In this document: one piece after another, positions 1 through 64,000 of the stretch
Numbering within the stretch: the first letter of the stretch is position 1
How the letters are laid out: each line of letters opens with the position of its first letter
Virus record (IMG/VR): IMGVR_UViG_3300028836_000025
Span: 1-64,000 of that record
DNA: 64,000 bases
Source: a virus
Strand: one strand, 5' to 3'
Program-made: the position numbers and the translations under genes
Notes under the pieces: model-generated
What the model was told of the DNA's origin: nothing
Database searches by the model: none
The model's input: only the letters and a program-made list of their open reading frames with translations

Positions 1-30
1 ATACGACTACATTTGGATAATATATATATG
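1..30 (+). promoter_or_regulatory. Repeated early element, copy 1 (truncated by window edge)
   Basis: Reads ATACGAC, 7 nt, then GGATAATATATATATG. It matches the right three quarters of an element found six more times up to position 4,677, with the same 7-nt spacing. The ATG at its 3' end starts the small gene that follows. Its left part lies outside the window. It is a probable early promoter or 5'-leader control element. Confidence 0.6.
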
Positions 31-141
31 AAAACAATACTACAATCCATTCTCTACTATTTAATTCTTGTAATTCTATTTACTATATTTATTATAATAA
101 CTACAAACTTACACAAACTAAATACGATATCAATTGGATAA
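28..141 (+). CDS. Small single-pass membrane peptide, 37 aa
   Basis: A 37-codon ORF starts at the ATG that ends repeated element copy 1 and stops at the TAA inside the GGATAA of copy 2. Residues about 4-24 are an unbroken run of Ile, Leu, Val, Phe and Tyr, a clear transmembrane helix, followed by a short polar tail containing His and Lys. It matches no family that I recognise. Position in the early region suggests a host-membrane-directed early peptide, but that is inference. The tight packing between two control elements favours a real gene. Confidence 0.5.
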   Translation: MKTILQSILYYLILVILFTIFIIITTNLHKLNTISIG

Positions 142-152
142 TATATATGTAA
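113..152 (+). promoter_or_regulatory. Repeated early element, copy 2
   Basis: Reads ACAAACTAAATACGAT, 7 nt, GGATAATATATATGTAAC. It lies between the 37-aa membrane peptide, whose stop codon is inside it, and the paralogue-A gene at 182. Invariant spacing between the two conserved blocks across all copies suggests a protein-binding site such as a promoter. Confidence 0.65.
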
Positions 153-181
153 CAAATAAGAAATCAATTAATTTATATAAC

Positions 182-415
182 ATGTCAAAGTCAAATACTT
201 TAACTACAAAGCGTTTCGTTATACGCAAGTCTTTAATCGGACAAAATACGATAATTACATTCGTGAACAAGAAGAATGAGAAAGTCTCTTATAATCACGA
301 TGAAGTATATAATACTTTCAAAGTACGATTCGATTCAATGAATTGCTTCGCGAAGTATAAGTCATATACAAACTCGAATTGCATTCCAGCGTTTGCAAGA
401 AGTCTAACACTTTAA
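182..415 (+). CDS. Early protein of unknown function, paralogue family A (copy 1)
   Basis: A 77-aa basic protein. An upstream ATG at 134 is in frame but falls inside the repeated control element, so the ATG at 182 is preferred; it also matches the N-terminus of the second copy at 1,717. The two proteins share KRFV.R.SL.GQNT near the start, a Y.HD motif in the middle, and CF.KYKSYT.SN.IP near the end. Function is unknown. Early position, small size and duplication are typical of phage genes that act on host targets, but this is inference. Confidence 0.75.
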   Translation: MSKSNTLTTKRFVIRKSLIGQNTIITFVNKKNEKVSYNHDEVYNTFKVRFDSMNCFAKYKSYTNSNCIPAFARSLTL

Positions 416-425
416 TAGCAGTAAC

Positions 426-692
426 ATGTACGGAAATACATACCCAGCTTTCTATTACTTTGTAATACAAGCAAATCACATAACTCCCGCGGAATACGAC
501 GTGGTTGAGTACGAGAATACCGACGGCGAGTTCTCATTAGCAGAAGCAAGAGAAGAGTTAGAGCAATCTTTCGTGGCTAGACCTTTCCCAGCTCGGGAAG
601 TGCTTTGTGTCGCTTGTGACATTGACGATGCTTATGATATAATTAATAATGCAATCGACTTAGATGAGATGCTACTCGGTAATCAGAATTAA
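426..692 (+). CDS. Small acidic early protein, unknown function
   Basis: An 88-aa acidic protein with an aromatic N-terminus (YPAFYYFV) and a central segment rich in Glu around residues 28-48. There is no membrane segment. It starts 10 nt after the paralogue-A gene and ends just before repeated element copy 3, so it probably shares a transcript with the gene before it. I do not recognise a family. Confidence 0.7.
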   Translation: MYGNTYPAFYYFVIQANHITPAEYDVVEYENTDGEFSLAEAREELEQSFVARPFPAREVLCVACDIDDAYDIINNAIDLDEMLLGNQN

Positions 693-732
693 TACAGACT
701 AGATACGGCAATGGTTGGATAATATATATATG
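693..732 (+). promoter_or_regulatory. Repeated early element, copy 3
   Basis: Reads TACAGACTAGATACGGC, 7 nt, GGATAATATATATATG. It is the most diverged copy in the left block but keeps the 7-nt spacing. The ATG at its 3' end (730) is the likely start of the following gene, so transcription must begin upstream, or the message is almost leaderless. Confidence 0.6.
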
Positions 733-903
733 AATAAATTAATCTTCCTACCTAATAATTTTATAAGCCTCAATGGCTTGATTTATAAGCCTTACCTAAT
801 TGGTGACCTACCTGTTAATTTCGGCTGCCTAATTTATAACGACCGAGATGGCATTGGCCACTGGTTCGGTTATAAGGGCTTCTGTTATATCATAGCTCCA
901 TAA
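730..903 (+). CDS. Early protein of unknown function, paralogue family B (copy 1)
   Basis: A 57-aa protein starting at the ATG that ends control element copy 3; an in-frame ATG at 715 lies within the element. It is a paralogue of the gene at 4,000-4,176: both contain IY.PY.IGDLP.NFGCL and end in WFGYKGFCYI. The pattern of Gly, Trp, Phe and Tyr suggests a compact beta-rich fold. Function is unknown. Both copies sit directly behind a copy of the repeated element, so gene and control site may have been duplicated as a unit. Confidence 0.75.
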   Translation: MNKLIFLPNNFISLNGLIYKPYLIGDLPVNFGCLIYNDRDGIGHWFGYKGFCYIIAP

Positions 904-914
904 TATTTAGAGCA

Positions 915-996
915 TGACAATAGCCTGTTATAAGATAACTATTAATAGGCAAGTGTCACGTTTTATGGTATGACATTATGTCATGACAATTTGTCA
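915..996. promoter_or_regulatory. Cluster of TGACA/TGTCA palindromes, possible operator
   Basis: The first part (915-958) is an imperfect inverted repeat: TGACA, two bases, AGCCT, a loop containing TAAGATAA, then AGGC and TGTCA. Nearly the same palindrome recurs at 11,172-11,213. Two further TGACA/TGTCA pairs follow at 971-983 and 984-996. The cluster lies 65 nt before element copy 4. It could be an operator, or RNA hairpins that end the upstream transcript; no T-run follows, so an intrinsic terminator is less likely. The 904-1,112 gap holds nothing else that I can identify. Confidence 0.5.
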
Positions 997-1061
997 CGCA
1001 CTTTGACGAGTCGCGGTATATCTCTTGCAATATATTCTCATGTAAACAATGTCACTACTTT

Positions 1062-1103
1062 TACAAACTGAATACGAATGTCTTTGGATAATAATAATGT
1101 AAC
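1062..1103 (+). promoter_or_regulatory. Repeated early element, copy 4 (consensus-like)
   Basis: Reads TACAAACTGAATACGAA, 7 nt, GGATAATAATAATGTAAC. It is one of the two copies closest to consensus. An ATG within it is followed immediately by a stop, so the gene behind it uses the ATG at 1,113 or 1,119. Confidence 0.7.
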
Positions 1104-1112
1104 AAAAAACAA

Positions 1113-1373
1113 ATGAAAATGGATAAGAATTATTTCACAATTAAACTAACTTCTGAAAATCAAGTAAAAGAGTTCTTTAACAAATTATATAAAGATGGTT
1201 ACTTATACCACCCAGAAGATGATTCTCATGACATTTGTAATACTGAAGGTAAACTATTCACTGACGAACAATGTGAAAGTTTAAACAGTAGAATGGATGA
1301 AGTGTATGAAATAATGGATGACCCATGTGAGTACATACTAAAATCAATATACAAAAACTTTGAAAATGAATAA
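1113..1373 (+). CDS. Small early protein, unknown function
   Basis: An 86-aa protein behind element copy 4; ATG at 1,113 or 1,119 are both possible. It is mixed charged, with acidic segments near residues 30-45 and 60-75 and no membrane segment. Its last codons overlap the start of the next gene at 1,366, suggesting translational coupling. I do not recognise a family. Confidence 0.7.
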   Translation: MKMDKNYFTIKLTSENQVKEFFNKLYKDGYLYHPEDDSHDICNTEGKLFTDEQCESLNSRMDEVYEIMDDPCEYILKSIYKNFENE

Positions 1374-1527
1374 AAATAGTAATAAAGTTCAACGCTTACT
1401 TGAACTCAAATTAGAACGTAAGCAATTAATAGAATGGATGGATATGTGTGATGCTAACTTTAGTGTTCCCGCTAACGAGAAGTTGTTTGAAATAGAAACA
1501 GAACTCTCTAATCTCAACTCGCTATGA
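1366..1527 (+). CDS. Small helical protein, 53 aa, unknown
   Basis: A 53-codon ORF whose ATG overlaps the end of the preceding gene by 8 nt and whose TGA overlaps the next ATG (ATGA). The first 25 residues are rich in Leu, Lys, Arg and Glu, likely a helix or coiled coil, followed by an acidic helix. Overlaps on both sides are the main support. Function unknown. Confidence 0.55.
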   Translation: MNKNSNKVQRLLELKLERKQLIEWMDMCDANFSVPANEKLFEIETELSNLNSL

Positions 1528-1640
1528 AGTGGGTATGTAAGAAAACAGGTGTCGATAAGACTAGTGAAGTCATCAAAAGACTTGAGCAAATACTTATCAA
1601 AGATGGTTACACTATTGTAAAAAGTAAATCAAAAAGTTAA
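1524..1640 (+). CDS. Small basic protein, 38 aa, unknown
   Basis: A 38-codon ORF joined to the gene before it by an ATGA overlap. It is Lys-rich with one Cys near the N-terminus, and ends directly before repeated element copy 5. Composition fits a small nucleic-acid-associated peptide, but there is no motif to prove it. Confidence 0.5.
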   Translation: MKWVCKKTGVDKTSEVIKRLEQILIKDGYTIVKSKSKS

Positions 1641-1641
1641 T

Positions 1642-1683
1642 TACAAACTGAATACGAATACCAACGGATAATAATAATATAAC
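1642..1683 (+). promoter_or_regulatory. Repeated early element, copy 5 (consensus-like)
   Basis: Reads TACAAACTGAATACGAA, 7 nt, GGATAATAATAATATAAC, almost identical to copy 4. It precedes the second paralogue-A gene. Confidence 0.7.
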
Positions 1684-1716
1684 GAAACAATGTTGTTTCA
1701 AACTAAATTCAATAAG

Positions 1717-1956
1717 ATGAGTCAGAATACTCTACAATCAAAGCGCTTTGTGTTGCGCCAATCGCTAGTCGGTCAAAACACTAATGTTGAGGTTACCTTT
1801 AAGAACGGTAACACAGTAACATATTCTCATGACAAAGCATTCGCTATCATGAAAGATAAGTTAGAATCTCTTGCGTGCTTTCAGAAGTACAAGAGTTATA
1901 CTGCTTCAAACAACATACCAGTGGTACTTCGCGGTACTGACTGTATAGTTGAGTAG
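1717..1956 (+). CDS. Early protein of unknown function, paralogue family A (copy 2)
   Basis: A 79-aa protein if started at ATG 1,717, which aligns with the start of copy 1 at 182; an upstream in-frame ATG at 1,690 would add nine residues. It shares KRFVLRQSLVGQNT, Y.HDKAF and CFQKYKSYTASN.IP with copy 1, so the two arose by duplication. Both copies follow the repeated element. The start of the structured RNA region lies directly after it. Function unknown. Confidence 0.75.
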   Translation: MSQNTLQSKRFVLRQSLVGQNTNVEVTFKNGNTVTYSHDKAFAIMKDKLESLACFQKYKSYTASNNIPVVLRGTDCIVE

Positions 1957-2210
1957 TAGAAATGAAGTCCAGTTAGTTAGGTGTTTCCTGGTGAAATCAA
2001 ATATGAACACTTAAACATTAAAACCAGTAAGTCGAGGTGCGTTTATTAAAGTAACGATAACACGGCGCAGTAAGAGTTAAAATACATGTAGTAATCTGGA
2101 ACGGAACTCGACGGAGTGGAAGAACCGATAGATACCAGTGGATTGCAGGTGGGTTGATAGAACAATCTTCTATTAACTTGGGGTTCGACTCCTCTGCATG
2201 TACTAAATAA
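1957..2210 (+). ncRNA. Structured RNA 1 with tRNA-like 3' end
   Basis: No gene fits here. The best defined part is 2,083-2,203: a 7-bp acceptor-like stem (2,083-2,089 with 2,196-2,202) and a T-arm with loop TTCGACT (2,184-2,190, four pairs). Between them is a nested arm: 2,096-2,099 with 2,135-2,138, 2,102-2,104 with 2,125-2,127, and ACTC-GACG-GAGT at 2,106-2,117. Next is a 9-bp hairpin (2,153-2,161 with 2,169-2,177) whose 7-nt loop contains CAATC, complementary to GATTG at 2,141-2,145, a pseudoknot. At 121 nt it is too long for a normal tRNA and has no obvious anticodon arm. CCA is not encoded. The class is unknown to me; an interrupted tRNA is the alternative. Confidence 0.55.
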
Positions 2211-2219
2211 TAAGAAACA

Positions 2220-2336
2220 ATGAATATATTAGCAATGTTGGCAGTCGCCAACGACCTATTCCCAGATAAGTCACCATTTGACTTAACTCAAGTGGAGTTA
2301 GAACAAGTAAGAGAAATCTATGAAGATTACAATTAA
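2220..2336 (+). CDS. Small acidic protein, 38 aa, unknown
   Basis: A 38-codon ORF starting 17 nt after the end of the tRNA-like structure. It has a short hydrophobic N-terminus (residues 1-10), then an acidic helix rich in Glu, Gln and Leu. It is not long enough for domain assignment. Support comes from its fit between the RNA and the next gene. Confidence 0.45.
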   Translation: MNILAMLAVANDLFPDKSPFDLTQVELEQVREIYEDYN

Positions 2337-2349
2337 ACTATAAGAAGTA

Positions 2350-2559
2350 ATGATAGAAAAAATTAACCTTAAATGGGGTGACTCAACCGACTTGCTCCTA
2401 CAACTTAATGAACTCAAAGCATTAGTTGAGATATTAGTGGATTATAACTACGATGACGAAGAAAACCACTTTTATGAAACAATAGATGATGATGGGAAAG
2501 GTGGTGAAGACCACATATTCCACACTATAACCAAACTACGTAATTTAATACAAGAATGA
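2350..2559 (+). CDS. Small acidic protein, unknown function
   Basis: A 69-aa acidic protein with two predicted helices (residues 12-31 and 56-69) flanking a strongly acidic loop of Asp, Glu, Gly and His. No membrane segment and no family recognised. Its stop overlaps the ATG of the next gene at 2,556, so the two are probably co-translated. Confidence 0.65.
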   Translation: MIEKINLKWGDSTDLLLQLNELKALVEILVDYNYDDEENHFYETIDDDGKGGEDHIFHTITKLRNLIQE

Positions 2560-2690
2560 AAAATACACTCAAGTTTACCCACAAAGTGATCGAGCTCTCT
2601 GCTCTCACGTTGATAGCTATTAACCTTTGCGCATTTGCGTTCGGAATGGCGACTATAGTAATCACAGTAGTACAAGACTACGTGCTATGA
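2556..2690 (+). CDS. Small membrane protein, 44 aa
   Basis: A 44-codon ORF coupled by ATGA overlaps at both ends. Residues about 13-40 form one long hydrophobic segment with two Ala/Gly-rich parts, a likely single transmembrane helix after a basic N-terminus. It may act on the host membrane early in infection, but there is no direct evidence. Confidence 0.55.
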   Translation: MKNTLKFTHKVIELSALTLIAINLCAFAFGMATIVITVVQDYVL

Positions 2691-2836
2691 GAGACTTAGT
2701 GCTAAAATTTGGCCAAGAAATTGTAGAATACACTATAAAAGTAGACATGTTAAGTGATGATGAAATCGCAGACACTGACTACTTAGAAGATAGAATTCTA
2801 ACACACCTAAAAACTCTAAAAACATTAGAATCATGA
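2687..2836 (+). CDS. Small helical protein, 49 aa, unknown
   Basis: Start chosen at ATG 2,687 because it overlaps the preceding stop as ATGA; a longer frame exists upstream but would overlap the membrane protein. The protein is mixed charged and probably alpha-helical, with an acidic centre. Its end overlaps the next gene by ATGA. Function unknown. Confidence 0.55.
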   Translation: MRDLVLKFGQEIVEYTIKVDMLSDDEIADTDYLEDRILTHLKTLKTLES

Positions 2837-3123
2837 GAATTAAAATTAAACTATATAAAGCAAGAACGCTTACGACGGGTTTCCGTTGTCCAATAACTGA
2901 TCAAGAGTATTCTATACTCTGGCCAAAAAGATGGATTTATCGTGATAACGAGCTAACAGTGTTAAATACTGGTGAGTTCTCACGTGAGTGGTGCTACGAC
3001 GCTCGTAAGGCTATTCAAGCAGAAAATAGCAGACTATTCGATGAAACGGGTAGATGTAACTGGAAGAGTGGCGACTATGTGTCGATGCCAAGTAAATATT
3101 ACGAGAATGGACTACAAAGATGA
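2833..3123 (+). CDS. Small early protein, unknown function
   Basis: A 96-aa basic protein with several Trp and Tyr residues and three Cys (in FRCPI, EWCYD and GRCNW). The Cys are not arranged as an obvious zinc site. It starts by ATGA overlap with the gene before and overlaps the next gene by 17 nt. I do not recognise the family. Confidence 0.65.
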   Translation: MRIKIKLYKARTLTTGFRCPITDQEYSILWPKRWIYRDNELTVLNTGEFSREWCYDARKAIQAENSRLFDETGRCNWKSGDYVSMPSKYYENGLQR

Positions 3124-3232
3124 GATGAAAGTGTTAGATACTCTAGCACATAAATACTTTAGTGAATTTGGTTTTATGACCTGTACTGAAGAAGAGATGA
3201 GTTTTTTACTAGATAAACTAAAAAAGAAGTAA
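3107..3232 (+). CDS. Small acidic helical protein, about 41 aa
   Basis: The frame is open from 2,972, but that longer version lies on top of the previous gene. ATG 3,107 (or 3,125) gives a compact protein of 41 or 35 residues with an acidic centre (TEEE) and a Lys-rich C-terminus. It ends 1 nt before the next start. Start choice is uncertain. Confidence 0.45.
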   Translation: MDYKDEMKVLDTLAHKYFSEFGFMTCTEEEMSFLLDKLKKK

Positions 3233-3233
3233 G

Positions 3234-3431
3234 ATGAAGAATTTAATTGAACAATTAAAAGAAGAAATCAATGAAGCGTATGACTTCTTTGATGGAGAAG
3301 CGCATTTCGATGATGCTTTCGAACAAGCTGGTTTTGATGAAGATAATCTAAGAATATTTGATTGTGGATACATCAAAGGGATGGAGTGTGCTTTAAGTAA
3401 ATTACTAGAAATATACCAAGAAGATGAATGA
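3234..3431 (+). CDS. Small acidic protein, unknown function
   Basis: A 65-aa strongly acidic protein with helical N- and C-termini and the central segment DGEAHFDDAFEQAGFDEDN. It overlaps the next gene by 8 nt. Highly acidic early phage proteins sometimes mimic DNA, but length and composition alone do not show that here. Confidence 0.65.
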   Translation: MKNLIEQLKEEINEAYDFFDGEAHFDDAFEQAGFDEDNLRIFDCGYIKGMECALSKLLEIYQEDE

Positions 3432-3972
3432 TACACTAATGACACTAGCGACGATGAACATGCTCGGAATGAAGGATGTTTCCTCGCGCACACAGAAAAA
3501 AAGAGGAACTCAAGTATTTGAGCTACCGATCAAAAATAGATGGAGAGGTGAAAACTTCATACGAGTAGCGAGCTACAAGTCGGGTTATGTAAGACGGGTG
3601 GATAAAAACAGCTATTGCTGGCAATTAAACAAGACTAGAGAAGGTACCACGATATATAGAAATGGTATCTATCATGGTATAGAGCGTATTTTAATACCCT
3701 CTGGTGAGGATAGATTAAGATATCTGTTGAACTTTTGTATAAAGAATTACTACATAGGTCACGCTAATCTTATTCACAACGGTGAGTATATACCAAAATG
3801 GCAAGCCGCACAAACAGATGGTAAACCATGTATATGTCGAGTTACTAGTGACGCTCTGAAAGATAAGAACGTACATTTAATAATTACTACGAAAGATCGA
3901 GTTATGAACGAGTTGAAAGACAAAATGGACGAGTTTGTAGAATATGTAAACATGCGAAATAATACAAACTAA
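3424..3972 (+). CDS. Early protein of unknown function, 182 aa
   Basis: The largest gene of the first 5 kb. The N-terminal 25 residues are Met-rich, followed by a basic stretch (TQKKRGTQ), and the body has many Arg, Lys, Tyr and Trp residues, a profile consistent with nucleic-acid contact. No enzymatic motif is evident. Its TAA stop lies inside control element copy 6 (AACTAAATACG), so there is no intergenic space. Confidence 0.7.
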   Translation: MNDTLMTLATMNMLGMKDVSSRTQKKRGTQVFELPIKNRWRGENFIRVASYKSGYVRRVDKNSYCWQLNKTREGTTIYRNGIYHGIERILIPSGEDRLRYLLNFCIKNYYIGHANLIHNGEYIPKWQAAQTDGKPCICRVTSDALKDKNVHLIITTKDRVMNELKDKMDEFVEYVNMRNNTN

Positions 3973-4002
3973 ATACGAACCGCCATGGATAATAATAATA
4001 TG
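3963..4002 (+). promoter_or_regulatory. Repeated early element, copy 6
   Basis: Reads TACAAACTAAATACGAA, 7 nt, GGATAATAATAATATG. It overlaps the end of the 182-aa gene and supplies the ATG (4,000) of the second paralogue-B gene, the same arrangement as in copy 3. Confidence 0.7.
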
Positions 4003-4176
4003 AAAACATTTAAACAATTAAAAGACAACAAGATAGAGCTTGGTGGCGTAATCTATCGTCCATACTTTATCGGAGATTTACCTAACAACTTCGGTTGCTT
4101 AGAATATGACGGCAATGATGGTATCCACGAGTGGTTCGGCTACAAAGGGTTCTGTTATATAAAAGATAAGAGATGA
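4000..4176 (+). CDS. Early protein of unknown function, paralogue family B (copy 2)
   Basis: A 58-aa protein starting at the ATG that closes element copy 6. It shares IYRPYFIGDLP.NFGCL and WFGYKGFCYI with the protein at 730-903, with an acidic DG-containing loop between the two blocks. The end overlaps the next gene by ATGA. Function unknown. Confidence 0.75.
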   Translation: MKTFKQLKDNKIELGGVIYRPYFIGDLPNNFGCLEYDGNDGIHEWFGYKGFCYIKDKR

Positions 4177-4334
4177 GTAGAGAAGACGTAAATAAGTATA
4201 TGAAGACAGATGGACCATACTGTCCATGGGAACATGCTTATCAATTAGCGAAACCACATTACACAAGAGAAGAGATCGATGAGATGCTATTTTGTGAAAT
4301 AGACGAGCTATTAAATCAAGAAGATGATGACTAG
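4173..4334 (+). CDS. Small acidic protein, 53 aa, unknown
   Basis: A 53-codon ORF beginning by ATGA overlap with paralogue B copy 2 and overlapping the next gene by 11 nt. It contains a central aromatic patch (GPYCPWEHAY) and an acidic C-terminus ending in EDDD. No family recognised. Confidence 0.55.
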   Translation: MSREDVNKYMKTDGPYCPWEHAYQLAKPHYTREEIDEMLFCEIDELLNQEDDD

Positions 4335-4647
4335 ATACGAAGAAATAGAGTTTAATAAGCTAACAGCTTTACTTAAAGAAAGCGGAATTGAATACGAAGA
4401 CACCACTTGGGGTAATGATGTAACCGCATCAATATCAGTGCTTCTACCACGCGTCGCTGAGTTTTTAGACGGTAGACCACATTGGCTTGAGGAAGAGTTT
4501 CAAATATACATACCTAACTCCCACGAGCATGACGCAGAAAATGAGAAGTATAATACCTTTGCTGTGACTTTGATCGAACAGGGACACACTACAGACTTCC
4601 GAAGAGCGGAAGAGGTGATGGAGTATTTAAAAGGTTTTACAAACTGA
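4324..4647 (+). CDS. Early acidic protein, 107 aa, unknown
   Basis: Starts at ATG 4,324 or 4,327. It is acidic with predicted alternating helix and strand. Its TGA stop lies inside element copy 7 (AACTGAATACG). No membrane segment or catalytic motif is seen and I do not recognise the family. Confidence 0.65.
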   Translation: MMTRYEEIEFNKLTALLKESGIEYEDTTWGNDVTASISVLLPRVAEFLDGRPHWLEEEFQIYIPNSHEHDAENEKYNTFAVTLIEQGHTTDFRRAEEVMEYLKGFTN

Positions 4648-4677
4648 ATACGAATCACCATAGATAATATATATATG
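4638..4677 (+). promoter_or_regulatory. Repeated early element, copy 7
   Basis: Reads TACAAACTGAATACGAA, 7 nt, then AGATAATATATATATG; the first G of the GGATAAT block is A here. Its terminal ATG (4,675) opens a 7-codon leader ORF that ends in TAATG with the next gene's start at 4,698, so leader translation could feed ribosomes into that gene. Confidence 0.65.
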
Positions 4678-4697
4678 AAACAAACAAATACAATGTA

Positions 4698-5078
4698 ATG
4701 GATAAAAAAGAATTAAAGATCAAGCTGGAAGCACTTGAAGTCAACGTCGAAGTAAGACGTGATGAACTAGGTTTTGCTATGTCAGCCGCGCAAATAGCGA
4801 GAGAAGAGTTAGCTAACTTAGGTAAACCAGTGATAACTGAAGATGTCGCAAACCAAATAGTAAGTAAAGTATGTGAAGCTTTTCAAGAAGTATTATGTAA
4901 TATTGACTCTGACAGCATAGAGATCGATTTTAGCATGGACTATGATAACCGAATTGTAGTAGATGGTATTAGTGGTTTTGATGAGGTAGATGCAGATGAA
5001 GACTCTATAATGGAAATATTGATAGACACTTTCAATATAGACCACAGTAATAGCGAGGATGGTAACGATACAGATTAA
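4698..5078 (+). CDS. Acidic early protein with N-terminal coiled coil
   Basis: A 126-aa protein. Residues 1-40 are a predicted coiled coil (alternating Leu, Val, Glu and Lys) and residues 60-126 are strongly acidic. The start couples by TAATG to a 7-codon leader in the last control element. It is the last gene before the large structured RNA. Function unknown; the acid-rich C-terminal half could bind a basic partner. Confidence 0.7.
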   Translation: MDKKELKIKLEALEVNVEVRRDELGFAMSAAQIAREELANLGKPVITEDVANQIVSKVCEAFQEVLCNIDSDSIEIDFSMDYDNRIVVDGISGFDEVDADEDSIMEILIDTFNIDHSNSEDGNDTD

Positions 5079-5080
5079 GT

Positions 5081-5536
5081 GTTATACTTGAACTAGTAGA
5101 CGTTTTCGCGAGCTAGTTAGTATAACCAAACCCGGCGGGGTATAACGCAGACCCGGCGGGGTCACTAAGCGCAAAAAAGCTCGACGGAGCAAGGCTGTAT
5201 ATGCATGTGAACCCTGAAAATGGGGATAGCGGGTAGACAGTAACGGGTCGAGGTAGTCTATGCTACCGTAATGCCACCGAATAATAGGACGCAGGTAGCT
5301 CCTGTATTGAAGGCTAAGATCACGCAGAGAGTTGGGACCGCAGGCGTGCGGAGCCGGCAGTGACATGCCACAACTCTTTGCTTTAAAGGGGGTGAAAATG
5401 GTAACGCACACTGGACAGAAGACAGTATCTTCGCTGGAAGTTGGCCCGTAAATCTACAAGATAGTAGGCCACCAACTCAAGCAAGACAGTATCTCAAAGC
5501 ATTGCGTACGAGGGTTCGATTCCCTCCACCTCCACA
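5081..5536 (+). ncRNA. Large structured RNA 2 (candidate ornate phage RNA)
   Basis: About 455 nt with no plausible gene and clearly more G+C than its surroundings. Inverted repeats are dense: 5,081-5,088 with 5,119-5,126 stacked on 5,091-5,096 with 5,113-5,118; two identical ACCC-GGCG-GGGT hairpins (5,130-5,141 and 5,151-5,162); GCTC-GACG-GAGC (5,179-5,190); 5,252-5,256 with 5,263-5,267; 5,292-5,295 with 5,301-5,304; and a three-way junction closed by 5,329-5,334 with 5,371-5,376 that holds CCGCA-GGCG-TGCGG (5,338-5,351) and GGCA/TGCC (5,356-5,369). It ends in a tRNA-like domain, listed separately. Size and architecture recall the GOLLD/ROOL kind of phage RNA, but I cannot show homology. Confidence 0.6.
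5388..5534 (+). ncRNA. tRNA-like 3' domain of structured RNA 2
   Basis: A 7-bp acceptor stem (GGGGGTG 5,388-5,394 with CACCTCC 5,527-5,533) and a perfect 5-bp T-arm (5,510-5,514 with 5,522-5,526, loop TTCGATT). A helix at the anticodon-stem position joins 5,401-5,408 to 5,503-5,509 with one bulged A, an arrangement like tmRNA. Inside is a hairpin (5,439-5,444 with 5,472-5,477) whose loop carries AAGATA (5,458-5,463), complementary to TATCTT at 5,426-5,431. At 147 nt, and with no tag-peptide frame that I can identify, it is not an ordinary tmRNA or tRNA. An intron-bearing tRNA is the alternative. Confidence 0.55.
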
Positions 5537-5548
5537 AATTAAAATACT

Positions 5549-5836
5549 ATGAAAGATACAAATCAAGTACAAAAAGCCCTTGAATCCAAGGCAAAGAAAG
5601 AGCTGCAAAGAATTGTAGACGAGTTTGTTATATCACTAAATAAGCTAAACTCAACGTACCGCCAACCACCCTCGTACACTATGTGTGAGAGTCGTAACAC
5701 TGATGCTAAGGTTTTTAGCTATATTAGACTTGGTTGCTTAGAGACTATACTTCACGACATGCTCGTTGAGGCATACTTAAGCCCTATGGTACACAAAAAG
5801 ACACAAGAGCTATTAACAAAATTAGAATTACTATAA
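5549..5836 (+). CDS. Small basic protein, unknown function
   Basis: A 95-aa protein, helical by composition, with Lys-rich N- and C-terminal parts and a Pro/Tyr/Cys-containing centre (QPPSYTMCE). It is the first gene after the structured RNA and ends 1 nt before the next start. I do not recognise a family. Confidence 0.65.
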   Translation: MKDTNQVQKALESKAKKELQRIVDEFVISLNKLNSTYRQPPSYTMCESRNTDAKVFSYIRLGCLETILHDMLVEAYLSPMVHKKTQELLTKLELL

Positions 5837-5837
5837 G

Positions 5838-6236
5838 ATGGCGCTAAATTATGATGTGACGCAAGTCAAAGATGCCTGGTTCAAGGTGGATCAGAAGATT
5901 CTAGATGAAGAAACTAGAGATAAAAGAAACTCAATATTTGGTCCAACCAGATATAAAGAGGATGGTGTAACCTATGAAATGGAGCAACCACTACAGACAG
6001 TGATATTCTTAACTATGTCAGTAGGAATGAATAGTATCACTGAAAAAAACAAACAGAAATTCTTTAATAGAATTAAGTTTATGGAGAGTAGAACAGGTGC
6101 TGTGATGAGGTTAAATGATGAACCACATCCTTTTACTATGGATATGGTGGAATCTTGTATTGGTTTAACAACCAATGCTAGCACTATGACTAAAGCTCAA
6201 TTTCTTAAAAACCAAACTCAATATTTAGAACTATAA
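5838..6236 (+). CDS. Unknown protein, 132 aa
   Basis: A soluble, mixed-charge protein that starts 1 nt after the preceding stop, so the pair is probably one operon. It has a hydrophobic, Met- and Thr-rich middle and a Thr/Ser-rich C-terminal third. No catalytic motif or known domain is recognised. Confidence 0.65.
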   Translation: MALNYDVTQVKDAWFKVDQKILDEETRDKRNSIFGPTRYKEDGVTYEMEQPLQTVIFLTMSVGMNSITEKNKQKFFNRIKFMESRTGAVMRLNDEPHPFTMDMVESCIGLTTNASTMTKAQFLKNQTQYLEL

Positions 6237-6253
6237 AGAACGAGGGTAAATAA

Positions 6254-6278
6254 TGGACATATAATACACTTATGTCCA
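6254..6278. promoter_or_regulatory. Inverted repeat TGGACAT/ATGTCCA in intergenic gap
   Basis: A perfect 7-bp inverted repeat with an 11-nt AT-rich spacer in the 114-nt gap between genes. A second, weaker one (TCAC/GTGA, 6,305-6,319) follows. There is no T-run. It could be an operator or an mRNA hairpin; the gap is one of the few in this part of the + strand and may hold a promoter for the genes from 6,351. Confidence 0.35.
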
Positions 6279-6350
6279 ATAAACAACAAAAAATGAACAT
6301 GAACTCACTTATAATGTGAATTGGAATGTAATTAATAACTAAACAAATAG

Positions 6351-6587
6351 ATGAAAAACTTATTAGATAGATTAGAAGATGAGGTGTTGGCGGGATTAAA
6401 AGATAATACGAAGAAATACCCATCGAGCGTAGAAAGCGCACTAAAAGCACTTGAGGAAAACTACTGCTGGCTTAGCCTAACAGTGGGTCAGGTGCATGGG
6501 ATTCTTATGTTTAGTAATATACCGTACGAGAAAAGAACAGATATGACATTTAAATTTGGAGAAAATATAATTAAAGATGAAAAATAA
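6351..6587 (+). CDS. Small protein, 78 aa, unknown
   Basis: An acidic N-terminal helix, a hydrophobic Trp/Leu/Val-rich centre and a Lys/Glu tail. It overlaps the next gene by 11 nt. First gene after the regulatory gap at 6,237-6,350. No family recognised. Confidence 0.6.
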   Translation: MKNLLDRLEDEVLAGLKDNTKKYPSSVESALKALEENYCWLSLTVGQVHGILMFSNIPYEKRTDMTFKFGENIIKDEK

Positions 6588-6843
6588 AGTAAAACAAAAC
6601 CTACCTGACTGGTTTGATGGAGAAGTTTATGAGATCGGAGACGAGGTTCGTAACCCATTTTCAGGTGACAAATACCTGTTAACTGCAGAGGAATTAAGTA
6701 TGTATGATCTAATTCAGGGCGCTCAAATGGCTTTAGCTATGGGTATGCCAGTTGATCATGCGGATTGTGTTACAATTATGCAAAAGGGACTAAGCTGGTT
6801 TAGACAGAATAACCCAAAAGCATATATGATACTACTCGATTAA
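6577..6843 (+). CDS. Conserved phage protein of unknown function, 88 aa
   Basis: Contains LPDWFDGEVY.IGD near the N-terminus, NPFSG at about residue 27 and LSMYDLIQGAQMA in the middle. These segments are familiar from short hypothetical proteins of marine phages, from memory only. Soluble, with a helical C-terminal half. It joins the following 26-aa ORF by TAATG. Function unknown. Confidence 0.7.
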   Translation: MKNKVKQNLPDWFDGEVYEIGDEVRNPFSGDKYLLTAEELSMYDLIQGAQMALAMGMPVDHADCVTIMQKGLSWFRQNNPKAYMILLD

Positions 6844-6923
6844 TGATATATCTATATACAGGATTACTGGCTTATATAGTCGTGGAACAAATAATGGAAT
6901 CAAATAGAAAATTTAAAGAGTAA
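6843..6923 (+). CDS. 26-aa coupled mini-ORF
   Basis: The ATG overlaps the previous stop (TAATG) and the stop overlaps the next start (TAATG). The peptide has a hydrophobic N-terminal half with aromatic and aliphatic residues and a charged tail, possibly a short membrane-associated helix. The overlaps at both ends suggest that it is translated, if only as a ribosome relay. Confidence 0.4.
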   Translation: MIYLYTGLLAYIVVEQIMESNRKFKE

Positions 6924-7189
6924 TGACAAGAAAACAAATAGAAAAATACATTAGAAATGAGCTTGGTAGCGAACCAAGACACGACTGCCGAGCTTTAGCT
7001 GAAGCGATAAATGAGATAGCTGAAGAAGTTAATTTCGACTCCTATAGACTAATGCAATTATTGCTAGAAAATAGACCGATAGACGCTCTATACACGCATA
7101 GCTATGGCTTTCACACCGCTCAAGGCAGATCTTTAATAGAAGGAATGCAAAATAAATACTACAAATATGGCAACAAGAGCACTAATTAG
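6923..7189 (+). CDS. Small protein, 88 aa, unknown
   Basis: Begins by TAATG overlap with the mini-ORF and overlaps the next gene by 23 nt. The N-terminus looks helical and basic, followed by an Ala/Glu helix (ALAEAINEIAEE) and an aromatic, Gly/Tyr-rich C-terminal part. No family recognised. Confidence 0.6.
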   Translation: MTRKQIEKYIRNELGSEPRHDCRALAEAINEIAEEVNFDSYRLMQLLLENRPIDALYTHSYGFHTAQGRSLIEGMQNKYYKYGNKSTN

Positions 7190-7655
7190 AATAGTACCAA
7201 GAGAAGAGGGTGTCAGTTTTTCTGAACACCCTGAACTCGTACAAACGGAAATATACCATCACTATGATGGTTACCCCCAATACTTGGGGCGTAAATTAGC
7301 AGAAATGCTAGGTGAGGTAAAAGTAGTGAATGGGCTAGCTTCAAGAGAATATCTTGGAAGTAAAAACCTTACCACTATGGCAGCTAGACCTATACTCCAA
7401 GCTAACGGGATATCCTGCTTAGCCGCTAGTATAGTGTCTGAACTAAAGACAGAGTGTGGACAAGTATACCTAGAGATGCCTAACAAAGTGTTAGATGAAG
7501 CGTGGATTGATTTCACGTACTACATCTGGGTTAAAGTTGGTGAACCTATATGGATCAGCATCTTTGATCACAGCGCGGAAGGGTGCACATTTGTAGGGTG
7601 CACCTTTGTAGGCACGTGTGATAAACTTTTAGAAAGATATAACGATGAGACATAA
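7167..7655 (+). CDS. Conserved phage protein with MATRA... and HHYDGYP motifs
   Basis: A 162-aa protein opening with MATRALIRI and carrying IYHHYDGYPQYLG around residues 29-41. This combination is typical of a widespread uncharacterised phage family, from memory. Near the C-terminus a 15-nt in-frame tandem duplication (7,581-7,610) repeats five residues, GCTFV, and looks recent. The gene overlaps the ligase start by 11 nt. Function unknown. Confidence 0.7.
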   Translation: MATRALIRIVPREEGVSFSEHPELVQTEIYHHYDGYPQYLGRKLAEMLGEVKVVNGLASREYLGSKNLTTMAARPILQANGISCLAASIVSELKTECGQVYLEMPNKVLDEAWIDFTYYIWVKVGEPIWISIFDHSAEGCTFVGCTFVGTCDKLLERYNDET

Positions 7656-8508
7656 ACCAATGCTAGCATACCCTGTTAGCAATAAACCAATAGATTACGA
7701 TAAGAAGGTTTTTATACAACCTAAACTTGATGGTGTTCGCTGTTTAATACAGTATGAGCCAGAAAAATACGGTGATGATAGCTATAGAGGTAAAGCGATG
7801 GCTTATTCACGCACAGGAAAAGAATGGAAGAATATAGATCATATACTTAAAGAGTTAGGACCTTTCTTTGAGACATACCCTGATGCGGTATTAGACGGAG
7901 AGCTTTACAACCACGATTTGCGAGATAACTTTGAGAAGATTATCTCTTGTGTGCGTAAAACTAAACCTACAGAAGAGCATAGAGCTGAATCTAAGAGATT
8001 GGTTCAGTTTCACTGTTATGACGTGCCTAGTAATCCCCACAGATTTGATGTTAGAAATGAATGGATTAAACTAAATGTACCTATTGCCGTAAGCTTTAAG
8101 ATCGTAGAAACCCACGAGATTTATGCGGAGAAATACATGCTAGATTTGCATAAGATTTTTCTAAAGAAGGGGTATGAAGGCTCTATAGTGCGTATAAACG
8201 GGGTGTATGAGAATAAAAGATCTCATAACTTAAGAAAAATTAAAGATTTCCAAGACTCAGAGGCTACTATAATAGACTGGGTGGAAGGAAAAGGTAAACG
8301 TAAAGGTACTATCGGTAAATTTGTTGGAGAAGATTCTGACGGAGTCGTATTCGGTATACCTGTAATGGATAAGTTTAAATACTTACAGGATAACTTTGAT
8401 GAAATGAAAACATGGGTCGGTAGAGAGGCTACGTTCACATATTTTGAAAGAACGAAGGCTAATAGTTACCGCTTCCCACTATTTAAAGCGATAAGAGATT
8501 ATGAGTGA
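7645..8508 (+). CDS. ATP-dependent DNA ligase
   Basis: Seals nicks in phage DNA, using ATP to adenylate an active-site Lys. A 287-aa enzyme of the short phage type: nucleotidyltransferase domain with motif I KLDGVR (Lys27), LDGELY (83-88, Glu86), motif IV EGSIVR (178-183) and motif V LRKIK (196-200), then a C-terminal OB-like domain from about residue 205. The length is shorter than T7 ligase (about 360 aa) but all core motifs are present. It overlaps its neighbours on both sides, inside the replication operon, and probably joins Okazaki fragments during phage replication. Confidence 0.9.
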   Translation: MRHKPMLAYPVSNKPIDYDKKVFIQPKLDGVRCLIQYEPEKYGDDSYRGKAMAYSRTGKEWKNIDHILKELGPFFETYPDAVLDGELYNHDLRDNFEKIISCVRKTKPTEEHRAESKRLVQFHCYDVPSNPHRFDVRNEWIKLNVPIAVSFKIVETHEIYAEKYMLDLHKIFLKKGYEGSIVRINGVYENKRSHNLRKIKDFQDSEATIIDWVEGKGKRKGTIGKFVGEDSDGVVFGIPVMDKFKYLQDNFDEMKTWVGREATFTYFERTKANSYRFPLFKAIRDYE

Positions 8509-8695
8509 ATTAAAAGAAGAAGATTACAAAATTAAAGGGAGTAAAGACCTATGGGAATGTGTACACACACTAGAAGTGGTCGCTCATTGGATGAGGGACT
8601 CTTCGTTTGATTACGATTCTAGGGATTTGAAACATTTACTTAGTGAGGCTCTTAAAACCTATAACAACTATTTATATGAGAAGACTAATATATGA
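8501..8695 (+). CDS. Small acidic protein, 64 aa, unknown
   Basis: Starts within the ligase stop region (overlap of 8 nt) and is mostly helical and acidic, with one Cys and two Trp. Its end overlaps the next small ORF. No family recognised. Confidence 0.6.
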   Translation: MSELKEEDYKIKGSKDLWECVHTLEVVAHWMRDSSFDYDSRDLKHLLSEALKTYNNYLYEKTNI

Positions 8696-8786
8696 CCTAT
8701 ACTACGCTGATGAGATCAGTGTAGATATAGCTATAAAGCTACTAGACAGGCTAGAGAAATCAAGAGATAAAAGACGAAGATACTAA
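8676..8786 (+). CDS. Small basic-tailed protein, 36 aa
   Basis: A 36-codon ORF overlapping the previous gene by 20 nt and ending 1 nt before the DNA polymerase start. N-terminal aromatic segment, a Leu/Ile helix and an Arg/Lys-rich C-terminus ending RDKRRRY. It may help ribosomes reach the unusual TTG start of the polymerase, which is inference. Confidence 0.45.
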   Translation: MRRLIYDLYYADEISVDIAIKLLDRLEKSRDKRRRY

Positions 8787-8787
8787 A

Positions 8788-10641
8788 TTGGACAAAATAA
8801 GGTTCATAGGGGAGAGTAGTCACGTAAGTGATATACAAGCGGCAACTATAGAAGAATGCCTGCTATACTGTAAGAGCAAGTCTGTTCTTGGGGTAGATAC
8901 AGAGACAGAGGGTCTTGATTTCACTCGTAATAAGATGATTATGCTCCAGATAGGAGATAAAGAAAGACAGTTTGTTATAGACACCCGAGTTATAGATATA
9001 ACACCACTTAAAGAGGTGTTTGAGAGTAAAGACATTATAAAAATCTTTCACAACGCTAAGTTTGATTATAAGTTCCTGAAAAGATGGGGCGGAATATCAA
9101 CTGAGAACATGTATGACACCTTTCTTGTAGAGAAGGTGTTAAATTGTGGTAAGAAAGATTTTAGGTACTCCTTAGCAGAATGTGTTAAGAGATACTTCAA
9201 CGTAGAGCTAGATAAAACTATTAGAAGTGGTTTTATAGGGCTCTCTACTAAACCCTATACGTTAGATCAAGTTGTATATGGTGCTGAGGATGTAGTATAT
9301 CTGTGTGATATACGAGAAAAGCAGCTACCGACACTACACTTGTACTCAGTACATCAAACCGCGAAGTTGGAGAACGCCGTAGTAAAAGTGTTTGCTGAGA
9401 TCGAATACGAAGGGTTAAAGATTGATAGGGAAAGATGGATTGATATGGCAGAGGAAAATGTTAAACTAGCCTACGAGCAAGAGTTAAAGCTTGATCGCAT
9501 GGTACTAGAGCATCCTCTTCTAACTCAGTACAACACCCCTATGCAAAGCGATATGTTTGAGCCTATCGAAATGGCTCGGCGTACCGCTATTAACTGGAAC
9601 TCTCCAGTACAGACGCTAGCTCTTTTTCGGAACCTAGTGCCTAGCTTAGAAAATGTAAACGGACAGAATCTTGGTAAATACGCCAAGTTTCATGAATTAA
9701 TAGATGAATATATACAATACAAAAAGCGAACTAAACTCGCGAACGCTTATGGAATTAAATTCTTTGATTATGTAAGCGAAGATGGGAAGGTTCACACGAA
9801 CTTCTCCCAGATTTTAGACACGGGTAGAGTGTCGTCTAGCAAGCCTAATATGCAGCAGATACCAAGTAATAATATCTTTAGAAATTGCTTTATAGCAAAA
9901 GATGGCTGGGTGTTTGTATCTTCGGATTACTCCTCACAAGAGTTAAACGTGATAGCGTACGGCAGTCAAGACCCTGTCTGGCTAGACGCCCTTGAAAGAG
10001 GGTTAGACCTCCACGGAGTATGCGCGGATCTAGTCTTTGAAGACAAGTGGAGAAATGCAGATGCCGTTGGTAAAAAGAAGTTACGTACTCAGATAAAAAC
10101 CATTAACTTTGGTTTAGCTTATGGTATGGGACCCTTTAAACTCGCTGAGACCTTATCTATATCTCAAGATGCAGCTCTAGAGCTTATAGAGAAATACTTT
10201 ACAGAATTCCCTAATATCAGGGCATTCCTAGAAAAGTTAGGGCAATATGGTAAAGATAAAGGATTTATTTGTACCTTTAGACCCTTCTTAAGACGAAGAT
10301 GGTTTAGTGACTGGTACCCAGGCATGCAGTATAGTAAAGGAAAAATGAGAGAGCTAGGTGCTATAGAGCGCGCTTCTAAAAACACCCCTATTCAGGGGTC
10401 AAGCGCCGATATGACTAAACTAGCTCTTATCTATGTCTATAATGAAATACAAGAATCTTGGTCTGACTCAGTAAAAATAGTTATGACTGTGCATGATCAA
10501 ATAGATACTATATGCCGTGAAGACGTAACTGAAGCTTGGAAAATACGCATGACAGAGCTTATGGAAAAAGCTGCGAAGGTTATAATACCCAATAGCCTGT
10601 TAAAGGCAGATACTAACATATCCCAAACATGGGAAAAATAA
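8788..10641 (+). CDS. Family A DNA polymerase with 3'-5' exonuclease
   Basis: Replicative polymerase, 617 aa. The exonuclease domain has VDTETEGLD (36-44), HNAKFD (88-93) and YGAEDVVYLCDI (164-175). The polymerase domain has motif A DYSSQEL (from Asp380), motif B KTINFGLAYG (437-446) and motif C VHDQ (568-571). Motif A departs from the usual DYSQIEL, and motif C has Gln in place of the more common Glu. There is no 5'-nuclease domain, as in T7. The start is TTG at 8,788: the next in-frame ATG (residue 50) would delete exonuclease motif I. It works with the downstream primase-helicase, ligase and SSB-like protein. Confidence 0.93.
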   Translation: MDKIRFIGESSHVSDIQAATIEECLLYCKSKSVLGVDTETEGLDFTRNKMIMLQIGDKERQFVIDTRVIDITPLKEVFESKDIIKIFHNAKFDYKFLKRWGGISTENMYDTFLVEKVLNCGKKDFRYSLAECVKRYFNVELDKTIRSGFIGLSTKPYTLDQVVYGAEDVVYLCDIREKQLPTLHLYSVHQTAKLENAVVKVFAEIEYEGLKIDRERWIDMAEENVKLAYEQELKLDRMVLEHPLLTQYNTPMQSDMFEPIEMARRTAINWNSPVQTLALFRNLVPSLENVNGQNLGKYAKFHELIDEYIQYKKRTKLANAYGIKFFDYVSEDGKVHTNFSQILDTGRVSSSKPNMQQIPSNNIFRNCFIAKDGWVFVSSDYSSQELNVIAYGSQDPVWLDALERGLDLHGVCADLVFEDKWRNADAVGKKKLRTQIKTINFGLAYGMGPFKLAETLSISQDAALELIEKYFTEFPNIRAFLEKLGQYGKDKGFICTFRPFLRRRWFSDWYPGMQYSKGKMRELGAIERASKNTPIQGSSADMTKLALIYVYNEIQESWSDSVKIVMTVHDQIDTICREDVTEAWKIRMTELMEKAAKVIIPNSLLKADTNISQTWEK

Positions 10642-10811
10642 TGAAAAATAAAAGAATAGTCTCAATATCCGCAGGTTTGTACGATAAATTGAGCAAAAGA
10701 ATTGAAACTCAAGATAAGATAATTCTTACGCTAGAGATGCAACTATCTAATGAGAGATTAAAGAATAAAAATCTAGAAAGACTAGTAACTACAAGAAACA
10801 AAAAACAATAA
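10641..10811 (+). CDS. Small basic coiled-coil protein, 56 aa
   Basis: Start at ATG 10,641 overlaps the polymerase stop as TAATG; an upstream ATG at 10,629 is less likely. The sequence is Lys- and Arg-rich with a heptad-like middle (residues 12-48), so it is probably a coiled coil. Possibly a small DNA-binding or polymerase-associated factor, unproven. Confidence 0.55.
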   Translation: MKNKRIVSISAGLYDKLSKRIETQDKIILTLEMQLSNERLKNKNLERLVTTRNKKQ

Positions 10812-10818
10812 AAGATTA

Positions 10819-11124
10819 ATGGAAGATTTTGATACAGAGGATTTATTCGGTGGTAGAGAAGAGGTGCTTAAAAATTTAGGTAACCACATAGCAAAAGCTT
10901 TAATACGGTTAGCTAAAAATGAACCTTTAGAAGAATATGAAATAGGTGACTCTGAGGATTATCTAGTGGGTGAACTCGCTAGGTGCTTAACTCTACAGAA
11001 CCTATACTTAGACCGGGAAGAGTACGAGAAGTGTGCGATTATGAAATTGCGCATTATAGTGTTAAACAAAAAGCTGGGATTAGACTTGACTGGCTCAATG
11101 GAGGATTTTGATGAAGAAGATTAA
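10819..11124 (+). CDS. Acidic helical protein with UVR-like segment, unknown
   Basis: A 101-aa acidic protein. Residues about 62-90 (YLDREEYEKCAIMKLRI and following) resemble the UVR helical hairpin of UvrB/UvrC and some Clp adaptors: D.E.YE.A...R..I..L. The ends are very acidic. If the match is real it may be a protein-protein interaction module; function is not established. An 18-codon ORF follows at 11,111 but is not convincing. Confidence 0.6.
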   Translation: MEDFDTEDLFGGREEVLKNLGNHIAKALIRLAKNEPLEEYEIGDSEDYLVGELARCLTLQNLYLDREEYEKCAIMKLRIIVLNKKLGLDLTGSMEDFDEED

Positions 11125-11171
11125 AGAACCAATAGAAGATAATGATATTATCTTTGAGACCTTGTAGAACG

Positions 11172-11213
11172 TGACAAAAGCCTCTAATAAGATAATGTAA
11201 CAGGCTAATGTCA
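11172..11213. promoter_or_regulatory. Imperfect palindrome, second copy; possible operator
   Basis: TGACA, AA, AGCCT, an 18-nt spacer with TAATAAGATAAT, AGGCT, AA, TGTCA. Stems are 5 bp plus 5 bp. It closely matches 915-958 including the TAAGATAA spacer. It lies 14 nt before the HTH gene at 11,228, so autoregulation by that protein is a reasonable guess. It could instead be a transcribed hairpin. Confidence 0.5.
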
Positions 11214-11227
11214 CATATTTAAACCCA

Positions 11228-11851
11228 ATGCCACAGTACGAAAGAAACTTAGAAGTATTTAATAGACGGCGCATAGTTTATACTAGGCTACCTATTACAG
11301 ACGTGCCTACTATAGACACTTCTAAGTACATGTATTATGAAGACGGCACCTATGAGTGCTATGAGCTATTCCGTAGCAAAGCTAAGATCACGACTTATAG
11401 AAGTCTAAAGTGGCACTTGCTTGTGCTATGGTATTTAAACCCATCTTTAGATCAAGATGAGTTTATGGATGTAGCTCAAATTATTGCGGACAAAAGCAAC
11501 GGGTTTACTAGTTTTAGTATATACCCGGAAATACTACGGAAAATAGTATATGAGGTTAGCATGTTAGATTTAGAAGAACCCCCTAAGAATAAGTTACGTA
11601 AGGTTATATTTAAACTACATAATGGTTTAGAGAAAGTAGAGAAACTTAGCATCGTAGGAGCTCTGATAGGTAGATCAAATAAGATCCATCCTGACGACAT
11701 CTATGCGTGTATGATAGACTTACATGACATGGGTCAAAAGATTACGTTAAAACGCGTCTCTGAGATCCTTAGGGTATCCTTAAGAACAATACATAGGCAT
11801 ATGCCGGAAGAATTAAAAAGAGAAAAAGAATTATTAAATAAAGAATTATGA
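11228..11851 (+). CDS. Helix-turn-helix protein, probable regulator or replication factor
   Basis: A 207-aa basic protein. The C-terminal segment from about residue 172 (ITLKRVSEILRVSLRTIHRH) has a helix-turn-helix pattern, with Arg and His in the recognition helix. The first 140 residues are rich in Tyr and Leu with no known motif. It opens the operon that runs to the sigma factor and recombination genes, directly behind the palindrome at 11,172-11,213. It may bind that palindrome and its twin at 915-958; a replication-initiator role is also possible. Confidence 0.6.
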   Translation: MPQYERNLEVFNRRRIVYTRLPITDVPTIDTSKYMYYEDGTYECYELFRSKAKITTYRSLKWHLLVLWYLNPSLDQDEFMDVAQIIADKSNGFTSFSIYPEILRKIVYEVSMLDLEEPPKNKLRKVIFKLHNGLEKVEKLSIVGALIGRSNKIHPDDIYACMIDLHDMGQKITLKRVSEILRVSLRTIHRHMPEELKREKELLNKEL

Positions 11852-11872
11852 TAGAAATTAAAAACAGAAACA

Positions 11873-12223
11873 ATGGGATTATTTAGCTGGAAAACACAAG
11901 ACACAGATGAAAGCATACCTGCTAGCGGATCAACCCGTGAATCATTCACAGTTTATATGAGTGACGGAAAAACTACTTGGAAAGAAGATAACTACGAAGG
12001 TTATGGAGAGTTCGGTGGAAAAGATTACTATGAACTCCTCGATGAAATGAATGGAGGGAGTGGAGATCGTGGTGCAGGTATAGATTTAGCTTTTAATGAA
12101 AAAAGAGACGATGTAAAATTCCCCAGTTTAACCAGAAATGGCCACTTCTACAATGAAGAGCCGCAGCAATGTGAGTACCAAGGATGGTTTTACGGAGATG
12201 AAGACGAAAATGAAGATTATTAA
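11873..12223 (+). CDS. Conserved uncharacterised phage protein (MGLFSWKTQDT family)
   Basis: A 116-aa acidic protein. The opening MGLFSWKTQDTDESI and the later FGGKDYYELLDEMNG and GAGIDL blocks belong to a family that I recognise, from memory, as widespread in phages and some bacteria, without known function. The C-terminus is very acidic (GDEDENEDY). Soluble, no membrane segment. Confidence 0.7.
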   Translation: MGLFSWKTQDTDESIPASGSTRESFTVYMSDGKTTWKEDNYEGYGEFGGKDYYELLDEMNGGSGDRGAGIDLAFNEKRDDVKFPSLTRNGHFYNEEPQQCEYQGWFYGDEDENEDY

Positions 12224-12236
12224 ATAAAGAATTATA

Positions 12237-12509
12237 ATGATAAGTACAACACTAGGTTTACTAGTAGGAGGTATGATATGCTTTATAGGTGTTATGTTTG
12301 AAGAGTGGTCTAGTAAATTACCGGGCACAGCTTCCATAACAATAGTATACTCAGGTATACTTATAAGATTTATGACGGGGGTGTTTGCCTCTATCGCTAT
12401 CATAGGCCTACTAGAGAACATTAACCTGAACCTATATCTAGCAACGCTAGGTGTAATGGTTTGTATGGTTCACCCAATAACAATATACGTAAAACAAAAA
12501 AGAAAATGA
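12237..12509 (+). CDS. Small integral membrane protein, 90 aa
   Basis: Three hydrophobic segments (about residues 4-22, 37-60 and 67-84) predict two to three transmembrane helices with a basic C-terminal tail (KQKRK). It sits among replication genes, so a holin role is less likely than a host-membrane function. Its stop overlaps the next ATG as ATGA. Confidence 0.6.
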   Translation: MISTTLGLLVGGMICFIGVMFEEWSSKLPGTASITIVYSGILIRFMTGVFASIAIIGLLENINLNLYLATLGVMVCMVHPITIYVKQKRK

Positions 12510-12676
12510 GTAGAAGAAAAAATGGAGTTAAAAAAGATCGGGTGGCAAAGCTCGATGCGATCAACGCTATAGATAAAAAGGTAAAGCGTAAGATAGCAAA
12601 GATATCCGTCGAGGAGTTAGACAAGCTTATATCTAGACGTAGAATTCTTACAGCCCAATTAAAAACTAGTAAATGA
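12506..12676 (+). CDS. Small very basic helical protein, 56 aa
   Basis: Start at ATG 12,506 overlaps the preceding stop (ATGA); the frame is open further upstream but would run through the membrane protein. Lys and Arg make up a large share, with a helical pattern, so nucleic-acid binding is plausible. The stop overlaps the HAD gene start at 12,673. Confidence 0.55.
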   Translation: MSRRKNGVKKDRVAKLDAINAIDKKVKRKIAKISVEELDKLISRRRILTAQLKTSK

Positions 12677-13026
12677 AGAATTACTTAATAGACATCGATG
12701 GTACCGTGTGTGAGGATATTCCAAATGAAGAGTCTGAAAACTTTGCTACAGCTAAAGTATTTCCGGATGCTCTTACCACGTTAACTAAATGGTACAACGA
12801 GGGTCATACAGTAACATTTTTCACCGCACGAGAAGAGAAACACAGAAAAACAACAGAAACATGGCTAAACAAAAATGGTTTTAAATACCACGGGTTAATA
12901 ATGGATAAACCAAGAGGTGGAAACTATCACTGGATAGATAACCTTAAAGTGCAAGCTACACAGTATTTAGGCAAATTTACTGAGCTTACAAAAGAAAATA
13001 AACTAATAGAAGTATTTGAAAACTAA
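12673..13026 (+). CDS. HAD-superfamily phosphatase
   Basis: A 117-aa single-domain HAD hydrolase. Motif I is DIDGT (Asp7 and Asp9), motif II TFFTAR, the motif III Lys is in DKPRGG, and motif IV is the weak WIDN. There is no cap domain, so the substrate is probably a macromolecule or small phosphomonoester such as a nucleotide or a DNA/RNA 3'-phosphate. Its position beside nucleotide and recombination genes fits nucleotide metabolism or end repair. The exact substrate cannot be told from sequence. Confidence 0.75.
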   Translation: MKNYLIDIDGTVCEDIPNEESENFATAKVFPDALTTLTKWYNEGHTVTFFTAREEKHRKTTETWLNKNGFKYHGLIMDKPRGGNYHWIDNLKVQATQYLGKFTELTKENKLIEVFEN

Positions 13027-13027
13027 A

Positions 13028-13783
13028 ATGAAAAGCTATAATATTAAAAACTACATACGATACAAGAATGATGTATCAAAGGCTATTTTACGCCTAGACG
13101 ATAAACCCTGGGAAGATTACACTCGAGACGAACTCATAGTGAAATTCTTACCCCTAGTAGAAAACCTATCTCGTAAATTCTCTACAGCCCAACAGGCTAG
13201 TGGAGTTATGGATATTACAGATCTCATCCAAGACGGGAGTCGAGGGTTGATAGCGGCGGTAGACAAAATCGTTTGGGAGACAGTGCTTGAGGCTGAAGAT
13301 CCAGAAAAGCGTCTGAAGTCCTTCTTATCTAAACGGGTTAAAGGTGCTATACGAAGAGCTATAGACATAAACCGCGGTACGATGCGTATTCCTGAACATA
13401 GGATAAACGAGATGCGAAAGAACAACTCAGGTGATAGAAAAGCTATTGAAGAGTTTTTCAACTCTGTATTCGTTAGCTTAGATGAGTTAGTTAGTAACTC
13501 AGACACCACGTATGACATACCCGACAATATCAAGAACTATAACCCAGATCTACTGACTTCATATATATTAAGTTTACTTCGCACCCACCTATCTAATGAT
13601 GAGGCTGAGGTCGTGATATTAAGCTACGGGCTTAACTGCGATCGTATATCTGCTAAAGCTATTGCTAGGAAACTTGGCATAAGAGGGAACAGCGCTTACG
13701 TGCGTGTTTCTCAGATGAAAAGGCAGGCGATAGATAAACTTATAAACAACGTAGAATACTCGCAAGTGGTTGACTTCCTGTAG
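13028..13783 (+). CDS. Sigma-70-family RNA polymerase sigma factor
   Basis: A 251-aa protein using ATG 13,028; a TTG at 13,016 is an alternative. Region 2 is visible around residues 35-125: ITDLIQDGSRGLIAAVDK (core binding, like DLIQEG..GL..A) followed by a basic segment and RGTMRIPEH. Region 4 is C-terminal: a helix starting LSNDEAEVVILSYG and then an HTH (AKAIARKLGIRGNSAYVRVS). It should redirect host RNA polymerase, most simply to the - strand late genes. No phage RNA polymerase gene is visible in the window, in keeping with this role. Confidence 0.85.
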   Translation: MKSYNIKNYIRYKNDVSKAILRLDDKPWEDYTRDELIVKFLPLVENLSRKFSTAQQASGVMDITDLIQDGSRGLIAAVDKIVWETVLEAEDPEKRLKSFLSKRVKGAIRRAIDINRGTMRIPEHRINEMRKNNSGDRKAIEEFFNSVFVSLDELVSNSDTTYDIPDNIKNYNPDLLTSYILSLLRTHLSNDEAEVVILSYGLNCDRISAKAIARKLGIRGNSAYVRVSQMKRQAIDKLINNVEYSQVVDFL

Positions 13784-13853
13784 GTTAGTGAAGCGAACCA
13801 ATGTAAAAATGTAAAAATCTGTGTAATTATATATATACACAAACCCAATACCA

Positions 13854-14411
13854 ATGAATGAATTAAATAACAAATTAGCTCAAGTCCAAACGAAGTTGAA
13901 GGCCAAGAAATCTTGCTACAACTCCTTTGGCAAATACTATTTTCGCAAAAGCGAAGATATACTAGAAGCGATAAAACCGTTTCTCCTCGAGCTCGATGTA
14001 TCTGTCATATTAAAAGAACAGATCGTAGCCACAGAACCTGTGCCTATGCTCGAGACCACAGCAATTTTCTCGGATGGCAATAATCAAATTGCCGCTACAG
14101 CTATTGTAGGCGTAGACCTTAATCAAAAAGGGATGCAGACCTCTCAGCAGTTTGGTGCCGCAAGTACTTACGGAAAGAAGTACGCGTTAGGTAATCTATT
14201 ATTAATAGACGATACCGAAGACGCAGACGCATCTAATAAGCACGGGAAGAATACCGCAGCGAAAGTCGCCGCAAAACCCAAAGAAAAATTAACTAAAGGC
14301 AGTGAGAAATTTAAGCTAGCAAAAGCTTATATAGAAAAAGGTGGAGATATCAGTGCTATTAAAGGTAAATATGATATGTCCGCGGCTGTCGAAAAAGAAT
14401 TAACTTCATGA
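13854..14411 (+). CDS. ERF-family single-strand annealing protein
   Basis: A 185-aa recombinase that anneals complementary single strands during phage recombination. The N-terminal half has the ERF pattern, ending in QQFGAASTYGKKYALGNLL and then the acidic DDTEDADA, equivalent to the G..TY..RYAL...L...DDD signature. The C-terminal 50 residues are a Lys/Ala-rich linker and helix. It overlaps the exonuclease start by ATGA, forming the classic annealase-exonuclease pair. A 70-nt AT-rich gap precedes it and may hold a promoter. Confidence 0.85.
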   Translation: MNELNNKLAQVQTKLKAKKSCYNSFGKYYFRKSEDILEAIKPFLLELDVSVILKEQIVATEPVPMLETTAIFSDGNNQIAATAIVGVDLNQKGMQTSQQFGAASTYGKKYALGNLLLIDDTEDADASNKHGKNTAAKVAAKPKEKLTKGSEKFKLAKAYIEKGGDISAIKGKYDMSAAVEKELTS

Positions 14412-15145
14412 TAGACAAAAAGGTGTTAGATAGGTTGAGGAACGACGAGGACTACTATGGCGAATTTGGCCAGCAGTTCTTAAGCAACTCAAACATAAGG
14501 ACTCTGTTGAGTAACCCTGCAGATCTTCGCGTACCTACACCAGATAACCCCAATTTTAAAATCGGTGGATACTTCCATACGATGATATTAGAACCAGAGA
14601 AAATAGAATCTTTTAAAATAATAGATGCTACAACTCGCAATACAAAAAAATACAAAGACGAAGCACAAGGTAAAGTTTGTATCTTACAACACGAAGTAAA
14701 CAACGTAGAAGTTATGGTTAAAACACTACTCAATAATTCTATCTGTAAAGATCTAATTAAGCCTTTATTAGGTGATGTAGTATATGAAGAACCCGGGGTA
14801 GTAGAGCTATTCGGGAATATGTGGAAAGGAAAAGCAGATATAATAAACCACGATGAAAAACTCGTGATAGATCTGAAGACTACCGGAGACATAGATAACT
14901 TTAAATGGTCTGCCTCTAAGTTCAACTATGACAGTCAAGCATACATATATAAAAAACTGTTTGGGTACGATATGCTATTTATAGCTATAGACAAAACCAC
15001 TAAGCAGATAGGTATATTTGACTGTTCAGATCGGTTCTACGAGACTGGAGAAGAGAAAGTTGTAAAAGCTACAGAGGTCTATGATTTATTCTATAAATCT
15101 AAAGACTTCGATCGAGACCAGTATTTAATATCAAAAACACTTTAA
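14408..15145 (+). CDS. PD-(D/E)XK exonuclease (RecE/exonuclease VIII-like)
   Basis: A 245-aa nuclease. GGYFHTMILEPEK (His57) is the N-terminal helix motif of RecE-type nucleases. GKADII (Asp144) and VIDLKTTGD (Asp155, Lys157) are the core, and SQAYIY (Gln177, Tyr179) the QxxxY motif. It would resect double-strand ends 5'-3', giving substrate to the ERF protein that is translated just before it. DUF3799/PDDEXK-type folds match this layout. Confidence 0.85.
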   Translation: MIDKKVLDRLRNDEDYYGEFGQQFLSNSNIRTLLSNPADLRVPTPDNPNFKIGGYFHTMILEPEKIESFKIIDATTRNTKKYKDEAQGKVCILQHEVNNVEVMVKTLLNNSICKDLIKPLLGDVVYEEPGVVELFGNMWKGKADIINHDEKLVIDLKTTGDIDNFKWSASKFNYDSQAYIYKKLFGYDMLFIAIDKTTKQIGIFDCSDRFYETGEEKVVKATEVYDLFYKSKDFDRDQYLISKTL

Positions 15146-15174
15146 AATTTATAAACCCTTAAAACCATAAAACA

Positions 15175-15366
15175 ATGGGAAGATTTAAACAAAAGACCTG
15201 TTCTATTTCAGGCAAACGATTCAGAGCGACCTCTGAGAACTTCTATGTTAACTCTAATGCGCAGGATAACTTCCATCCGTATCACAAGAGTTTTGACAAC
15301 TTTAGGAGAACCACTGGAGCTAGCGTAGCGCAGTGTAGAAAATTAGTTAACTTAATGAACGCATAA
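15175..15366 (+). CDS. Small basic conserved protein, 63 aa
   Basis: It contains CSISGKRF and NSNAQDNFHPYHKSFDNFRRTTG-type composition (Asn, His, Phe and Arg rich), a pattern that recalls small zinc/HNH-adjacent phage proteins, but only two Cys are present and no complete metal site is seen. It lies between the exonuclease and the SSB-like gene, suggesting a role with DNA. Function unknown. Confidence 0.6.
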   Translation: MGRFKQKTCSISGKRFRATSENFYVNSNAQDNFHPYHKSFDNFRRTTGASVAQCRKLVNLMNA

Positions 15367-15368
15367 CA

Positions 15369-15692
15369 ATGGCAAGTATTATTAAAACAAGTATCAACTT
15401 GGCAAACGTCCCCAAAGACAAAATCATCAACGGTAAAAAAGGTAAATATCTACCTATCACTATTACCATCAACGATGACATAGATCAGTTTGGGAATCAA
15501 GGACCAGTAGTTGTAGACCAAACTAAAGATGAGCGCGATGCTAAAGTAGCAAAGACATATCTTGGGAACTGTAAGGTTGTATGGACAAACGGAGAAAACG
15601 TGGACCCCGCTCCCTTCGAAGGGGGCAAACAAGCCCCCGCTGCCACTCCTGCGACTGCGGCTGTAGAACCAGAAGTAGACCTGCCATTCTAA
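15369..15692 (+). CDS. Single-stranded DNA-binding protein-like
   Basis: A 107-aa protein with a beta-rich N-terminal part (residues 1-70, consistent with a small OB fold), an Ala/Pro-rich linker (about 83-98) and an acidic, Phe-terminated tail EVDLPF. That tail matches the partner-binding tip of SSB proteins (DDDIPF in E. coli). It stands directly before primase-helicase. The OB fold itself is not proved by motif; the tail and location carry the call. Confidence 0.7.
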   Translation: MASIIKTSINLANVPKDKIINGKKGKYLPITITINDDIDQFGNQGPVVVDQTKDERDAKVAKTYLGNCKVVWTNGENVDPAPFEGGKQAPAATPATAAVEPEVDLPF

Positions 15693-15693
15693 A

Positions 15694-17409
15694 ATGAATG
15701 TAGAAAATCGAGAGATCAATGGATTTTTGATTGACCAATTCAATCAACATGGTCTTGAAGAAGGTGCGACGCAGGGGACTTGTCCCCTGTGTTCGTCTTC
15801 CAGGAAACCTGAGAATAGAAAAGCAAAATGCTCTAGCTATGATTGGGAACGTGGTCTCGGTACTTGTCACAATTGCGACACTAGTTTTCAACTACACACA
15901 TATCAACGCAAAGGCGCTAGCGAAAAGGTTTATACAAGACCTCAAACGGTAGCATCTAACAAGATATACACAAAAGTCGAAGACTGGTTTAAAGCTAGAG
16001 GTATATCTACGCAAACCCTACTAGACCTACGCGTAAGCGAAGGTAAAGAATGGATGCCTCAGACAAGTAAAGAGGAGAATACCATACAGTTTAATTACTT
16101 TATGGGTGACCAACTCATTAATATTAAATATAGAGATGGTAGAAAGAACTTCAAGTTATACAAGGGTGCTGAAAAGGTCTTTTACAACATAAACAGTGTT
16201 GTAGGGTTTGACTGGTGCGTTATAACAGAAGGTGAAATGGACGTGCTAGCCTTACACGAGGCAGGTATAACGAATGTGATCTCAGTTCCTAACGGAGCTA
16301 CGCTGAACTCGAACAACTTAGACTACCTAGACAATTGTATAGATTATCTAGAAGATAAAACCAAGATTGTTCTTGCAGTAGATGCCGACGAGGCTGGTCA
16401 AGCTCTTAGACAAGAGTTTATCCGGAGGTTGGGAGCTGAGGTTTGCTTTCTAGTTGATTTCAATGGGAACAAAGACGCTAACGATTATCTGTTAGCTCAT
16501 GGGACGAACGCCCTCCGTGAAGTAATATATAAAGCTTCACAAGTGCCTCTTGAGGGTGTATCAACACTACGAGATGTAGAGGGCGAGTTAATCGACTTTG
16601 TTAAACATGGGTTTAAACCAGGTTTTCAGGTTGGGCTAGAGAACTTCGATAAGATATTTTCTACATATACCTCACAGTTTATTACTGTAACGGGTATACC
16701 CAGTTCAGGCAAGTCAGACTTCGTGGATCAGATGTGCATAGGATATAATAAAAACTATCAATGGAAGACGGCGTTTGCCTCACCAGAGAATCAACCTATA
16801 CACCTACATGTCCACAAGTTGATGCGGAAGGTATGGGAGGACCTACCTACGCCAGGAGATATTGGCGGCGCTAAATGGGACCAAGTATCAGATCACGTTA
16901 ATGACAACTTCTACTTTATGGATATGGATAAGTATTCTCTTGAGGCTGTCTTACGTAAAGGTGCTGAACTCGTGAAACGCAAAGGTATTAAATGTCTTGT
17001 AATAGACCCCTTTAATAAAGTTAGAGACAGGAACGCTAGTTCAGATGACGTTAACAAGTATACGTTAGAATATTTAGAGAAAATAGAAATCTTCGCTAAG
17101 AAGTATGACGTACTAGTTATAGTAGTAGCTCACCCTACTAAGATGTATAAAGGTAGTGATGGTAAGATTGAAGAACCAACTATGTATAACATCAAAGGTG
17201 GAGGCGAGTGGTACGATGCTAGCTATCACGGCTTGCTGGTCCACCGCGACTACGAGGCTAGGACAGTTAAATGTAAAGTACTTAAAGTTAAGTTTCAGAA
17301 CTTAGGAGAGAACGGGGCCGAGGCTCATTTTAACTGGGAGCCTAGATCTGGTAGCTTTTTACCAATAGCTTCTGAAGTAATTGAAGAAGGAACTTTACCA
17401 TGGGAATAA
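15694..17409 (+). CDS. DNA primase-helicase (T7 gp4-like)
   Basis: A 571-aa bifunctional replication protein. The N-terminal zinc finger has CPLC (Cys30, Cys33) and CHNC (Cys58, Cys61). The TOPRIM domain shows EGEMD (179-183) and DADEAG (230-235). The C-terminal RecA/DnaB-type helicase has Walker A GIPSSGKS (334-341) and Walker B-like CLVIDPF, followed by VIVVAHPTK. It unwinds the fork and makes primers for the family A polymerase. It starts 1 nt after the SSB-like stop, and its end couples by TAATG to the next gene. Confidence 0.93.
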   Translation: MNVENREINGFLIDQFNQHGLEEGATQGTCPLCSSSRKPENRKAKCSSYDWERGLGTCHNCDTSFQLHTYQRKGASEKVYTRPQTVASNKIYTKVEDWFKARGISTQTLLDLRVSEGKEWMPQTSKEENTIQFNYFMGDQLINIKYRDGRKNFKLYKGAEKVFYNINSVVGFDWCVITEGEMDVLALHEAGITNVISVPNGATLNSNNLDYLDNCIDYLEDKTKIVLAVDADEAGQALRQEFIRRLGAEVCFLVDFNGNKDANDYLLAHGTNALREVIYKASQVPLEGVSTLRDVEGELIDFVKHGFKPGFQVGLENFDKIFSTYTSQFITVTGIPSSGKSDFVDQMCIGYNKNYQWKTAFASPENQPIHLHVHKLMRKVWEDLPTPGDIGGAKWDQVSDHVNDNFYFMDMDKYSLEAVLRKGAELVKRKGIKCLVIDPFNKVRDRNASSDDVNKYTLEYLEKIEIFAKKYDVLVIVVAHPTKMYKGSDGKIEEPTMYNIKGGGEWYDASYHGLLVHRDYEARTVKCKVLKVKFQNLGENGAEAHFNWEPRSGSFLPIASEVIEEGTLPWE

Positions 17410-18050
17410 TGAAAACAAAATTTAAAAACGCAAATGAAGCATATAATTACTTTCACGATCAAATTATTAGAATCGGTGTGGACTTCGCTGACACACGCGC
17501 TCTATTTAATATCGGCTTCACGCTTATGGAACCGCTTCAAAACGAAATTCATAACAAAGAAAGGAAATGGAGCTTAAGATACGCTGAAGCTGAATGGCTA
17601 TGGTATTTATCCGCAAACCCAAGCATAAAAGCTTTGGGTGATATATACGGCAAAATACCTGCCATATGGAAGCGCATGGCAGACGGGGAAGGGAACGTAA
17701 ACTCAAATTACGGTTGGCAAATAATCAGGAACGATCAAATGAAAAAGGTTGTTGATTTGATAAAAGCGAATCCCGACACCCGTCAAGCTGCAGTCTCCAT
17801 ATATGACGGAAAGGAAATAGATAAGTACAAAACAGACACACCCTGTACGTACGCAATTCAGTTTACTGTATTAAACGATAGACTAAACATGTGCGTTACA
17901 ATGAGATCTAACGATCTTTGGTACGGGTTCTGTAATGACCAATTCTGTTTTTCCGAACTGCAGCGATATGTAGCAGAAGCTACAGGGTACAAAATTGGTG
18001 AATACTACCACTTTGCCCACAATTTACACTTATACAATAATAAAATATGA
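17409..18050 (+). CDS. Thymidylate synthase / dCMP hydroxymethylase family enzyme
   Basis: A 213-aa enzyme (ATG 17,409 in TAATG; 17,400 also possible) that transfers a one-carbon unit to C5 of a pyrimidine nucleotide. Catalytic Cys146 is in DTPCTY, the phosphate-binding Arg in DTRQAAV, RSND at 166-169 and HNLHLY at 204-209. At the site where dUMP-specific enzymes have Asn (PFN), it has CND with Asp177, as in T4 gp42 (FRND), which uses dCMP. NSNYGW also matches T4 gp42. It is shorter than both families because it stops just after HLY. Substrate dCMP is therefore likely but unproved. Confidence 0.85.
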   Translation: MKTKFKNANEAYNYFHDQIIRIGVDFADTRALFNIGFTLMEPLQNEIHNKERKWSLRYAEAEWLWYLSANPSIKALGDIYGKIPAIWKRMADGEGNVNSNYGWQIIRNDQMKKVVDLIKANPDTRQAAVSIYDGKEIDKYKTDTPCTYAIQFTVLNDRLNMCVTMRSNDLWYGFCNDQFCFSELQRYVAEATGYKIGEYYHFAHNLHLYNNKI

Positions 18051-18220
18051 AACACCTAAAAGACCATGGATTAAACTACTTTCAGCATATGGGTGTGGCA
18101 TTTTGTTACGCGATAGAACTAGCTTTCATGCTAGTAGCCGCGATCATACACGGGCTTTTCCCGTTTGTGCTCAAGACATACGTCACCGATAGAATGAAAG
18201 AATTAATAAACCAAGAATGA
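18047..18220 (+). CDS. Small membrane protein (DUF6356-like)
   Basis: A 57-codon ORF overlapping its neighbours by ATGA at both ends. KHL..HGLNYFQHM at the N-terminus followed by a hydrophobic segment (about residues 16-43) containing a HGLFPF motif resembles small membrane proteins of the DUF6356 type, from memory. One or two transmembrane helices. Function unknown. Confidence 0.6.
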   Translation: MKHLKDHGLNYFQHMGVAFCYAIELAFMLVAAIIHGLFPFVLKTYVTDRMKELINQE

Positions 18221-18573
18221 TGAAAAATTTAATAACAATAGCGTTTATGCTGGCATGTTCAGCCATAAGCGCGCAAGACACGACTTGTGTTATGATTACA
18301 CAAAACGAGATAATAAACTTCGACTATCAAACTAGCGTAGTAATAGACCGAGAGCCCATTGGGGACGCGATCTTGCTACGAGTTAAAGAAACAGAAGTCC
18401 TTTGTTTACACCTACATGATTTAAAGCGAAGGTTCAGAGATGTCACAACCGCTTTTGATGATGGTGATTATCGTTACGATACTTTTAAAAGTAAAGACGA
18501 TGTATACTACACCCCATTTGGGTTTGGTGGCATGGTTGTTACGATCGGCCCACCTAGAAAAACGAGAAACTAA
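18217..18573 (+). CDS. Secreted or periplasmic protein, 118 aa
   Basis: Residues 1-20 form a clear signal peptide: basic start, hydrophobic core, and SAISA before Gln-Asp, a good signal peptidase I site (a lipoprotein site at Cys14 fits less well). The mature part is about 98 residues with three Asp/Tyr-rich strands and a Gly-rich end. No family recognised. An exported protein inside a replication operon is odd; superinfection exclusion or envelope modification are possible roles. Confidence 0.65.
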   Translation: MMKNLITIAFMLACSAISAQDTTCVMITQNEIINFDYQTSVVIDREPIGDAILLRVKETEVLCLHLHDLKRRFRDVTTAFDDGDYRYDTFKSKDDVYYTPFGFGGMVVTIGPPRKTRN

Positions 18574-19469
18574 TGACGTACTGCATATACCATATACCAG
18601 GAAAGAAAATAGGCGTAACGAATGACATAACAAACAGACTTGTGAACGAACAAGGTTATTCTGAAGATGATATCGAGATTCTAGAGATGTCTGATAGTTT
18701 TGACTACGTCTCTACTAGAGAGATAGAGCTACAAAAACAATTCGGGTATAGAGTAGAAACACTACTGTATAAAGATTTAAACACTAATAATATAACCCAA
18801 TTAAAGAAAATGGATATAAACGTAACAGACCAGACAACCACCTTCCCGTGTCCGGTTAACAAGCTTAAGGGTAGGCTCATGGATGAAATGGGTATGTCGT
18901 GGGTAACCAACGAGGGTAAATGCACTATAAGCATGGACTCTATAAGGTACATAATGGCGCACGTTCAAACGTCCCAATACACCAAAGAGAGATGCTTTAT
19001 ATATAACAAAGCCCTCGTTAAACACATTAGTGTCGCGCCACCACCTAAGGTGTTAGATAAAAACACCGGCACTGGTAGAAAATCTCGAGACAAAGATTAC
19101 TACAGCAAGAGATCTTCGCCTGCTAGGGTGGCGAGTTGTGACACGGATGGTTTATTTGCCGCACAGGTGTCAAACATGCGGATGTTCGATGCGATTCGAG
19201 CTTGGGCTAAGGAAAGAGGTTTGTACGACAAAGGTGATACTAAGACCCAGTACTTAAAACTTATGGAAGAAGCCGGAGAGCTTGGTAGAGCTATATTAAA
19301 GAGTGATCAGCCAGAGATTGAAGACGCTATAGGTGACATGGTTGTGGTATTAACTAACCTAGCCCACTTAGCGGGAACATCAATTGAAGAGTGTACCAAT
19401 GGAGCGTATTCAGTTATAAGTAAGCGCACCGGGAAAATGGTTAATGGGACATTTGTAAAAGACAAATAA
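18573..19469 (+). CDS. GIY-YIG-like / MazG pyrophosphohydrolase fusion
   Basis: A 298-aa two-part protein starting by TAATG. Residues 3-65 resemble a short GIY-YIG nuclease domain: CIYHIPGKKIGVT replaces GIY...YIG, an Arg lies in NRL at 22-23, and STREIELQKQFG carries the conserved Glu. Residues about 204-290 are MazG-like, with EEAGE (232-236) and EDAIGD (250-255), the EExxE...ExxD metal site of nucleoside triphosphate pyrophosphohydrolases. A basic linker (about 165-185) joins them. Possible roles are lowering (d)NTP or (p)ppGpp levels, with a DNA-targeting module. The N-terminal match is less certain. Confidence 0.75.
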   Translation: MTYCIYHIPGKKIGVTNDITNRLVNEQGYSEDDIEILEMSDSFDYVSTREIELQKQFGYRVETLLYKDLNTNNITQLKKMDINVTDQTTTFPCPVNKLKGRLMDEMGMSWVTNEGKCTISMDSIRYIMAHVQTSQYTKERCFIYNKALVKHISVAPPPKVLDKNTGTGRKSRDKDYYSKRSSPARVASCDTDGLFAAQVSNMRMFDAIRAWAKERGLYDKGDTKTQYLKLMEEAGELGRAILKSDQPEIEDAIGDMVVVLTNLAHLAGTSIEECTNGAYSVISKRTGKMVNGTFVKDK

Positions 19470-19470
19470 T

Positions 19471-19758
19471 ATGAGCGATAGAGAAATAATGAATGCCAAG
19501 GGCGGCAAAGCCCGTTACGAGCATACTAAAACAGCTAAACGTAAAACGCTTAATTTCAGAGACCCCGTTGTAGAGCGGGTCTGCACTAAGTTTATTGAGC
19601 GATCTGACTTAGGGCTTGAAAAATATGGGCGTACGCTACACGACGAAAGAACAGGTGGTCATAAAGACTTACTCGGATATCTCACAGATGTTCAAGAGGA
19701 GTTGATGGATGCAATTTTATATATCCAAGCCGCCAGAGAAGACCTGCTCGATGGGTAG
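19471..19758 (+). CDS. MazG-like nucleotide pyrophosphohydrolase, phage type
   Basis: A 95-aa protein. LGLEKYGRTLHDERTGG followed by DVQEELMDAILYI is the pattern of small phage MazG-like proteins (all-alpha NTP pyrophosphatase fold): the EEL.D residues fit a metal site. It may hydrolyse a specific dNTP, for instance to limit incorporation of an unwanted nucleotide. It lies directly after the MazG fusion, so two related enzymes are adjacent. Activity is inferred. Confidence 0.7.
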   Translation: MSDREIMNAKGGKARYEHTKTAKRKTLNFRDPVVERVCTKFIERSDLGLEKYGRTLHDERTGGHKDLLGYLTDVQEELMDAILYIQAAREDLLDG

Positions 19759-20239
19759 AAAAACAACGTTTAAAACCAAGAGTAGAAAAAGAGGTCCAGT
19801 GAGGTCTAAGAAGGTTTCCTATGATGGGATAACCTTCGCCTCCGGGCTGGAGAAGTACATGTATATGGCGCTACAGAAAGCTAAGATCAAATGCGAGTAC
19901 GAGGGTGAAACCTTCGTTTTGCAAGATGGCTTTATGTGTGATCTACAGTGTTACGAGCGGCAAGGTAACGGGAAGGGTAATATGGTAAACCGAGGGGAAA
20001 AGAAAATATTACCTATAAGATACACCCCCGATTTCCTTGGAGATGGATTTATAATAGAAACTAAAGGTAGGGCAAATGAAAGTTTCCCTTTACGGTGGAA
20101 GATGTTTAAAAAGCAGGTAAATGCTGACCGACCACATGTAACTTTATATAAACCTCAAAACCAAAAAGAATGCGATAAAGTTATAGAATTAATATTAAAT
20201 AAAAGAAAAGATGAGAAAAATAATAGGTTGGGAAATTAG
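19751..20239 (+). CDS. PD-(D/E)XK endonuclease (DUF1064 / phage resolvase type)
   Basis: A 162-aa nuclease from ATG 19,751, which overlaps the previous stop. After a basic N-terminus, SGLEKY (Glu34), YTPDF (Asp94) and IETKGR (Glu103, Lys105) form the PD-(D/E)XK core. This layout matches DUF1064 and T7 endonuclease I-like enzymes that cut branched DNA before packaging, or degrade host DNA. It overlaps the next ORF by 29 nt. Confidence 0.8.
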   Translation: MGRKTTFKTKSRKRGPVRSKKVSYDGITFASGLEKYMYMALQKAKIKCEYEGETFVLQDGFMCDLQCYERQGNGKGNMVNRGEKKILPIRYTPDFLGDGFIIETKGRANESFPLRWKMFKKQVNADRPHVTLYKPQNQKECDKVIELILNKRKDEKNNRLGN

Positions 20240-20369
20240 TCTAGGATTTTACCCAGGAATGCTACTAGGATTTAGATCCTATATAGACGATAGTGATAAA
20301 AGTAATCACGTGTTATATCTACCGTTTGTAGATGTTTGTTTAACCCTACACACTGCACCTAATGGCTAG
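20211..20369 (+). CDS. Small conserved phage protein, 52 aa
   Basis: Opens with MRKIIGWEISLGFYPGMLLGFRSY and contains HVLYLPFVDVCLT. The GWEISLGFYPG..LGFR and YLPF.D.C.T blocks look conserved in hypothetical phage proteins beside ribonucleotide reductase, from memory. Overlaps both neighbours (the reductase start lies within its last codons). Function unknown. Confidence 0.6.
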   Translation: MRKIIGWEISLGFYPGMLLGFRSYIDDSDKSNHVLYLPFVDVCLTLHTAPNG

Positions 20370-22227
20370 CGTAAATAAAGAAATACTATCGGACATTACA
20401 GTCCACATGAAATACGCTAAGTATATACCAGAGTTAAACAGAAGAGAAACATGGGGGGAGTTAGTTACACGGAACAAGGAGATGCATCAAAAGAAGTATC
20501 CCAAACTTACAGAAGAGATTGAAACGGCTTATGAATTGGTATACGCTAAGAAAGTACTACCGTCGATGCGGTCTCTCCAGTTTAGTGGCAAACCTATTGA
20601 AATATCCCCTAACCGCCTTTATAACTGTAGCTACCTACCTGTTGATCATATCGACAGCTTTAGTGAAACTATGTTTCTACTGCTATCTGGGTGTGGCGTG
20701 GGTTATTCAGTACAGCAACACCACGTTAAGAAGCTTCCTCACGTCACTAAACCGTTTGACAAACGATACAGACGATTCGTGATAGGCGATTCTATAGAAG
20801 GTTGGGCAGATGCAGTAAAAGTTCTGATTGAATCATATTTAGGTGGTAGAAAGAAGTCCGCCGTTAAATTTGACTATTCAGACATCCGCCCGAAGGGCGC
20901 AAGGCTTGTGACGTCAGGGGGTAAAGCCCCTGGCCCACAACCTCTTAAGGAGTGTTTAATAAAAGTACAAGGGATTCTAGACGATAAGGAAGATGGGGAT
21001 ACTCTCACATCTCTTAACGTTCACGATATCATTTGTTATATTGCTGACGCCGTCCTCGCTGGAGGTATCAGACGCGCTGCCCTTATATCATTATTTAGTG
21101 CGTACGATGAAGAGATGATATCTTGTAAGTCTGGAAACTGGTGGGAGTTAAACCCACAGCGTGGTAGATCAAACAACTCTGCTGTCCTTATGCGACATAA
21201 GATCACCAAAGACTTCTTTATGAAGCTATGGAAAAGGGTTGAAGCCTCCGGAGCTGGAGAACCCGGGATATACTTTAACAACGATAAAGATTGGGGAACT
21301 AATCCATGTTGCGAGATAGCTCTTAGACCATATCAATTCTGTAACCTCTGTGAGGTTAACGTATCAGATATAGAATCGCAAGAGGATTATGAGGCGCGAG
21401 TTAGGGTCGCGGCTTTCATAGGCACGCTCCAAGCTGGGTACACTGACTTCCATTACTTGAGAGAGATCTGGAAAGAGACAACTGAGCGAGACGCCCTTAT
21501 AGGTGTGTCTATGACTGGGATAGGTAGCGGAGCCGTACTAGAGTACGACATGTCTGCTGCGGCTGAAGCGGTAAAAACCGAAAACACCCGAGTAGCTAAG
21601 ATCATAGGTATTAATAAAGCTGCACGTACCACAACTGTTAAACCTGCAGGGACGACATCTTTGGTACTGGGGACGTCATCTGGCATCCATGCATGGCATC
21701 ATAAACAATACATCCGTAGATTGCGCGTAGGGAAAAACGAGGCCATCTATGGGTATCTTATAAAGCACCATCCTGAGATAGTCGAAGACGATTACTTCAG
21801 ATCTCATGATACTGCAGTAATAAGTATTCCGCAACTGGCTCCGAAGGGTTCTATCTTAAGAACTGAATCGCCCATGGACCTATTAGACCGGGTAAAGAAA
21901 GTAGCTACAGAATGGGTTAGTGTTGGGCACCGAAAAGGTTCCAACTCCCATAACGTTTCCGCTACGATCTCTATCAAAGACGATATGTGGGATGAGGTAG
22001 GGGAGTGGATGTGGAAGAACAAAGATCACTATAATGGTCTATCTGTTCTCCCCCACAATGGCGGCACGTATAAGCAAGCCCCATTCGAGGATATTACAAA
22101 AGTTAAATATGAAGAGTTAATTAAATCTTTAAGCGAGATTGATCTAACGAAGATTGTAGAACTTGACGACAACACTGACCTCTCTGGGGAGCTAGCCTGC
22201 TCAGGTGGATCGTGTGAGGTGACATAA
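20362..22227 (+). CDS. Adenosylcobalamin-dependent (class II) ribonucleotide reductase
   Basis: Converts ribonucleotides to deoxyribonucleotides, using vitamin B12 coenzyme to make the radical. The 621-aa single-chain form shows RLYNCSY (Cys89), NPCCEI (314-319; radical Cys316 and Glu318) and a redox CSGGSC near the C-terminus (Cys613, Cys618). There is no ATP cone and no second subunit nearby, as expected for monomeric class II. It needs host or environmental cobalamin. It is the last gene of the + strand operon and boosts dNTP supply together with the TS-family and MazG enzymes. Confidence 0.92.
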   Translation: MASVNKEILSDITVHMKYAKYIPELNRRETWGELVTRNKEMHQKKYPKLTEEIETAYELVYAKKVLPSMRSLQFSGKPIEISPNRLYNCSYLPVDHIDSFSETMFLLLSGCGVGYSVQQHHVKKLPHVTKPFDKRYRRFVIGDSIEGWADAVKVLIESYLGGRKKSAVKFDYSDIRPKGARLVTSGGKAPGPQPLKECLIKVQGILDDKEDGDTLTSLNVHDIICYIADAVLAGGIRRAALISLFSAYDEEMISCKSGNWWELNPQRGRSNNSAVLMRHKITKDFFMKLWKRVEASGAGEPGIYFNNDKDWGTNPCCEIALRPYQFCNLCEVNVSDIESQEDYEARVRVAAFIGTLQAGYTDFHYLREIWKETTERDALIGVSMTGIGSGAVLEYDMSAAAEAVKTENTRVAKIIGINKAARTTTVKPAGTTSLVLGTSSGIHAWHHKQYIRRLRVGKNEAIYGYLIKHHPEIVEDDYFRSHDTAVISIPQLAPKGSILRTESPMDLLDRVKKVATEWVSVGHRKGSNSHNVSATISIKDDMWDEVGEWMWKNKDHYNGLSVLPHNGGTYKQAPFEDITKVKYEELIKSLSEIDLTKIVELDDNTDLSGELACSGGSCEVT

Positions 22228-22244
22228 ACTTAACCACTTAAAAC

Positions 22245-22283
22245 AAAGAAGGGGATAACCGTAATGGCTATCCCCTTTTTTAT
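22245..22283. terminator. Bidirectional intrinsic terminator between convergent operons
   Basis: GGGGATA (22,251-22,257) pairs with TATCCCC (22,269-22,275), extended by CC/GG near the loop, and is followed by TTTTTT on the + strand. On the - strand, the stem is followed by a T-rich TTCTTT from the AAAGAA run. It separates the ribonucleotide reductase operon from the late operon, ending both. Confidence 0.9.
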
Positions 22284-22305
22284 TACTAGTACTTTTATTA
22301 TCTGT

Positions 22306-23112
22306 TTATTCTGGTGTAAACGTTACACTTGTCTGCAGCCTCATAGACACCTGCTGGGACACACTGCTAGGCCAAGGGTGTGCCGTAGACGGGGTATATG
22401 GACTGTCGGAACTAGCCCATACCCCCACTAAATAATAACAGGACTTGCCTCCCCCACACTCGCTTGGGTCTAAATTAAGCTCTAACGTGTCGGCGGTAAA
22501 GGTTGTTATGCTTCCAGCGGTACTTGATGGCTCGATTATCCCTCCACCCCCGACCGTGAGATCACTACTAACTCTTTTGAAATTAAGCCCATTACTAGAG
22601 ACACTACTCATCGTGTTTAAGTATCCAGCATACGCTCTCCAAACCTGAAAATGTAATCTTGAACCTACTGTAGCGGTTGCGCCGCCTTCGTGTCTAACCA
22701 ATCCAGAGATACTAATTGTATGCTTGTTAACATCGGGGTCACCGCCCGGCACAATCATTACACTAGCCCACAAGCTTTCCAACATGTGATCTTGGAAAGT
22801 TGAAGATTGACTTGAAAGATCGGGCTTTAACCAAAAATTAGCACATGAACTATCAACGCCAGTGAGATCTGTTCCCGATTGCCAATCCTCGATACTACCT
22901 AAATCTGCCCCTGTATTTGGGGTTGATGACCAGCCAATTTCCGGAAACCCCACCTGATCAATACCACCCGCGCTTGTATATACAACGGAACTTCTCATAA
23001 AAGTAATACCGGTTTCAGTTATCCCTTTTATAGAATTCGCTTCTCTTTCAAAACATAACGTTCTTTCCTTTAAGTCGTTATGCATAGCCACTCTTTTCCA
23101 CTCGACAGCCAT
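22306..23112 (-). CDS. Tail fibre or virion appendage protein, unknown
   Basis: A 268-aa protein rich in Ser, Gly, Thr and Val, predicted beta-rich and without membrane segments. Its opening MAVEWKRV matches the opening MAVAWKKV of the 443-aa protein at 23,450-24,781, so both may attach to the same virion site. It is the last gene of the late operon. Its start couples by TAATG to the small gene before it. Likely a distal tail component. Confidence 0.6.
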   Translation of the reverse strand: MAVEWKRVAMHNDLKERTLCFEREANSIKGITETGITFMRSSVVYTSAGGIDQVGFPEIGWSSTPNTGADLGSIEDWQSGTDLTGVDSSCANFWLKPDLSSQSSTFQDHMLESLWASVMIVPGGDPDVNKHTISISGLVRHEGGATATVGSRLHFQVWRAYAGYLNTMSSVSSNGLNFKRVSSDLTVGGGGIIEPSSTAGSITTFTADTLELNLDPSECGGGKSCYYLVGVWASSDSPYTPSTAHPWPSSVSQQVSMRLQTSVTFTPE

Positions 23113-23258
23113 TATTTAGTATCTATTTTTTGGAGTCTATCAAACTCCTTGTCTAACTTATCTAAAAGCCCTACTAAGGCTCTAGCATCGCCACCTTTCA
23201 CAGAGATAGTCTCTATCGCGATCTTCGCTAAGTATACTTCGTTAATATCTAATTTCAT
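23112..23258 (-). CDS. Small helical protein, 48 aa
   Basis: A 48-codon ORF preceded by the AT-rich leader TTAAATTAAATTAA. Its stop overlaps the next start as TAATG. The protein is helical, with LVGLLDKLDKEFDRL-type heptads, and resembles the next small protein in its second half. Possibly a chaperone or assembly factor for tail proteins; unproved. Confidence 0.55.
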   Translation of the reverse strand: MKLDINEVYLAKIAIETISVKGGDARALVGLLDKLDKEFDRLQKIDTK

Positions 23259-23277
23259 TTAATTTAATTTAATTGAT

Positions 23278-23436
23278 TTATTTCGCTTTCAATTGGTTAG
23301 TAAGCTTACTCACTATACCAGCCAAAAGATGAACATCTTTACCTCTAAACGAGGACTCGCTAAGCGCCCACAATAGGTGCTCTAGCTCGTCCTTGCTTAA
23401 GGTGTCTGTTTGTATCTTATTACCTAATATTCCCAT
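23278..23436 (-). CDS. Small helical protein, 52 aa
   Basis: A 52-codon ORF of mixed charged helices (LSKDELEHLLWALSES) ending Lys-rich. It lies between two fibre-type genes with short gaps. Its second half is loosely similar to the 48-aa neighbour. Function unknown. Confidence 0.55.
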   Translation of the reverse strand: MGILGNKIQTDTLSKDELEHLLWALSESSFRGKDVHLLAGIVSKLTNQLKAK

Positions 23437-23449
23437 TTCTTAATTCATT

Positions 23450-24781
23450 TTAAACAGCTACTTGGATAAATAATCCACCACCAGTTAACGCGTTCGTGTA
23501 GCAAAAAGCTCCTATCCCTATGTCGAAGTCAGGAGTTCCGCCATTAAGTGTGGTTGTTGTAACTAAACCACTAAGGGATACGTTCATTCCAGCAACACCC
23601 GCGGTTACGGCTGTAGAGTCGGTTCCGTATTTAGCCACCATCCAACCAGTCGGTGTAGAGGTGTCGTGCTGTCCTGCATACCTAAGTTTAGGTAACGCCG
23701 CTTGAACAAGCGCGTTTGAGTTTCCTGCCTCAGTTAGGAAAACTTCGATACCCGGATTTAGACTCGACGCGGCGGAATCGACCTGCGTGCCGTCTGTGAT
23801 TGCTATTGTGATATTAGCATCCTCCACCGTCATCTCAGTTGTATGGATAATAGTATTGGTTCCGGTGACCGTTAGGTTAGGAACGGTTAACGTCGCCGTG
23901 GATGGGTTATAGGTGAGATCATGATAATCTTGGTTCAATCTTTGATAACCATCTCCCCCACCACCGACATTCGCGAACATCACTGCCATATCAACGTTTG
24001 AAGTAGCGTCACCCTCGACTAAGACATCTATAGCCTCATCAGCTCTACCGAAAAACTCAGCACAAGTTATACTACCTGGATCAGCAGCAAGTCCAACGAT
24101 CATGCCATTAGTTGACGGATTGTATGTGACACCGCCGTTTGCTACATCTGGAGTATCAATTGCAAGTTCGCCAGACGCGCCTGAAACCTGCGCAAACACC
24201 ATTGGATAAGCGATAGCATTGCCGTTTTCAGCAATATCAATCGTACCAGCATTAGTTTCAGAACCATCCCAAACTAGTTTCGTCCCATTATAAATAAGGG
24301 CATCTCCACTGTTGGTTGCAACCAATACCTCTGGTACACCGTTTTCATCATACGCAGCTATTCCATTTGCCAAATCCGTATTAGTCGCCATCTTACCATC
24401 ACCCGCACTATCATTTGTCCCTTCAGCACCACTAGCACTCTCTTGGTAGTTATCTGACCAGACAAGAGTGGCATTAGCGACTTTACTGTTGTCTATCTTA
24501 AGGGCTTGCACCGTTAAGAACATGTTGCCAGTGCTACCACCGGTTAACGCTATATCTCCTTGAGAACTTCCGTACTGGGGAGTTTGGGCTACGGGTATCC
24601 CAACAGCGTTTGTACCACCCATGAGGAGGTAGTTTTCCGCCATAGTTACGATATCCAGAGCATTTGCCGTTGCGTTACCAACTGCTGCCCCGTTTGTCCA
24701 AGCATCGCTATTACCTGTACCACCGTCCGTGATCGCTATGTCGTCACCTTCGGTATAAACTTTTTTCCATGCTACTGCCAT
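23450..24781 (-). CDS. Tail fibre-like structural protein, 443 aa
   Basis: Rich in Gly, Ala, Thr, Asn and Val with few charged or aromatic residues, and many short repeat-like strands (for example TNSGDALIYNGTKLVWDG). Starts MAVAWKKV, shared with the 268-aa protein. No catalytic motif. Composition and place in a run of fibre genes suggest a receptor-binding or appendage protein. Could instead be a decoration protein. Confidence 0.65.
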   Translation of the reverse strand: MAVAWKKVYTEGDDIAITDGGTGNSDAWTNGAAVGNATANALDIVTMAENYLLMGGTNAVGIPVAQTPQYGSSQGDIALTGGSTGNMFLTVQALKIDNSKVANATLVWSDNYQESASGAEGTNDSAGDGKMATNTDLANGIAAYDENGVPEVLVATNSGDALIYNGTKLVWDGSETNAGTIDIAENGNAIAYPMVFAQVSGASGELAIDTPDVANGGVTYNPSTNGMIVGLAADPGSITCAEFFGRADEAIDVLVEGDATSNVDMAVMFANVGGGGDGYQRLNQDYHDLTYNPSTATLTVPNLTVTGTNTIIHTTEMTVEDANITIAITDGTQVDSAASSLNPGIEVFLTEAGNSNALVQAALPKLRYAGQHDTSTPTGWMVAKYGTDSTAVTAGVAGMNVSLSGLVTTTTLNGGTPDFDIGIGAFCYTNALTGGGLFIQVAV

Positions 24782-24826
24782 GATTACTTTAGATTTAAAC
24801 TCTCTCGAGTGTTAGTTGTTTTTATA

Positions 24827-25540
24827 TTAATTATTTTTACCTACAAAATAGGAGTCTTGTGTTGAGTTGTAATAGAACCCTCCAAAGGCTGGTTCTGGTA
24901 TCTGTGTGTCTGTTGCTTCGCTTAATACTATTTTTCTATCGCTAGAAACCTCTAGCCCAGTAAACGCCGCACTAGAACCTGATACTATAAACTGTATAGA
25001 GCTAGTTTGAAAATAAGAATCGGGCGCATCGTTACCAGCTTTAAACTTAATTCCCGAACCACCAGTTCTAAGAGTTCCGTCATCACTAAACCCCTCTGTC
25101 CGTATCTCTCCTAGTAAATCCCCATCAACCGTATATCCACCTGAACCTGTATCTTTTTTACTAAATATTATCTCGGAATTACCAGGATTCGTATCATGGT
25201 TTTTAACCGTTAAAGTTCTTGTATTTAAAGTATGCTTCCACGCCACTGTATTAACCCCAGTTGTGGTTAAGATGTCATCCACTAATCCCCCAGAAGGTAG
25301 ACCACTACCGCCTATGCTTGACCAGTGGTTTGGATTTGTCCAAGTTGGGCCTGTAAAAATATACGTGGTACTCAAGTCCAACACCGTAGCCATAAACCCG
25401 GGTGTCTGCATATTGGTGTGCAAACCATCCCTTTCGTCGATGTCAGCAAAAATACCAGACCCTATAACTTGATTCTTAGTTAAGTCTAAGATATAGTCAT
25501 TATCATTATTGTGCCGTACAGGTCCTGGAAATATTGGCAT
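24827..25540 (-). CDS. Tail fibre-like structural protein, 237 aa
   Basis: A beta-rich, Gly/Thr/Ser-rich protein whose middle contains TWTNPNHWSSIGGSGLPSG, typical of linker regions in marine phage fibre proteins. A later part (ILTTTGVNTVAWKHTLNTR) is repeat-like. Its start overlaps the stop of the protein before it. No peptidase or lyase motif is visible. Confidence 0.65.
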   Translation of the reverse strand: MPIFPGPVRHNNDNDYILDLTKNQVIGSGIFADIDERDGLHTNMQTPGFMATVLDLSTTYIFTGPTWTNPNHWSSIGGSGLPSGGLVDDILTTTGVNTVAWKHTLNTRTLTVKNHDTNPGNSEIIFSKKDTGSGGYTVDGDLLGEIRTEGFSDDGTLRTGGSGIKFKAGNDAPDSYFQTSSIQFIVSGSSAAFTGLEVSSDRKIVLSEATDTQIPEPAFGGFYYNSTQDSYFVGKNN

Positions 25541-26580
25541 TATGCGAAGCTTACGTTTATAGGTTGACCCACACCGAACCCTCCTTTAGATTTGGATTTA
25601 TATAAAAGATATGATACGCTAGCGCCGTGAGTATTCGTTCTAGATACAACAACTGGGTCATAAAAGTCAGGCAAAACACCCGTGTTACTGACTTCTATAT
25701 CATACACTGCACCCCAACTAGCCGGGTATGCTATCCATAGAAATTTAGTATCGTCAGTAGTATCAGCATCCCCTTGGAAGGAGAAACTACTTTTAGTTAC
25801 TAATGCATTATAAGTATCGAGTTCCCCAAAAAGCGCTTCTATATTGTTTGTGTTAGCACTCGCTTCAGCAGAGCCACCCGCTCTAATGCGGTCACGGAAC
25901 TTAAAGCTAATATAGTTGGATATTATAGGTAAGTTGCTTCCGCTACCATTATCCACCGCTTCTAAGTGAAAACTCTCTGTATATCCATTGTAGCCTACAG
26001 ATTCATTATTATACACGTTTATGGTAGGTAACTGAAAAGTTCCCCCAGTAGTAGATATACCATCATACAATGCGCTATTGTTGTTTCTATGGAACGAAAC
26101 GCTGTCATCAACAGTCACACTACTATTAGCAATAGAGTAGTTTAAACTATAAAGTTTAAAACCTTGCCCAACTTCCAAAGTAAAATCATCTTCGTTATAA
26201 TCACTAAAATCCCCCCAAGTTCCATCGACTTCAAAAGCTACATTTACAAGATTTATACTCATAGTAGTCTTAATATATGGGTTGAGTATCTCTCTCAATA
26301 ACCCCTCAATAGATGTTCCCGCTGGGATAACAGTGCTCCCTACCGTCTCGTTATATATAGCAGGCAGGTGCACGAAAGCCCCGTCTGAATTAGTCATAAT
26401 TATATCCTCGGCTAGAGACCCAGCGTCTCCGCCCTCTCCTCCGAGAATCGTATATATTAAATCTGATATAGTATAGTACTCAGTATAATCTTGATTATGC
26501 TTTCTCTCCCATAATTTTTTATCTGGAGTGTCACCATCCTTAGTATTAATGAGTCTATCTCCTGGTATTTGAGTAGCCAT
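25540..26580 (-). CDS. Tail fibre-like structural protein, 346 aa
   Basis: The N-terminal 45 residues (KKLWERKHNQDYTEYYTISD) are shared with the 159-aa protein next to it, probably a common attachment module. The rest is beta-rich with Asp/Asn/Ser/Gly loops and ends FGVGQPINVSFA. Probably a fibre or adhesin. No enzyme motif. Confidence 0.65.
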   Translation of the reverse strand: MATQIPGDRLINTKDGDTPDKKLWERKHNQDYTEYYTISDLIYTILGGEGGDAGSLAEDIIMTNSDGAFVHLPAIYNETVGSTVIPAGTSIEGLLREILNPYIKTTMSINLVNVAFEVDGTWGDFSDYNEDDFTLEVGQGFKLYSLNYSIANSSVTVDDSVSFHRNNNSALYDGISTTGGTFQLPTINVYNNESVGYNGYTESFHLEAVDNGSGSNLPIISNYISFKFRDRIRAGGSAEASANTNNIEALFGELDTYNALVTKSSFSFQGDADTTDDTKFLWIAYPASWGAVYDIEVSNTGVLPDFYDPVVVSRTNTHGASVSYLLYKSKSKGGFGVGQPINVSFA

Positions 26581-26599
26581 TATCTATTTATTAGGTGTT

Positions 26600-27079
26600 T
26601 TAACTAACAGTCCCTAAAGCAGCGGTCTTCCAAACAGCAACCCCTGGGGCATCAATCACCCCTGTGGTGCCAGCTGTTATGCATACGTATATAGCGCTTG
26701 TACTAATAAGTATTTCGCCAACAACTCCCGCGGGCGCGTTAGTAGTCCAATCGTGACCATCTAGATCTCCAATAAACTTCGCCGCCTCGACATTGCTTGT
26801 CGCTATGAAATTCTCCGCTGAGATATCAACTGTTGAAGCCATGTTCCCATTATTATCAAGGGTGACTTCTTCAACCTCGTCTAAAGCGTTGCTATCGTTG
26901 TACCAGGCTAAAGTGCTAGCCGCGGTGCTGGTCACGCCTTCCCCAGCTTCAACGGTGGATACTAAATCACTTATCGTAAAATACTCTGTATAATCTTCGT
27001 CCCACTTTCTTTCAAATTTCTTCTTCTCTGGAATCGTAGGGGAGTATGTCCCTATTATTCTGTCTAATCCTATCGCCAT
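26600..27079 (-). CDS. Short tail fibre-like protein, 159 aa
   Basis: The N-terminus (KKFERKWDEDYTEYFTISDL) is homologous to that of the 346-aa protein. Behind it is a Thr/Ala/Val/Gly-rich beta region. It looks like the same attachment module with a shorter or alternative distal part, which suggests modular swapping of receptor-binding ends. Confidence 0.65.
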   Translation of the reverse strand: MAIGLDRIIGTYSPTIPEKKKFERKWDEDYTEYFTISDLVSTVEAGEGVTSTAASTLAWYNDSNALDEVEEVTLDNNGNMASTVDISAENFIATSNVEAAKFIGDLDGHDWTTNAPAGVVGEILISTSAIYVCITAGTTGVIDAPGVAVWKTAALGTVS

Positions 27080-27098
27080 AATTTTATATCTTTAATTA

Positions 27099-28241
27099 TT
27101 AGTATAACACTGTTATCGTTCCGTTAAACTCAAATACACTATCTGATACAGCACTATGGGCTGTAATCGTATATACATAAACACCAGTTGCCACATCAGC
27201 CTCCCACTCATCAAGAGATGAAGCGCTTATCCAAACAAGTCCGCCCCATCTGTTATATATTCTCACCTCCCATTGATCCCAACAGGCTCCATCTGCGGTA
27301 ACCTGCCAAGTATCATTCCACCCATCCCCATTGGGGGTTACAGCGTTGGGAGCAAATATCGATGTCTCATCACAAGAAAAACCTAAGTCACACGCCTCAC
27401 CAGTCTCGCAGTCTACATATACAGTCTCAACCACATACTCTGTCACTGTGTCTGTTTCGTAGATGTAAACATTCTCATACACTACGATCTCCACGTATAC
27501 AGTGTCTGTGCTGTATACCATTATATCTATCGTGTCTGTTACATATATATACTCATATACAGTATCTGGCGGAAGAGTTACATACGTGGTATCATAGACA
27601 TACTCTATTGTGTTTATATATTCTATGATAGTATCATATGATACTACCGTATCAGTCTCATAGATATAAATAGTATCACATGGGCATAACCCATCGACTG
27701 GGAGAATGTTATCCCAGGGGTTATCATCAGGATAATCTTGAGAAGTACCTATAGGGTTATACCAATCTGGATTTAAAGCCTGTGGCCCGTTAGAATAATT
27801 AATCTGCCAGATGAATACCTCGGCCCCCTCACAAAACGTCCCGTCATTATACCACCCCATCCATCTCTCTAATATGGTTAAGGGATTACTAGTATCACTA
27901 ACGTTCGCGTTAAGAGCCTCCGCCATGTTAAAGTTTAGCGTGTCCCCACTGTAAGCGTAGTTCCCTAGGTTACCATTGAAATGCTGCTCTTGGAAATCTA
28001 AGAATGAGTGTAATGGGAAACTCGCGAACTCATTAGTGGCAAGGGTGTCTACTCCGTTAGATATCCCAAGATCTATATGGTCTATATATGTAGTGTCCAC
28101 ACCGTTACCGCACCCATTAGAATTATGGACTACGATTTGAATGTCTCCCGTCTCAAAATTCACATTAGTTAACTCAACATCACACTGCGCGGCGGCTGTG
28201 GTTATGATGAGCCAAGAAATAAGTGTAAAAATTAATCGCAT
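27099..28241 (-). CDS. Secreted protein with T9SS type B sorting domain
   Basis: A 380-aa protein starting at 28,241; a longer frame upstream lacks a signal peptide and overlaps the previous gene. Residues 1-19 are a signal peptide ending TTAAAQ. Residues about 185-280 repeat a Tyr/Thr/Asp/Val pattern such as YETDTV and YSTDTVY. Residues 295-380 match the gliding-motility-associated C-terminal domain: APNAVTPNGDGWND, VRIYNRWGGLVW, and TGVYVYTI, ending in TITVLY. This is the signal by which Bacteroidetes export proteins through the type IX system. It lies between tail-fibre genes and the endolysin. Confidence 0.85.
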   Translation of the reverse strand: MRLIFTLISWLIITTAAAQCDVELTNVNFETGDIQIVVHNSNGCGNGVDTTYIDHIDLGISNGVDTLATNEFASFPLHSFLDFQEQHFNGNLGNYAYSGDTLNFNMAEALNANVSDTSNPLTILERWMGWYNDGTFCEGAEVFIWQINYSNGPQALNPDWYNPIGTSQDYPDDNPWDNILPVDGLCPCDTIYIYETDTVVSYDTIIEYINTIEYVYDTTYVTLPPDTVYEYIYVTDTIDIMVYSTDTVYVEIVVYENVYIYETDTVTEYVVETVYVDCETGEACDLGFSCDETSIFAPNAVTPNGDGWNDTWQVTADGACWDQWEVRIYNRWGGLVWISASSLDEWEADVATGVYVYTITAHSAVSDSVFEFNGTITVLY

Positions 28242-28600
28242 AACGTTCCGTAATCTCCTAAAAATAATAACAAGTCTTGAGACCCAACCTCTCCGTCCCC
28301 ATCTAAATCTGCGGGGCAAGGGGGTTGTATACAAGATGGGTAAGCTGGGTGTTCTGTTTGTAACGGGTACACAAACCCATCTCCAGATAAAATAAAAGTA
28401 GTTCCTATATCGGCGCATAATATAATAGTGTATCCACCAGTTGGTAAACCAAACCAGTGGGTCAACCCCTCGCAGTCTTGATACTGAAACGAGGTCCACT
28501 TAGAAGCGCCCACAGAGCTGAACACATGTTGATTACATTGTGCGGCTAAACTAGAATATATGATCACACATAACAGTGATATAATTAAGTGCTTCAGCAT
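28232..28600 (-). CDS. Secreted protein with dockerin/EF-hand-like loop
   Basis: A 122-aa protein. Residues 1-20 are a signal peptide (hydrophobic core then SSLAAQ). The mature part has six Cys. Its end has ADLDGDGEVGSQDLLLFLG, an EF-hand-like calcium loop of the dockerin or thrombospondin-3 kind. It overlaps the start of the T9SS-domain protein by 10 nt, so the two are likely made together and could form a calcium-dependent surface pair. Function unknown. Confidence 0.75.
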   Translation of the reverse strand: MLKHLIISLLCVIIYSSLAAQCNQHVFSSVGASKWTSFQYQDCEGLTHWFGLPTGGYTIILCADIGTTFILSGDGFVYPLQTEHPAYPSCIQPPCPADLDGDGEVGSQDLLLFLGDYGTLCD

Positions 28601-28605
28601 ACTAT

Positions 28606-29064
28606 TTATATCTCTAAATACGTAGTTCTACCACCCCTCCGCACCGCTCTCAATACCCTACCTCTATTCTTACGGTGCTCTACATAGCTAACATGTATCC
28701 AGTCTGGGTTTTCGTCATCGCCAAATTCCCAAATTAATTGATCAAAGGTAATACAATCTTTTATATGGTTAAACATCTCAGCGTTAGTCTTATGGCCGAA
28801 GGTATCGTCTAAATCTAAAGCCTGCCCCCGGCAGTGTTGTGAAGATCCGCTCCCACCCACAGCTCTATTAAGATCCTCGCTTCTATAAAAGCTATTAACT
28901 TTAATAGGGCCTTCAACCCATTTTCTCAAAGGTTCAAAAACCTTATAAGCCGTCACTTTCATTTCCTCCAAGACGCTCTCCGACGGAGTATTACTAATCC
29001 CTAATTTAGTAGCGGTGTTACTTCGCGTGCCTTCTCTATATGATATATGCGTGCTTATTCTCAT
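28606..29064 (-). CDS. Peptidase M15-type endolysin
   Basis: Cleaves peptide links in the cell wall. A 152-aa protein with SSQHCRGQALDLD (His77 and Asp84 as zinc ligands) and DWIHVSY (His124), the VanY/M15A-type layout. No signal peptide, so it probably depends on the phage holin for release. It overlaps the small structural gene upstream. Located between the structural genes and the secreted pair. Confidence 0.85.
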   Translation of the reverse strand: MRISTHISYREGTRSNTATKLGISNTPSESVLEEMKVTAYKVFEPLRKWVEGPIKVNSFYRSEDLNRAVGGSGSSQHCRGQALDLDDTFGHKTNAEMFNHIKDCITFDQLIWEFGDDENPDWIHVSYVEHRKNRGRVLRAVRRGGRTTYLEI

Positions 29065-29360
29065 TTTATGATAACTGATAGTAGTGGAGTAGTTCCAGAT
29101 GTAACGATCTTCATACCTAGTACGGAGTTGTCAAACGAAAGCTCCTCTGTTAATAATAAGGTGGTTGCTACAGGTATAACTAAATCGTTAATGATATATG
29201 ATAGGTTAGCGCTTCCGTCCTCTAGATATAAATCTATAGTAATATCGTCAGCCGCGCTGTAGTTGCTAAGTCTAACAGACCTCACATTCCCACGCGTGCC
29301 ATATATAGGTATTAACTCCGTTACCGTGTTTGCGGTTATGTCAAATAATCCTCTTTCCAT
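29061..29360 (-). CDS. Small virion-associated protein, 99 aa
   Basis: A beta-rich protein with alternating hydrophobic residues throughout and a hydrophobic Leu/Val/Thr end. No motif. Between the fibre protein genes and the endolysin, with ATGA-type overlap to the endolysin gene. Probably a small structural or chaperone-like protein. Confidence 0.55.
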   Translation of the reverse strand: MERGLFDITANTVTELIPIYGTRGNVRSVRLSNYSAADDITIDLYLEDGSANLSYIINDLVIPVATTLLLTEELSFDNSVLGMKIVTSGTTPLLSVIIK

Positions 29361-29362
29361 TA

Positions 29363-29476
29363 TTATGTCTGTTGTGGTGGAGAGATCAACTCTATTATTA
29401 AGTTAACCTTTTCTATTACCTCCGCGAGTGTTGCCGTCTTAGGTAACTTGTCCGCAATGTCGTCTGAAGTTATCAT
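29363..29476 (-). CDS. Small protein, 37 aa, unknown
   Basis: A 37-codon ORF whose ATG overlaps the stop of the 418-aa fibre gene (ATGA). Acidic, with a helical centre (ATLAEVIEKVNLIIELI). Too short for assignment; the overlap and the tight fit are its support. Confidence 0.5.
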   Translation of the reverse strand: MITSDDIADKLPKTATLAEVIEKVNLIIELISPPQQT

Positions 29477-30729
29477 GGTATTAGCGATACGTTTATGTCT
29501 AAATACTGGTACGCCGTCGTAGTTAACGTTTGGGCATCCATCCCTATGGTTACAAACACATAATTTCCAGCTGTTATATCACTAGTTGAAGTCATATCCG
29601 CAGAATATATATGTGAAGTGCTACTACTAGAAGTCATCTGAGATTTCGCGCGTAGCGTACATGTTGGACCAGTGGTAGTGTTCAAAGCCGGGGCGAACTC
29701 CCATAACTGTATTACGTAATTTTTACTGTACGAACTACTGCTATAAGGTCTCCCTAAAATATCAACTCTAACTTTACCCGCGGCAGGAACCCTCATAGAC
29801 CCGTAGTGTTGGATTATGGGGTTTAAATACAGTGTTGTTGAATCCACTGTTCCTCCTCCTGAAGCGGTCGTGCCGATGCTCGTGTAGTATATGTAATACG
29901 TAAGACCATATGTACTTCCGCATAATATCATAGAGCCATCTTGTGATGTGGTGTGTTGAACTCTACCACCCATAGTCATTATTGATGAAGCACCTCCACC
30001 ACCTCCACCACCAGACACTGTAGAAAACGATAACGCCCCTGCGCCATCCGTGATCAGTGCTTGGCCTGTGGTACCGTCTGCTGTGGGTAGAGTTAATGAG
30101 TAACTCGCGGCTAAATCATCATGGGCTTGTAGTGTCGTATAGTACGTGTCGCCATCCGCATAAAAGGCTAGCTTACCGTCTCCACCCCCGACGGGTCTAA
30201 TACTAGTAACACCATATATAGATGGGTTGGTATCCGCTAAATACGTAGCCCAAGACAAAGTGCCTGAACCATTGGTTTTCATAACCTGCCCGCTAGTACC
30301 ATCTCCGTTAGGTAATTCCCATAGCTGGTCTGAGGTAATGCTTATTGGTGGTTTAAACCCCACGTAATTACCCTCCAACAAAGGGGCTTCGTATAACTTT
30401 AGTTGCCCTACAGTTATAATTCCAGCACCCTCCATTTTAATATTGTCAGACTTTAAAACAATGGCGCCTGTACCATCTGGATCTATAGTGATATCTCCGT
30501 TACTCGTGGACACTATATTATTTCCATTAACGTCTAAGTCTCCACCCAGCTGTGGGGTGGTGTCATCAACCACGTCTGATGAGCCTCCTAGAGAACTATT
30601 TACACCGACTTTACCATCTGCGTCTACGACTAAGGCGCTAGTACTAGTATCTGCCCCAGTACTTTCAAAGTACACATCGTTGCGAAACCTGGTTACCCAA
30701 TCCCATATATGAGCCCCGATCCACTTCAC
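29473..30729 (-). CDS. Tail fibre protein with virion-attachment N-terminus
   Basis: GTG start at 30,729 overlaps the upstream stop (GTGA) and gives 418 residues; an ATG further upstream lies inside the previous gene. The N-terminus (KWIGAHIWDWVTRFRNDVYFE) is the conserved attachment segment of fibre proteins in many marine phages, from memory. A glycine run (SGGGGGGGA) near residue 245 joins a beta-rich shaft to a distal Thr/Ser/Tyr-rich domain that may bind the receptor. Confidence 0.75.
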   Translation of the reverse strand: MKWIGAHIWDWVTRFRNDVYFESTGADTSTSALVVDADGKVGVNSSLGGSSDVVDDTTPQLGGDLDVNGNNIVSTSNGDITIDPDGTGAIVLKSDNIKMEGAGIITVGQLKLYEAPLLEGNYVGFKPPISITSDQLWELPNGDGTSGQVMKTNGSGTLSWATYLADTNPSIYGVTSIRPVGGGDGKLAFYADGDTYYTTLQAHDDLAASYSLTLPTADGTTGQALITDGAGALSFSTVSGGGGGGGASSIMTMGGRVQHTTSQDGSMILCGSTYGLTYYIYYTSIGTTASGGGTVDSTTLYLNPIIQHYGSMRVPAAGKVRVDILGRPYSSSSYSKNYVIQLWEFAPALNTTTGPTCTLRAKSQMTSSSSTSHIYSADMTSTSDITAGNYVFVTIGMDAQTLTTTAYQYLDINVSLIP

Positions 30730-31076
30730 CCTAACATTACTTTTATAACACCCCCTATAACAGCTACGAATATAACACCTATACCCCACTCAATAACTTT
30801 CTTCCAACGAAGCACGCCCTTGAACTGGTCTATTAGTAACTCCCTTTCAGGCTCACACATCTCCCTGAAGTCAGTATTCTTGTTTGTTTGCACTATAAGC
30901 CCAGACTGTGGGTCCATAATCTTATCGTGCATTTCAGTCACTTTTACATCTAACGCGCTAACACATTGTATAATACGTTTCAGTTCCCCATTAGGTTGGT
31001 GCGCCCTTATTTCTTTAAGCGCCTCAATTATCTCTTGCATAACCTTATCTTTATTGTTCTTCACCATTATTATCAC
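30726..31076 (-). CDS. Membrane-anchored coiled-coil protein (holin-like candidate)
   Basis: A 116-aa protein with a helical, charged N-terminal two thirds and one C-terminal hydrophobic segment (about residues 97-115, IGVIFVAVIGGVIKVML). This tail-anchored layout occurs in phage lysis and tail-associated proteins. It lies between the giant virion protein and the fibre gene. No known family is confirmed. Confidence 0.55.
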   Translation of the reverse strand: MIIMVKNNKDKVMQEIIEALKEIRAHQPNGELKRIIQCVSALDVKVTEMHDKIMDPQSGLIVQTNKNTDFREMCEPERELLIDQFKGVLRWKKVIEWGIGVIFVAVIGGVIKVMLG

Positions 31077-31093
31077 TTATGTTAAGTTAAAAT

Positions 31094-34000
31094 TTAATCA
31101 TGGTAGTAACATAAACCAGAAGAACTAGATGTTTTCATCTTACACCTTTTACCGTCTTTCTTAACGTGACTACATTGTGTTTTCTTACCCGTGGTGTTTT
31201 GTTTTACTTTTTGGTGTATTGTGCAGAACGTCCCGTTACCCACGGGTTTTAAAGAGCATCTCTCTCCAGCTTTATTTACAGCGGCGCACGTAGTCTTTTT
31301 ACCTTTCTTTCTTTCCTGCTTTTGATCTTTAATGAAACCCTCTTCTATAGCCGCTTCTTCAGCTTCTTTTTCAATTGCCCTTTCAATTTTCTTTTTTTCT
31401 TTTCTCTCTTCTTTTTCTACTGCTTTAATTTCTTTAACCTCCCCTTTTGCTGCAACGACATCTTGGTTTTTAATACCAAAACTCCACTTGCTCCACCCTA
31501 AGAGCATAGCCACTCTTTTCCATGTCTCGTGTTCCGCGTCTAATGACTCTGATATGTTCTGAACTTTATTATACACCCTACTTAGCGGTAGGTTTGTCAC
31601 TGCCTCGGTTCCGCTGAAGGCAGCATCGTATATAGGGTTATCTATATCTGCCTTGCTCATATGGTCGATTACATCTTTATTGTATTCCCATGTTTTTAAA
31701 CCGCTGTATATTTTTCTAGCTTTAATACCTATTGGCGGAGACATGTTGAGACCCTCTATCACTACGTTGCCCCAGTCTGGGTCTGTGTAGAAAACCCCAT
31801 CATCCATTTTCTCGCTCTCCTTCATGAACTTCAAGATAACGTTTTTAATCGTTGCCACACCTACTCCAGCGATACCTGACCCACGTAGTATAGTGTCTAT
31901 CATACCGTTAATAACCTTCTCTTTTTTCTTATCTGTGATCTGATCCTCTTCGTCGTCGCTAAATAACGCCGCGAACAAAGCTTGCTGCAACCCGTAGAAA
32001 ATCATATTTTGAATAGTCCCGTAGTACACTATCCTAGATATATTAGCTTTCGTATCTCCCCTACCGTTAACTAAATCTAAAGTGGCTTTCTTAATTAACC
32101 TATTGTACTGCATAGGCGTGTTCTGGAAAGCAAGTATAAACTTACCAAGAGGTGATGCTTGCTGCTGAGATATTTTATCTTCTCTAGTAGACTGCTGAGT
32201 TTCCTCCGCTATCTCCATCATGTCCTCAAACGCTTTTGTCTCGGCTTCGGCCTGCATCATACCCTCTTTTAGGTATGTCTTAATCCTATTTCTATATAAG
32301 GTCGCACCGCCAGTAGCGATAGCAAAACTATCTGCCACCTGAGTTGGCGTAAAACCAAGTTGTAGTAAGTACGCAGTAGCGGCTTTGAATTTATTATTCG
32401 AGTCTTTTACTTGAGCCAATAGCTCTGCGGCATTAACATCTGTCTGTATACCCGATCGTCTCTGTTTTAAAAACGGAGAGTTCATTATCATTGCCACGTC
32501 CTTCCAGTACTGAGGCTGGTTGGCAAACGCTCCAGCTGCTTTAAGCATATTGTTATCGCTCCAGTTAACGAAGTTAACATTAGAGATCATCTGCAACATC
32601 GCAGATCTAGCGTTCAAGAACATCGTTGTACCTATAGAACCATGTATCCAGTTGGTAAAGTTATTCACTATCCTTCCACCCTTCGATCTGGTACCGCCAT
32701 TCTCCATCCGCCACAAGCTATCCTCTAAAGCTTCTCTAAAATTAGAACCGTATACAGCTTCAATTTTATTCATGTTAGCTTCAGGGAATATAATATTCTT
32801 ATTATCCACCCATTGTTGTAGGTGTGTACCTCTAGCTGCGTCTAATGCTTCTTTTAAATCTAAAGCCATATTCCCTCCAGTCCAATGAGCACCGGGGTCG
32901 ACCATTCCACCTGCGGCATCGCTAACAGAATTAACACCTTGGGCGAACGCTAACGCTTGTGCGTTAGATTCAACAGCGTTTACTAACGCGGTGGCGTCCG
33001 CTTTGGATAGTCCAGGTATATCAAGACCCGCTTTGGCCCAGTTGTATACTCTTATAGCGTCTTCATACGCATACTCTGTACCGGGCACTTTCTTATTAAG
33101 CTTCTTCCTTACGTCAGGCATAGCCTTCCTAAGCTTTTTCATATCGCTAGCAGCTTGTTGCTGCATTATCTTATGCCGCCTCATACCTTTTGAAAACGGG
33201 TCAAATAGGTTTTCTTTAAACCAAGCGTGATGCTTATCCCCTTGTTTCCCTTTACCCATGAAAGCGTACATAAGCCCCGCGAAGTCATCGGCTGATGGCG
33301 GAACAAAGAACTTAAATTTACCTTTGTTTTTACCACGTTGTCTAGCTTTTGCCGCCGAGAACTTTTTATGTCTACCTACACCTTTAGTTTGTTCTAATAT
33401 AATATCTAAATCAAGAGCTCCCTCATCTATGATATCGGACATCTTCTTCCCTCCAGTCTGGCTGAACTTGATCTTAGCCTGTTGGACTTTGCCTTTAACG
33501 TCAAAGCGGTTAAGCATAGCTTTAACTGGTCTATTAACGTAGTAAGATGGCCCCCTCTTTATCTGATAATCGGGTTTTGATATTATAAAAGTTCCACTTT
33601 TATACTTTGTGTCCTTTCCATAATATTTTAACTCTGCGCGACTCAAGCCTACTTCATCCCACTCCCATCCTAACTTACTAGCCCAGAACTTTGTTAACCT
33701 ACTATAAAGTCTAGTTCTACTTGTTTCTTTTGAAGCAAATGTAATAGCATCAACTTCGTTATTCTTTATAAAATCAAAAACACCATTCGACACAATACTT
33801 ATAACTTCATGCGCACGACCTGTGTCCAGGATTTCCATTCCTGTCTTGCTGCTTGGTTTAGCACCTTCTAGTAAAGCGAACTCCAAATACCACTGACCTC
33901 CCCCGCCCGGTTCTTTTAGCGTTATGCGGTAGTGGTTATCGCCCACCTTAAAGTTAGCGTGATTATACGTCCCGAAATTTGTTTCCGTCCACTTCAAGTC

Positions 34001-37000
34001 ACGCTTAGTGTTCATACTAAACTTGATCTTAGCCTGTTGGACTTTGTTCTTAACCTCGAGTTTATTTAAAGTCGCTTTGACAGCTTGAACATTTTGTATA
34101 GCGTCGTCCGCGAAATAGAAATCGTTGTACCCTTCTCCAACCTTCTCTGCTATCCAGTTAGCTTTTGCCGATGCTTCTGATCTACCTAAACCCACGATGT
34201 TCTTAAGCGGTATATTTAAACCCTGCGCGTCTAAGAACTGTTTGATAGCCTTAGCAGACTCAGGGGCTCTAGCAGTTAGAATGAACATGTCATCTGCTCC
34301 AAACTTGCCATAAAGCTTCATGGCTTTATTAAACAGCGGGGCTGTCTCACCTTTAACAACTTTGTTAAACTCCGAGAAGTCGAACTTAACACCTTGAGCT
34401 AATAGATCTCCACCTTGCTTTGCGAACTCCTCTGCGTTTAATTTACCTTTAGTTCCATCAGGAAGAGTGTAAAGCACATTTGATTTAGTTGTAGCCAACG
34501 TATCGTCGAAGTCTAGTACTGTAATACCCTTACTAGATTTAGAAAACATCACGTGAACTGGGTCACCTTCCATGTCAGTGAACGTCCGAGCTCTATCTGC
34601 ATACTGCATAGGGAGTAAACCTTGCCCATCACCGTAATCAACTCGTGATCCAACGAATGCCCCATTGTTATACTCCCTAACCGTAATTAGAGAACTTGCA
34701 AAATGATCTCCGGTGTTGACGAGCTGTTGTGGACTGAGATGCTCCTCTGTAATACCATGAAGTTCACCATCCTTGTTATAACGCTCAACAGATTCTAGGA
34801 ACAATACAGGTTTCCGCTTCCTAATCCCAAGATCTGAAAGCGCCTCCTTAAAAGTATCACCGACGGAGCTTAAGCCATCTGGAGTATAAGTACTCCACAC
34901 CTCTATCTTGCCGCTCTCTACACTACCTCTAGTGGCACCATAAACAGTATCTAACTTTTTACCCGTCTTCTCATCAAATGAGCCCCGCACATTTCTACCT
35001 TGACTATCAACGTGATCGTTCCCAGGTATCTCGTTGTATTTTACGTTATCCCTACTCCAAAATTCTACATCCCCAGCGTCCGAGAAACCTCCTTCCCTGC
35101 TCTCGGTTTTCATAGCTAATAACTTACCATCTTTAAATATGATCTGCTTATTCCCATACTGGTCCCAGTACTCCTCAGCGGAGTCTGTTAGTTTACCATC
35201 GGTAGATTGTACTATACACCATGGGTTAGACTTCTTACCGAAGTGCTGGTTAACCTGATCACGCACAGCAAGTAGCCCGGGGGCGGGCGGTGTACGAACA
35301 TATGGGGCGCCGGGGATTATTACGTCAGAGCGCGTGTCATCTATATCATATATAACAATGCCATTCTTTAACTCTTGTTTGTTAGTGAACGCCGCGACCT
35401 CATCAGGGTTAGTTGTCTTCTTTCCATCAACCTCCTCGCTATACTTCTCGATTATCTCGTTTGGATTTTTAAAAGAGAATGGGTCAAGTTTTTTGGCTTT
35501 AGCTAACCTCTCTGCTTCAATAACTTTAAACCCGTCTTCAGGCAAGCGAAGTTTATTATGAACCATATAGTGAAGAGCTAGTTTCTCAAACTTGCTTTTA
35601 TGCTTTGCAGCATATATAGGACTCTCCATATCTAGGTGGAACGAAGGACTATCTAACCACTTGAATAAATCATCAACAAGTCCTTTCGCGATCTTCTTGT
35701 TCCAAACGTTATGCTTGAGCCCTATGCGGTTATTTATCAACCTCTGCTCGTACTCAGCCCTATGGCTTTTAGAAAACCTTACATTAGAGTACCCGTCAGG
35801 GTTTATACCAGATGTAGCTGTTTTTATATCAGCTTCAGCTATGCTCTTTATAATTTTCCCTCTGCCAGATCTAGACGCTTTAAAAGCTTGGTCCATGACT
35901 TTAGAGTCTTTAGATCTTACAGCTATATCACGTATACTAAACTCTGTATTAGCAGCAGCCTCACCATACACCTTGCCTTTATCTTTTGGGTTAAGGCTCT
36001 CTATAGCATACAGGTCGGGGTGACCAAAAGTGGTCATGTTATAATATCGCTGAGTTGAATTGTTTCCAATGATATATCCTATAGGCATCACCTTAGTTAA
36101 TTTGACCTCACCAAAGATGTTGTCCATTGTAATAGGTATAACAGCCACCGTGTACTCTTTAAACAGTGCATTAAGATCAACGTTACCATCATTCATATAA
36201 GCGTCAGTCAATCGCATAATCATATAGTTAGTAGGTATCATATGCTCATACCTAAACTTACCTTTATACTTCTTCCCGATCTTGTCTTTGAATATGTAAC
36301 CTAGGTTAGCGGCCCTCTTTAGTGGCGACTGCATGTTGCTAGCCATACCCATCATCACCATAGCAAAATCCTCCTTATCTAGTGCTCCATCTTTAATTTG
36401 ATCCTTATAATGTTGAGCTATGTCTCTTGTAACTTGTTCAGACACCGCTGCCTGCTTCTTCCTTCCAGCGTAGTCTCTATCAACCATCGCCGCCTTAGAA
36501 GTTTCAGCTAAAAGACTAGTGTTTATTTTTTTACCATCAATAGTTTGTGTCTTTTTAAGATTCCCCGCTTCAGTAAGCTGCACATCATCCCCGAAAATCT
36601 CTTTTAAAACGTTTTTATTCCAATCTTTCTTATCTTCAAAAAACTGGTATCTTTGAGCTCCATCACCCTTAACGCCAACCTCTACAGCGACTCCATCTTT
36701 AACCACAAAGTTTCCCCTACCAATCTTAGCGCTCGTTGTGTACATCCCACTTGCGTGTATAAGCATCATCAATGCTTTTTCTTTACCATATTTTTTAACC
36801 CACTTTTCACCAAGAGTAACGATCTCAACGCGACCAGTGTTTATCTTGTCTACGTTGTCAAAGCTTTCAGCGAAGGACAAGGTTTTACCATCCCCGCCTT
36901 TTAAATCTAAAAACTCTGCTAGGTTTAGAGCTAGCTCCGCTGCCTTTACGTTATCAGTTAAATATTCGTTTAAAGTTTGTTCGGGTTTTGTATTAAGATT

Positions 37001-40000
37001 AGCGTGCCGTTTGTTTATCGCACCATACCTATTAACGATCTTAGCTATGTCTTTTCCAAGAGCGGTAACTTTACTTCTTGGATAGTGTTTACCATACACG
37101 TCTCTAACAACTTGTATTACAGCGCTCTCATCGTTAGGGTTAACTTTCTTAAGAGCCTTACTTAAAACCGGAAGGTTGTTATAAAAAGTCTTTCTCTCAA
37201 GCGGTTGAAGTTTTCTTACGGACTTACTAAACTTAACACCTGGATCCCTATCTATTTGTTTGCCTATGATAGACACTTCGTTTTCAGCTTGAACTTGTCC
37301 AGTTAAATCTAGTATGTCTGATCTACGGTTAGATACCTCAGGAGTTTGAATCGTCTCCATAGTGGCATCGAACCCAAGTTCAACACCCATCTCCATAGCT
37401 AACTTATCTTTTCTAGTACCCAACGTAGACGCACCTACCTTATACCCAAGTACATCTCCCATGTCCTGACCTCTAAAGAATGCCATAACTTTCTTAGAAC
37501 CAGGATATGGTAACTTAGTAATTAGAGTTGGACCAGATAGTCTGTTAGTATTTTTAGGTAGTAAACCCTCGCTAACTAACTTATCAACCTCCGTGGACTT
37601 AGTAATCCTTTCAGACCTAGTAAATATTCTATTTTCAGGAGCTATATTACGCTCCATCTGGAGCAGAGTTTCTTTTGGGAGAAACTTAAACACAATAGGA
37701 AAGTTCTTAGTTAAAAACTCATTATAGGTTTCACTTTTACCTATCATATCTTGGATAGGTTTTTTGAGTTCAGTTCTAAAGGCTTTTTGTAGTGCTGCTT
37801 TAAACTTCTTAGAGCTTACCTCAGGAAGCTTAGTACCGAATGTCTTCGCGACAGCTTTACGAACCTTGTCCATCATAGATTCTTCTAAACCTAATTCCGT
37901 TCTAAGTCCCGAATACTGATCTGACTCAGACTTGCCCTGTTCAACTAGTTTAGTACGCCTAGCTTGAGCAGCCATAGACATGTCCTGCTCTTCAAATGAT
38001 GTTACATCGGCGTCAGTCTCTGCTGCTATTTGAATTACCGGTGCTCCTTCAGACGTCTTAGCATCGATGTCTTTCGACCCTCTCATAGCTTCGTCAACTT
38101 TATACTCCGAGTTGTACACGTTACCAGCTTTGTTACCTATCTGGCTATTTATATACGCGAATAAGTTATCGTTCTGCTCCGGCTTAAACCTCTTTATGTG
38201 TGGTGTCATTTCAGAGTAAACCTTCTCTACGAAATCTCTTGGCACGGGTTTGACTTTGTACTTAGAAGCTATCAACGCGTCAAAGTAACCTTGCTCCTTT
38301 ATCTCTTTTATAGCCGCATCTGATCCACCTCTTCTCCAAGATTTATTTGTGTGGCTAGTTCCTAGTTCTTTAACGTTTTTAACAGCCGCTTTCTTCTGGT
38401 CGGAAGACATAGATGTTTTTGTATCATCTACTTCAACCTTACCTTTAGTTGCCTTTGCTATCCCACTACTCAAAGCACCTTTATGTATACTCTTGTTATA
38501 CTCTTTTAGAAAGCTGTACACATCTTTACCAGTGTCAAACTTTATCTGCTTAAATCCAGCAGCCCTAAGTATCGGTTTAATCACATTGCCAATCCTTTCA
38601 AACACACTCTCATTATATGTTATATCCCCATTTTGTATAGCATCCGACGCTAGAGTTATCCACTCATCAGGATTAGCCTTCATATACTCTGGGGTGTAGT
38701 TTTCACTAGCTCTTTGCTCCACCGTTGACCATTGACTTCCTATCTCTGTTTTAAGTTCACTAATAACATTCTCAGATATATCCCCAGCTTTCATAGCCTT
38801 TCTAAGTATACCGTGTAACAACTCGTGATTACCGACATTCACGGCTCCAGTAGCTCTTGCAACAGTTTTGTTTATGATGATCTTATCTCCTTTGATAAAC
38901 CCGTCTGAAGCAGCGGCTTCCTCTCCATATCGCGCTTTAATTTGATCGATAGTCAAACTGTCGTCAACCTCTAAACCATATAAAACACTATGTTTCTTTG
39001 CAAATTCTAGATTACTTTTGAATACTTTATCAGCAACACTCTCTTTAACAGCTTCAGCTGACTTCTTCCTAGCTTTAACGTCTTTAGTTCTACCGTCAAC
39101 TTTCGCGTACGTATTAATTATATCAGCAATCTGTGTTTCCACGCCCTCTAACTTAACGTCTGCGCCTGGAACAGCAAATACACCTTTCTTTTTAGTATCA
39201 CTCTCGGCTTTAGCTCGCTTCTTTTCAAGTTCTACTAAAGCTTTCCTATCGTTAATGTCATTTACCTTCGCGTCAATCTGGGTTTCTAATATCGCGTCGT
39301 TTTGTTTGGACTGCACAAAGCTGTTTAAGTTAAGATCATTCTCGACCTCGATGTTTATTTTGGCTAAATCTTCAGGCGCTGTATTTTTATTGTTCACAAT
39401 ATCTTCTACAGTTTTTCTACTAACGACTTCACCGTTTATTTTATATTTAGGTGTTTGTCCTTTTAAAGATTTATACAGTATATCAGAAACATTAACAATA
39501 CCTTTAGCTTCACCAATAGCCTCTAAAGTAGCGTCACCTAAATCAATTTCTTGACCCGCGGCGACTTGTCCTCCAACCTCACCCACAAAACCCCCACCCA
39601 TCTCAATACTTGTTGTAGCCCCCGCTACTTTAACAGCGGTTCTTTTACCAGTAGCTTTACCAAGTCTAACAATAGAACTACCTACACCCCTAGATAAACC
39701 CATAGTTAAACCTTCAATCGCCCCTATAGTTAAACCCCTAGCTAATGAAGCAGATTTTATTCTGTCTATAGCGTCTTCATCTTCTAAGATCGCCCTTACA
39801 TTCTCTTTATTAAAATCTAAATCTCCTAACTCTTCTTTTAATAAGTCGGTTAAAGTTAAACCAGTCTCCATAGCCCCCACTAAACCCGCGGTAGCTCCAG
39901 CTAAACCCCCTGTGATAGCCCCAGCCCCAGCTCCAAATACAGCACCAGGCCCAGCCCAAGCAGTTGCTAGAGCCCCAGCCCCAGCCCCAACCGTAGCGCC

Positions 40001-40852
40001 ACCCGCAGCGACGCCTGCGGCACTCGCTATTGTTTCCGGGGCTGTTAAAGAAGTACCCATAGTAACTACAGATGTAGTTAAAAATTGTGGAACAAACCCA
40101 GGGTTTTGGGCTATAGCTTTAAGTGTGCCCCATATCCCACCACCCTCTTCAGCTTGAGTTTTCTGGAACTCAACCTGCTCTCTAGTAGGGTCCAGAGCAT
40201 CTATATCTTCTGCGGCGGTTATATAGGCTTGCAAATCCTCATCTGATATACTAGCTCCCTGCCTGTAAACATCGAAAGCCTCATCAACGCTTCCACCAGT
40301 CGCGTATCCCTGTTGAGCGGATACCCATAAATCTTCAAAGAAACCACCATCTTTAGGTAACTGCATCTCCCCTACGGATGCCGCTGTGCCGACCCCGTTC
40401 TCCGGTGACCATTCTCCTTTTAAGTACTGGGTGAGTTGCGCCTGCTCCGACTTATCAAAGCCCGTGCTATCAACCCCAACCGACCTATTACCTTCGCTAT
40501 CAACTAATGTTGTTGTTATATTGGCTTTTCTTTGGGAAAAAGTTCTATATCTAAGCTCGTCGTCAGTCATAGGTCTAGAAGTATAACCTCTATCAGCTAA
40601 TACCGGTGGTAGACCTGGACCTTTACTAGTCGGCTCTGCCACTACAGCCTCTTCACTGCTAGGCGGAGTTGCCACTGCCTCAAAGCCATATCTATTCTTA
40701 AAACTATCTAAGTCTTTAGAGTATAACTCTTTCTCGCTTAAGCCCTGGTGTAAAGCTTTAGCGCCTTCTTCATTCCCATACTTCTGTTGAAACTCCTCGA
40801 AAGATTTACTATATAAACCTTGTTCTTGGAGCTTTTGCCATAATTCTTCCAT
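31094..40852 (-). CDS. Giant polyvalent virion protein, 3,252 aa
   Basis: By size and location this is the large internal ejection protein. Residues about 250-325 are Gly/Ala-rich with glycine-zipper hydrophobic stretches, suited to membrane insertion. HELLHG (about 673) is an HExxH zinc-protease motif. VLDFDDTLATT (about 2,105) is a HAD domain with a later TAR motif and a FYFADD segment. Five motifs of the type [VI]..FS (about 1,208, 1,692, 2,102, 2,278 and 2,463) separate modules. The C-terminus (about 3,180-3,250) holds two Cys/His clusters, CAAV...C...CTIH and CSHV...C...CYYH. Single continuous frame, no signal peptide. May be processed by its own protease; inferred. Confidence 0.85.
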   Translation of the reverse strand: MEELWQKLQEQGLYSKSFEEFQQKYGNEEGAKALHQGLSEKELYSKDLDSFKNRYGFEAVATPPSSEEAVVAEPTSKGPGLPPVLADRGYTSRPMTDDELRYRTFSQRKANITTTLVDSEGNRSVGVDSTGFDKSEQAQLTQYLKGEWSPENGVGTAASVGEMQLPKDGGFFEDLWVSAQQGYATGGSVDEAFDVYRQGASISDEDLQAYITAAEDIDALDPTREQVEFQKTQAEEGGGIWGTLKAIAQNPGFVPQFLTTSVVTMGTSLTAPETIASAAGVAAGGATVGAGAGALATAWAGPGAVFGAGAGAITGGLAGATAGLVGAMETGLTLTDLLKEELGDLDFNKENVRAILEDEDAIDRIKSASLARGLTIGAIEGLTMGLSRGVGSSIVRLGKATGKRTAVKVAGATTSIEMGGGFVGEVGGQVAAGQEIDLGDATLEAIGEAKGIVNVSDILYKSLKGQTPKYKINGEVVSRKTVEDIVNNKNTAPEDLAKINIEVENDLNLNSFVQSKQNDAILETQIDAKVNDINDRKALVELEKKRAKAESDTKKKGVFAVPGADVKLEGVETQIADIINTYAKVDGRTKDVKARKKSAEAVKESVADKVFKSNLEFAKKHSVLYGLEVDDSLTIDQIKARYGEEAAASDGFIKGDKIIINKTVARATGAVNVGNHELLHGILRKAMKAGDISENVISELKTEIGSQWSTVEQRASENYTPEYMKANPDEWITLASDAIQNGDITYNESVFERIGNVIKPILRAAGFKQIKFDTGKDVYSFLKEYNKSIHKGALSSGIAKATKGKVEVDDTKTSMSSDQKKAAVKNVKELGTSHTNKSWRRGGSDAAIKEIKEQGYFDALIASKYKVKPVPRDFVEKVYSEMTPHIKRFKPEQNDNLFAYINSQIGNKAGNVYNSEYKVDEAMRGSKDIDAKTSEGAPVIQIAAETDADVTSFEEQDMSMAAQARRTKLVEQGKSESDQYSGLRTELGLEESMMDKVRKAVAKTFGTKLPEVSSKKFKAALQKAFRTELKKPIQDMIGKSETYNEFLTKNFPIVFKFLPKETLLQMERNIAPENRIFTRSERITKSTEVDKLVSEGLLPKNTNRLSGPTLITKLPYPGSKKVMAFFRGQDMGDVLGYKVGASTLGTRKDKLAMEMGVELGFDATMETIQTPEVSNRRSDILDLTGQVQAENEVSIIGKQIDRDPGVKFSKSVRKLQPLERKTFYNNLPVLSKALKKVNPNDESAVIQVVRDVYGKHYPRSKVTALGKDIAKIVNRYGAINKRHANLNTKPEQTLNEYLTDNVKAAELALNLAEFLDLKGGDGKTLSFAESFDNVDKINTGRVEIVTLGEKWVKKYGKEKALMMLIHASGMYTTSAKIGRGNFVVKDGVAVEVGVKGDGAQRYQFFEDKKDWNKNVLKEIFGDDVQLTEAGNLKKTQTIDGKKINTSLLAETSKAAMVDRDYAGRKKQAAVSEQVTRDIAQHYKDQIKDGALDKEDFAMVMMGMASNMQSPLKRAANLGYIFKDKIGKKYKGKFRYEHMIPTNYMIMRLTDAYMNDGNVDLNALFKEYTVAVIPITMDNIFGEVKLTKVMPIGYIIGNNSTQRYYNMTTFGHPDLYAIESLNPKDKGKVYGEAAANTEFSIRDIAVRSKDSKVMDQAFKASRSGRGKIIKSIAEADIKTATSGINPDGYSNVRFSKSHRAEYEQRLINNRIGLKHNVWNKKIAKGLVDDLFKWLDSPSFHLDMESPIYAAKHKSKFEKLALHYMVHNKLRLPEDGFKVIEAERLAKAKKLDPFSFKNPNEIIEKYSEEVDGKKTTNPDEVAAFTNKQELKNGIVIYDIDDTRSDVIIPGAPYVRTPPAPGLLAVRDQVNQHFGKKSNPWCIVQSTDGKLTDSAEEYWDQYGNKQIIFKDGKLLAMKTESREGGFSDAGDVEFWSRDNVKYNEIPGNDHVDSQGRNVRGSFDEKTGKKLDTVYGATRGSVESGKIEVWSTYTPDGLSSVGDTFKEALSDLGIRKRKPVLFLESVERYNKDGELHGITEEHLSPQQLVNTGDHFASSLITVREYNNGAFVGSRVDYGDGQGLLPMQYADRARTFTDMEGDPVHVMFSKSSKGITVLDFDDTLATTKSNVLYTLPDGTKGKLNAEEFAKQGGDLLAQGVKFDFSEFNKVVKGETAPLFNKAMKLYGKFGADDMFILTARAPESAKAIKQFLDAQGLNIPLKNIVGLGRSEASAKANWIAEKVGEGYNDFYFADDAIQNVQAVKATLNKLEVKNKVQQAKIKFSMNTKRDLKWTETNFGTYNHANFKVGDNHYRITLKEPGGGGQWYLEFALLEGAKPSSKTGMEILDTGRAHEVISIVSNGVFDFIKNNEVDAITFASKETSRTRLYSRLTKFWASKLGWEWDEVGLSRAELKYYGKDTKYKSGTFIISKPDYQIKRGPSYYVNRPVKAMLNRFDVKGKVQQAKIKFSQTGGKKMSDIIDEGALDLDIILEQTKGVGRHKKFSAAKARQRGKNKGKFKFFVPPSADDFAGLMYAFMGKGKQGDKHHAWFKENLFDPFSKGMRRHKIMQQQAASDMKKLRKAMPDVRKKLNKKVPGTEYAYEDAIRVYNWAKAGLDIPGLSKADATALVNAVESNAQALAFAQGVNSVSDAAGGMVDPGAHWTGGNMALDLKEALDAARGTHLQQWVDNKNIIFPEANMNKIEAVYGSNFREALEDSLWRMENGGTRSKGGRIVNNFTNWIHGSIGTTMFLNARSAMLQMISNVNFVNWSDNNMLKAAGAFANQPQYWKDVAMIMNSPFLKQRRSGIQTDVNAAELLAQVKDSNNKFKAATAYLLQLGFTPTQVADSFAIATGGATLYRNRIKTYLKEGMMQAEAETKAFEDMMEIAEETQQSTREDKISQQQASPLGKFILAFQNTPMQYNRLIKKATLDLVNGRGDTKANISRIVYYGTIQNMIFYGLQQALFAALFSDDEEDQITDKKKEKVINGMIDTILRGSGIAGVGVATIKNVILKFMKESEKMDDGVFYTDPDWGNVVIEGLNMSPPIGIKARKIYSGLKTWEYNKDVIDHMSKADIDNPIYDAAFSGTEAVTNLPLSRVYNKVQNISESLDAEHETWKRVAMLLGWSKWSFGIKNQDVVAAKGEVKEIKAVEKEERKEKKKIERAIEKEAEEAAIEEGFIKDQKQERKKGKKTTCAAVNKAGERCSLKPVGNGTFCTIHQKVKQNTTGKKTQCSHVKKDGKRCKMKTSSSSGLCYYHD

Positions 40853-40869
40853 GTAGAATATTTTAAGGT

Positions 40870-42252
40870 TTAATCAAACATTGCTCCATCTAACAAACCT
40901 GACGGCCCCGCTTGCCCCTCTAATATACGAAAGAGTTCCACGTATTCCTTACTTTTACCTTTCATAAAATCTCTCACTTTTATGGCGGTCTCGGGATTCG
41001 TTGGGTTATAATTATACATCCACTCCCCTTTGTCATTTTTTGAATACTGGCTAAGTGATCCAAAATCTTCTTTCCCCCCTATTACTATAGGTTTTCTTTT
41101 AGCCTCGTACCGTTTTGTCCGCTCCTGTTGTTTTAATAGCTTTTCCCTTTTCTCCCATTCCGCTATTTGCACGGCTGCCGGCACTTCCCGCGCGCCACTT
41201 GTTTTACTTGTAGTCTTAGTTTGATGCTCGGCCCGACCTTGTTCCCAAGCTACCTCTTGCTGTGCCGTTTGCCACTCCGCTAGATAACCTCTCGCAACGC
41301 CCGGGTCCTGCTCCATAGCGTCGATGATCACGTCCATATCGGTGTCAATTAACGCTTTCATTTTAGCCACCTCCTTATCGTCGATACTACCGTCATTGTT
41401 CCCAATTACGTCAGCAAACTGTGTTATCATGTCGGGGTGTGATTTAATATGCTCTGCGAAAGTGCCTCCCCCTCCGAAGTCTTCTCTTATTAGAGCCGGG
41501 ATCATATCGTCTGTTATGTTAATCTCGTTGTTCCTTTGGGTACTGTTTTTATTAAACGGTTTACCAGACGCCCCAAGCTCCATACTAGCCTGTATAGTCA
41601 CCATGAAATCTTTTTCCTGTTTAAGGGGCTTGACGCCTTTAGCAAGCATGTCATCAACCTCCCTACGGGTCATAGTTCTAGTCTTACCGTTTTTCAGTTT
41701 AATATCAAACACCATCTCCCCTTGATCACCAAACCTCACGGTAGCAGTTTCCCCATCAAGTTTCGTCAACGCTTTAATTATCTCTCTATTCTCCGCATTT
41801 TTCGGACCTAAGAAAGACTGACTCCAGCCTACCCCATCGTGTATCTGCTTAGCGGTTTCCATGGTCCCTTTCCACCCCTGCAAGCCAGAAGATCTAGAGC
41901 CCTGGTCTTTAAGCATGCGCTTTTGCTTCTGCCTGTCCCCTTTTCTAACGGCCTCTAAGTACTCATCTTTGTAGCTTGCCTCTATAGTTTGGAACTGGTC
42001 GAACAGCTCTCCCGATGCCCACGCCCCTTTATCATCCATGGCGTCGAACCCAACGTCCCACGCTTCTTCACGCGACGCGGTATCCTCTTGCTTCTCTACT
42101 ATTTGCTCTTCTACTCCTTTAACAATACCTTGCAAAGCTTCTGCGCCTGCGGCTTTCGCTAGGTGCTCTTGGGCTTTTCCACCTATCCCAGCACCTTTAA
42201 CCGCCGCTAAAGTCCCGCTACTTAATCTATAATTTACTCCTGATTCTGCCAT
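40870..42252 (-). CDS. Internal virion protein, 460 aa
   Basis: A mostly helical protein, rich in Glu, Lys, Ala and Gln, with a Gly/Ala/Ser N-terminus and no membrane segment. It lies between the giant protein and the Ala-rich protein next to it, the order seen for internal ejection proteins in short-tailed phages. No catalytic motif. The role as an ejection protein is inferred from composition and location. Confidence 0.65.
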   Translation of the reverse strand: MAESGVNYRLSSGTLAAVKGAGIGGKAQEHLAKAAGAEALQGIVKGVEEQIVEKQEDTASREEAWDVGFDAMDDKGAWASGELFDQFQTIEASYKDEYLEAVRKGDRQKQKRMLKDQGSRSSGLQGWKGTMETAKQIHDGVGWSQSFLGPKNAENREIIKALTKLDGETATVRFGDQGEMVFDIKLKNGKTRTMTRREVDDMLAKGVKPLKQEKDFMVTIQASMELGASGKPFNKNSTQRNNEINITDDMIPALIREDFGGGGTFAEHIKSHPDMITQFADVIGNNDGSIDDKEVAKMKALIDTDMDVIIDAMEQDPGVARGYLAEWQTAQQEVAWEQGRAEHQTKTTSKTSGAREVPAAVQIAEWEKREKLLKQQERTKRYEAKRKPIVIGGKEDFGSLSQYSKNDKGEWMYNYNPTNPETAIKVRDFMKGKSKEYVELFRILEGQAGPSGLLDGAMFD

Positions 42253-42255
42253 GAT

Positions 42256-43014
42256 TTATTGCATTATTTTCCAGTCATACCACTCCTGTGTGCCATATGG
42301 GGGTTCTACATTAGTGTTCGAGTTTGTGCTCATCCCTCCAAGTTGGCCAAGAAGATCACTTGTGGTACCTTGCGTACCGTCAGGTAGCGCGCCTGTTTCT
42401 AAACTCTTATCACCACCCCATCCACCAGCTTGTCCTGCGAAACTGGTTACCCCAGCAGCAGCATCACCTACACCTGCCCACATCTGCGCTTGACCAGCGG
42501 CTTGTGCGGTGTTAGCGTTCTGTACATCTCCGGCAGACATCCCCATCATAGATTCAATTTTACCGAACTTCATATTTCTACTCATAACCTCTCCACCTTG
42601 TACTCTAGCTTCATCTTGTGCTTGTAGTTTTTGGTTAGCAGCTTCTTGTGCTCCGATACTAGCACTAGATTTCTGAGCTTGCAAAGAACCTTCGTTAGCT
42701 AAAGTCTGAGCCAAAGCCGCTATACCAGAACCACCAGCCGCGCCACGCATCTGCTGCATAACATTGGCTTGACTTTGCATAGCCTGTTGTTTTGAGAATT
42801 CAGCCTCTTGAGTGTTAACTTTTAAATCCTCCATAGTGTTTGAGTATGGATTGCTAGTGTCTAAAGCCGCAAAAGCTTGCTTGTGCTTATCCATCTCCTC
42901 TCGAGCTTTACCAGCCTCGATCTTCGCAGCCTCGGCAGCTTTACTACCCTGTACCGCTTTGTATACCCCTAAACCAGCGGATATCACAGCGGATGCAGCT
43001 ATTACAAAACTCAT
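42256..43014 (-). CDS. Internal virion protein (T7 gp14-like position), 252 aa
   Basis: An N-terminal hydrophobic, Ala/Val/Gly segment (residues 2-24) is followed by long Ala/Gln/Glu/Met-rich helices and a Gly-rich tail. This pattern fits small ejection proteins such as T7 gp14 that enter the outer membrane. It starts 3 nt after the next gene upstream. No sequence motif proves homology. Confidence 0.65.
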   Translation of the reverse strand: MSFVIAASAVISAGLGVYKAVQGSKAAEAAKIEAGKAREEMDKHKQAFAALDTSNPYSNTMEDLKVNTQEAEFSKQQAMQSQANVMQQMRGAAGGSGIAALAQTLANEGSLQAQKSSASIGAQEAANQKLQAQDEARVQGGEVMSRNMKFGKIESMMGMSAGDVQNANTAQAAGQAQMWAGVGDAAAGVTSFAGQAGGWGGDKSLETGALPDGTQGTTSDLLGQLGGMSTNSNTNVEPPYGTQEWYDWKIMQ

Positions 43015-43017
43015 AAC

Positions 43018-43515
43018 CTATTTATTTTTAATATATTCTTCATATTCCTTATAACTTATTGCTACGATGTCTCTCTCTAGTTTATCCACATCCTCAGTGT
43101 TCTCAGGATTTTTATGTGTGTTATACCATATAGAATCTTCGTGCGCGTATAATACTCTTTTAATCCCTGGCGTAGATACAATAAAACATGGAGCTATATG
43201 ATCTATAGTCTCCTCTTCATTCATAACGGTTATCTTACCTGTAAGTAAGAAACACATATGTAAGTGCTTATGTATAGCACCCACCACAACGGTATCTTTA
43301 TACATAGTCATTTCCCTTACGTAAACCCCATCCATAAAGAAGTGCCTAATGGGGATTAACTCACTATTTGTTACTATAGGTTTATCGTCTGTGCCCGCAA
43401 CTATAGTATCGCCGTTTGCCATGCTTTTCAAAGCCTGCTCTAAATCCACAACAGCCGATCTAAAATCAACCGCCACTTCTGCGCTAGGCCTTTTCTGTAA
43501 TGTGTTGTCAGCCAT
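43018..43515 (-). CDS. Cupin-fold virion protein
   Basis: A 165-aa protein with a beta-rich centre: IHKHLHMCFLLTGKITVM gives the His-rich first cupin motif, and APCFIVSTPGIKRVLYAHED the second. A complete metal site is plausible, but no substrate can be told. Cupin-like proteins with this pattern occur in marine phage structural modules, where they may be virion components or enzymes. An AT-rich leader (TTAAATTAAAT) precedes the gene. Confidence 0.7.
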   Translation of the reverse strand: MADNTLQKRPSAEVAVDFRSAVVDLEQALKSMANGDTIVAGTDDKPIVTNSELIPIRHFFMDGVYVREMTMYKDTVVVGAIHKHLHMCFLLTGKITVMNEEETIDHIAPCFIVSTPGIKRVLYAHEDSIWYNTHKNPENTEDVDKLERDIVAISYKEYEEYIKNK

Positions 43516-43561
43516 TTAATTTAATTCAATTGTACTAATATATAGTTACACTTTTTAGCTC

Positions 43562-43924
43562 TTATTTACTACTCTCAAACGTCTCTGTACCTATACTGAA
43601 CAATTCAGCTTTATCCTCGTCATCACATACGAACTTTGTTTCCGCGTAGTACCCTAACAAAGAGCTCATATTTGCTTTTTCACTTTTAGCAAATAGTATA
43701 AAACTATCATCAGGTATAGTGGCACCAAGACCGGTGCTACATATAATACTAGGTGTGTTGGATGTAGGGTTATTTATCTCTCTAATTTGACCTATCTCAA
43801 CTAAATTGTCTTGGACGTTTACAGTAAACCCACCGCGAGTCTCAGTGGTAGCGGCATACGCGAAATCCCCAACTTGGCAGGACGCATTTAAAGGGTTTGT
43901 AAAGTGTATTGTTATGCTAGCCAT
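43562..43924 (-). CDS. Small structural protein, 120 aa
   Basis: A beta-rich, Thr/Asn/Ser-rich protein with three Cys. It overlaps nothing and is followed 45 nt later by the cupin gene. No family recognised; probably a minor virion protein, by location. Confidence 0.55.
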   Translation of the reverse strand: MASITIHFTNPLNASCQVGDFAYAATTETRGGFTVNVQDNLVEIGQIREINNPTSNTPSIICSTGLGATIPDDSFILFAKSEKANMSSLLGYYAETKFVCDDEDKAELFSIGTETFESSK

Positions 43925-43926
43925 TA

Positions 43927-45795
43927 TTAAGTTACGGTTATCATGTCATCGATAAACATGTAGATCTTTGAGGTGTTATCTAGTTTAGAGACATTTAAAT
44001 ATCCTGAGATAATTATATTATCACTTTTCTTTTCAACGCTCAACTGTTCAATTGCTATGTTGGGGTTACCTTTGCCCCCAAAAGCTATGTCATCCTCATC
44101 AATTACCCCCGAGTGTGCTTGGTTTAAGGTAATTGTATTAGTGCTATAAGAGACACTATTAACAGTTGTATTTGACGGTATCCCGGTTCCCGTAACAACC
44201 ATAAATGGAAAAATCCCGTTAGTGTCTAATACCACTAAACTAGAGGCGCCAAGTTGGTTTCCATCAACTTGCTGTACTACTTTTTTCTGTAAACCCCACA
44301 CGCTGCCACCATGTTTATTAGAGGAGTTGACGTTTAGAGTATTCGGCGAGGAATTTGGAAGCACTGTAAACGAAAACGGAAGTACGTTCCCTGCTTTAGT
44401 AAAACACTTTAAGCTATGATCTATAGCACCCTCTGTATTTTTGTTCAAAATAACATAATCCCCTTTGATCTGTTTTATAACTGTATTGTTAGGTATGTTA
44501 TTACCTGATATATACATCCCAGATTTTAATTTAGAACCTTTAGAAGACATAGCTAACTTATTAGAGGCGTTAGGTGCTTTGGCTCTAAATGTAATAGTAT
44601 TAACCTTCGGGGTTTCGTAGGTGTCTCCAGAGTATCTAATTGGCCGCGTGATAGAGAGCTCACTGGGTAACGTGCCAAAATTACTACTTGTTTCAGTTAA
44701 TAATGCTATATCAACTGTATTTGTTCCGTGTTGAGACACTTTTAAACCCCCTGCGGAAGTCGGCACGTCTGCCCCCAAAGTAGCTCCACCCACACTTGTT
44801 ATAATTATATCAACGTCAGAAGAAGTAGACGCCTCAGGGACAGTTAATAGGTGAGCACCTATACCGCTAGCGGGTATGGTCCCAGCTTCACTAGCCACAG
44901 ATGAACCATATGTCCCGTCCCAATTGTAGTAGTCGTTAGATGTAGTGTTTTGCGCGGATATAGTATACTGTGTGTCTGCGTCGCCTAAAACCTTAATAGG
45001 GACTTCGCCGCCCTTTGCCCCAATTTTCCCATTAAGAGCTACGTTGGTAACTGTATTACTGGTAGAGGTGTTTTCAGGATTAATCGTAAAACCTATATTA
45101 AACTTGTTGTTGAAGTCACAAGCTGAGAACGATTGTGATGATGTGGTTTCGCTATAGCGTATAGTTGTGTACCACCCACTTATTCCTTGAAACCATTGCA
45201 CGCCTACATAAAAAGAATCCTCAAACCCCTCGTCAGGTTCTACAATAGCGAAGGGAGCTTGCAGAATATAACCAGCGTTTGCTTGAACTGTTAGAGTTGC
45301 CAATAGATGATCACTCATCCCGTTCTCGTAATGCCAAACCTTTTTTATGTGGTTAACACCTGCGCTACCTGATTGTATAGTGCTAGCTGTATTGCTATGC
45401 GTATCTAGGGTTACCGTTGCGTTAGCAGAGTAAGGGTATTCTATAGTTACGCACGCTCCATTTACGTTGTTCGTAACAGGGTTAAGAGGGTTCTCATCTA
45501 TATCTATAAATATATCAGAGTCTGCGTTAAACATAGCACTCTCACAAGTTGCTGTAGCTCTTACGTTTAACCCGTCTTGAGAGAACGCCACACTAGTGAC
45601 TATATTATCTACATTACCTCCAATCCATGTATTACTAGTCGTCTCTTCCGCTCCACCTATAATAAAATTCTCAGGGGTTATGCTATAACCTGCAACTGGA
45701 GTTATAGTAACATACAGGAGAGTTGAAAACTCATGCGATTCTCCGATAGGCACCGCTGTGTCTGGGTGTAATGTATCTGCATTCCAATTTGGCAT
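43927..45795 (-). CDS. Structural protein, Ig-like/beta-rich, 622 aa
   Basis: Rich in Thr, Asn, Ser, Val and Gly, with repeated beta strands separated by short loops, and segments such as AGYSITPENFIIGG that recall bacterial Ig-like repeats. No catalytic motif. It lies directly after the 1,877-aa protein, suggesting a tail or surface component. The gap between the two is 19 nt. Confidence 0.65.
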   Translation of the reverse strand: MPNWNADTLHPDTAVPIGESHEFSTLLYVTITPVAGYSITPENFIIGGAEETTSNTWIGGNVDNIVTSVAFSQDGLNVRATATCESAMFNADSDIFIDIDENPLNPVTNNVNGACVTIEYPYSANATVTLDTHSNTASTIQSGSAGVNHIKKVWHYENGMSDHLLATLTVQANAGYILQAPFAIVEPDEGFEDSFYVGVQWFQGISGWYTTIRYSETTSSQSFSACDFNNKFNIGFTINPENTSTSNTVTNVALNGKIGAKGGEVPIKVLGDADTQYTISAQNTTSNDYYNWDGTYGSSVASEAGTIPASGIGAHLLTVPEASTSSDVDIIITSVGGATLGADVPTSAGGLKVSQHGTNTVDIALLTETSSNFGTLPSELSITRPIRYSGDTYETPKVNTITFRAKAPNASNKLAMSSKGSKLKSGMYISGNNIPNNTVIKQIKGDYVILNKNTEGAIDHSLKCFTKAGNVLPFSFTVLPNSSPNTLNVNSSNKHGGSVWGLQKKVVQQVDGNQLGASSLVVLDTNGIFPFMVVTGTGIPSNTTVNSVSYSTNTITLNQAHSGVIDEDDIAFGGKGNPNIAIEQLSVEKKSDNIIISGYLNVSKLDNTSKIYMFIDDMITVT

Positions 45796-45814
45796 ACCTA
45801 GTACTTTTTATTTA

Positions 45815-48800
45815 TTAATCCCATATCGTTCCTGAGCTGCTTGAGCTACTATTTTTTAGTGTGACTGTTACGTCTCCAGTTTCTGTGCCAGAGTACGAGG
45901 TAGACGAAGCTACTCCTAAACCTTGGGTGGCGAATCTATCTAGTTTAGGAAAAGCTAGCGCATCATTTCCAGTTGGCACTCCAAACCATTTCCCTTCTTT
46001 TTCTTTAAACTCTATCACGCCTCCAGTCTCCATGTCTGTAGTAACGCTTTCTACATACCATCCTTTTCTATCCGCTAAGTTAAAGTACTCTCCGTCGTAA
46101 GTTGTCTCGTTGATATCTAAACCCTCGTTAACACTATAGTCACCTGTTAGAATACTATCTTCTGAATATTCAAATGCTGTAATTTTAGCCCTAGACCCTT
46201 CGTAATTCATAGTGTTAAAACTCTTAACACTTCCTTGCGTATCACTGAATATAACGGTAACAGTAGAGGGTATTGAATCCTCCCCGTAGAAAGAGTTGTG
46301 CACTGAATTATGATGGTGCTTCCATAAATTACCTTTTGCAAACGTATAAAACTCATTGTTTAAACTCACCCCGGTTTCAGGTAGAAAGCTTTTGAAACTT
46401 ACCCAAGATTTACTCATCTCACTATATGATACAGTGTTTTGTAAAGGTGTACTTAAGTTGTATTCTCTAGTCTTATCGTCAAATGTACCTACTAAAGGAC
46501 TTCCATTAGCTATAGTCTTTAATCTTAAGAAGTAACTCTCCATACCATAACTAGATATGGGCCTTACGCCTTCTGTTGACAAAGCTAAAACTCTACCGCG
46601 TGAAGCGTCTGTAAAGTACGCTGTAGCTGGGGCCACAGCTAAAGATTCTGGGTTTTTAGATATACCGTAATCCCCCGCATAAGGCTGAGTGTTACCCACT
46701 ACTTTACTACTAGCTATTACATTTGCACTACCGTCAGCATTGTATAAAACATCTTTGTTGGTTTCACCTCTAAGAACTTTATCTTCACAGAACATAACTA
46801 ACCTAGTGTCTCTATTTAATAATCTCTGTATACTGCCGTAGGACGGGTTAAGATCTTTAGTTATAGCCTCAGCCATGATAAACTGATTTGTATCATTAAC
46901 ACCCGACGTAGAGTTGTATATACCTGACCATATCAAACCGTGTTTTCTCCTCTCTTCTTTTATTTGCTCTGCTAAAACTGTAGAAGCTTTAACCCCGTTG
47001 TCCACTTGCGGGGCATTGTAATCGTCACGTATTCTATCAGACTCAACACCGTTACCAAAACTCCAGCAGTTGCTCCATTTTAACGTATGTTTCAACTGGT
47101 AAATCTGGCTTGTATCATTTATAGTAACCTCGTCAGAACTACTGATACAGGACAAAGATATTTTAGTGACTCTACCGTTAGGAGTTGTCACATTAAACTC
47201 CCCGTCTATATCATCATCTCCAGCCAAGTTACTTGTTAACTTTAACTTATTCCATAGACTCCAGCTCTCTACAGTGTTTATACTACCATCTGTTACGAAT
47301 GTAGAACCTGAAGGTATTAAATCCTCGTTTTCGTTCTTACTACTCTTTAATCTAAGAGGAATGATATCACTAGCTTGGTAGTATATATCTATATCAACAC
47401 TTTCCTTCGGTTTAGTCTCCCATACAGCTGGGTTCCGAGTAAACCCGCCACTAATATCGTTACCATCGTCATCTACAGTTGTGGGAGTTAGAATTTGAAT
47501 AGCGTCAAAATCTGATCCATCGTGACGCAGCGCTCTAGTTATCTCTGTGAAATCGTCTGGATTTTTAGTGCCTGTAGTAGGATCGTATTCTTGGATGCCT
47601 TTACCGAACGGCTTATTAACCTTGAGTGTCCACCGTTGTCGTAGGTTCATAGGTTCCCACTGCCCCTCCGCGCTGTTTGTTCTGTAATTCCTTATTCCAT
47701 AATGCCCATGCCGATATTCAGACACAGGAAATCCTGACCATGTATATGGTATACTAGAGTGATCCCATCCGTTTGCGTCTCCTAAATTCTCATTATTGTT
47801 TGTATAGAAATTGCCGTTTTGAGGAGGATTAAGTAAATCCGTCATAAACTCCACGGTATATACTGAATGATCTGGATCACGAGAGAACCTAAATTTACAG
47901 CCAGGGTTAAAGAGAGTTTCTATAAACCCTTTCTGCAATTGGTAGTTAGCATCATACTCTATCCTATTTATATTACCTACGTATTCAGTGAGCCACCAAT
48001 CACTCTCACCGTCTTGATTTAATGTATTAATATTAACAGATAAGTAATGAGGACTTTGCGTAAAACCTGTCCAAGATATATCCATATATCCATTTGTCTC
48101 AGTGTTCCATAAACCTCTACTAGGTAACCCATGCGGGTCTCCTGGGTTATTGTATAGAGTGTCATCGAAAACATTGGATATACCATATTTGATAATATTA
48201 CGAACCGCCCATTCATTATACACGCTTGGCTGGTCCCAGAAATTATTACCCCCACTTGTCACATCAAATCCAAACCCATAATCCCCAGTTGATTGTTGGG
48301 CTGATATATCAATTTGGTCTTGAGTGCTACCTACAACACCGTTCCAATAACCCTCGTCATATCCACCGCCATCGCCGCCGTCGTAGTAGTTGCCTGGAAG
48401 GTGCCGATCCATACCACTCCACGAAAACGCCGAACACCTATCTATGAAAAATGTCCCATGTTTCTCAGCCCAGAAATTGCGAGCACTTTCAGCACCACCA
48501 TTAAGAGCGTCATGCGTGTTAGTTGTTAAATTCGTTGCAGTAGGTAGTGTAGGGCCGTTGGCGTCAAATGCATCACCCCACACATAGGGTGATTCCCCAT
48601 CAGGTATAGAGTTAGTGTGTTCTGTAGGGTGGTTTGCGTTAGCAAGAGCGTTACTAGCATCTCCATGCCAGTGTCCAGGAGATATAAATGACATGGGTTC
48701 AGAACCCTCTAGTGTAGTGTAGCAATTATTGTTTATGTAACCTATCTTCTCTTCTTCAAAAACCACCCAATCATCACCTTCAAAAGCGGTTATGTAATTT

Positions 48801-51448
48801 GTAACATCGGTATCCTTCGCTATCTTTACGAAAAATCTGCCATCAAATTCGGGACGCGATTTAACTGTACCTTTATGAAACCCTACACGCAAAAACCCCT
48901 CTTCATTAGCGTTTAGTATACGGTGTTCAAATGTATTAGGCTGCCCGTCTACGGTAGCAAAAGCTAAATCTTCTCCTATTGTCCCGTGAAGATGAAAGAA
49001 ATACTTATCATTAGCGGTAGTAACCTTATCCACGTCATACCAGTTAGATTTAATCTCATCAACATCCGCGGTAGAGAAGAATCTCAACCTCCACTCATGA
49101 TCCGCGAAACCAGCAAGATCAACCGTGCTTATAGACGACTCGGGTATACTTATAACTCGCGTTCCTATAAGAGGGTATCCACCTTCACTCGTTCCTATAT
49201 TGTCAATTGGATCATTATTAACATTTACGGTATTTTCTACGTTACCAACTCCTGTGTAAACCGTTTTAATAAAATCTGGAGCCTCGTTCTCTATTGCTAG
49301 GATTTTATATTCAATACCAGATCTCACAGGTATATTGTTACCATGTGCCTTTTTTAGATATAAAAATGTTTCTTCGTCCAACTTATTCCTTTCAGAAGAA
49401 GGGAAAGATATCCATACATTTCCGTCAGCGGCGTTGTACCACCGATCCATAGCTAAAGTGTAATACTCTACTGTAGGTTCTTTAATATAGTATGAGCAGT
49501 ACTCTGCCCATGATGGTATCTCTGATATATCACTTAAACCCACATTTAACTTGTTAGTACTAGCAGATAGCAATACAGGGATTTTATACGCCGCTTGTTC
49601 ATTGGTCATGATAGGCGTCTCTCTACCATATTTATCACTAAACACTACCCCCACTTGATACTGTCTTAAACTTTTTAAACTGTTACTCCCACCTAAACCG
49701 CTTTCTACTGCATCTATAGTAGAAGTTGAGATATCAACACTAATTGTAGGTTCGTTAACAACTGTACGACCATGTAAGTAGTTTCCGTAGATAAGTCTAT
49801 TCGCAGAAACTTCTTGAGCTAAAGCCATCCTAGGAACATTATCCCATGGTCGTAACAATTGATTAGATGGCACTACAGCATGCACTATATCAGTCTCTAA
49901 TCTATACTCAGCGTCTGTGGGCTTAACTGTCTTAACTGTGTAAACCGTTGGATTACCTGTTTCCTTATATAATAGATCAATATCTGTTACGCCATAAGGC
50001 ATATTGACTGGGGTGTAATCTGATAACGTTAAATTACGTATAGTATTAATCATACCTTTATTAAACCCATCTTGCGCTATATATTCGTAGTTACCTGGTC
50101 TAAAAGTTATCTCTGACCAAGGTGCAAACGAGGAATACTCTCCATCTTGGTATTTGTATCTGTATGAAAATCTCGCGAACTTGTCTTCTAGTAAACCCTC
50201 TCCGGCATCTAAGTTAACTTCAAAACTAACCACAGCACTTGTTAGTTCCGGATTGATCGAGAGAACCTTAAACTTGTGTCCTACTGCTAGGGGGATTATA
50301 ACACCATCTCCATCTACGGGTGGTTCCGCAGGTTCTACAACTCTAGCTTTTATATCATATCGACCATCAGTACCAGGTCCTTCTAAAACGGAAAACGTTA
50401 CTAAATCTCCGTACCTAAAATCTACCACCGCCTCAAAAGTTAAACCGTCTATAAACCCTCCTGGAGGATTCGTCCCATTCCATATTGTAACGTTATTAAC
50501 ATACCCAGTGGTAGCATCCACCCGCTCGTCAATAGTGTTAAAAGCTTTTGTTTTTAAAGCTTGTTTAGGAGCTTTACGCACCACCGTAATATCCTGTAAA
50601 GACATGTGTCTTGGATAATACGGGTCACCTGATGCTAGTTGATATATTAATACACCCAATGTGTCCGCGGTACCGGATTGCACCTCTACAAACCTAGTAT
50701 GCCAATCAGAGTTATCACCTACGAAAACTCCATCTCCTGTAAAATCTCCACCTGGGTTCACGGGTGGTGTCAATGTCGAACCTCCTGTTCCAGCAATAGA
50801 TCTAGCGATATTTATCCTCTTAGGCTCAGACGCGTTATCTGTCCAAAACAAAGTGTCTTCAAGTATATTAACACCTGTTATGAGACCTGTTTTAGGCAGT
50901 TCCAAAACTCTGCGATGCGTAAATATCGGGTCAGTGGTAGATATACCCACATCCAAAGTAACCGTTAAATTATTAACCTCTGTTATCGTGTAATCAACCC
51001 CGTCAGCAGAGTACCGCATACCAGGTCTTAGAGTTCTCTTTTCCGCTTCAGTAACGGTCATGCTCGTGCCGCTAAAAGTACCTGTGATTTTGCTTTCGTA
51101 TATATCTACAAAAACATATTTTATTGTGTCTGAGGTGTAGTCGTATTCAAGGATGTAATCTTTTCTTAAATCATCGCCCTTGCCACTAATAAAATAATAT
51201 ATCTTATCTGTAGACACATGTTTGACCATGCCCACGCAGACCCCATCGTCTGTAGAGTATACGTCTCCGCCTCCTAAAGAGTCTATCTTAGTATTACCTT
51301 TAATATTCTGCAATGCCCCAACATCTCCCGTGTCAGAGGTGCTAACCTGGATATTTAAAGCGTCTCTATACTCCCCATTTTGGAGTGTACGTTCGTCAGC
51401 GTCTTTATTCATCCTCGCTTTCGCAAAGTTGCGTTTCATCTCTGGCAT
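45815..51448 (-). CDS. Large tail structural protein, 1,877 aa
   Basis: The N-terminus (FAKARMNKDADERTLQNGEYRDA.NIQVS) is a signature, from memory, of large structural proteins in marine phages. The rest is beta-rich with many Asp, Tyr, Trp and Gly residues. Its position after head-completion genes fits the role of a tail tubular or stopper protein (T7 gp12-like), enlarged by extra beta domains. No enzymatic motif. The middle (about residues 900-1,300) is especially rich in Asn, Trp, Gly and His. Confidence 0.7.
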   Translation of the reverse strand: MPEMKRNFAKARMNKDADERTLQNGEYRDALNIQVSTSDTGDVGALQNIKGNTKIDSLGGGDVYSTDDGVCVGMVKHVSTDKIYYFISGKGDDLRKDYILEYDYTSDTIKYVFVDIYESKITGTFSGTSMTVTEAEKRTLRPGMRYSADGVDYTITEVNNLTVTLDVGISTTDPIFTHRRVLELPKTGLITGVNILEDTLFWTDNASEPKRINIARSIAGTGGSTLTPPVNPGGDFTGDGVFVGDNSDWHTRFVEVQSGTADTLGVLIYQLASGDPYYPRHMSLQDITVVRKAPKQALKTKAFNTIDERVDATTGYVNNVTIWNGTNPPGGFIDGLTFEAVVDFRYGDLVTFSVLEGPGTDGRYDIKARVVEPAEPPVDGDGVIIPLAVGHKFKVLSINPELTSAVVSFEVNLDAGEGLLEDKFARFSYRYKYQDGEYSSFAPWSEITFRPGNYEYIAQDGFNKGMINTIRNLTLSDYTPVNMPYGVTDIDLLYKETGNPTVYTVKTVKPTDAEYRLETDIVHAVVPSNQLLRPWDNVPRMALAQEVSANRLIYGNYLHGRTVVNEPTISVDISTSTIDAVESGLGGSNSLKSLRQYQVGVVFSDKYGRETPIMTNEQAAYKIPVLLSASTNKLNVGLSDISEIPSWAEYCSYYIKEPTVEYYTLAMDRWYNAADGNVWISFPSSERNKLDEETFLYLKKAHGNNIPVRSGIEYKILAIENEAPDFIKTVYTGVGNVENTVNVNNDPIDNIGTSEGGYPLIGTRVISIPESSISTVDLAGFADHEWRLRFFSTADVDEIKSNWYDVDKVTTANDKYFFHLHGTIGEDLAFATVDGQPNTFEHRILNANEEGFLRVGFHKGTVKSRPEFDGRFFVKIAKDTDVTNYITAFEGDDWVVFEEEKIGYINNNCYTTLEGSEPMSFISPGHWHGDASNALANANHPTEHTNSIPDGESPYVWGDAFDANGPTLPTATNLTTNTHDALNGGAESARNFWAEKHGTFFIDRCSAFSWSGMDRHLPGNYYDGGDGGGYDEGYWNGVVGSTQDQIDISAQQSTGDYGFGFDVTSGGNNFWDQPSVYNEWAVRNIIKYGISNVFDDTLYNNPGDPHGLPSRGLWNTETNGYMDISWTGFTQSPHYLSVNINTLNQDGESDWWLTEYVGNINRIEYDANYQLQKGFIETLFNPGCKFRFSRDPDHSVYTVEFMTDLLNPPQNGNFYTNNNENLGDANGWDHSSIPYTWSGFPVSEYRHGHYGIRNYRTNSAEGQWEPMNLRQRWTLKVNKPFGKGIQEYDPTTGTKNPDDFTEITRALRHDGSDFDAIQILTPTTVDDDGNDISGGFTRNPAVWETKPKESVDIDIYYQASDIIPLRLKSSKNENEDLIPSGSTFVTDGSINTVESWSLWNKLKLTSNLAGDDDIDGEFNVTTPNGRVTKISLSCISSSDEVTINDTSQIYQLKHTLKWSNCWSFGNGVESDRIRDDYNAPQVDNGVKASTVLAEQIKEERRKHGLIWSGIYNSTSGVNDTNQFIMAEAITKDLNPSYGSIQRLLNRDTRLVMFCEDKVLRGETNKDVLYNADGSANVIASSKVVGNTQPYAGDYGISKNPESLAVAPATAYFTDASRGRVLALSTEGVRPISSYGMESYFLRLKTIANGSPLVGTFDDKTREYNLSTPLQNTVSYSEMSKSWVSFKSFLPETGVSLNNEFYTFAKGNLWKHHHNSVHNSFYGEDSIPSTVTVIFSDTQGSVKSFNTMNYEGSRAKITAFEYSEDSILTGDYSVNEGLDINETTYDGEYFNLADRKGWYVESVTTDMETGGVIEFKEKEGKWFGVPTGNDALAFPKLDRFATQGLGVASSTSYSGTETGDVTVTLKNSSSSSSGTIWD

Positions 51449-51450
51449 GC

Positions 51451-52344
51451 TTAGTGCTTTATCATTTTAGAACCACCTCGTAGTATCTGTGTTATCTCCT
51501 CAGGTTTTATATTAGATAGCCTAAGTTTAGCTTTCCTAGTCTCAGCAAATCTCTCCTTTTTAATATGTGCTAATGTTCCCGCGGGCGTATCTTTTCTAGC
51601 TAGCAACGCCCCGTAAAGGATATGCTTGTATATAGCTTCCTCTGCGAACTTAGGCACTAAAGAGTTTGTTAAGTCTACAGTATAGTCAGCAGACGCAAGA
51701 CCATCGCTGATGTACTTGAGTATTAGAGTTTTCCCGGCTAAAGCAGATCCAAAGTGAAACTTCCCAGCTTTGTGATCTATATAGAAACTACCATTAGCTT
51801 GAGAGTACTGCGGGTCTATACCAAATCTTCCTCCCTCACCACCTAAAGGTATGTCGACGTCTGCTTCTGTTACTGCAGTAGCGCTTTTGAAAGCCGTTTT
51901 AGTATCTGAATCCTCAGTAGAGGTTATATCTGTCCCTGGGGTAGCGGTTTCAAAACCTCCCCACTCCTCCACAGGTTCCACTATATTACTTGGATTAGAT
52001 GTTTTAGAAGCTGGGTATATAAGTCTTTCTACCCCATTGCCGTCACTCCAAGATAGTTTAACATAGTTAACATAATCCAGTGGCATAACCAAAGTTAAAC
52101 TAGGTGGCACTTCTACCTCCCATTCTTTAGTAGAGTTTAATGTATCATAACTAAGTTCCTGTAACGCGCGCACCGCGTGAAACGTTATATCCGAAGTGAT
52201 AACATTCTCGCATATCTTACCATCACCTACGTATGTAGCTGTAAAAGACTTTATGATCTCCGCTAGTTCTATAAACCGGTAGTCACCATGCGCTCCGTCT
52301 TCGCCATAATAAGTACCTGGATTGTTGTTAGTTAAAATACCCAT
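51451..52344 (-). CDS. Head-tail connector or tail tubular protein A-like, 297 aa
   Basis: A helix-rich N-terminus (SDITFHAVRALQELSYD), a beta segment with PPSLTLVMPLDYVNYVKL, and a C-terminus of helices, matching the layout of gp11-like gatekeeper proteins. It lies between two structural genes in the right place for head completion. It ends in basic residues. The function is by location and pattern, not by a proven motif. Confidence 0.6.
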   Translation of the reverse strand: MGILTNNNPGTYYGEDGAHGDYRFIELAEIIKSFTATYVGDGKICENVITSDITFHAVRALQELSYDTLNSTKEWEVEVPPSLTLVMPLDYVNYVKLSWSDGNGVERLIYPASKTSNPSNIVEPVEEWGGFETATPGTDITSTEDSDTKTAFKSATAVTEADVDIPLGGEGGRFGIDPQYSQANGSFYIDHKAGKFHFGSALAGKTLILKYISDGLASADYTVDLTNSLVPKFAEEAIYKHILYGALLARKDTPAGTLAHIKKERFAETRKAKLRLSNIKPEEITQILRGGSKMIKH

Positions 52345-52347
52345 TTG

Positions 52348-53049
52348 TTATACAGTTTGAAGTTGTTGTTCGTTTAAGTTCTTTTGAGATATCGTTTGAA
52401 CTAAACCTACTTTATTTATCACTATACCCGCCATCCCCAATACTCTATTTACTAATGTATCTTCTTCTGAATCGTGCAACTCGAAATCTGTCGTAGTGTT
52501 AGCATTGTACAAAGCTTTGTCATTTATCACAACATACCCCCAAGTCACACTGTTAGGTTTAGTCACAGCGTCACATACGACGCTACCTGATACAACCGTT
52601 GAACCGTTGTTGTATATTCTAACATCCCCGCTAGTCGAAGTCGAGTCAGCATATATCGGTTCTAAACTTATATGTCTCTTTGAGCCAGCGTATCTAACCA
52701 AGTCCGATTGCGACACCTTCTTACATGTAACCCCGTTAAAATAAATAAGCCCAATTTGATACGCTTCAGGATATACCCAATAACCGTTACTACCGCTAAC
52801 CAAAGCAGTGGCAGTGGTGAATGGCCTAAGCTTCGCGTCTAATAGCTTAGATATACTGGTCTCGGTGTCATCTGCTCTTACATCCTCTGATTTGTCACTA
52901 CGATTCTTCTCGTAGAAATACGACTCAAATATCGTCATCTGAGCCTGGTTAGCGAGTAAGTTAAACTCCTGAGGGGTTATATAACCTCTCTGTTCTTTAT
53001 TAGCTAATGCTAATACTCTTTGATATACTGTGTCTATACTTACTGCCAT
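52348..53049 (-). CDS. Virion structural protein, 233 aa
   Basis: LANKEQRGYITPQEFNLLANQAQ near residue 15 is a segment that I recall from head-tail region proteins of marine Bacteroidetes phages. After an N-terminal helical part comes a beta-rich Ser/Thr/Val region, then a C-terminal helix. It stands next to the connector gene with a gap of 3 nt. Exact role unknown. Confidence 0.65.
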   Translation of the reverse strand: MAVSIDTVYQRVLALANKEQRGYITPQEFNLLANQAQMTIFESYFYEKNRSDKSEDVRADDTETSISKLLDAKLRPFTTATALVSGSNGYWVYPEAYQIGLIYFNGVTCKKVSQSDLVRYAGSKRHISLEPIYADSTSTSGDVRIYNNGSTVVSGSVVCDAVTKPNSVTWGYVVINDKALYNANTTTDFELHDSEEDTLVNRVLGMAGIVINKVGLVQTISQKNLNEQQLQTV

Positions 53050-53108
53050 AATTCGTTTTTATAGTTAAGCAACCACCCGCGAAGGGCAGTTGCTCTCCCA
53101 TGTGATTA

Positions 53109-53942
53109 TTATTTTAATCTTTTTTCTATCCCTGTGTAGATGTCCATTCCCTCATCAGTCTTAAACCAAGCGGCTAAAGCTGAGTACGGGTGTTCATCAA
53201 AAGGAACAGTCATTAACTTCTGCCCGGTCGATTTGAGGTGAAACGTCCTTTGATTAGATGCTAATGTTATGATACTAGCTTCAACGGCTTTTACTCCTAT
53301 GTTTCTTAAATGCACGTTGTCATCATTAATTAAACTCATGATGAGCTTTGGACTCTTCTTAGCCTCTATAAGTAAATCTCGCTTAAGCTCCTTAGAGCTC
53401 ATCTTAGATACCTTAGAACCAATTATAGATCTCATAACGGCTTCAGCCATACTGATATCTAAGTTAATAGCCGCGTTTAACGCTTCCATTTCTGTTTCTA
53501 TAGCCGCTAGCTCATCTACAGCTTTCTTTATTGGCTTGTGTTCATGGTATAACCTATTTAAACCTGGGTGGTATAAAGAAAGAAGCTTTTGGAGTTGTAC
53601 TTTATTCTTAGGAACAACTAACATACCGTCTCTAAAGATGATATGAGCTAAGCGCTGCTGCCCCATCATTTCATCTACAAAAATAGTTTTTTGGTTAGTA
53701 GTAAGTTTTAACTCTCTTTCGTACCCTTTCTCTTCGTCGAACCAGTAGATATCTTGAGTCTTTACTATGTAGGCCACTGGTTTATTGTCGCCTTTTAAAA
53801 AATAAACCCTATCTTTAATCTCCCATTTAGGAGTTTTACTTTTTATTGGTCTCTCTTTATGTTGTACTGAAGTATCCTCTAATACAACTGTTTCCATGTA
53901 GGGTTCTTGAACCTCTACTTTTTTTGTTTGCTTTTTAGCCAT
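53109..53942 (-). CDS. Virion-region protein, 277 aa, unknown
   Basis: A Lys-rich N-terminus (about 30 residues), then mixed alpha/beta with a long helical centre. It follows the major capsid protein and its terminator, and has an AT-rich leader of repeated ATAAT units. It may be a head-associated or assembly protein. No family recognised with confidence. Confidence 0.6.
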   Translation of the reverse strand: MAKKQTKKVEVQEPYMETVVLEDTSVQHKERPIKSKTPKWEIKDRVYFLKGDNKPVAYIVKTQDIYWFDEEKGYERELKLTTNQKTIFVDEMMGQQRLAHIIFRDGMLVVPKNKVQLQKLLSLYHPGLNRLYHEHKPIKKAVDELAAIETEMEALNAAINLDISMAEAVMRSIIGSKVSKMSSKELKRDLLIEAKKSPKLIMSLINDDNVHLRNIGVKAVEASIITLASNQRTFHLKSTGQKLMTVPFDEHPYSALAAWFKTDEGMDIYTGIEKRLK

Positions 53943-53966
53943 AATATAATATAATATAAATTAATG
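53943..53966 (-). promoter_or_regulatory. AT-repeat leader after the capsid terminator
   Basis: Four near-perfect ATAAT units between the capsid-gene terminator and the next start codon. Similar AT-only leaders precede other late genes (23,258, 43,515 and 62,597). Bacteroidetes genes lack Shine-Dalgarno sites and use AT-rich 5' leaders, so this is probably a translation-start context; a promoter is not excluded. Confidence 0.4.
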
Positions 53967-53971
53967 AATAA

Positions 53972-54001
53972 AAGAGGTCAGGGCGAATCCCCGACCTCTT
54001 T
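53972..54001 (-). terminator. Intrinsic terminator after the major capsid gene
   Basis: On the - strand, AGAGGTC pairs with GACCTCT (53,993-53,999 and 53,973-53,979), extended by GGG/CCC around a short loop, followed by TTTTATTC. It lies 16 nt past the capsid stop and should cap the very abundant capsid message while letting some polymerase through to the tail genes. Confidence 0.85.
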
Positions 54002-54016
54002 CACATATGTGTACTA

Positions 54017-55510
54017 CTATGATGAAGTCGCTATCTGGCAGAAGTTGTTTGCACCTTGTACAACCAAACATCTTTCAGATAAGAAATGCATTTGCATAGC
54101 ATCCAAATCAGAAGTCACAGCTCCTACAGATCCCGTAGTCCAAGTTTTGAACTTCCGATTTTCTGTTTGAGAAGCTCTGTATCGAACATGAAGGAAAGGA
54201 CGCTTAAGGTTCTTACCTAACTGTTGATCGTATACAGACGTTACTCCAGCTGGAACAAACATCCCGCGAATTTGATCTGCGTTTTCAGCAGTGCCGGTAC
54301 CCATACCGAATCCTCCACGAGTTTGTGAGTCATTTAAGTACTTCCAATCAGATTTGTAGAAGTCGTAAGAACCTCTACGGAATCCAGAGAAACCTAAATT
54401 TATAGCCATATCTTCTTCGTTGTTAAATACACCGAAAGAACTACCAGCACTTGAGTTTACATCTCCTAGCATATCATCGATAGCTAAAGAAGTATCCCTG
54501 TTCACGAACATCATATACTCTTCAATAGCACCTTGCTTGTCAAACTCTTTGAGTATTAAATCAAAAGAAGCCAAATCAACACTTGAAGTTGTACCAAGAA
54601 TACCATCAGAGAGGATACCTCGAGCTTGCACAGCTGAGAATAACCCTTCTGAACCAGCGATTGAGCCTTCTAGAAGCTCAGCATTATCAGCCATTTTAGA
54701 TTCTAGCATAGCCATCTCACAGTAGTCCGCAAACCGCGTGCGAGTATCGCCCGAAGCTTTTAGATACCATAAGTATCCGTTTTGCCCGTCTTCACCAGAA
54801 ACTTCAACCCACCCAATTTGAGAGGCATCAGATCCAGACACTTCGTACATGTCTTTAAGGATAACCATCTTATTCTTGAAGGTTTTGTGAGCCGGTTGTA
54901 TAGCCTCTTTTCGGCCTGTAGTTCCCTTTGAATACTCAGAACCATATACAAATATCGATAAAGGATCGTCTGCACCCGCTCCGTTGCCCCATCCTAAAGA
55001 AGTACCTAAGTCAGTACCCTCGTAAGGGATAAGTAAAACCTCCCCAGTTAGTAGCGTGAGAGCACCTGCTACGTTAGCAGCGTCAGCGTCTCCGAAAATA
55101 GAAGCTACGTAACACGGTATTGATGAGCCCTTAGCATTAGAAGACACTATAACAGTATCCCCAATTCTAAGACCGTGAGTACTTAAACCGTCAACAATAC
55201 CATCAGTTGAAGCCTCACTACCTGATGCTGCTGTATCTGCTTTTAAAGCTCCTTCGTATCTTAAGTGTAGTCGACCTTGTTCTGTCCAAAGAACTTGATC
55301 CGAAGCTGAAGCCTCTTCGGCTCCAACCATTTCTAGAAAGCCTCCGATAGTTCTGTTTCCAAATACCTCAGCTTCTTTATCCATTAAATCTGGTAGATAT
55401 TGCTTAGCCCATCCGTCGTCGCCGGAGGTGAAATCCAAGTAATTAGTTACCAGTGTTTGTTTTGTGGGTGCCCCTACGCCGTTATTCCCAGATTGATCAA
55501 TTATCGCCAT
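54017..55510 (-). CDS. Major capsid protein
   Basis: A 497-aa protein between the scaffold gene and a strong terminator, the place and transcript layout of a major capsid gene. N-terminal arm with DQSGNNGVGAPTKQ, then an alpha/beta region with Gly, Ala, Asp and Ser, no repeats, no membrane segment, and few Cys. Fold (HK97) is not shown by motif but is expected for tailed phages. An AT-rich leader precedes the ATG. Confidence 0.8.
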   Translation of the reverse strand: MAIIDQSGNNGVGAPTKQTLVTNYLDFTSGDDGWAKQYLPDLMDKEAEVFGNRTIGGFLEMVGAEEASASDQVLWTEQGRLHLRYEGALKADTAASGSEASTDGIVDGLSTHGLRIGDTVIVSSNAKGSSIPCYVASIFGDADAANVAGALTLLTGEVLLIPYEGTDLGTSLGWGNGAGADDPLSIFVYGSEYSKGTTGRKEAIQPAHKTFKNKMVILKDMYEVSGSDASQIGWVEVSGEDGQNGYLWYLKASGDTRTRFADYCEMAMLESKMADNAELLEGSIAGSEGLFSAVQARGILSDGILGTTSSVDLASFDLILKEFDKQGAIEEYMMFVNRDTSLAIDDMLGDVNSSAGSSFGVFNNEEDMAINLGFSGFRRGSYDFYKSDWKYLNDSQTRGGFGMGTGTAENADQIRGMFVPAGVTSVYDQQLGKNLKRPFLHVRYRASQTENRKFKTWTTGSVGAVTSDLDAMQMHFLSERCLVVQGANNFCQIATSS

Positions 55511-55523
55511 TTTATTTTAATTT

Positions 55524-56699
55524 TTAGCGGTTATTTTTATTTTTAATTCTTACCTTGAAGTCGTTAGAATCGTTGCCTAGAACTTTAAACTTTAAACCAC
55601 CCACGGTTGTTTCCCCATGAGATTGTCTGGCTGTAGTGTTTATGTTTTTGGCTTTCGCAACACCTTCTTTTAAAGCATCGGCTTTGCCTTGCTCGTAGAA
55701 ATGCTGCGCCACAGTATCAGGGTTCATAGCTGTAAAAAGACCTTTGTGATACCCGCGAGCGTCAGACATAGAATTGGATTCATCGAGAAACTTTCCGATG
55801 AAATTGTTTATGTCGCTCTGGGTTTCTTTGGTGCCTTGTACATCTTTAACATTATACCTAAACTTTTTATCCCCCACTTTAAAATCAAAACCTTTGAATT
55901 TATCGTTAAAGACTTGGTTAGTCTTTTGGTTGAAGTTGGCTTTTTGTTTTTCTGCCGCTGATTGGTTTTCCTTTGACTCCTTGGTATGTCTATTAAAGAA
56001 CTCCATTGCCTTCTGCTGCTCACTTGTGAGCTTACTTCCAGCTTTGATCTCTTCATAGTATTTAGACTTTTGCCCGTCTAGATAGGTCTTGGCCTCGGCA
56101 ACTTGCTCTTTGAGGGCCAATTTTTTTCTTTTAATATCTCTTTCATCATCTATATCCTCGTCAAATGAGAAGTTGTCTTCCATAAGGAAGTTAATCTCCT
56201 CCGAGTCTAGATGAGGTTTAGTTCTTTTGTAATATTCAAGTAGAGCTTCTTGACTGTCTAAGTCTTTAACATCTCTATTAAGGTTAACGTAATCTTGAAG
56301 ATCTCCACCCGTCTCGTCCATAAAGTCTAACAACTTCTGGACGTTCTCTGGTATAGCTTTCCCTAGCTCTTCATTCTCATCAAGAGCCTCTATAACCTCT
56401 TCTTCAGTAACATCCTCTTCGTCTGTTATCTCTTCAAGCGCGGGCGCTTCGTCATTAGCGTCCTCTTCTTGTGGAACTTCACTAACTGCCTCTTCGACAT
56501 CGGTTTGAGTTTGAGTTTCATTTACTACTGTTATTTCCTCTTCTTCCTTATCCTCTACCTCTTGTTTAGGTTCTACGGGTTTAGTTAAATCTACTTTATA
56601 AACCTCAGGCTCTGCCGCTAGAGATTTCATTTTTACTTTTGTAACGTTTTTACTTGTAGTAGCCTCCTGGGCCACTTCTTCTTTGGTTGTTTCAGCCAT
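55524..56699 (-). CDS. Scaffolding protein (probable)
   Basis: A 391-aa protein with a very acidic middle (many Glu/Asp, about residues 40-130), long charged helices (about 190-280) and a basic C-terminus (KVRIKNKNNR). Its location between portal and capsid genes and its disordered, charged composition fit a scaffold, which shapes the prohead and then leaves. No protease motif is present. Confidence 0.75.
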   Translation of the reverse strand: MAETTKEEVAQEATTSKNVTKVKMKSLAAEPEVYKVDLTKPVEPKQEVEDKEEEEITVVNETQTQTDVEEAVSEVPQEEDANDEAPALEEITDEEDVTEEEVIEALDENEELGKAIPENVQKLLDFMDETGGDLQDYVNLNRDVKDLDSQEALLEYYKRTKPHLDSEEINFLMEDNFSFDEDIDDERDIKRKKLALKEQVAEAKTYLDGQKSKYYEEIKAGSKLTSEQQKAMEFFNRHTKESKENQSAAEKQKANFNQKTNQVFNDKFKGFDFKVGDKKFRYNVKDVQGTKETQSDINNFIGKFLDESNSMSDARGYHKGLFTAMNPDTVAQHFYEQGKADALKEGVAKAKNINTTARQSHGETTVGGLKFKVLGNDSNDFKVRIKNKNNR

Positions 56700-56720
56700 A
56701 ATAAAATATTATATAATTAA

Positions 56721-59081
56721 TTATCTTCCAATCTGTGGGTTGAACTTATCTAAACCCATTCCGCCTCCTAGGATATCATTACCTGAAGACTCAAACTTTT
56801 TAGCACTTTGCTTGATATTTTCTCGTTTATCTTTACCAGCTTCTTTCATACCCTCTAACTTCTCGGTAGATTGGCGCTCTTGATCGCGTAGACTTTGATT
56901 GAGGTCAAACTCAAACTGCATTAGTTCTTTCTTTAATCTAACCTCTTCTTGCAAGTGTGTTAGCTTAGACTGCGACTTGGTTGTCTCTAGTTGAAGGTCC
57001 GTTTGAGCTTTTGCCTGATTTTTTTGTATCTCAGCATTAGCTGCGGCTTGTTGAGTTTGCGCATTGGCTTGTGCTTGCGCTTGAATGTTCTCTTGCTGGA
57101 GTCTCTGATCACGTTCTTGTTTTTTCCTACGTTTTATTTTTAATACCTGGTTCGCGAGTTTTACGTTCCTAACATCTCTGATATCTATAGCGTCGTCTAA
57201 GTCTATCAGTTGTTGAGACAAAGCGGTCTGTATATTGTTCTCTAGCATCTGCTTCTCCTCTTCGTCTGGTTCTAGTTCTAGGAATATACCAAAATCATAT
57301 AGGTGTAATTCAGACATCTCTTTAAGTGTAGCTACGTTGTGAGCCCCTATAGCTTGGACAAAAGCATTCGCCGTAGGAGAATACTCAAGTATATCAGATA
57401 TGCGTAAAGATAAAGCTTCGACAACCTCTGACGTTAAGAACATAGAGCCAAGCAACACATGTCTAGTCGCCACGTTGGAATTCGCTGCCGCTAATTTCTG
57501 CACCCCAACCAATGACTTAGGGTCTGGTGAGCTACCATCCCTGGCCTCGTTCAACCCCGTCACATCGCGGATCATTTGTAGGTAGTAGTTATACGTGTTT
57601 ATTAAACTACCGATTTTATTCTGTCCAGCCCCGTTAGATATCTGTTGGATAGGAATCTTCCCTGGGTTTGGATCTCCTTCCGAGGTGAAACTTCTACCTA
57701 TAACACTACCTGTTTGGAAGAACATGTTAAGAGCTTCCTGCGGGCTGTAGTTCGTGCCGTTACCTAAATCTATCTCAGCGAGCCCGTCCGCGTCGAGGTA
57801 CACCCCATCAGGTACCATACGTGACATAATCTGCTGCAATTTGAGATGGGTTAATTGTATGGTGTCTGCAAACCCGGTGATGCGACTCACTATAGATTCT
57901 ATTCTACCTTGGTACATTCTAGGTGCAACTATAGAGTAGTTCATTTTAACTTTGTTAAAATCACTCTTACTGCGCATCATGTTCTCAGCCTTCTCCCATT
58001 TAAGCAACTTGTCAGTACCTAAAACCATAGCGCCCTCAAACACACACTCTATAGATCTTTGCAATCTTTCATACCCGCCTTCTTTATCCGCGGGCGGGTT
58101 AAACGTGTCTGTCTTCTCTATAGCCTTATCTCCGCCAGTGCCGGTCTCTTTGATTTTGTATACGTCATTAGTGTGCGTTCTAAAATTAAAGTACAAAACC
58201 TGAACCTTATTTTTATCGGCGCTTTGGACGTTCCCGCGTTTACTATTGTTCGCGTATATCTCTTCTAAGTCTGATTCCGTTAAGGTATCAAACTCTCTGG
58301 CTAATTCGTTTATAGGGATAGTTTTAACTTCACCTACGTAATATATATCCTCGAAGTACGGGGAATCTGTGTGTGAATAAACAATATTCGCTGGATCAAC
58401 ATACTCTATAGTAACCCCATCGCTCCAGTTAAAGTTTGTTTTCACGCACCCTATACCAAGTACGGTTAAATCATACAGTAATCTGCGCCGGGTGAGATCA
58501 TATTTATTCCCGTCTAACAGGACGTTTATAGCCTGCTCTTCCGCTATTTCCACAGCTTGCTTATAGTTAAGCTGCATGTGTAAATCCAACTCCTCCTTAC
58601 TATCCGGTAAATCTTCTTTTTTATTCTCGTACAAGTCTACGTTAAATAATTCCGCGGCTTGGTCATTATATGCTTGCGCATCCATATCGCGCATTATAGA
58701 TTCCATATACTCAGTCCTCTTACTTACCCCAGCCTGATCTTGTGAGTACGCTTTAACGTTGAACATCCTCTCTGACATGCCATTCACTACAATGTCTACG
58801 AACTTAGGTATAATAGGCACGGGTTTCCAATCTAAATTAAGATAGGACAAATCACCATTAATAGATAATTCATCCTTGTACTTTTGTATAGATTGCTCTC
58901 CTCGGGCGTATAGCCTTAAGTTATGAAACTTTTGATTAGTTGCGGCGTATCTGTTGTTGTGAGAATCTTTGAACCACTCCTGCCCAATAGCTTTGGCCAC
59001 TTTAAGCCCATACTCTGAACTCATTTTCTCTAGATCTGGGACCGCTTGAGATGGAAAATTAACATGCACTGACTCAGCCAT
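56721..59081 (-). CDS. Portal protein
   Basis: The ring through which DNA enters and leaves. A 786-aa protein with an alpha-rich N-terminal part, a beta-rich middle (SDGVTIEYVDPANIVYSHTD), and a long Gln/Ala/Glu-rich helical C-terminus (about 640-770) typical of portal crown/barrel regions. It lies 3 nt after terminase and before scaffold and capsid. Longer than T7 portal (536 aa), closer to P22-type portals in size. Confidence 0.85.
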   Translation of the reverse strand: MAESVHVNFPSQAVPDLEKMSSEYGLKVAKAIGQEWFKDSHNNRYAATNQKFHNLRLYARGEQSIQKYKDELSINGDLSYLNLDWKPVPIIPKFVDIVVNGMSERMFNVKAYSQDQAGVSKRTEYMESIMRDMDAQAYNDQAAELFNVDLYENKKEDLPDSKEELDLHMQLNYKQAVEIAEEQAINVLLDGNKYDLTRRRLLYDLTVLGIGCVKTNFNWSDGVTIEYVDPANIVYSHTDSPYFEDIYYVGEVKTIPINELAREFDTLTESDLEEIYANNSKRGNVQSADKNKVQVLYFNFRTHTNDVYKIKETGTGGDKAIEKTDTFNPPADKEGGYERLQRSIECVFEGAMVLGTDKLLKWEKAENMMRSKSDFNKVKMNYSIVAPRMYQGRIESIVSRITGFADTIQLTHLKLQQIMSRMVPDGVYLDADGLAEIDLGNGTNYSPQEALNMFFQTGSVIGRSFTSEGDPNPGKIPIQQISNGAGQNKIGSLINTYNYYLQMIRDVTGLNEARDGSSPDPKSLVGVQKLAAANSNVATRHVLLGSMFLTSEVVEALSLRISDILEYSPTANAFVQAIGAHNVATLKEMSELHLYDFGIFLELEPDEEEKQMLENNIQTALSQQLIDLDDAIDIRDVRNVKLANQVLKIKRRKKQERDQRLQQENIQAQAQANAQTQQAAANAEIQKNQAKAQTDLQLETTKSQSKLTHLQEEVRLKKELMQFEFDLNQSLRDQERQSTEKLEGMKEAGKDKRENIKQSAKKFESSGNDILGGGMGLDKFNPQIGR

Positions 59082-59084
59082 ATT

Positions 59085-61301
59085 TTATTTTATTATTTGG
59101 GACATGAATCCCTTATTGTTATATTTTGCTATACTTAGATTTACAGGTGTAGCGGTTTTATCTGGGTTTGGTTTATACAGATGTCTATTACAAGCCATGA
59201 TAGCTAAACCAGAGCTTATAGAAGCGTCGTGTTTAGTTCTCTTATTTATATCAAATCTAGCCCAGTCATTTAACAATTCGTTAAAATACACCGACCCGTA
59301 ATTCCCATCGCCCAAGTGGCCCACATGACCCTGTATATACATCTCTATCGCCGCGGCGTGAGCCTGCTTAATATCTTCACTAGAGTTTGGGATACCCCCT
59401 ATTTCTTTCTCGGTCTTAGATAACTTGTTCCAGATCTTATCTGGCCTGTTCATGCTAAAACCCCTATACCCTCTTCGGCGTAGGTAGTATAGTAACCTTG
59501 GTTTATTATTCTCACACAGTAGAGGCATGCTGTAAAACACTAACGCCATAAGGACATCTTCGAAAAATATCTCTGCGGTTTGAGGTCTTGCGATGTATTC
59601 TAAGAAAAACGTACTTGGAGGTGCGTCTTCCATAGAGAATTTAGTTAATCCGTGAAGGGCCCCTTTCGATCCTTTGCCATCAACAGTGCCGCTAATATCA
59701 TAACTATCACAGCCGAACGCCCCAATATGAGTATTGCCTGGGTGCTTAATTCCATTCTTTGTTATAGTTTTGTTTTGCAGGTGCGCAGGCGGTACCCAAC
59801 TAATTTTAAATCTTCCGCTTGGGTCTGGGTAAAAAACTACTTTAGAGTCTTTGATACCGTTCTCCCACTGGAAGCTACCTATAGTTACTGGGGCATTATG
59901 TCTGCTACCTTCGTTATAATCAATCTGTTCGTATATCTTCATTAAGTTGAAGATACTGTTTTTACTCTCATCCCGGAATGCGTGCTCCTCGGTTCTAGGG
60001 AACTGCCGATAGAATTCGTTTAAAGCATCATGGTCATCCTTAAGTCCCTCAGCCTCGTTCTCCCAACTATCTATAACCCCAATGTCTATTAGTTCACCGT
60101 CCGGTCCCAGTCGCACATCATCACCTGGATTATTAAAGACTGGAAATCCGTACTCGTCAATAAATCCTTCATAGTTCCATTCCATTGGGACAAAGAGAGA
60201 ATATAACCCAGACTTTGTTTGTCCATTACGGTTTCGCCTTGATACATCCGAGTCATTAAAAAGTTTTTTAAAATTATTACCTCCTTTATCTAACGCGTTA
60301 GAAGTAGAACCCATAAGGCATTTGCCCACGATTCTACTACCTAGTCTTAGACAGGTCTTAGTTACCCGCCAATTATTTAATATGTTATCCGGTCTCTCCC
60401 ACTTACCACTCTCATCGTGGACTAGCAGGCTTAACTTCTCACCGTCGTAGCTGTTGTCCCCGGTATTCTTCCAATCTATAGTGGTATCGAGACCCACTAT
60501 CTCTTCGAGCTTTTCGTTACTCTGTATCTTCTTCCGCGTAAACTTACTCGCTGGAACCCTATAGGCCAACTCCGATTTCGGGCGATCCATACCATCTTGT
60601 ATGGGTTTAAAGAAGAATGGATAGTTTATAGATATAGGTACCACTTTGTCTGTGAACATCTTCTTAGCATCTGCACCAGACTTAGAAAGTATACCATATC
60701 TACTATCACTCGATATAGTGGCTAAGTTAACTGTTTCAGCAGAACTCATAAAAGAAAATCCCGAACGGCGATTCTTAAGGTAGCACATACCATAGCATCT
60801 CTTATCAGCCTTGCATGCCTCCCAAAATATAAAGAATAGCCGATTAGCCTCTCTAAAGTCCGGGGCTCCGACATCTATCTTACTCCACTGGAGATACATG
60901 TAGTGACTACCGGTTATATACGTGGGTGTTCCTCTATTATTGAACCAAAAACCTTCCTCCCTTCGTCTGAACTCTTCATCAATATAATCGTGCCATTTGT
61001 CTTTATGCTCGTCTGGATAACTCCTCCAATCGAATATAGTTTTCAAACGACTCAACTCCTTTGGCATCTCTATCTTCTCCCACTTTTTCTTCTTCTTATG
61101 TTCGAAGACGTTGACGGGTTTAGGTAAAGCTATTTTAAAACCTTGTATGTCGTATATCTCACCTATAACCCCATTCCTCGACAGCACCACTATATCATGA
61201 TCTTTATCGTAGCCGTACTTCCACTTCTTACCTTTATTAAGCCTACTTAAAGTAGTCTTCTTTATAGGCTCTATTATTTTTAATAGCGACTGCTCGTACA
61301 T
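59085..61301 (-). CDS. Terminase large subunit
   Basis: Packages DNA into the prohead using ATP. A 738-aa protein. Walker B is SLLVHDES (Asp296, Glu297), followed by a coupling-type GSTSNA. The expected Walker A site (KNRRSGFSF, about 176-184) lacks the usual GKS/T Lys, with a Lys at its start instead, a deviant form. The C-terminal half has GCDSYDISG, consistent with the nuclease domain Asp cluster. It overlaps the start of the small terminase-like gene at 61,301. Confidence 0.85.
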   Translation of the reverse strand: MYEQSLLKIIEPIKKTTLSRLNKGKKWKYGYDKDHDIVVLSRNGVIGEIYDIQGFKIALPKPVNVFEHKKKKKWEKIEMPKELSRLKTIFDWRSYPDEHKDKWHDYIDEEFRRREEGFWFNNRGTPTYITGSHYMYLQWSKIDVGAPDFREANRLFFIFWEACKADKRCYGMCYLKNRRSGFSFMSSAETVNLATISSDSRYGILSKSGADAKKMFTDKVVPISINYPFFFKPIQDGMDRPKSELAYRVPASKFTRKKIQSNEKLEEIVGLDTTIDWKNTGDNSYDGEKLSLLVHDESGKWERPDNILNNWRVTKTCLRLGSRIVGKCLMGSTSNALDKGGNNFKKLFNDSDVSRRNRNGQTKSGLYSLFVPMEWNYEGFIDEYGFPVFNNPGDDVRLGPDGELIDIGVIDSWENEAEGLKDDHDALNEFYRQFPRTEEHAFRDESKNSIFNLMKIYEQIDYNEGSRHNAPVTIGSFQWENGIKDSKVVFYPDPSGRFKISWVPPAHLQNKTITKNGIKHPGNTHIGAFGCDSYDISGTVDGKGSKGALHGLTKFSMEDAPPSTFFLEYIARPQTAEIFFEDVLMALVFYSMPLLCENNKPRLLYYLRRRGYRGFSMNRPDKIWNKLSKTEKEIGGIPNSSEDIKQAHAAAIEMYIQGHVGHLGDGNYGSVYFNELLNDWARFDINKRTKHDASISSGLAIMACNRHLYKPNPDKTATPVNLSIAKYNNKGFMSQIIK

Positions 61302-61576
61302 TACTTAGACCTGCCTTCTGCAAAACCTTTAAAAGCTTTGCTTTTCCCGTCTTCAGGCACACGGCCTTCTAATAAGTTTTCCTCTTCTTGGATTCTATTT
61401 AGTATCTCAAAAGCGTCGAATATAGCAAGTTTCTTTGTAGCCGCTGCGTTCTTGAGTCTATCAGCGGTGATATCATCGCCTGAATCTACAATAGCCTCTT
61501 TAGCTACTTTGATTAACTCTTCAACCGCTTTGTGCCCAGCTTGGATTATATTCCTCTTCGTCTCCTTGATATTCAT
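61301..61576 (-). CDS. Small terminase-like helical protein
   Basis: A 91-aa protein from ATG 61,576; the frame is open upstream, but that part lies on the preceding gene. It is helical, with Lys/Glu/Ala/Ile-rich segments and a basic tail, and is directly before the large terminase. Location suggests the DNA-recognition subunit, but no HTH can be seen, so this is by context. Confidence 0.55.
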   Translation of the reverse strand: MNIKETKRNIIQAGHKAVEELIKVAKEAIVDSGDDITADRLKNAAATKKLAIFDAFEILNRIQEEENLLEGRVPEDGKSKAFKGFAEGRSK

Positions 61577-62114
61577 ATTTAATTGTAATAAATTTCGACA
61601 TAACCCTATACATTCTCCGCCCGTCAACCACAAACTCAAACTCATCACCCGGGGTAAACCCAACCATATCCCCTTTGGAAACAGTTCCATCAGAGTATTT
61701 AACCACCCCCATTAAAGGCCTCTCTTCCTCAAGACTGAGTTTGTCAATGGTCTTTATAGGCTGCACGAAGCAATAACCCTTAACGCACTCCCAACCGGCG
61801 CCGGGGGCTTTAGTTAAAAACACTTGGTTGGGTTGAACAAAATATTCACCTTCACGTAGATAACTCCTGCTATTCTTTTCGCGGGCTTTTACGTCGTGCC
61901 ACCGCCTGAAGACATTGTGGTGTAACACAATAAGATCCCCCTTAGATAAGTTAAGTAGGTTTACCACCGGAACTTCTATAACCTCGGCCTCTCTGTTTAT
62001 GTACTGGTGATTAAAAATCTCAGTGTTGAGTATGAGACTCTTATTCCCAATAGACTTGCTGTTGTTGTATCTCGAACCAGAAGGTTTGACTATAATATCA
62101 TAAATCCCTCTCAC
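61521..62114 (-). CDS. GroES-like co-chaperonin (probable)
   Basis: A 197-aa protein. The C-terminal segment KYSDGTVSKGDMVGFTPGDEFEFVVDG..MYRV....I matches the end of the GroES beta barrel (VKVGDIVIF...GEE..I...DI.A), and the N-terminal residues around VIVKP are the first strand. It is larger than GroES (about 97 aa) with an insertion. It probably helps host GroEL fold the capsid protein, as T4 gp31 does. The similarity is distant, so an unrelated beta barrel is possible. Confidence 0.55.
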   Translation of the reverse strand: MRGIYDIIVKPSGSRYNNSKSIGNKSLILNTEIFNHQYINREAEVIEVPVVNLLNLSKGDLIVLHHNVFRRWHDVKAREKNSRSYLREGEYFVQPNQVFLTKAPGAGWECVKGYCFVQPIKTIDKLSLEEERPLMGVVKYSDGTVSKGDMVGFTPGDEFEFVVDGRRMYRVMSKFITIKYEYQGDEEEYNPSWAQSG

Positions 62115-62341
62115 TAGTATTCTAAATTGTATTCGACAGATATAGCCATGTTCTTGTTAAAATCTTTCCAGGGTATAACTATGTCATCCTTTTTTATGAA
62201 TATAGAATACTTATCCTTAGATTCTAGTATGTCACAAATAGTATGACCGCCATACACACTCTGTCCAACAGCGTAGTGCATGGCGTCATTTTTGTAGTCT
62301 TTACCTATAGTTATCTTACGAATTAGGTGATCCGTCATCAC
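62114..62341 (-). CDS. Small conserved phage protein, 75 aa
   Basis: MHYAVGQSVYGGH in the middle and WKDFNKNMAISVEYNL at the end are familiar, from memory, from small proteins next to terminase genes in marine phages. Alpha/beta, soluble. Overlaps the GroES-like gene by a single base. Function unknown. Confidence 0.6.
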   Translation of the reverse strand: MMTDHLIRKITIGKDYKNDAMHYAVGQSVYGGHTICDILESKDKYSIFIKKDDIVIPWKDFNKNMAISVEYNLEY

Positions 62342-62597
62342 TCACGTAATTAATAGCGCCCGTCTGAATGTCAATATCGTTAGTCCCATACTCGTCCGTA
62401 AGAGCGGTCTGCAGAGCGCTTAACTTATCGGTGCCTTGAAACAGGGCGTGGAGTGTGTTGTGCTTCCTCGCTTCCATGGCGCCAACGTCAAACTGTAGTT
62501 TATTAACTGCCGAAACAACTTGTTGCAGTTCACTTAACTGCTTTTCAGATACCTTCTCTGGTTTTAGGTCTACGACCTTCTTCTTAGATTTTCCCAT
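62316..62597 (-). CDS. Small conserved phage protein with coiled coil, 93 aa
   Basis: The start MGKSKKKVVDLKPEKVSEKQL is followed by a helical region and an acidic end with YGTNDIDIQTGAINY. I recall similar proteins as common unknowns in flavobacterial phages. Overlaps the next gene by 26 nt. An AT-rich leader (AAATTTAATTTAATT) precedes it. Confidence 0.65.
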   Translation of the reverse strand: MGKSKKKVVDLKPEKVSEKQLSELQQVVSAVNKLQFDVGAMEARKHNTLHALFQGTDKLSALQTALTDEYGTNDIDIQTGAINYVSDDGSPNS

Positions 62598-62611
62598 AAT
62601 TAAATTAAATT

Positions 62612-63004
62612 TTACTTCTTTATTTTTTCAAATGATCTTCCGCCGAAGTATGCGCCGATCACGGTTATTAATACGATCTGTAATAGATCGGTCCATTTTT
62701 GTTCTACTGTAAAGTTTATGTGCCCAGCGTCAACGAATATTAGAATAACGGTGGATACAACTAAAAATACCAACATCGCGGGGCGAACATTTTTTGCTAA
62801 CCAAGAATCGGATCGCATGTCTGCCACCCACCTCTCTGTAATGCTTTTCTCTAGTTCTACCTCATGGTTTATTATAAGTTCCTTTATCTTCCTTTTAGCT
62901 TCCAGTTTTTCCTCTTTAGATGTAATTAAGTTATCTAAAGTGCCACCTATACTCTCTACTAATTTAGTAGCTCCACCAGAAAATATTTTCCCTAGAAGAT
63001 TCAC
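62612..63004 (-). CDS. Holin, 3TM-type (probable)
   Basis: A 130-aa protein using GTG at 63,004, which overlaps the stop of the upstream gene (GTGA). The middle (WLAKNVRPAMLVFLVVSTVILIFVDAGH) and C-terminal (WTDLLQIVLITVIGAYFGGRSFE) segments are hydrophobic, with an N-terminal amphipathic helix. This matches the 3TM-type phage holin pattern. It would form membrane lesions to release the M15 endolysin. Confidence 0.75.
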   Translation of the reverse strand: MNLLGKIFSGGATKLVESIGGTLDNLITSKEEKLEAKRKIKELIINHEVELEKSITERWVADMRSDSWLAKNVRPAMLVFLVVSTVILIFVDAGHINFTVEQKWTDLLQIVLITVIGAYFGGRSFEKIKK

Positions 63005-63372
63005 TTCTCTGCCTTCATAGCGGACTTCTCCCAAGGAAACTCCTCGCTTCCTTCGTCGCCCCACTTCCCGTTATACTTTATCTTGCCATCTTTTCTAGGG
63101 TACGTCTTACCCTCCCATCTCACCCAATCGTCTCCAAACGCAGCTTTACCGCTGTCCATATCTTTAACGTGCTGTCCTTCGTGGGAGAGAACTTTTTTTT
63201 CTAGCGCGCTACCTTCTTCGACTTCCTTAGATACACGCACCTCCCCTGGGTGGGCTTCACCCAAGGTGCCGTCTTCTAACTCGACGCCTCTCTTAATCTT
63301 AAACCCGAACTTATTCGTGATAGTTCCACCTGAGGCTACAGGGTAAGGTTTATTCCCGAGTTTAAAACCCAT
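63001..63372 (-). CDS. HExxH zinc-metalloprotease-like protein
   Basis: A 123-aa protein with LSHEGQHVKD (His64, Glu65, His68) as the zinc site and a Glu in EFPWEKSA (Glu115) as a possible third ligand. A compact gluzincin-like domain. It could process the capsid or the giant virion protein, or degrade host peptides. It overlaps the holin start by GTGA. Confidence 0.7.
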   Translation of the reverse strand: MGFKLGNKPYPVASGGTITNKFGFKIKRGVELEDGTLGEAHPGEVRVSKEVEEGSALEKKVLSHEGQHVKDMDSGKAAFGDDWVRWEGKTYPRKDGKIKYNGKWGDEGSEEFPWEKSAMKAEK

Positions 63373-63377
63373 AGTGT

Positions 63378-63536
63378 TTACTTACGTCTATCTTTAATGA
63401 TAGCGTTGATAAGCGTGTCAATCCACCCGAAGATCTGGTTATCCGCCTCTGTTGGAGTTAAATTCACCACCACCTTCGCAAGGGCCATTAGCGCTATAAG
63501 TAGCGCTGCCCAGTTTGTTAATAAAAATTCTTGCAT
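63378..63536 (-). CDS. Small membrane protein, 52 aa
   Basis: A 52-codon ORF with a hydrophobic segment at about residues 8-26 (WAALLIALMALAKVVV), then a charged tail ending DRRK. Located next to the holin and protease genes and probably part of the same lysis or assembly group. Holin-like or anti-holin function is possible. Confidence 0.55.
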   Translation of the reverse strand: MQEFLLTNWAALLIALMALAKVVVNLTPTEADNQIFGWIDTLINAIIKDRRK

Positions 63537-63553
63537 ATTATATTGATTTGTTA

Positions 63554-63994
63554 TTATCTATCTTTATCTCGTATCATATCATCTATAGCTTTGTTATAGA
63601 CTTTGTCTGTATACGATTCATTGTTGTAAAAAATACTCCGGTCTGAGGTAGGTAAATCTTCCTCGCCTAGCAGTACTCGGTATATGCGACTCACAAGTTG
63701 AGAGCATTTAAAAGAGGTTTTAAACACAGAGTACTTAATACTCGTTCGGTTTCTATGTCGCCAGACTTCTATCCACCCGGCTGATCGGAGTCTCTCCCAT
63801 CTTTTCTTATCCCAAGAGTATGTATAAACCCCATCGATGAAATCGTTTCGGGTGAACCTACCTTTGTGATCTAGGTATATCATAAGCTCTAAATCCGCGT
63901 CTGTTAACCCATACGTCTTACAAGCCCATTTCCTAACTATCCTATAGTATTTTAGGATGTGCATCTCTTTAAGATCTTGGGCTGTAATCCTCAT
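63554..63994 (-). CDS. Winged-helix DNA-binding-like protein, unknown
   Basis: A 146-aa basic protein. Residues about 30-90 read as a winged helix: DADLELMIYLDHKGRFTRNDF...WDKKRWERLRSAGWIEVWRHRNRT. It is the first visible gene of the late operon, but the region upstream lies outside the window. It may regulate late genes or bind the packaging site. No catalytic motif. Confidence 0.65.
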   Translation of the reverse strand: MRITAQDLKEMHILKYYRIVRKWACKTYGLTDADLELMIYLDHKGRFTRNDFIDGVYTYSWDKKRWERLRSAGWIEVWRHRNRTSIKYSVFKTSFKCSQLVSRIYRVLLGEEDLPTSDRSIFYNNESYTDKVYNKAIDDMIRDKDR

Positions 63995-64000
63995 TCCACT

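Follow-up and report, generated by a model that had tools for sequence, protein, structure and literature searches.

A phage RNA resembling the tRNA-like domain of tmRNA without its tag part, a candidate decoy of ribosome rescue

The early region of the viral DNA analyzed here (the window, 64,000 nucleotides within a virus record of 67,551 bases) contains a single GC-rich non-coding stretch, the plus-strand gap 5079-5548, with a GC content of 0.50 against approximately 0.36 in the flanks, and the question is what kind of RNA it encodes. The original prediction had placed a GC-rich structured RNA with a tRNA-like 3' end in this gap, and folding bears out the structure, as 5079-5545 reaches -153.7 kcal/mol (z -2.71), a value equaled by none of 100 shuffles. 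The sole ORF within the gap lies on the minus strand (109 codons, GTG start) and is taken as a chance frame. The structured region 5081-5536 is confirmed and is composed of two parts, of which the 5' part folds by itself with z -3.15 (0/100 shuffles as good) and the 3' part more weakly with z -2.22 (2/200). The region and its flanking genes are arranged as follows.

4698-5078, plus strand: upstream ORF of 126 aa, a syntenic marker, with a homologue at L156:2926-3294 (25% identity over the full length, MDYDN motif)
5081-5387, plus strand: 5' structured region of hairpin modules (z -3.15; modules in L276, L176, L223, and L233), either a separate RNA or a leader
5388-5534, plus strand: tagless tmRNA-like RNA, a tRNA-like domain with a 94-nt insert (RF00023, 41.1 bits; family model R1, 48.9 bits)
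5549-5836, plus strand: downstream ORF of 95 aa with no family match, starting 14 nt past A73

Judged by its capsid, portal, and terminase, the phage lies near the Flavobacterium elemo phages, Maribacter phage Panino, and Callevirus. Its DNA polymerase (8788-10641) has 71-75% identity to the enzyme of a different phage group, with which it has no neighboring gene in common, and looks recently horizontally exchanged; these polymerase-gene relatives have no other gene in common with the window and no homologous RNA. They are unrelated phages with tRNA-like elements of another make (L005:8707, L010:8809, L016:8664, L018:4961, and L019:794), having an acceptor TAGTGCG or TAGTGCA, C73, and a constant P2-like helix with a variable tip, and ARAGORN called none of them where it was run. 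The upstream-ORF homologue L156:2926-3294 likewise precedes a structured RNA: at the syntenic place in the relative G018 (L156:3295-3910) lies an RNA of approximately 600 nt (z -3.1) that holds a tRNA-like element with the acceptor CAGCUUG, without G3.U70. The G018 RNA is a mosaic with L186 (78%) and L191 (98% blocks). A AAATACGA..GATAATATA box was also seen directly before start codons (L156:3897-3938, L176 after 4480, and L233 after 4890) and looks like a promoter element of the phage group.

The tRNA-like end had been described as an acceptor and T-arm closing a helix placed as in tmRNA, and all three elements are found exactly (acceptor 5388-5394/5527-5533, T-arm 5510-5526, and P2-like helix 5404-5408/5503-5507). 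The parts of the 3' domain are listed below.

5388-5394, plus strand: acceptor stem 5' strand GGGGGUG, with G3 at 5390 and 7/7 pairs with 5527-5533
5395-5403, plus strand: D-loop-like segment AAAAUGGUA, aligned to the tmRNA D-loop and the relatives' AAAUGGUUAG, with the D-stem absent as in tmRNA
5404-5408, plus strand: P2 helix 5' strand ACGCA, with its partner at 5503-5507 in the fold; P2 covaries in the family
5409-5502, plus strand: insert of 94 nt with no tag frame, replacing the tmRNA message and pseudoknot part
5435-5479, plus strand: hairpin module GGAAGUUGGCC...GGCCACCAACUC in the insert, 86.7% to L201:3883-3927 (E 2e-9), with compensatory changes
5503-5507, plus strand: P2 helix 3' strand UGCGU (fold and family covariation), then an AC linker to the T-arm
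5510-5526, plus strand: T-arm GAGGG-UUCGAUU-CCCUC, from the RF00023 alignment, near-identical to the Callevirus tmRNA 3' end
5527-5533, plus strand: acceptor stem 3' strand CACCUCC, with U70 at 5531, followed by A73 at 5534

The acceptor thus carries the alanine identity wobble G3.U70 and then A73, and the D-loop has UGG and no D-stem. The mature RNA prior to CCA addition is predicted to be 5388-5534, with a length of 147 nt. The tmRNA model RF00023 aligns with 5388-5537 from its first to its last position, skipping the message and pseudoknot part, at 41.1 bits and E 7.2e-15, which is below its 47-bit cut-off. The Rfam covariance search of the window, which had been proposed as a check, therefore gave a clear sub-threshold tmRNA match and no family above its own cut-off. 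On sequence grounds, the 3' domain is homologous to tmRNA, and the earlier remark that there was no proof of homology is superseded (E 7e-15). The suggestion of a possible new class survives in part: a conserved structured RNA is present, but its homology to tmRNA, the very kind of hit that the original prediction had set against novelty, argues against a wholly new class. The suggested likeness to GOLLD and ROOL fell away, since covariance models of both, run with permissive filters, gave no match in 4900-5700 up to E 10. The permuted tmRNA model RF04321 reached 14.3 bits against 47 (E 1.4), and the acceptor strands stand in standard order. Other absences that had been stated are upheld: a group I intron core gave no match up to E 10 and the T-loop is uninterrupted, and ARAGORN reports neither a tRNA nor a tmRNA in the window, and no cloverleaf with an anticodon arm.

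The insert of 94 nt stands where tmRNA usually has a message and pseudoknot part of approximately 300 nt. It contains a hairpin GAAGA-CAGUA-UCUUC (5418-5432), the motif AAGACAGUAUCU twice, and the module 5435-5479, the homologue of which sits inside the tagless tmRNA of L201 (GUUGG/CCAAC, GUUAG/CUAAC). As foreseen, no tmRNA tag frame was found in the window, and neither the window nor 48 relatives have a degron-like frame that begins at a plausible resume codon. At the DNA level, a similarity search with the whole region matched tmRNA 3' ends alone, and one with the 5' part matched nothing. A 3' end that alone resembles Callevirus tmRNA DNA, together with the use of ssrA as a common integration site (PMC11915505), could point to a phage attachment site mimicking the host ssrA 3' end; however, an attachment site would have no use for the 5' acceptor strand, the D-loop, and P2, all present and covarying here, and the locus lies among early genes at a position conserved relative to the ligase gene in apparently virulent phages, all of which makes this explanation extremely improbable.

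A scan by the ligase gene brought in 79 further loci of related phages, in which the coding strand ahead of the ligase commonly bears tRNA-like elements. A mechanical, unbiased scan of these ligase relatives (0.81 Mb), which required a T-arm, an acceptor of 7 bp, and a GG in the place of the D-loop, gave 32 coding-strand matches, including 26 with G3.U70 and A73, while the other strand and five shuffles gave none. A scan restricted to the GGGCGTG acceptor is uninformative on G3.U70, and therefore the acceptor statistics are taken from the unrestricted ligase scan alone. RF00023 matched 27 of 30 relatives searched (E < 1e-10 in 25 of these), and its cut-off was passed by three relatives, each only of approximately 80 nt. 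The relatives' D-loop UGGUUUUGACG is the Bacteroidota tmRNA D-loop (compare Calle_1), from which it follows that the family descends from tmRNA. A strict-pattern search returned 46 stretches from IMG/VR; bacterial assemblies added three, and one of the assemblies, binned as Bacteroidetes, has two copies. In total, 60 unique tagless sequences of 68-123 nt were collected; the contigs L002, L026, L034, and L170 of metagenome 3300003540, 100% identical where compared, were not counted as independent, and all close relatives of the window RNA are metagenomic.

Several candidates were rejected during the collection: the exact-pattern matches L025 and L027 are chance coding matches, L130 with its copies and L132, the first matches of a compact-tmRNA pattern, are permuted tmRNAs by ARAGORN, L126 and L129, matches of the same pattern, were dropped as GC-rich chance, and RF00023 had no true match in the major-capsid-protein relatives, where one match is a partial tRNA. 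Other phage contigs yielded compact tmRNAs, of 213 nt (L140:1501-1713, minus strand) and 165 nt (L141:1501-1665), which clear the Rfam cut-off and have the long P2 and most pseudoknots missing. L127:201-299 is a 99-nt tmRNA-like RNA that overlaps a short ORF; its end lies at a gene with the start MARPK, and this start is duplicated upstream of the RNA.

The family model R1, from whose construction the window was left out, has a single match in the window, 5388-5534 (48.9 bits, E 1.5e-9). In a wider search, the scores of known tRNAs did not exceed approximately 23 bits and those of other tRNA-like elements 35.6, except for the tmRNA-like L127 and L136 and for L298, where a second copy scored higher. 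At 147 nt, the window member is longer than any relative (68-123 nt) and has an insert unlike the bare tRNA-like domain, and in some relatives the tRNA-like elements found at this place lack G3.U70. With moderate confidence, 5388-5534 is assigned to a tagless tmRNA-like RNA family of Bacteroidota phages, which is apparently undescribed as such in the literature searched. Current annotation misses these RNAs almost entirely: in the loci scanned, ARAGORN called none of them, and Rfam passes few.

Compensatory changes in related phage genomes, on which the fate of the proposed helices had been made to depend, are present in P2, the T-stem, and the acceptor. In 19 members from the ligase scan, the acceptor and T-stem are paired in 228/228 cells with double changes in 6 of 12 pairs, and their covariation score of 0.387 compares with 0.105 when shuffled and no more than 0.107 when slid. 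All six pairs of P2 are changed on both sides among 16 members, and permuting the P2 3' ends among 48 members lowered the mean helix from 6.21 to 4.64 (sd 0.14; 0/1000 as high). The invariance of G3.U70 is not decisive by itself, since in the acceptor pairs 2 and 5 vary as little as pair 3, and pair 7 nearly so. A host-acquired full-length tmRNA decaying en route to loss could also yield a tagless form by message deletion, and Callevirus relatives do have a normal 360-nt tmRNA; this account is contradicted by the 60 unique sequences, the covarying helices, and the intact acceptor and T-arm, and is very improbable.

The reading preferred here, given roughly even weight, is that the window RNA is a tmRNA reduced to its tRNA-like domain, which would act as an alanine-charged decoy titrating host SmpB. 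Host RNase P would cleave at 5388 and host 3'-end enzymes would finish the RNA, which host AlaRS could then charge via G3.U70. The charged RNA would be bound by host SmpB and EF-Tu and compete with host tmRNA at stalled ribosomes, where tagging and turnover of stalled products would be blocked because the RNA offers no template to resume on. The outcome in infection would be protection of phage proteins or a weaker host quality control. The region 5081-5387 would contribute exchangeable structured modules, either as a separate RNA freed by RNase P or as a leader. Phages can reportedly need host trans-translation, which would argue against blocking, and the elements of some relatives that lack G3.U70 are unexplained by a pure decoy model. 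SmpB is absent from the 24 phage records checked (control positive), consistent with a decoy and with a loss of function alike.

Evidence on charging comes from a further set of tRNA-like elements of approximately 42-46 nt noticed in the same survey (L197:762, L213:1139, L227:339, L228:454, L189:1590, and others). They consist of a hypervariable, always-paired acceptor of 6-7 bp, the core AAUGGUUAA, and a T-arm, often with an ORF shortly after, and they look like a second new class; ARAGORN reported none of those checked. Elements found via the core alone have an acceptor helix of 5-7 bp in 33/33 cases, and permutation gave a mean helix of 3.1 against the actual 6.3, with none of 2000 shuffles as high. 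The tagless family, on the other hand, keeps G3.U70 and most of GGGNGUG. Since the 42-nt acceptors vary but stay paired, the fixed G3.U70 of the family looks selected for identity and not for pairing alone, and this internal control favors charging. Longer tRNA-like RNAs with the acceptor TAGCTAG/CTAGTTA and exchangeable hairpins were also observed upstream of tagless tmRNAs (L201:3528-3710, L202, L214, L219, and L223), and a module GACGCGCACCGGT..GGTGCACCGCGC recurs in L201, L202, L219, and L222 in differing contexts.

The 5' part is made up of hairpin modules, several of which have homologues in other phages.

5092-5117, plus strand: UUUU hairpin AACUAGUAGACG-UUUU-CGCGAGCUAGUU, with homologues in L223 and L233 and compensatory pairs
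5127-5162, plus strand: two tandem GGCG-loop hairpins, a duplication of 20/21 nt
5179-5190, plus strand: hairpin GCUC-GACG-GAGC; L176 has GCAC-GACG-GUGC at approximately 4221-4232, with AAGGC next in both
5251-5292, plus strand: module GGUAG..CUACC, GUAAUGCCACC..UAGGACGC, 85.7% over 42 nt to L276 (E 1.3e-6)
5324-5381, plus strand: three-way junction domain with an 11-bp closing helix, ending 6 nt 5' of the tRNA-like domain

Two of these features had been named beforehand and were recovered: the GGCG-loop hairpins at 5127-5141 and 5148-5162, present in tandem duplication, and the three-way junction, which appears in the minimum-energy fold closed by 5324-5334/5371-5381. The stems of the UUUU hairpin read AACUAG/CUAGUU, AAUUAG/CUAAUU, and CAUUAG/CUAAUG across the window, L223, and L233, and the L276 version of the 42-nt module (GGUAU..AUACC) lies upstream of L276's own tagless tmRNA. 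No homologue of the whole 5' part was found and no module is universal; the sharing of modules with compensatory changes indicates that these RNAs are mosaics of exchangeable domains. GTTATAC at 5081 can pair with GTATAAC at 5120-5126 or with the further GTATAAC that the tandem duplication created at 5141-5147, and a choice between the two makes an alternative fold of 5081-5147 possible.

A closing helix 3-10 nt before the tRNA-like part, in the window the 11-bp helix of the three-way junction, occurs more often than by chance (17/47 members at p <= 1/30, with approximately 1.6 expected). This finding bears on the main rival to the decoy, namely, that the tRNA-like domain is punctuation, a processing signal alone, with charging irrelevant. 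Cleavage by host RNase P at 5388 and by 3' enzymes after 5534 would then release two products, the structured RNA on the upstream side and the mRNA on the downstream side. Punctuation agrees with such closed hairpins or domains just upstream, with the location of the domain directly 3' of a structured RNA and 14 nt 5' of an ORF, and with the 42-nt acceptor and T-arm elements, which have hypervariable acceptors and an ORF next and are close to a minimal RNase P substrate. Processing, however, needs neither G3.U70 nor the GGGNGUG acceptor nor P2, yet the family keeps them while the 42-nt acceptors drift, and we consider this explanation rather unlikely.

The recurrence of structured domains directly upstream of the tRNA-like domain would also suit a single multi-domain RNA of approximately 455 nt in which the 5' modules do the work, with the tRNA-like domain serving as a stable cap at the 3' end or as a docking part. 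Modules common to several phages and the tRNA-like element in the syntenic 600-nt RNA of G018 speak for it; RNase P should part the two regions, though, and most relatives have short tRNA-like RNAs, with upstream modules that are different or absent and none universal, which leaves a single large RNA a good deal less probable than punctuation.

Returning to the decoy, it can be placed in a wider and more tentative picture, in which marine Bacteroidota phages carry a fast-evolving, exchangeable tRNA-like kit with an alanine-pair branch that may be a widespread inhibitor of trans-translation and a 42-nt branch serving another purpose. Within this kit, the window member would combine the inhibitor branch with swapped structured domains. 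This suggests that blocking of ribosome rescue could be a common phage strategy in a major marine bacterial group and, if true, would give these phages an RNA-based countermeasure against a quality-control system that is nearly universal in bacteria.

Among known systems, GOLLD and ROOL are likewise large structured phage non-coding RNAs, often near tRNAs (PMC12286853), but they differ in having no covariance match here, and the window's tRNA-like domain belongs to the RNA's own architecture. The tmRNA of RF00023 shares the G3.U70 acceptor, the D-loop without a D-stem, P2, the AC linker, and the T-arm, whereas it has a tag frame, a message domain, and four pseudoknots in approximately 360 nt vs. 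147 nt in the window. Mitochondrial and plastid tmRNAs without a tag frame are similarly reduced and non-coding (PMC11915505), although the mitochondrial form is usually permuted, and the window RNA is a phage RNA in standard order. Callevirus (Cellulophaga phage Calle_1) and Panino have distant capsid homology to the window phage; the Calle_1 tmRNA has a near-identical 3' end of T-arm and acceptor but a full length of 360 nt, and that of the Flavobacteriia phage Panino (L168:27557-27889) differs in being permuted, with a predicted tag GKVMNVSFAPTVRQFA.

The closest counterpart is found in mycobacteriophage DS6A, whose tmRNA is little more than a tRNA-like domain (PMC4131195; PMC11915505); in passages of these papers citing Mao 2009, a DS6A-like RNA is described as strongly inhibiting E. 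coli tmRNA, perhaps via SmpB titration. A 2025 database also holds nine standard-order tmRNA sequences without a coding part (PMC11915505). Compared by description, the DS6A and window RNAs are both phage-encoded, complete tmRNA tRNA-like domains with the message part missing. DS6A is a single case from an actinobacterial phage, and in the literature found, the tagless phage tmRNA is a curiosity of this one mycobacteriophage, whereas the family described here comprises 60 unique Bacteroidota-phage sequences with a covarying P2 and exchangeable inserts, to which the window RNA adds its 94-nt insert and a structured 5' region.
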